DNA of 11,972 nt. Source: a bacterium (GTDB taxonomy: Bacteria; UBP15; UBA6099; DSWB01). The DNA lies in assembly GCA_020061125.1 (NCBI GenBank), contig JAGUYV010000331.1, forward strand, positions 1 through 11,972. Direction: 5' to 3'. The notes beneath the pieces were generated by a model. It did no database searches. It was given only the letters and a program-made list of their open reading frames with translations, and was not told the DNA's origin. The translations under genes were made by a program, and so were the position numbers. Each line of letters starts with the position of its first letter. Positions within the stretch are counted from its first letter, which is position 1. Of the stretch, positions 1 to 11,972 are shown piece after piece.

Positions 1-173
1 ACGGCGTCCGCGAGCGCCGGCCCCACCCATGCGTGGTCCCGCCCCGGTCCGCGCTCCGCGAAATCGAACACCAGCACCTGGCACGGCGCGGCCCAGGCGC
101 ACACGCATACAAGCATCATGGCGCAAAAAAACGCAACTTCGAGCAGCCTGTTTTTGATCCGCGGAATCCGCAT
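1..173 (-). CDS. Exported TolB/FlgO-like protein, N-terminal part only
   Basis: Only the first 57 or so codons are in the window; the gene continues past position 1. The start ATG lies 2 nt after the TAA of the HPr-kinase-like gene, so translation is probably coupled. The N-terminus is a good signal peptide: a basic stretch (MRIPRIKNR) followed by a hydrophobic run through about residue 28 ending in AWAAP. The mature part begins QVLVFDFAERGPGRDHAWVG, then PALAD. This resembles the first strand and helix of TolB-like, CsgG or FlgO periplasmic domains, whose typical form is VAVLPFxxxSxxxxxxxxGxxLAD. That match is by eye over about 25 residues, so the family call is tentative. Being last in the visible RiPP-like operon, the protein may work on the peptide after export or may simply be co-transcribed. 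Confidence 0.6.
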   Translation of the reverse strand, partial: MRIPRIKNRLLEVAFFCAMMLVCVCAWAAPCQVLVFDFAERGPGRDHAWVGPALADA

Positions 174-175
174 TA

Positions 176-1138
176 TTAACACAGTCCCGCGCCGCGCAGA
201 ATGTCTTGCAGAAACACCGCAGGCGCGGCGCTTTCCCGGACGAGCGTGATTCTTATGTGGCGGCTCCGGGCCATCAATTGATCCAATATTTTAACATATA
301 ACCGCATGTCGTCTCCCTGGAGCGGCGAAATGCATGCGGCCAGAAGTTTCTTATAAGCGAATGCGGGGGAGGCGTCACGCGCCACGGCGTCTCCTGCCGC
401 GCCCCATTCCGGGTAGAAAATCATGCGCAAACTCGCGGGTTCATCCGCGTTCAACTCCGGCGGCGTGAGAAATCCGGCCAGGCCGCATTCCTTATACCCG
501 CGCGCCATAAGGGCCTCCCGCTCCTTCGCATCCAGAGCGCGCGCATTCACCGCTTCGCGCACGGGCATGGCGCAGACATCCTGACCCTGCATCACCACGG
601 GGAGGCTGTCGTCCGCAAGCAGATCCCAGCCTCGGGACACAAGGGTTCTGGCCAAAGTGGACTTGCCGCACTCGTTGTCCCCCACAAACGCCACGGCCTG
701 TCCATTTGCAGCAGCCGCAGCTGCGTGCATGAAACACCAGTTGCTTTTCAGCATAACGATACGCACGAATACGGGCGTCGCGCACAGCACTGCGGTTTCC
801 GCGTCCGCCTTGTTTTCAGGCAGGAGCGCCGCCGCGCATTCGCCGGTTTCGCTGTAAAGCAGTCCGGCATGCGGCCCGCAGGACACGGCCCGCGCGCCGC
901 TCATGCCTGACGATAATGAATCGAACAGGCCGCGGTCTTTCACCAGAGCCAGGGCGCCGGCCCGCGGCCAGACGGGATTCCGGACTGTCTCGATTTCCGC
1001 TTCAGCGCCGAATCTGAAGACAGGGGCGAGGCGCGCGATGTCCGGCGCATCGGTGATGATGCGGAACGAATTGCCGAACGCGCGGAATGTGATGAGGGAG
1101 AGCATGAAGGATTTGCGCCGCGCTGCGGGCGCGGTCAT
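176..1138 (-). CDS. HPr kinase/phosphorylase-like P-loop protein (HprK-related)
   Basis: The protein has about 320 residues if it starts at the ATG ending at 1138. Seen directly: a Walker A motif GDNECGKST near residues 153-161, preceded by an MHAAAA segment near 136, and followed by RGWDLLADDSLPVV near 169-182. This His, P-loop and acidic ADD order is the core of bacterial HPr(Ser) kinases. The rest does not look like a true sugar-regulation HprK. HprK-like proteins are known in RiPP clusters, including lasso clusters where they phosphorylate a side chain in the peptide. The inferred role is phosphorylation of the precursor encoded just upstream, or nucleotide-dependent help in its maturation. 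The frame stays open to an upstream ATG at 1216, but that start would overlap the precursor gene by more than 50 nt. The 1138 start leaves a 22-nt gap. It has no clear Shine-Dalgarno, and an ATG at 1105 is another option. Confidence 0.82.
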   Translation of the reverse strand: MTAPAARRKSFMLSLITFRAFGNSFRIITDAPDIARLAPVFRFGAEAEIETVRNPVWPRAGALALVKDRGLFDSLSSGMSGARAVSCGPHAGLLYSETGECAAALLPENKADAETAVLCATPVFVRIVMLKSNWCFMHAAAAAANGQAVAFVGDNECGKSTLARTLVSRGWDLLADDSLPVVMQGQDVCAMPVREAVNARALDAKEREALMARGYKECGLAGFLTPPELNADEPASLRMIFYPEWGAAGDAVARDASPAFAYKKLLAACISPLQGDDMRLYVKILDQLMARSRHIRITLVRESAAPAVFLQDILRGAGLC

Positions 1139-1140
1139 GG

Positions 1141-1162
1141 GAGCGCCGTGCGAGGGGCGCTC
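1141..1162 (-). promoter_or_regulatory. GC-rich RNA hairpin between precursor and kinase genes
   Basis: On the minus-strand transcript, GAGCGCC pairs perfectly with GGCGCTC across an 8-nt loop. The 5' arm overlaps the last two bases of the precursor stop codon, and the 3' arm ends 2 nt before the likely kinase ATG. No U-tract follows, so it is not a standard terminator. It fits a processing or 3'-end stabilising hairpin, or a structure that hides the ribosome site of the kinase. Either would raise the ratio of precursor to enzyme. Confidence 0.5.
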
Positions 1163-1289
1163 ATTTGTCGGTGGTGCTTCCCAGGGTGCCGAGGCAGGAC
1201 GGCCCCTTGTACACATCCTTGAGCGTGCCGTAGCGGGTGAGCACGGGTTTTTCGTATGGCTTTTTCTGCTGCTGGCCGGGTTGCGTCAT
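1161..1289 (-). CDS. RiPP precursor peptide with lasso-type leader (42 aa)
   Basis: This 42-residue peptide starts with the ATG that overlaps the stop codon of the radical SAM gene (ATGA). A perfect AGGAGG lies 7 nt upstream. The leader contains Y12-EK-P15-V-L17-TRY-G21, which matches the YxxPxLxxxG signature found in lasso-peptide leaders and bound there by the PqqD-like B1 protein. In lasso leaders a Thr follows six residues after the Gly; here that position is Tyr27. If cleavage occurs at the lasso-equivalent site, the core would be G29 to K42, GPSCLGTLGSTTDK. It has one Cys (C32), two Ser and three Thr. There is no Asp or Glu at core positions 7-9, so a lasso macrolactam cannot form. The leader match and the adjacent PqqD-like and radical SAM genes strongly support a real precursor. 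The final structure is unknown. Confidence 0.85.
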   Translation of the reverse strand: MTQPGQQQKKPYEKPVLTRYGTLKDVYKGPSCLGTLGSTTDK

Positions 1290-2341
1290 GTTGCGGCCTC
1301 CTGTTTTTTGAAGAATACGGAATTGATGCGGCAGACTTCCCGGGGCGGGGCCGTGAACTCGCCGTGTTCCAAAAAAGCCAGGCCCGGGCAGGGATGACAC
1401 TTGGGGAAATGTTCGCACCCGAAACACTCGAAATCGCTCAACTTGAATGCGCGCAGTTTCTTGAACAGCGGGCTGTGCGCCCAGATATGCTCGAAGGACT
1501 GCTGATTGAGATTGCCGGCGGGCGCGCTGACCACGGAGCAGGGACGCACATCGCCGGAGGCGGTGATGTAGCATGCCGTGGCGCCCATGCTGCACCAGGA
1601 GGAAAGCGGACTGTCCGGGGTGAGTTCGCCGGACGCGGGCATGCGGTCCTCGTCCATGAAGGTTTCCCACGGTTTGGGCAGGCGGCACAAAAGCCTGTCG
1701 TCAAGCCGCAGGTCCAGGGGTGCGCGGCCTCCGTCGTCCTGCGGGGTAATAAGGGTGTTGTACTGGAACATAAGCCCGTTGCCGCGGCAGAAGCTTTCAA
1801 CCTGTTCAAAGGATGCTGCGTTGAGGCGCGTGAGGGCCGTGACCACGACCACGGGCAGGCCCCTGCTTTTGAGCAGGCTGATGGCGCGCAGGGTGCGCTC
1901 GTGCGAGCCGGGGGTGCGCGTCACCGCGTCGTGCACGGCCGGGTCCATTGAGTACAGGCTTACGCCCACCTGCCGCACTCGGTTCGCGCTGTGCGCCAGC
2001 ATGTCCGCGTGCGCCGCCTCCAGAAGCGTGCCGTTGGTTTGCAGAGTGAGCAGGAACCCGGCGTCCAGCACGGCGCGAATCATATCCGTGGCGTCTGGCC
2101 GGCACAGGGGTTCGCCGCCGGTGAGGTTGATGTGGAACGCGCCCGAGCGGCGCAATTCATCGAGCAGATGCGTGAAGCGCTCCAGAGACAGGCCCGGCGC
2201 TCCGGCCTGGCCCGCGCTGTTTATGACCATGCAGTGGGCGCAGTTGAGATTGCAGCGGCGCGTGGCTTCTATCTGCACGCGTACGGGCGTGTGCGCTCCG
2301 GCCATGCGGCGGAACAGTGTTTTCCGCGATTCCTGCCTCAT
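1286..2341 (-). CDS. Radical SAM/SPASM peptide-modifying enzyme
   Basis: The protein has 351 residues. The radical SAM cluster motif CNLNCAHC is at C30, C34 and C37 and binds the [4Fe-4S] that cleaves S-adenosylmethionine. GGEP at 75-78 is the SAM-binding motif. The C-terminal part has a SPASM-type cysteine set: C250, C257, C268 (in GDVRPC), C306, C309, C315, C318 and C337. It also has the usual GNL and IW landmarks between C268 and C306. SPASM enzymes typically modify peptides, making thioether, C-C or similar crosslinks, and use auxiliary Fe-S clusters. The gene overlaps by 4 nt (ATGA) with both the PqqD-like gene before it and the precursor gene after it, so the three are almost certainly co-translated. 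The likely substrate is the 42-residue peptide; its single Cys makes a thioether one option, but the chemistry cannot be read from the sequence. Confidence 0.93.
   Translation of the reverse strand: MRQESRKTLFRRMAGAHTPVRVQIEATRRCNLNCAHCMVINSAGQAGAPGLSLERFTHLLDELRRSGAFHINLTGGEPLCRPDATDMIRAVLDAGFLLTLQTNGTLLEAAHADMLAHSANRVRQVGVSLYSMDPAVHDAVTRTPGSHERTLRAISLLKSRGLPVVVVTALTRLNAASFEQVESFCRGNGLMFQYNTLITPQDDGGRAPLDLRLDDRLLCRLPKPWETFMDEDRMPASGELTPDSPLSSWCSMGATACYITASGDVRPCSVVSAPAGNLNQQSFEHIWAHSPLFKKLRAFKLSDFECFGCEHFPKCHPCPGLAFLEHGEFTAPPREVCRINSVFFKKQEAAT
1297..1302 (-). promoter_or_regulatory. Perfect Shine-Dalgarno of the precursor peptide
   Basis: AGGAGG lies inside the last codons of the radical SAM gene, 7 nt before the precursor ATG. 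It is the strongest ribosome binding site in this operon, since the neighbouring genes have weak ones. It decides the start of the 42-residue peptide and fits the need for more substrate than enzyme. Confidence 0.8.
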
Positions 2342-2643
2342 GCGCCGTCACGCTCCGTCCCGGCAAGTTTCTGTTCCAGCAAATCGCTGACCAGCTCGAC
2401 GGTGTCCGCGGACGCGGTTTCCGGATCCACATCGAATTCCGCCACCACCAGATCCACAATCTCTCGCACCGTGCGCGCCCCGTCCAGCATGCGCCAGATG
2501 AAGCCGCCGGTGGGATTCAGGCTGTAATATATGCCCGTGTTCAAATCCAGGAGCACGGACTCGCCCTGCAATTCCCGCTCGATCACTTCGGCGCTGCGCG
2601 TGCATACCCGATCCAGAATCATGTTTGTTTGGCCCCGCGTCAT
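2338..2643 (-). CDS. PqqD-like RiPP leader-recognition protein
   Basis: The protein has 101 residues and is the first gene of the minus-strand operon. The segment ESVLLDLNTGIYYSLNPTG, then FIWRMLDG and REIVDLVVAEFDVD, is typical of the PqqD family. These small winged-helix RiPP recognition elements bind the leader peptide and present it to the modifying enzyme. In lasso clusters the equivalent B1 protein binds the YxxPxL leader motif, which is present in the precursor encoded two genes downstream. The start is uncertain. The first ATG (2643) lies only about 10 nt from a strong -10 element and would give an almost leaderless message. An in-frame ATG at 2622 gives 94 residues, keeps the whole domain and fits the promoter better. 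Neither has a good Shine-Dalgarno. The stop overlaps the radical SAM start as ATGA. Confidence 0.9.
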   Translation of the reverse strand: MTRGQTNMILDRVCTRSAEVIERELQGESVLLDLNTGIYYSLNPTGGFIWRMLDGARTVREIVDLVVAEFDVDPETASADTVELVSDLLEQKLAGTERDGA

Positions 2644-2653
2644 TGTGAATTTG

Positions 2654-2662
2654 ATTATAGCA
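2654..2662 (-). promoter_or_regulatory. Extended -10 promoter of the RiPP-like operon
   Basis: TGCTATAAT reads toward the PqqD-like gene: a perfect -10 hexamer with the TGn extension. No convincing -35 hexamer lies 16-18 nt upstream, where a run of ten T residues occurs (2674-2683), but extended -10 promoters can work without one. The expected transcript start is near 2647, which favours the later PqqD start at 2622. Confidence 0.65.
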
Positions 2663-2730
2663 TAATGCCCTTCAAAAAAAAAATCGGCCCTCTGCCCCGC
2701 GTTTGCTGATTATTGCAGGCAAAAAGGCGG

Positions 2731-2759
2731 TTGAACTAAAGATATTATTCATGTATAAT
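2731..2759 (+). promoter_or_regulatory. Sigma70-type promoter of the export operon
   Basis: TTGAAC (2731-2736) and TATAAT (2754-2759) are separated by exactly 17 nt, close to the textbook housekeeping promoter. It points toward the polysaccharide export gene, whose ATG is about 65 nt past the expected transcript start. It is divergent from the RiPP-like operon promoter about 70 nt away, so one region serves both units. Confidence 0.75.
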
Positions 2760-2828
2760 GGCGTAAAATTTACAGGAAAAGTCAGGGCGATCCCGGCGGC
2801 CCGGGAGCCTGCTGAAGAGGGATTCGGA

Positions 2829-3815
2829 ATGAAACTTGTGAAAGCGTTAACCGCGGCATTGCTGCTGGCGATTGCCGCATGCGGCGCTTGCCTCGCCGCG
2901 GAACAGGCTGTGAACCCGGCCGCGCCCTCCCCGGATATGCAGTTGATGCCGGGCGACGCGCTTTACATCCGGATTCCCGCGGAGCCTGCATTGAGCGGCG
3001 AGTACAAGGTCGCCGAAAACGGAAAGATCTATTTCCCGGTTCTTGAAACCGCGGACCTGGGTTCGATAAGCGTGATTGCCTGCAAAGACATGAAGACAGG
3101 CAAGACGCGCGGCTGCACCGTGGCCGAAGCCGAGGCCATGATTAAAGCCAAACTGGGCAATTATTTCGTGGACGCCACGGTCGTGGTGGAACTCATGTCC
3201 TTCAGCGTGCGCGCCGCCAACACCATCGCCATTTACGGCCAGCTTCAAAGCCCGGGCGCTTACTCGCATTTCGAGGGCATGCGCCTTCTGGATGCGTTCA
3301 TCAAAGCCGGAAGCATTTCCCCGGATGCTGACCTCAAGAATGTACGCCTGCTGCGCGACGATCTCACCATCGCCATTGATGCATCCGGTGTGATCAACGG
3401 CACGGACATGGCCCAGAACCTTGTGCTGCAGCCTCGTGACTACATCATCGTGCCCTCGCGTGAACCGATTCAGAAAGTCAAGGTGCTGGTGCTTGGGCAG
3501 GTCAGCCGCGTGGGTTCGTTCTATCTGCCCGAAGGCGCAACCGTGCTGGACGCGCTTGCGGCCGCGGGCGGTGCGCAGGGCCGCGCGGGCGTGGGCAAGT
3601 CCTACATCATCCGCATGGTGGACAATCGTCCCACGGCCGTGCCCGTGGACATCAAGGCGCTCATCAGCCGTCTCGACCTGGAACAGAACCGCGAACTGCT
3701 TAACAACGATGTGCTCTTCGTGCCGGAATCGAGCGGCATTAACCTAAACGAAATCATGAGCAACTTGAGCATGTTCAATCTTCTCACCACCACATACGAC
3801 GACGCAATTGAGTGA
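2829..3815 (+). CDS. Polysaccharide export protein (Wza/OPX family, SLBB domains)
   Basis: The protein has 328 residues from the ATG preceded by AGAGGGATTCGGA. The N-terminus is a signal peptide with a lipobox-like IAAC at residues 15-18; cleavage after LAA at 22-24 by signal peptidase I is an alternative. Residues about 35-125 match the polysaccharide biosynthesis/export domain (MQLMPGDALYIRI; GKIYFP; sorting-like AEAMIKAKL). Two SLBB-type repeats follow, at about 132-205 (IAIYGQLQSPGAY) and 218-300 (VLVLGQVSRVGSFYLPEGA). The C-terminal 25 residues could form the short amphipathic helix that inserts in the outer membrane in Wza-type channels. Such proteins form the outer-membrane exit for capsule or exopolysaccharide. 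An insert with two Cys (C84, C96) within the export domain is unusual. No glycosyltransferase or Wzc-type kinase gene is adjacent. Confidence 0.88.
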   Translation: MKLVKALTAALLLAIAACGACLAAEQAVNPAAPSPDMQLMPGDALYIRIPAEPALSGEYKVAENGKIYFPVLETADLGSISVIACKDMKTGKTRGCTVAEAEAMIKAKLGNYFVDATVVVELMSFSVRAANTIAIYGQLQSPGAYSHFEGMRLLDAFIKAGSISPDADLKNVRLLRDDLTIAIDASGVINGTDMAQNLVLQPRDYIIVPSREPIQKVKVLVLGQVSRVGSFYLPEGATVLDALAAAGGAQGRAGVGKSYIIRMVDNRPTAVPVDIKALISRLDLEQNRELLNNDVLFVPESSGINLNEIMSNLSMFNLLTTTYDDAIE

Positions 3816-3821
3816 CCGGCC

Positions 3822-4181
3822 ATGAAAAAACCGCAGACACCAGCTCTGACGCCCGAGCGGCGCAAAGCCCGCAACAAAACCGTGCGCATGAGACGCCGCG
3901 TACTCCTTGGCGTCATCGTTCTCGTGGGCATTTATGTGGGCCTCATTTTCGCTCGCCTGGGCTACACCCGCATCGAACTCGAACGCCGGGAAAAAGCCGT
4001 GCGCGCAAGCCATGAGCGCCTCCTCCAGAAGAAAAAAACATATCGTGAAAACATAAAAAACTTCAGTTCTCTCGAAGGCCAGAAAGACCAGATGCGCGAA
4101 ACGGGACGATTTGAAGACAACGAGGTTCCGTTCGTCATCATGAAACCGGAAGAGCAAGCGCGCAAAAAAGCCGCGAAGTAA
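3822..4181 (+). CDS. DivIC/FtsB-like septum-formation protein
   Basis: The protein has 119 residues and starts 6 nt after the export gene's stop. Its layout is a basic cytoplasmic tail (1-26, ending RMRRR), one transmembrane segment (about 27-44), then a charged helix from about 50 to 90 that suits a coiled coil, and a short C-terminal tail with EVPFVIMKPEE. This is the design of DivIC/FtsB-family divisome proteins, bitopic partners of FtsL-type proteins at the septum. Sequence identity in this family is low, so the call rests on topology plus context: the next gene encodes an S1-domain protein, as divIC is followed by yabR in Bacillus. Another small membrane coiled-coil protein is possible. 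Confidence 0.62.
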   Translation: MKKPQTPALTPERRKARNKTVRMRRRVLLGVIVLVGIYVGLIFARLGYTRIELERREKAVRASHERLLQKKKTYRENIKNFSSLEGQKDQMRETGRFEDNEVPFVIMKPEEQARKKAAK

Positions 4182-4267
4182 GATAGCTGGCAGCGCTACG
4201 CGTTTTTCGTTTTTTGGCGGCATCGCAAGCCGGGATTTTGCGTTAAAGGGAGCTTCGTTCACATTGT

Positions 4268-4747
4268 ATGGCTTATGACGTTGGCTCGGTCATGGAAGGA
4301 ACCGTCGTCGAGATCGCCAGATTCGGCGCGTTCGTGAAATTAAGCGGCGGCAAAACCGGTCTGGTTCACATTTCCGAAATCAGCGACAAATTCGTGCAGG
4401 AAGTCTCGGACTACCTCTCCATCGGCGCGCATGTGCTCGTAAAAATCATATCCATTGATGAAAAAAAGCGCATCCAGCTCTCCATGAAAGCGCTCACGCC
4501 CCAGGACGCCGAAGCCTACGAGAAACAGCAGGCCGAGCGCATCGAGGAACGCAAACGCCGCCAGGAGGAAAGACCGGACACCGGTGGAGATTCTGCCCCG
4601 CGCCATGAGCGGGACTCCTCTTCCGCAAAACCCGAAGATTCCTTCGAGAAAAAACTGCGCAGCTTCATGCGGCAAAGCGAAGAGCGCCTCGTGGATGTCA
4701 AACGCAGCATCGAATCCAAACGCGGCACGAAGCGCAAAAAGAAATAG
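4268..4747 (+). CDS. S1 RNA-binding domain protein (YabR/YugI type)
   Basis: The protein has 159 residues. Residues 5-75 form one S1 OB-fold domain with the classic GSVMEGTVVEIARFGAFVKL opening, then KTGLVHISEIS, and VKIISIDEKKRIQLSMKAL at its end. The rest is highly charged and probably disordered, ending in KRGTKRKKK, which would add nonspecific RNA binding. Single-S1 proteins of this kind (YabR, YugI/GSP13) are ribosome- or RNA-associated. The ATG follows an AAAGGGAG site at a rather long distance (about 16 nt). It is probably in the same transcript as the two upstream genes, as the 86-nt gap shows no clear terminator. Confidence 0.87.
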   Translation: MAYDVGSVMEGTVVEIARFGAFVKLSGGKTGLVHISEISDKFVQEVSDYLSIGAHVLVKIISIDEKKRIQLSMKALTPQDAEAYEKQQAERIEERKRRQEERPDTGGDSAPRHERDSSSAKPEDSFEKKLRSFMRQSEERLVDVKRSIESKRGTKRKKK

Positions 4748-4803
4748 CTCCCCGCCCTTTCCCGCACCAGCCCCGATATCCCTCTGCAATCTTCTCCGTT
4801 TCC

Positions 4804-4812
4804 TGCTACAAT
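4804..4812 (+). promoter_or_regulatory. Extended -10 promoter before the large lipoprotein gene
   Basis: TGCTACAAT is one mismatch from the TGCTATAAT element seen three more times in this window. A weak CTGCAA lies at the -35 position with a 17-nt spacer. The expected start near 4819 gives a 5' leader of about 40 nt. The rest of the 4748-4858 gap is pyrimidine-rich with no hairpin seen. Confidence 0.5.
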
Positions 4813-4858
4813 ATGATTGCGTTGCATGCACATTGAAGCTGAATCCGAGGGGATGCGA

Positions 4859-7800
4859 ATGGTTATCAGGCGAACGCAAAAAGCAATGCTTCTGCTGATG
4901 ATACTGGCGTTGGCCGCGCCCGGATGCGGCGGCCGCAAGAAATCATCGGACGAGGACAAAAACGCGCAGCAGGCATCATCCGGCGGCGCCGTGGTGCAAG
5001 GCCGCGTGGATCTTCTTTCCGGCTTCGGTCTCGAAATGGACCGCGCGGGCCTGTCGGCCAAAATCGGCAAAGGCGCCATGCTCAAGCTCTACAGGTTCTC
5101 GGGCCAGGGCGCGGACCTGATGCCGCTCGAAGGCTTCACGCCCAAACCGCTGGCGCCGGACGGCGTTTTCACCCTGGACAGCGTTCCCGCGGGACAGGTC
5201 AATCTGGTGCTGTCCGTGGAAACCCAGCAGGGAGAGCGGGCGCTTTCGGCGCTGATTCCTTTCGTGCCGTCCGGCGGCGTGAAGAATCTCGTTGTTTCCC
5301 CTGAAACCAATCTTGAAACTGAAGTCTTCAAGCAAATCCTTTTGAATAAAAGCCGTGGCGGAGCGGCGCTTGCCGCTCTCACGCACCAGAATCTTGACGC
5401 CTCGCTTGTCAAGCGCATCGTTACCGCGGACGCAGTTTTCGACCCTGCCGTTCAGCAGAACCCCGCAGCCGCGGCACAGGCATTGGGCGCAGCCGCGGCA
5501 AGCGCGCTCACGGCTTTCGTGGAAACCCTTGCAGGGCCTGACCGCCCGATTTCGGATCCCGCGGTCCAGACCGTAACAACGGCGCTGCGCGAATCCGTGT
5601 CCAGCATTCTGATGCAGCAGGAATGGGATTTCATCAATCCCTCCCCGGCGCCGGACACCGGCCTTTCACCGGCCGCGCGCATGAACCAGGCCATAGCCAG
5701 TGCAGCCGCGCAGACGGCCCCGCGCGCCTCGGGCCTGTCACCGGCGGCAACCATCGCCCTTGCCGGAGACCGAGTTCTTATCCAAACCGCGCGCTGCCTG
5801 GCGGGCAATGGCGGCGCATGCCCCGCCCCGGCCACAGGCTCCGTTTCATTCAATTCCTATGCGCGAGCGCTCGAATCGCAGACAGCGCAGGACGCCGCGG
5901 CACGCGACGCCGCCCTGCGTCTCATCTCACCATCAGCCGCTCCCGGTTCTTTTGAAATTTCCGTAACATCCGCGCTCAATGTCATGCGCAAACTCGCGGC
6001 CCTGCCCGACGCGCAGATCGCGCCTCTGATCGCTTTGGCGAACCAGTCCGCTGCTGCCCTGTCGCAGCCCGGCGCGGACATGGTTGAAGCGCGCGCGCGG
6101 TCGCTGCGTGCTTACGCGGCAATCCGCGACTACGCGGCTATCGCATTCCTGGACATGGACCATTCCACGGTCACGGCCCTGGAAGCGGATCTGGAGCGTC
6201 GCGCCGCGTCTCTTGCACGAGACGCTTCAAACCACGACTCGCCCCTCGACTCCATCGCGGACCGTCGCAAGGAATTTTTCGAACAGACGGACAAGGCTCT
6301 CGAACCCCTGCGCACACAGATTACATCCGCGTTCAGCAAACTGCCTGAATCTGATCAGAACAAATTGTTCCACTCCATGAAAAGCCTGTTTCTGTGCGCC
6401 GGGCTGGAGGGTGTGCCCGCGGTGCTGTTCCAGAGCGCGGACACGGACGGAGACGGCGTGGACGACGACACCGAAGCCACGCTCGGCACGGATCCGGCAA
6501 AAGCGGACAGCGCCCCCGCGGATGTGGTTGCGGAATCGCCACAGTCCCTGCTCCCGGACGCGCCAGCGGACCAGGACCAGGACGGCGTTCCGGACATCAT
6601 CGAGATCATGAACGGCTCGGACCCCGACAGCGCAGGATCCAGGCCCGCCATGGCCGTTCTCGCATTCTGCAGCAAATCCGCGGACAAATTCCCGTGCCCC
6701 GGAGCCGCGTCCGCGAGCGGGGAATCACAAGAGCAACTTGTGACCATTTCGGGACAAATCGTGTTCAGCCAGTCGCCCGTGCCCGGAGCAATCGCCGGGC
6801 TGTATGCATCGCCCGTGTTTATAGATCGCAAACCCCTCTACACCTCCGATGCGCCCGCGGGCGCGTCGGGAGCCTTCACCATCAAAGCGCCAGCGGGACG
6901 CTACTTCGCGGCCGCATTCATTGACGCCGACGGCAACGGCGCGCCCGGCCAGGGCGAAGCCGCAGGATTCCTTGGCGTGATTTATCCCGAACGAATCGCC
7001 TTGCAGAACAATGTGGTTCTGGCATCAAGCGTGGACATGATTGGAATGATCGGCGGCGCGCCCTGCCAGGAAGGCGCATGGATCAGCCCCGAAACCGGCG
7101 CATGCGAAACCCGGTGCCCCACGGGCACAAGCCCGAACGCCCTCACCGGCGAGTGCCGCTGCGAAAGCGGCATGTTTGCCGTGACAACCGGCAGATGCGA
7201 ACAGGCCTGCCCGGGCATCACGGTGCCGGGCGCGGGCGGCACGCGTTGCGTGTGCCCGCCACACTCCCTTCTCGATCAGGTACAGGGCGCGTGCCACTGC
7301 GCCGTGGGCATGGCGTTCGACAACAACGCCGCCGCGTGCGTGTGCTCCGAGGGATTTTTCAACCCGCGCACAGAGGCCTGCGCCGAGTCCTGCCCACCCG
7401 GCATGCCTGCGGACAACGCCTCAAAAACATGCGCTTGCCCCGGCGGTTCGCGATTCGATCAGTCCACCGGCTCCTGCGTGTGTGAAAACGGCAAGTTCCT
7501 GAATTCACTGTCAGGAAGCTGCGTGCAGCAATGCCCGCAGGGCACGGCGCCGGACAGCGCGGGGCGCACCTGCGTGTGCCCGCAAAACCAGAAGCCGGGC
7601 CGCGGCGGCTCGTGCGAATGCGAATCCGGTTTCGTACTCGACGAAAAAACCGGCGCCTGCACGGCCCCCTCGCCCGGAACCGCAAAGCGGCCCGCCACGG
7701 AAAACGCCGCACCGGATAACTCCAAACCGGAGAAGACAGCGAAGCCGGATGACGCCATAAAACAACGCACGCCGCCTTCTGACAGAGCGCCGCGCGAGCG

Positions 7801-7960
7801 CCCGGACCGAAACAGGGACAGGAACGCGCCTGGCGCGTCCGAATCCGCACCCGAACCCGCGGGAACAACCGGCGAAGCGGGACACACGCTCACCGACCCA
7901 GGCGCGGAACCGCCCCCGGGCTTTGTCCCGGAATCCGATACCACACAGGACAGCGACTGA
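4859..7960 (+). CDS. Large mosaic lipoprotein with TSP3-like and Cys-rich repeats
   Basis: The protein has about 1033 residues. The ATG at 4859 is chosen because GAGGGG (4847-4852) ends 6 nt before it; an ATG at 4853 is too close. The signal peptide has a hydrophobic core LLLMILALAA and a lipobox-like APGC with Cys23 as the probable lipidated residue. In order there are: a beta-type domain near residues 40-145; a long Ala-rich helical region to about 520; two calcium-binding aspartate segments like thrombospondin type 3 repeats (DTDGDGVDDD at 528 and DQDQDGVPD at 571); a second beta domain, QLVTISGQIVF to FIDADGNGAPGQG, resembling carboxypeptidase-regulatory-like folds; a Cys-rich repeat region (736-934, 26 Cys); and a Pro/Arg/Lys-rich tail. 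It is probably a surface or periplasmic structural or adhesion protein. No enzyme motif was seen and the whole architecture is not one I can name. Confidence 0.85.
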   Translation: MVIRRTQKAMLLLMILALAAPGCGGRKKSSDEDKNAQQASSGGAVVQGRVDLLSGFGLEMDRAGLSAKIGKGAMLKLYRFSGQGADLMPLEGFTPKPLAPDGVFTLDSVPAGQVNLVLSVETQQGERALSALIPFVPSGGVKNLVVSPETNLETEVFKQILLNKSRGGAALAALTHQNLDASLVKRIVTADAVFDPAVQQNPAAAAQALGAAAASALTAFVETLAGPDRPISDPAVQTVTTALRESVSSILMQQEWDFINPSPAPDTGLSPAARMNQAIASAAAQTAPRASGLSPAATIALAGDRVLIQTARCLAGNGGACPAPATGSVSFNSYARALESQTAQDAAARDAALRLISPSAAPGSFEISVTSALNVMRKLAALPDAQIAPLIALANQSAAALSQPGADMVEARARSLRAYAAIRDYAAIAFLDMDHSTVTALEADLERRAASLARDASNHDSPLDSIADRRKEFFEQTDKALEPLRTQITSAFSKLPESDQNKLFHSMKSLFLCAGLEGVPAVLFQSADTDGDGVDDDTEATLGTDPAKADSAPADVVAESPQSLLPDAPADQDQDGVPDIIEIMNGSDPDSAGSRPAMAVLAFCSKSADKFPCPGAASASGESQEQLVTISGQIVFSQSPVPGAIAGLYASPVFIDRKPLYTSDAPAGASGAFTIKAPAGRYFAAAFIDADGNGAPGQGEAAGFLGVIYPERIALQNNVVLASSVDMIGMIGGAPCQEGAWISPETGACETRCPTGTSPNALTGECRCESGMFAVTTGRCEQACPGITVPGAGGTRCVCPPHSLLDQVQGACHCAVGMAFDNNAAACVCSEGFFNPRTEACAESCPPGMPADNASKTCACPGGSRFDQSTGSCVCENGKFLNSLSGSCVQQCPQGTAPDSAGRTCVCPQNQKPGRGGSCECESGFVLDEKTGACTAPSPGTAKRPATENAAPDNSKPEKTAKPDDAIKQRTPPSDRAPRERPDRNRDRNAPGASESAPEPAGTTGEAGHTLTDPGAEPPPGFVPESDTTQDSD
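7064..7660 (+). repeat. Cysteine-rich tandem modules coding region
   Basis: This stretch encodes about 199 residues with 26 cysteines in a regular pattern. CxC pairs (CRC, CVC, CHC, CVC, CAC, CVC, CVC, CEC) alternate with loops of about 11-13 residues, often containing SGS/TGA before the next Cys and CPxG after it. The modules are diverged rather than identical at DNA level. The spacing recalls EGF-like or related disulfide modules. Confidence 0.7.
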
Positions 7961-8036
7961 TTCCGTTGCCCTTGCCAACCCGGATGCGCCCCACCGCACC
8001 GCGGCTCGGCGCGCCCCATTTCTCTGGAGGAAACCC

Positions 8037-8813
8037 ATGACCACGATTGCCCGTTTCACCGCCATTCTTGCGCTCGCCGCGTTCCTGTGCGCGCCGGGCT
8101 GCAAAAAACAATCAGACAAACCCGCAGACAAAGGCAAACCGGCGGCCGCCGCTCCCGGCAAATCCAAAACTGGGACAGCCAATCAGTCCTCGGATCCATA
8201 CGAAGAAACCCAAAAGGATGCCAAACTCGACAAGTCCCTCGAAGCCATCACCAAAGATTCCGCCACGGAAAAAGCGCCGGATGCGGAACAGAAACCCGCA
8301 GTCAAGGACGATCCCAAAACCGCGGCGGCCAAAGACCAGATAATTAAAAAGCTGCTGCCCGCAATGAATGTGGACCGGCAGATTGACATGCTCCGGCAGA
8401 TGTTCGCGCAGGACACCGCCCAGTTGTTCATGGAATACATTCAACAGTCGGCATACGAAAAGGGACTCGCCACCGAGGAGAACGGCAAAATTCTGGACCA
8501 GAATCTGCCGCAGTACATGGAAAAGCTCATGTCCAGCGCCGCGCAGCTTATTGACAACAAGGAAATCACTTCGAAAATCCTCACGCCCGCATATAAAGAG
8601 AAATATACCGCGGAAGAATTGCAGGGCATGCTGGACTTCTTCAATTCCCCGGCGGGCAAAGCTTACATGGAGCAGAACCCCGCCATCAACCAGACTCTGC
8701 ACCAGACGATCATCAAGCAGAAATCGGACAAGGTTCAGGCGCTCATTAAAGAAACCGGAAACGCGGTGCTGTCGGATCTCAAGCCAGCCGCCAAATCGCC
8801 GAAAAAAGACTGA
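8037..8813 (+). CDS. DUF2059-type lipoprotein
   Basis: The protein has 258 residues. The ATG is fixed by a strong TGGAGGAA site 4 nt upstream. It has a signal peptide with a lipobox-like APGC (Cys22), then a low-complexity linker rich in Lys, Ala, Pro and Asp to about residue 95. A helical domain follows, with ILTPAYKEKYTAEELQGML near 181-199 and FFNSPAGKAYMEQNP near 201-215. That is the hallmark of DUF2059 (TPxYxxxFTxxELxxxxxFYxSPxGxK), a family of unknown molecular function usually found in exported proteins. It lies 76 nt after the large lipoprotein gene on the same strand with no clear terminator between, so the two are probably co-transcribed. It shares the same APGC lipidation signal. 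Confidence 0.87.
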   Translation: MTTIARFTAILALAAFLCAPGCKKQSDKPADKGKPAAAAPGKSKTGTANQSSDPYEETQKDAKLDKSLEAITKDSATEKAPDAEQKPAVKDDPKTAAAKDQIIKKLLPAMNVDRQIDMLRQMFAQDTAQLFMEYIQQSAYEKGLATEENGKILDQNLPQYMEKLMSSAAQLIDNKEITSKILTPAYKEKYTAEELQGMLDFFNSPAGKAYMEQNPAINQTLHQTIIKQKSDKVQALIKETGNAVLSDLKPAAKSPKKD

Positions 8814-8891
8814 TTTGACGAGCATTCGGTCACGGCGTCACTGGAAAGACAAGCCCCTGGTTTCGCGTGCCCGCAATATATTCCGGTAAAA

Positions 8892-11045
8892 TCAGGTGAG
8901 TCCGCCCCGGCGGCGCAGAATCCATTCCAGAGACAAAACGCACAGCACAAACCCCAGCACGAACCAGCACCAGGGAGCGCTCCACATGTTGCGCTCCTCG
9001 CGCACGGCCGTATATGCGCCCGGCCTGTTCAGGGTCTCGACCAGTCTGGATATATGCTTTTCGTCAACGCACGATCCTCCGGAGTCCCCGCACAGTTTAT
9101 CTAGCAGAGCGCTGTTTGTGGAAGTGAGCAGAAACTCCTCGCGCGACACGGTCACGGCGAACGGTTCCGGGCCGGAGGATTCGCCTCCGGCCCGCGCCTC
9201 GGCGGTAAAAACGCCCGCAGCTTCGGGATTGAAACACGCGGAGTAAAAATCCGGAGAATCCTTTTTGCGCGCCATGGGCAGATTTGCCGCGGAGCCGCCC
9301 TGCCCCTTTATTGAAAGAACCGGCGCCGCGGCGCGGGCCGCGCCCTGTTCCACGCGCGCCTCCAGACAGATTTCCCCGCCAAGAGGATAGTAGCGTTTTG
9401 GCAATGACAGGCGCACGGGGCGCGTTTCCTCCGGCTCCATGAGCGCGGAGAAGACATTGTTCCACACCGTCTCGAAAGCGGCTGTTTCCTGGCGCGCGAG
9501 CCTCCAGCGCCACAGGCCCTGCACGGGCAGCATGAGCAATCGGCCGCGGCCCGCCTTGAGCGCGATGATCAGCGGACATTTGCGCGCGCCGCACGAGACC
9601 CACGGATGCTCGGCCAGAATGTCCGCGCCCTGCGGCGCGTTCAGCGGGTGGAATGAATAAAGGTACGGCAGCGCCGCCCAGTGCTCGGCGTTGGCGCCGG
9701 GATCCGGGAGAGCACGGAGCAGCGGGTTGCCGCGTCCGGAGGGAGTGAGCTGCGCATAAAACGCCTCGCCCGAACCCGCGCCGGACGGCGACGCGCGTCT
9801 GATGATGTCCCGCCACTGCGCGTCCGGCGCCGCGAACAGGGAATTCTCTCCACCAAAAAGAATCACGGACCCGCCCCGCCGCAGATATTGCAGCAGCGCC
9901 GACCGCTCGGCATGAGTGGCCGCGCGCGCCGCATCCCCGAACAGCACCAGGGAATATTCCGCCAGCCGGTCCGTGGAGCCAAGAACCCCGCGCGGCGCAT
10001 TGCCTCGCGGCCCCTGCGCCGTAACCAGCAGGGTGTGAATCTCAATTTTCTCCTGCTGCGCCAGAAGCCGGTTCAGAAACGCGAAATCCCACCGGGGCGC
10101 GTCCACGATCAACGCCTTGCGTTTGCCGCTGATGACATTCAGAAACACCGGGCGCGCGTTGTCTTGCGTGACCTTTTCAGCCAGGTCCGCGGCGCGCGCG
10201 CGCACCATGAACACATGCATTCCTGTCTGCCTGGGCGTGAAGGTCACGGACCAGGGCAATCCGTGCGGATCCGGGCCGCGCGCTTTGAGCGACGCGCCCG
10301 CGATGCGATTGTCCTCGCGGAAAAGCTCCACGGCCGCGCCGCGCCCCTTGTTCACGCCCGCCAGCCACACATCCCCCGCAAGCGTCACAGGCTTGTTCAC
10401 GAACGCCACATCGGGCGCATCCACATCGCCCAAGGACACATTCACATCAGGCCCGGGCGCGCCCAGAGCCACGGCATGAACGCGCACGCCGCCGGGCGGC
10501 GCGGGCGCCATGCCCGAGTTGTCCCGGCCATCCGTTATCAACACGATGTCCGTGAGCGGCAGGCCCTCGCCCGTTTCCGGATCCGCCAGCGATTCCATGA
10601 TATATGTCGCCGGGCCATGCGGGAGTTTTGCCGCCAGAGAATCCGGACTTGCGGGCGCGACCGTGCGGCTGAACCCGAACGGCCATGTGCGCCCGGATTT
10701 CATTTTTTCGTGTATCAAACGCGCCGCATGCAGCGCGCGCACGAATCGTGTCCGCCCGCCGGATTCGTCTTCCAGAGACATGCTCTGCGAAGTGTCAACC
10801 AACACGGCCACGCGCCGCGGCACGGGTTGTTTTGTTGTGATGAAAAGCGCGGGATTGGCCGCGAGCAGCAGCAGACAGGCCATGGCTGCAAAGCGCAATG
10901 CGAGCGGAGCCAGAGGACCAGGAAACGCGACCCGGCGCAGATAGCGCCAGTACCAGAACAGCAGAAGCAGGCACAGCGCGCCAGCCGCGGCCAGCGCCCA
11001 CCACGGCAACCCCAGAAACCTTATGTCCGCATTCCGCCAGTCCAT
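8892..11045 (-). CDS. Membrane-anchored von Willebrand A / glutamine-amidotransferase-like protein
   Basis: The protein has 717 residues. Two hydrophobic segments occur near the N-terminus (about 14-32 and 48-68) and one near the C-terminus (about 690-709), followed by RRRGG. Between them is a VWA domain with a full MIDAS metal site: D84-x-S86-x-S88 (DTSQS), T147 and D172 (LITDGRDN). Next come Ig-like strands, then a class-I glutamine-amidotransferase-like fold (KALIVDAPRWDFAFLNRLL; LVLFGDA; LRRGGSVILFGGENS). No catalytic Cys nucleophile is seen there, so it is probably not an active amidotransferase. This architecture is common in Planctomycetes, Verrucomicrobia and deltaproteobacteria, often beside MoxR/DUF58 genes, but none is in view here. 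The gene converges on the DUF2059 gene; the 78-nt gap shows no strong terminator. Confidence 0.85.
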   Translation of the reverse strand: MDWRNADIRFLGLPWWALAAAGALCLLLLFWYWRYLRRVAFPGPLAPLALRFAAMACLLLLAANPALFITTKQPVPRRVAVLVDTSQSMSLEDESGGRTRFVRALHAARLIHEKMKSGRTWPFGFSRTVAPASPDSLAAKLPHGPATYIMESLADPETGEGLPLTDIVLITDGRDNSGMAPAPPGGVRVHAVALGAPGPDVNVSLGDVDAPDVAFVNKPVTLAGDVWLAGVNKGRGAAVELFREDNRIAGASLKARGPDPHGLPWSVTFTPRQTGMHVFMVRARAADLAEKVTQDNARPVFLNVISGKRKALIVDAPRWDFAFLNRLLAQQEKIEIHTLLVTAQGPRGNAPRGVLGSTDRLAEYSLVLFGDAARAATHAERSALLQYLRRGGSVILFGGENSLFAAPDAQWRDIIRRASPSGAGSGEAFYAQLTPSGRGNPLLRALPDPGANAEHWAALPYLYSFHPLNAPQGADILAEHPWVSCGARKCPLIIALKAGRGRLLMLPVQGLWRWRLARQETAAFETVWNNVFSALMEPEETRPVRLSLPKRYYPLGGEICLEARVEQGAARAAAPVLSIKGQGGSAANLPMARKKDSPDFYSACFNPEAAGVFTAEARAGGESSGPEPFAVTVSREEFLLTSTNSALLDKLCGDSGGSCVDEKHISRLVETLNRPGAYTAVREERNMWSAPWCWFVLGFVLCVLSLEWILRRRGGLT

Positions 11046-11077
11046 GCCCGAATCCGCGCCCGAAACGATTTCCTCAC

Positions 11078-11086
11078 ATTATAGCA
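11078..11086 (-). promoter_or_regulatory. Extended -10 promoter of the VWA gene
   Basis: TGCTATAAT reads toward the VWA gene. The expected start near 11071 leaves a leader of about 26 nt containing GGA about 8 nt before the ATG. No clear -35 is present. It lies downstream of the terminator of the NifU-like gene, so the VWA gene is a separate transcription unit. Confidence 0.65.
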
Positions 11087-11154
11087 ACACCGCGGAAAAC
11101 CCGCGCATCATGCCGTGCGTGGCGCGCGCCGGGGTCGAGGAACAAGGAACCGCA

Positions 11155-11177
11155 ACAATAAAAGAGCACCCCTGCTC
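11155..11177 (-). terminator. Intrinsic terminator after the NifU-like gene
   Basis: On the minus strand GAGCA-GGGG-TGCTC forms a hairpin followed directly by TTTTATTGT. The stem is short (5 bp) but the U-rich tail and the position, about 60 nt past the NifU-like stop and before the VWA promoter, support it. A second inverted repeat (GCCGGA/TCCGGC, 11206-11226) without a T-run lies just upstream. Confidence 0.55.
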
Positions 11178-11237
11178 GGGATGCCCGGTGTGTCGGTTGA
11201 TTGAAGCCGGATTAGTGCGCTCCGGCTCGGCGCTCGT

Positions 11238-11459
11238 TCAGACGGCTTCTACGGACTTGACTTCGGGAACCTTTTCCTTGAGCAGCCTCTCCACGCCCAG
11301 TTTGAGGGTCATCTGCGCTCCAGGGCAGCCGTGGCATGCGCCCTGCAGGCGAACCTTGACCACGCCGTCTTCATCCACGCCCACCAGCTCGATGTCCCCA
11401 CCGTCGGCCTGAAGCCGGGGCCTGATCATCTGTATGACTTCCTGCACTTTTTCTTTCAT
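11238..11459 (-). CDS. NifU C-terminal-domain (Nfu-type) iron-sulfur protein
   Basis: The 73-residue protein consists only of the NifU C-terminal domain: [19 protein letters not shown], then [13 protein letters not shown] with the CxxC pair C42/C45, which binds a [4Fe-4S] cluster as a dimer and passes it to target proteins. The start has a clear GGAAGGAG site 8 nt upstream. Stand-alone proteins of this size are common and complete. Iron-sulfur supply would suit radical SAM enzymes in general, but there is no linkage to the cluster 9 kb away. Confidence 0.95.
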
Positions 11460-11564
11460 CTGTGTTGCTCCTTCCGCCGGTTTGTTTTGTCCCGGCGCAT
11501 ATTATGAGTTCAAATTCTAACGGATACAACATGCAAACGCAACTTCATGTTCCGGAATAATGTG

Positions 11565-11573
11565 ATTATAGCA
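11565..11573 (-). promoter_or_regulatory. Extended -10 promoter upstream of the NifU-like gene
   Basis: TGCTATAAT reads toward the NifU-like gene, giving a transcript with a leader of about 100 nt. The sequence around it is AT-rich, so a chance match is more likely than elsewhere, though the full nine-base identity to the other two copies is striking. Confidence 0.55.
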
Positions 11574-11606
11574 CCATTTTGCCAATTAAGACTGTTTAGA
11601 AATGGT

Positions 11607-11867
11607 TCAAAAAATGATTTGTAATTTACCGTCTTGAACTTCCCATTTGTTTGAGTTCTTCTTAAGTGAATATTGTGTGACATTCCCGCACAATGCTCCA
11701 CAATTAAATAATGCCGTCAATGATGCATTCCCATTTTCGTCAAATACCGGCTTTTCAAACAAAATTACGCCATAATGAATCATCCCTTTGCCGGGGCTTC
11801 TCAAAACCAGAGCATTCGACTTTTTTATTGTGCATGAAGAATCAACGATTCGTGATTCGGGAAACAC
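11607..11867 (-). pseudogene. Probable 5'-truncated remnant with CGxLCG motif
   Basis: The ORF gives 86 residues from a GTG at 11867 and stays open, without ATG, to a stop at 11946. The sequence FEKPVFDENGNASLTALFN followed by CGALCG, then YSLKKNSNKWEV, looks like the C-terminal end of a larger family in which a CGxLCGxG motif precedes LxKxxGxWxV. I know this pattern only as a feature of uncharacterised proteins. The usual N-terminal half and a proper start are missing and the upstream DNA holds a promoter for the opposite strand. A remnant is therefore more likely than a whole gene, but a short GTG-started gene is possible. Its GC content is far below that of the other genes. Confidence 0.5.
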
Positions 11868-11871
11868 TTTA

Positions 11872-11885
11872 TCAGAGATCTCTGA
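11872..11885. promoter_or_regulatory. 14-bp perfect palindrome, possible operator
   Basis: TCAGAGATCTCTGA is a perfect dyad with no loop, so it suits a dimeric regulator better than an RNA hairpin. It lies about 25 bp upstream of the -10 element of the rightmost gene. It may also fall in coding sequence if the minus-strand ORF extends this far. Confidence 0.4.
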
Positions 11886-11893
11886 AAAAGTCG

Positions 11894-11908
11894 CACCTGC
11901 CGCAGGTG
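11894..11908. promoter_or_regulatory. 15-bp palindrome overlapping a promoter, possible operator
   Basis: CACCTGC-C-GCAGGTG has perfect 7-bp arms around one central base. It overlaps the TG of the extended -10 element and ends 1 nt before TATAAT, the classical position for a repressor site. Its centre is about 22-23 bp, near two helical turns, from the centre of the neighbouring 14-bp palindrome. Confidence 0.5.
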
Positions 11909-11915
11909 GTATAAT
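11907..11915 (+). promoter_or_regulatory. Extended -10 promoter of the rightmost gene
   Basis: TGGTATAAT is a perfect -10 hexamer with TGn extension. The expected start near 11922 gives a 20-nt leader with AGGAG (11930-11934) before the ATG at 11943. No clear -35 is present. Confidence 0.65.
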
Positions 11916-11942
11916 AGAAGAAAAACGGCAGGAGATAAGAGA

Positions 11943-11972
11943 ATGCTATGTTCCCCGAGCAAGCAGATGAGC
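11943..11972 (+). CDS. Start of a plus-strand gene cut by the window end
   Basis: Ten codons (MLCSPSKQMS) are visible. The call rests on AGGAG 8 nt before the ATG and an extended -10 promoter about 28 nt further upstream. Nothing can be said about function. Confidence 0.5.
   Translation, partial: MLCSPSKQMS

Follow-up and report, generated by a model that had tools for sequence, protein, structure and literature searches.

The window analyzed here is an entire contig of 11,972 bases from a draft genome of the candidate phylum UBP15 (513 contigs, 79% complete). We consider it likely to carry a RiPP cassette built around a radical SAM enzyme that is guided by a RiPP recognition element (RRE), probably with a kinase step. 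A lasso-B1-like RRE, a radical SAM/SPASM enzyme, a precursor peptide and an HprK-like kinase are encoded side by side (Table 1). The UBP15 cassette is one version of a widespread and apparently uncatalogued group.

Organization and conservation of the cassette

The preliminary description of this DNA reported overlapping genes for a PqqD-like protein, a radical SAM/SPASM enzyme and a 42-residue peptide. All three are present on the reverse strand, and both ATGA junctions were verified, appearing on the forward strand as 'tcat' at 2338-2341 (RRE and radical SAM enzyme) and 1286-1289 (radical SAM enzyme and peptide). The sequence GGAGG lies a few bases 5' of the ATG of the peptide gene. The gene for the HprK-like kinase begins 22 bp downstream of the peptide gene and belongs to the cassette, which makes it a four-gene unit. 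No export or protease gene was found in the operon, and a scan of the window for promoters and terminators returned nothing useful.

Table 1. Features of the cassette and its neighbors, numbered from the first base of the window.
Feature	Position	Strand	Size and evidence
PqqD-like discrete RRE (RiPP recognition element), lasso-B1-like	2338..2643	-	101 aa; PF05402 E 8e-23
Radical SAM/SPASM enzyme	1286..2341	-	351 aa; PF04055 E 2e-23 and SPASM PF13186 E 6e-10
Precursor peptide	1161..1289	-	42 aa; ATGA start overlap, GGAGG upstream, orthologues, purifying selection
Lasso-like leader motif Y-x-x-P-x-L-x-x-x-G (YEKPVLTRYG)	1227..1256	-	NF033521 score; conserved in UBP15 orthologues
Conserved core segment G-P-S-C	1194..1205	-	Cys at Tyr+20; Ser a putative phosphate acceptor
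HprK/PEPCK-fold kinase-like protein	176..1138	-	320 aa; start at second in-frame ATG
Truncated start of secreted TPR-type protein	2..173	-	Homology to L021 TPR protein; synteny
Polysaccharide-export (SLBB/Wza-like) protein, divergent	2829..3815	+	PF02563, PF10531, PF22461; synteny

The cassette was found in 7/7 UBP15 genomes, comprising the window's own and six others of the same order. Where the contigs of the relatives extend, it has the same neighbors, namely divergent genes for an SLBB export protein, a small protein and an S1-domain protein, and a TPR protein after HprK. The SLBB/Wza-like gene holds the same divergent position in the relatives and is a conserved neighbor outside the biosynthetic unit. 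As the window is the entire contig, DNA left of base 1 cannot be read. The ORF at this edge matches the TPR protein of L021 (34% identity over 58 aa, E 2e-5), and the same secreted TPR protein comes after HprK in UBP15 relatives. Lasso genes past the left edge, which the preliminary description had raised as a possibility, were rejected on these grounds.

Orthologues of the peptide occupy the same place in the six other genomes of the order. Between the peptide genes of G005 and G004, synonymous differences were found at 16/21 sites and nonsynonymous differences at 4/72, and the precursor peptide is under strong purifying selection. Because of these orthologues and this selection, the small ORF is not a chance reading frame, and its conservation among related clusters, which had been in question, is established.

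A gene for a B12-binding radical SAM protein (best match ApyD, below cut-off) was observed in two of the genomes. It lies between the peptide and HprK in G001 (L025 7240-8754, reverse strand), and follows the peptide in G005, where it is cut by the contig end (L020 7600-7780). It was rejected as a fixed part of the cassette, since it occurs only in G001 and G005 and a strong homologue was not found elsewhere.

Leader recognition

The window peptide (MTQPGQQQKKPYEKPVLTRYGTLKDVYKGPSCLGTLGSTTDK) bears the YxxPxLxxxG leader signature ascribed to it, as Y12-x-x-P15-x-L17-x-x-x-G21, and this motif is kept in the UBP15 orthologues, one of which (G001) has Phe for Tyr. The sequences compared are KKPYEKPVLTRYGTLKDVYKGPSCLGTLGSTTDK (window), KKTYSKPVLTKYGTVKDVYNGPSCKAIMNSEADK (G005), KK(A/T/P)YSKPVLTKYGTVKDVYTGPSCKAIMEAEADK (g3 genomes) and KKLFVKPTLTKYGTVKDVYSGPSCKAAMAKDADK (G001). 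Against the NCBI lasso leader model NF033521, the window peptide scored 18.0 bits (E 0.0022; curated cut-off 19); of all peptides tested, none but those from this UBP15 cassette gave a match to the NCBI lasso precursor models, and each of these matches stayed below cut-off. The leader Y, P, L and G are all present, but at Tyr+15, where lasso precursors have a Thr close to the cleavage site, the window peptide has Tyr. The peptide has a single Cys, at Tyr+20, and ends in Lys; the Ser of GPSC is invariant in UBP15 peptides.

A profile built from the seven RREs retrieved TbiB1 (5e-17), PbaB1 (9x90; 1e-15), LppB (9x8z; 2e-11), TfuB1 (3e-8) and PqqD (5e-5) from the PDB, and NCBIfam lasso PqqD models matched the window RRE below cut-off. 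For an AlphaFold2 model of the PqqD-like protein (pLDDT 91.7), leader-bound TbiB1 ranks first among matching structures, TfuB1 next and PqqD after. By profile and predicted fold, the window RRE is of the lasso B1 type and nearer to lasso B1 than to true PqqD. In LppB, the Pro of the leader is held by N33 and the hydroxyl of its Tyr by D70; YxxP binding is almost abolished in N33A and weakened in D70A mutants (PMC13381572). The equivalent leader-binding residues of the window RRE, Asn43 and Asp80, are both kept.

Of 28 RREs, 26 have D at the position equivalent to D70, and the remaining two have E and Q. The sole Q RRE (G001) pairs with the sole Phe-for-Tyr leader found; this covariation, as read from the sequences, is a single event, but a specific one. 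In the RRE of genus g3, the Asn33 equivalent is Lys.

Radical SAM enzyme and kinase

The radical SAM enzyme has CxxxCxxC at C30/C34/C37 and seven C-terminal cysteines (C250, C268, C306, C309, C315, C318 and C337), and both the motif and the seven SPASM-region cysteines are invariant in the seven UBP15 orthologues. Its closest solved relative is the sporulation killing factor maturase SkfB (E 1e-23), a sactionine synthase. No model's cut-off was reached in an NCBIfam search with the window enzyme; PqqE (86/381 bits, score/cut-off), MftC (128/265 bits) and AhbD were among the best matches. Assignments as AhbD, NirJ, PqqE, MftC or a SynChlorMet enzyme were rejected, all being far below cut-off.

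In a 50-row radical SAM tree, the UBP15 cassette enzymes and unlinked solo UBP15 paralogues formed one clade (100/100), and the three-Cys cassette enzymes of other phyla, described below, a separate clade (100/100). A common origin of the two was dropped from consideration, as the tree leaves their relation unsettled. The solo paralogue was observed in 6/7 UBP15 genomes (L027 7789-8826, reverse strand; L026 8582-9643; L032 8001-9020), and no YxxP peptide was found beside it.

The HprK-like protein matched HprK-related A (E 3e-8) and PF07475 (E 5e-5), both below curated cut-offs, and the P-loop, the His before the P-loop and the DD motif are conserved in the HprK-like proteins of relatives. A sequence-profile search of the PDB gave ABC-type P-loops as best matches and HPr kinase at E 1e-4, and the HprK assignment therefore rests on fold. 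The C-terminal domain of the AlphaFold2 model (pLDDT about 90) matches structures of PEPCK and HprK, which share a fold, and by this model the kinase-like protein has an HprK/PEPCK fold. In paeninodin, the C-terminal Ser is phosphorylated by an HprK-like kinase. In the linear polyphosphorylated peptides (LPP), such a kinase phosphorylates core Ser3 (PMC13381572).

Occurrence in other phyla

A scan of a genome collection with the radical SAM alignment yielded 80 loci, 23 of them with an upstream PqqD gene (two from UBP15). A YxxP peptide directly follows the radical SAM gene in 21/23 of these PqqD-radical SAM loci, and HprK is nearby in 19/23. A search for homologous PqqD-radical SAM-precursor-HprK neighborhoods had been proposed in the preliminary description; cassettes with PqqD, a radical SAM gene and a YxxP peptide, in most cases together with HprK, were found in UBP15 and in at least eight other phyla (at least nine in total), which include Omnitrophota, Aminicenantes, Aerophobota, Myxococcota, Thermodesulfobacteriota, Chloroflexota, Nitrospirota and Bdellovibrionota. 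Among 19 peptides from outside UBP15, 16 have their first Cys at Tyr+20 and three at Tyr+18, and the C-terminal residue is Ser or Thr in 15. Each of these two counts (Cys at Tyr+20, C-terminal Ser/Thr) was reached by 0 of 10,000 shuffles, odds that are overstated because the peptide loci are related to one another. Searches of Pfam and NCBIfam with five of the three-Cys peptides gave no matching model, which makes the widespread three-Cys version a candidate uncatalogued RiPP class.

Further loci of related kind were observed in UBP15. A second cassette has the order HprK-PqqD-radical SAM-peptide (L134 3361-5950; L135 6150-8679, reverse strand; L136 6212-8844) and a peptide reading KRPYxKPxIKSxxIKDTFLACGKC...PELS; in L135 and L136 it adjoins an SLBB polysaccharide-export protein. 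The window's own genome holds another PqqD-radical SAM-peptide set (KPYAKPAVESERIFETTALACGKC...VTS; L003/L029 141-1648). In G001, a diaminopimelate-decarboxylase-like protein (L137 5298-6647, reverse strand) starts with MKMLYEKPVIKRLRTG, a YxxPxI RRE-binding motif, and a PqqD-like ORF lies ~1 kb from its gene (L137 7698-8114, reverse strand). Judging from these motifs, the enzyme may be held by an RRE.

Proposed pathway and alternative explanations

We posit that the PqqD/B1-type RRE would bind the YxxPxL stretch of the precursor leader and offer the radical SAM/SPASM enzyme the core at the C-terminal end (GPSC...DK). This enzyme would make a carbon-centered modification on the core; of the individual options, a Cys-centered crosslink is the likeliest. 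The HprK-like kinase would probably phosphorylate the peptide, in UBP15 perhaps on the GPSC Ser, which is invariant there. A protease whose gene lies outside the operon, possibly an orphan lasso-B2-like protein, would then cut off the leader, and the product would be a non-lasso peptide. This order of steps, as well as a role connected with exopolysaccharide or the envelope, is put forward tentatively.

Our reading of the locus as a RiPP cassette draws on the 7/7 synteny in UBP15, the selection on the peptide, the B1-like RRE with its leader-binding residues, the radical SAM/SPASM cysteines and the SkfB relative, together with the 23-locus survey, the Tyr+20 Cys, the C-terminal Ser/Thr, the RRE/leader covariation and the HprK/PEPCK fold. 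Against it stand the one Cys and Lys end of the UBP15 peptide versus the three-Cys, Ser/Thr-ending peptides elsewhere, the separate UBP15 radical SAM clade, the HprK scores below cut-offs, the Lys at the Asn33 equivalent in g3 and the lack of an export or protease gene in the operon.

The preliminary description saw the radical SAM enzyme as standing in for lasso machinery. This holds for the locus, as neither a lasso B2 protease nor a lasso cyclase accompanies the cassette in any UBP15 genome and a full SPASM radical SAM enzyme is there instead. It calls for a caveat at the level of the genomes, where an orphan B2-like gene lies elsewhere in 7/7 cases, so that lasso-type leader cleavage in trans is possible. 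The six relatives have one PF13471 (lasso-B2-like) protein each, near panE in most (L128-L133), and the proteins of the two relatives tested both pass the NF033537 cut-off; in the window's genome, a 3' fragment of the gene sits at another contig's end with the same neighbor (L158 1426-1569, reverse strand). Matches to PF00733 (Asn_synthase) occur in all UBP15 genomes as well, on other contigs. These proteins, together with the lasso-like leader and the B1-like RRE, would fit a degenerate or split lasso pathway, in which a true lasso precursor is cut by the orphan B2, cyclized by an unlinked Asn-synthetase-like protein and tailored by the radical SAM enzyme. We nevertheless consider such a pathway very unlikely: none of the relatives has a cyclase in the vicinity of the cassette or of B2, most strong Asn_synthase matches lie in frames of 620-660 aa, as for ordinary AsnB-type proteins (by length), and Tyr replaces Thr at Tyr+15. 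If the core starts at the Gly of GPSC, the window core moreover lacks Asp/Glu at positions 7-9, and its position 9 is variable among orthologues (E, N, A, G).

A redox-cofactor or other non-antibiotic role, as for PQQ and mycofactocin, would have the radical SAM enzyme turn a constant scaffold into a cofactor or an envelope-associated metabolite. It would account for the order-wide conservation of peptide and synteny, which is not the pattern of fast-evolving antibiotic clusters, and for the fixed position beside a polysaccharide-export gene, and the family models that match the radical SAM enzyme best include PqqE, MftC and AhbD. Since these models are all far below cut-off, no other cofactor-pathway genes were noticed nearby and an HprK-like kinase is not known from the PQQ or mycofactocin pathways, we regard this role as unlikely. 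The small ORF might also be a leader-like decoy or regulator, with the PqqD/radical SAM pair acting on another target; that the enzyme modifies this peptide is something we infer, and these genomes also encode other radical SAM peptides whose leaders carry YxxP. A decoy appears extremely unlikely, however, given that the ORF directly follows the radical SAM gene in all UBP15 relatives, as a YxxP peptide does in 21 of the 23 surveyed loci, and given the RRE/leader covariation.

Beyond the RRE-guided radical SAM cassette itself, we raise a bolder idea that is possible, if doubtful. The loci would constitute an unnamed cross-phylum RiPP class, consisting of PqqD(B1-like), radical SAM/SPASM and a YxxPx(I/L) precursor with Cys at Tyr+20, plus an HprK-like kinase, with a crosslinked, phosphorylated product tied to exopolysaccharide loci. 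In UBP15, a lasso-style leader would have been retained or reacquired, with the orphan B2 cutting it in trans, and the cassette would be a hybrid that combines the logic of lasso, LPP and radical SAM systems.

Relation to known systems

The earlier proposal of a shared leader-recognition module coupled to radical SAM chemistry was right in kind, as indicated by the B1-like RRE, the leader-binding residues and the conserved motif, but the case is neither unprecedented nor a one-off. It is not new in principle, since the RRE-Finder survey reported about 300 'discrete lasso' RREs beside radical SAM enzymes (PMC7470986), W/Y/LxxP recognition is given for lasso, PQQ and StsC RREs (PMC12710340), and the YxxP motif is common to lasso, PQQ, sactipeptide (StsC) and LPP systems (PMC12710340, PMC13381572). 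LPP systems, in addition, combine an RRE, a YxxP leader and HprK without a cyclase, in clusters near capsular polysaccharide loci (PMC13381572). The RRE-Finder category likewise pairs a B1-like discrete RRE with a radical SAM enzyme (PMC7470986); it is a bulk category without precursor or kinase definition, whereas precursor, HprK, synteny and phylum range are defined here. The window cassette resembles LPP in its discrete RRE, HprK-like kinase and YxxP leader without a macrolactam cyclase, whereas LPP has an SpI peptidase, an NTP transferase and an MsbA-like exporter, comes with no mention of a radical SAM enzyme and is restricted to Bacillota (PMC13381572). Neither an SpI leader peptidase nor an NTP transferase or MsbA-like exporter was recognized among the cassette neighbors in UBP15.

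Paeninodin-type lasso pathways share the discrete B1-type RRE, the [Y/W]xxPxL leader and the HprK-like kinase; the UBP15 cassette differs in having no linked B2 or cyclase, in its radical SAM enzyme and in Tyr for Thr at Tyr+15. YxxP-type recognition (StsC; PMC12710340), a SPASM radical SAM enzyme and a Cys-containing core are common to the window cassette and sactipeptide systems (StsB/StsC, SkfB), the last two being features of ranthipeptides as well, but the window enzyme falls below the StsB cut-off, its peptide has a single Cys and sactipeptide systems are not known to include a kinase. SynChlorMet (NCBIfam ScmC/D/E/F) also joins PqqD-like, radical SAM/SPASM and HprK-like proteins, and of the NCBIfam models it is ScmD that the window RRE matches best; all scores stay far below the cut-offs (ScmC 19/125, ScmD 56/100, ScmE 123/400 and ScmF 68/400 bits), and the SynChlorMet cassette has two radical SAM enzymes, whereas that of UBP15 has one. 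Among the open-licence papers searched, none describes this exact combination, and the specific cassette, its range of phyla, the Tyr+20 Cys and the C-terminal Ser/Thr were likewise absent from them.

Significance

One leader-recognition module, the B1-type RRE with its YxxP leader, is common to lasso, phosphopeptide and radical SAM pathways. The cassette matters because it recurs in nine phyla or more, and because the family libraries that were searched (Pfam, NCBIfam) do not contain it. Being a compact four-gene unit, it allows testing whether radical SAM and HprK chemistry share one peptide, and with the orphan B2 protein, ideas on how leader proteases evolved become testable.
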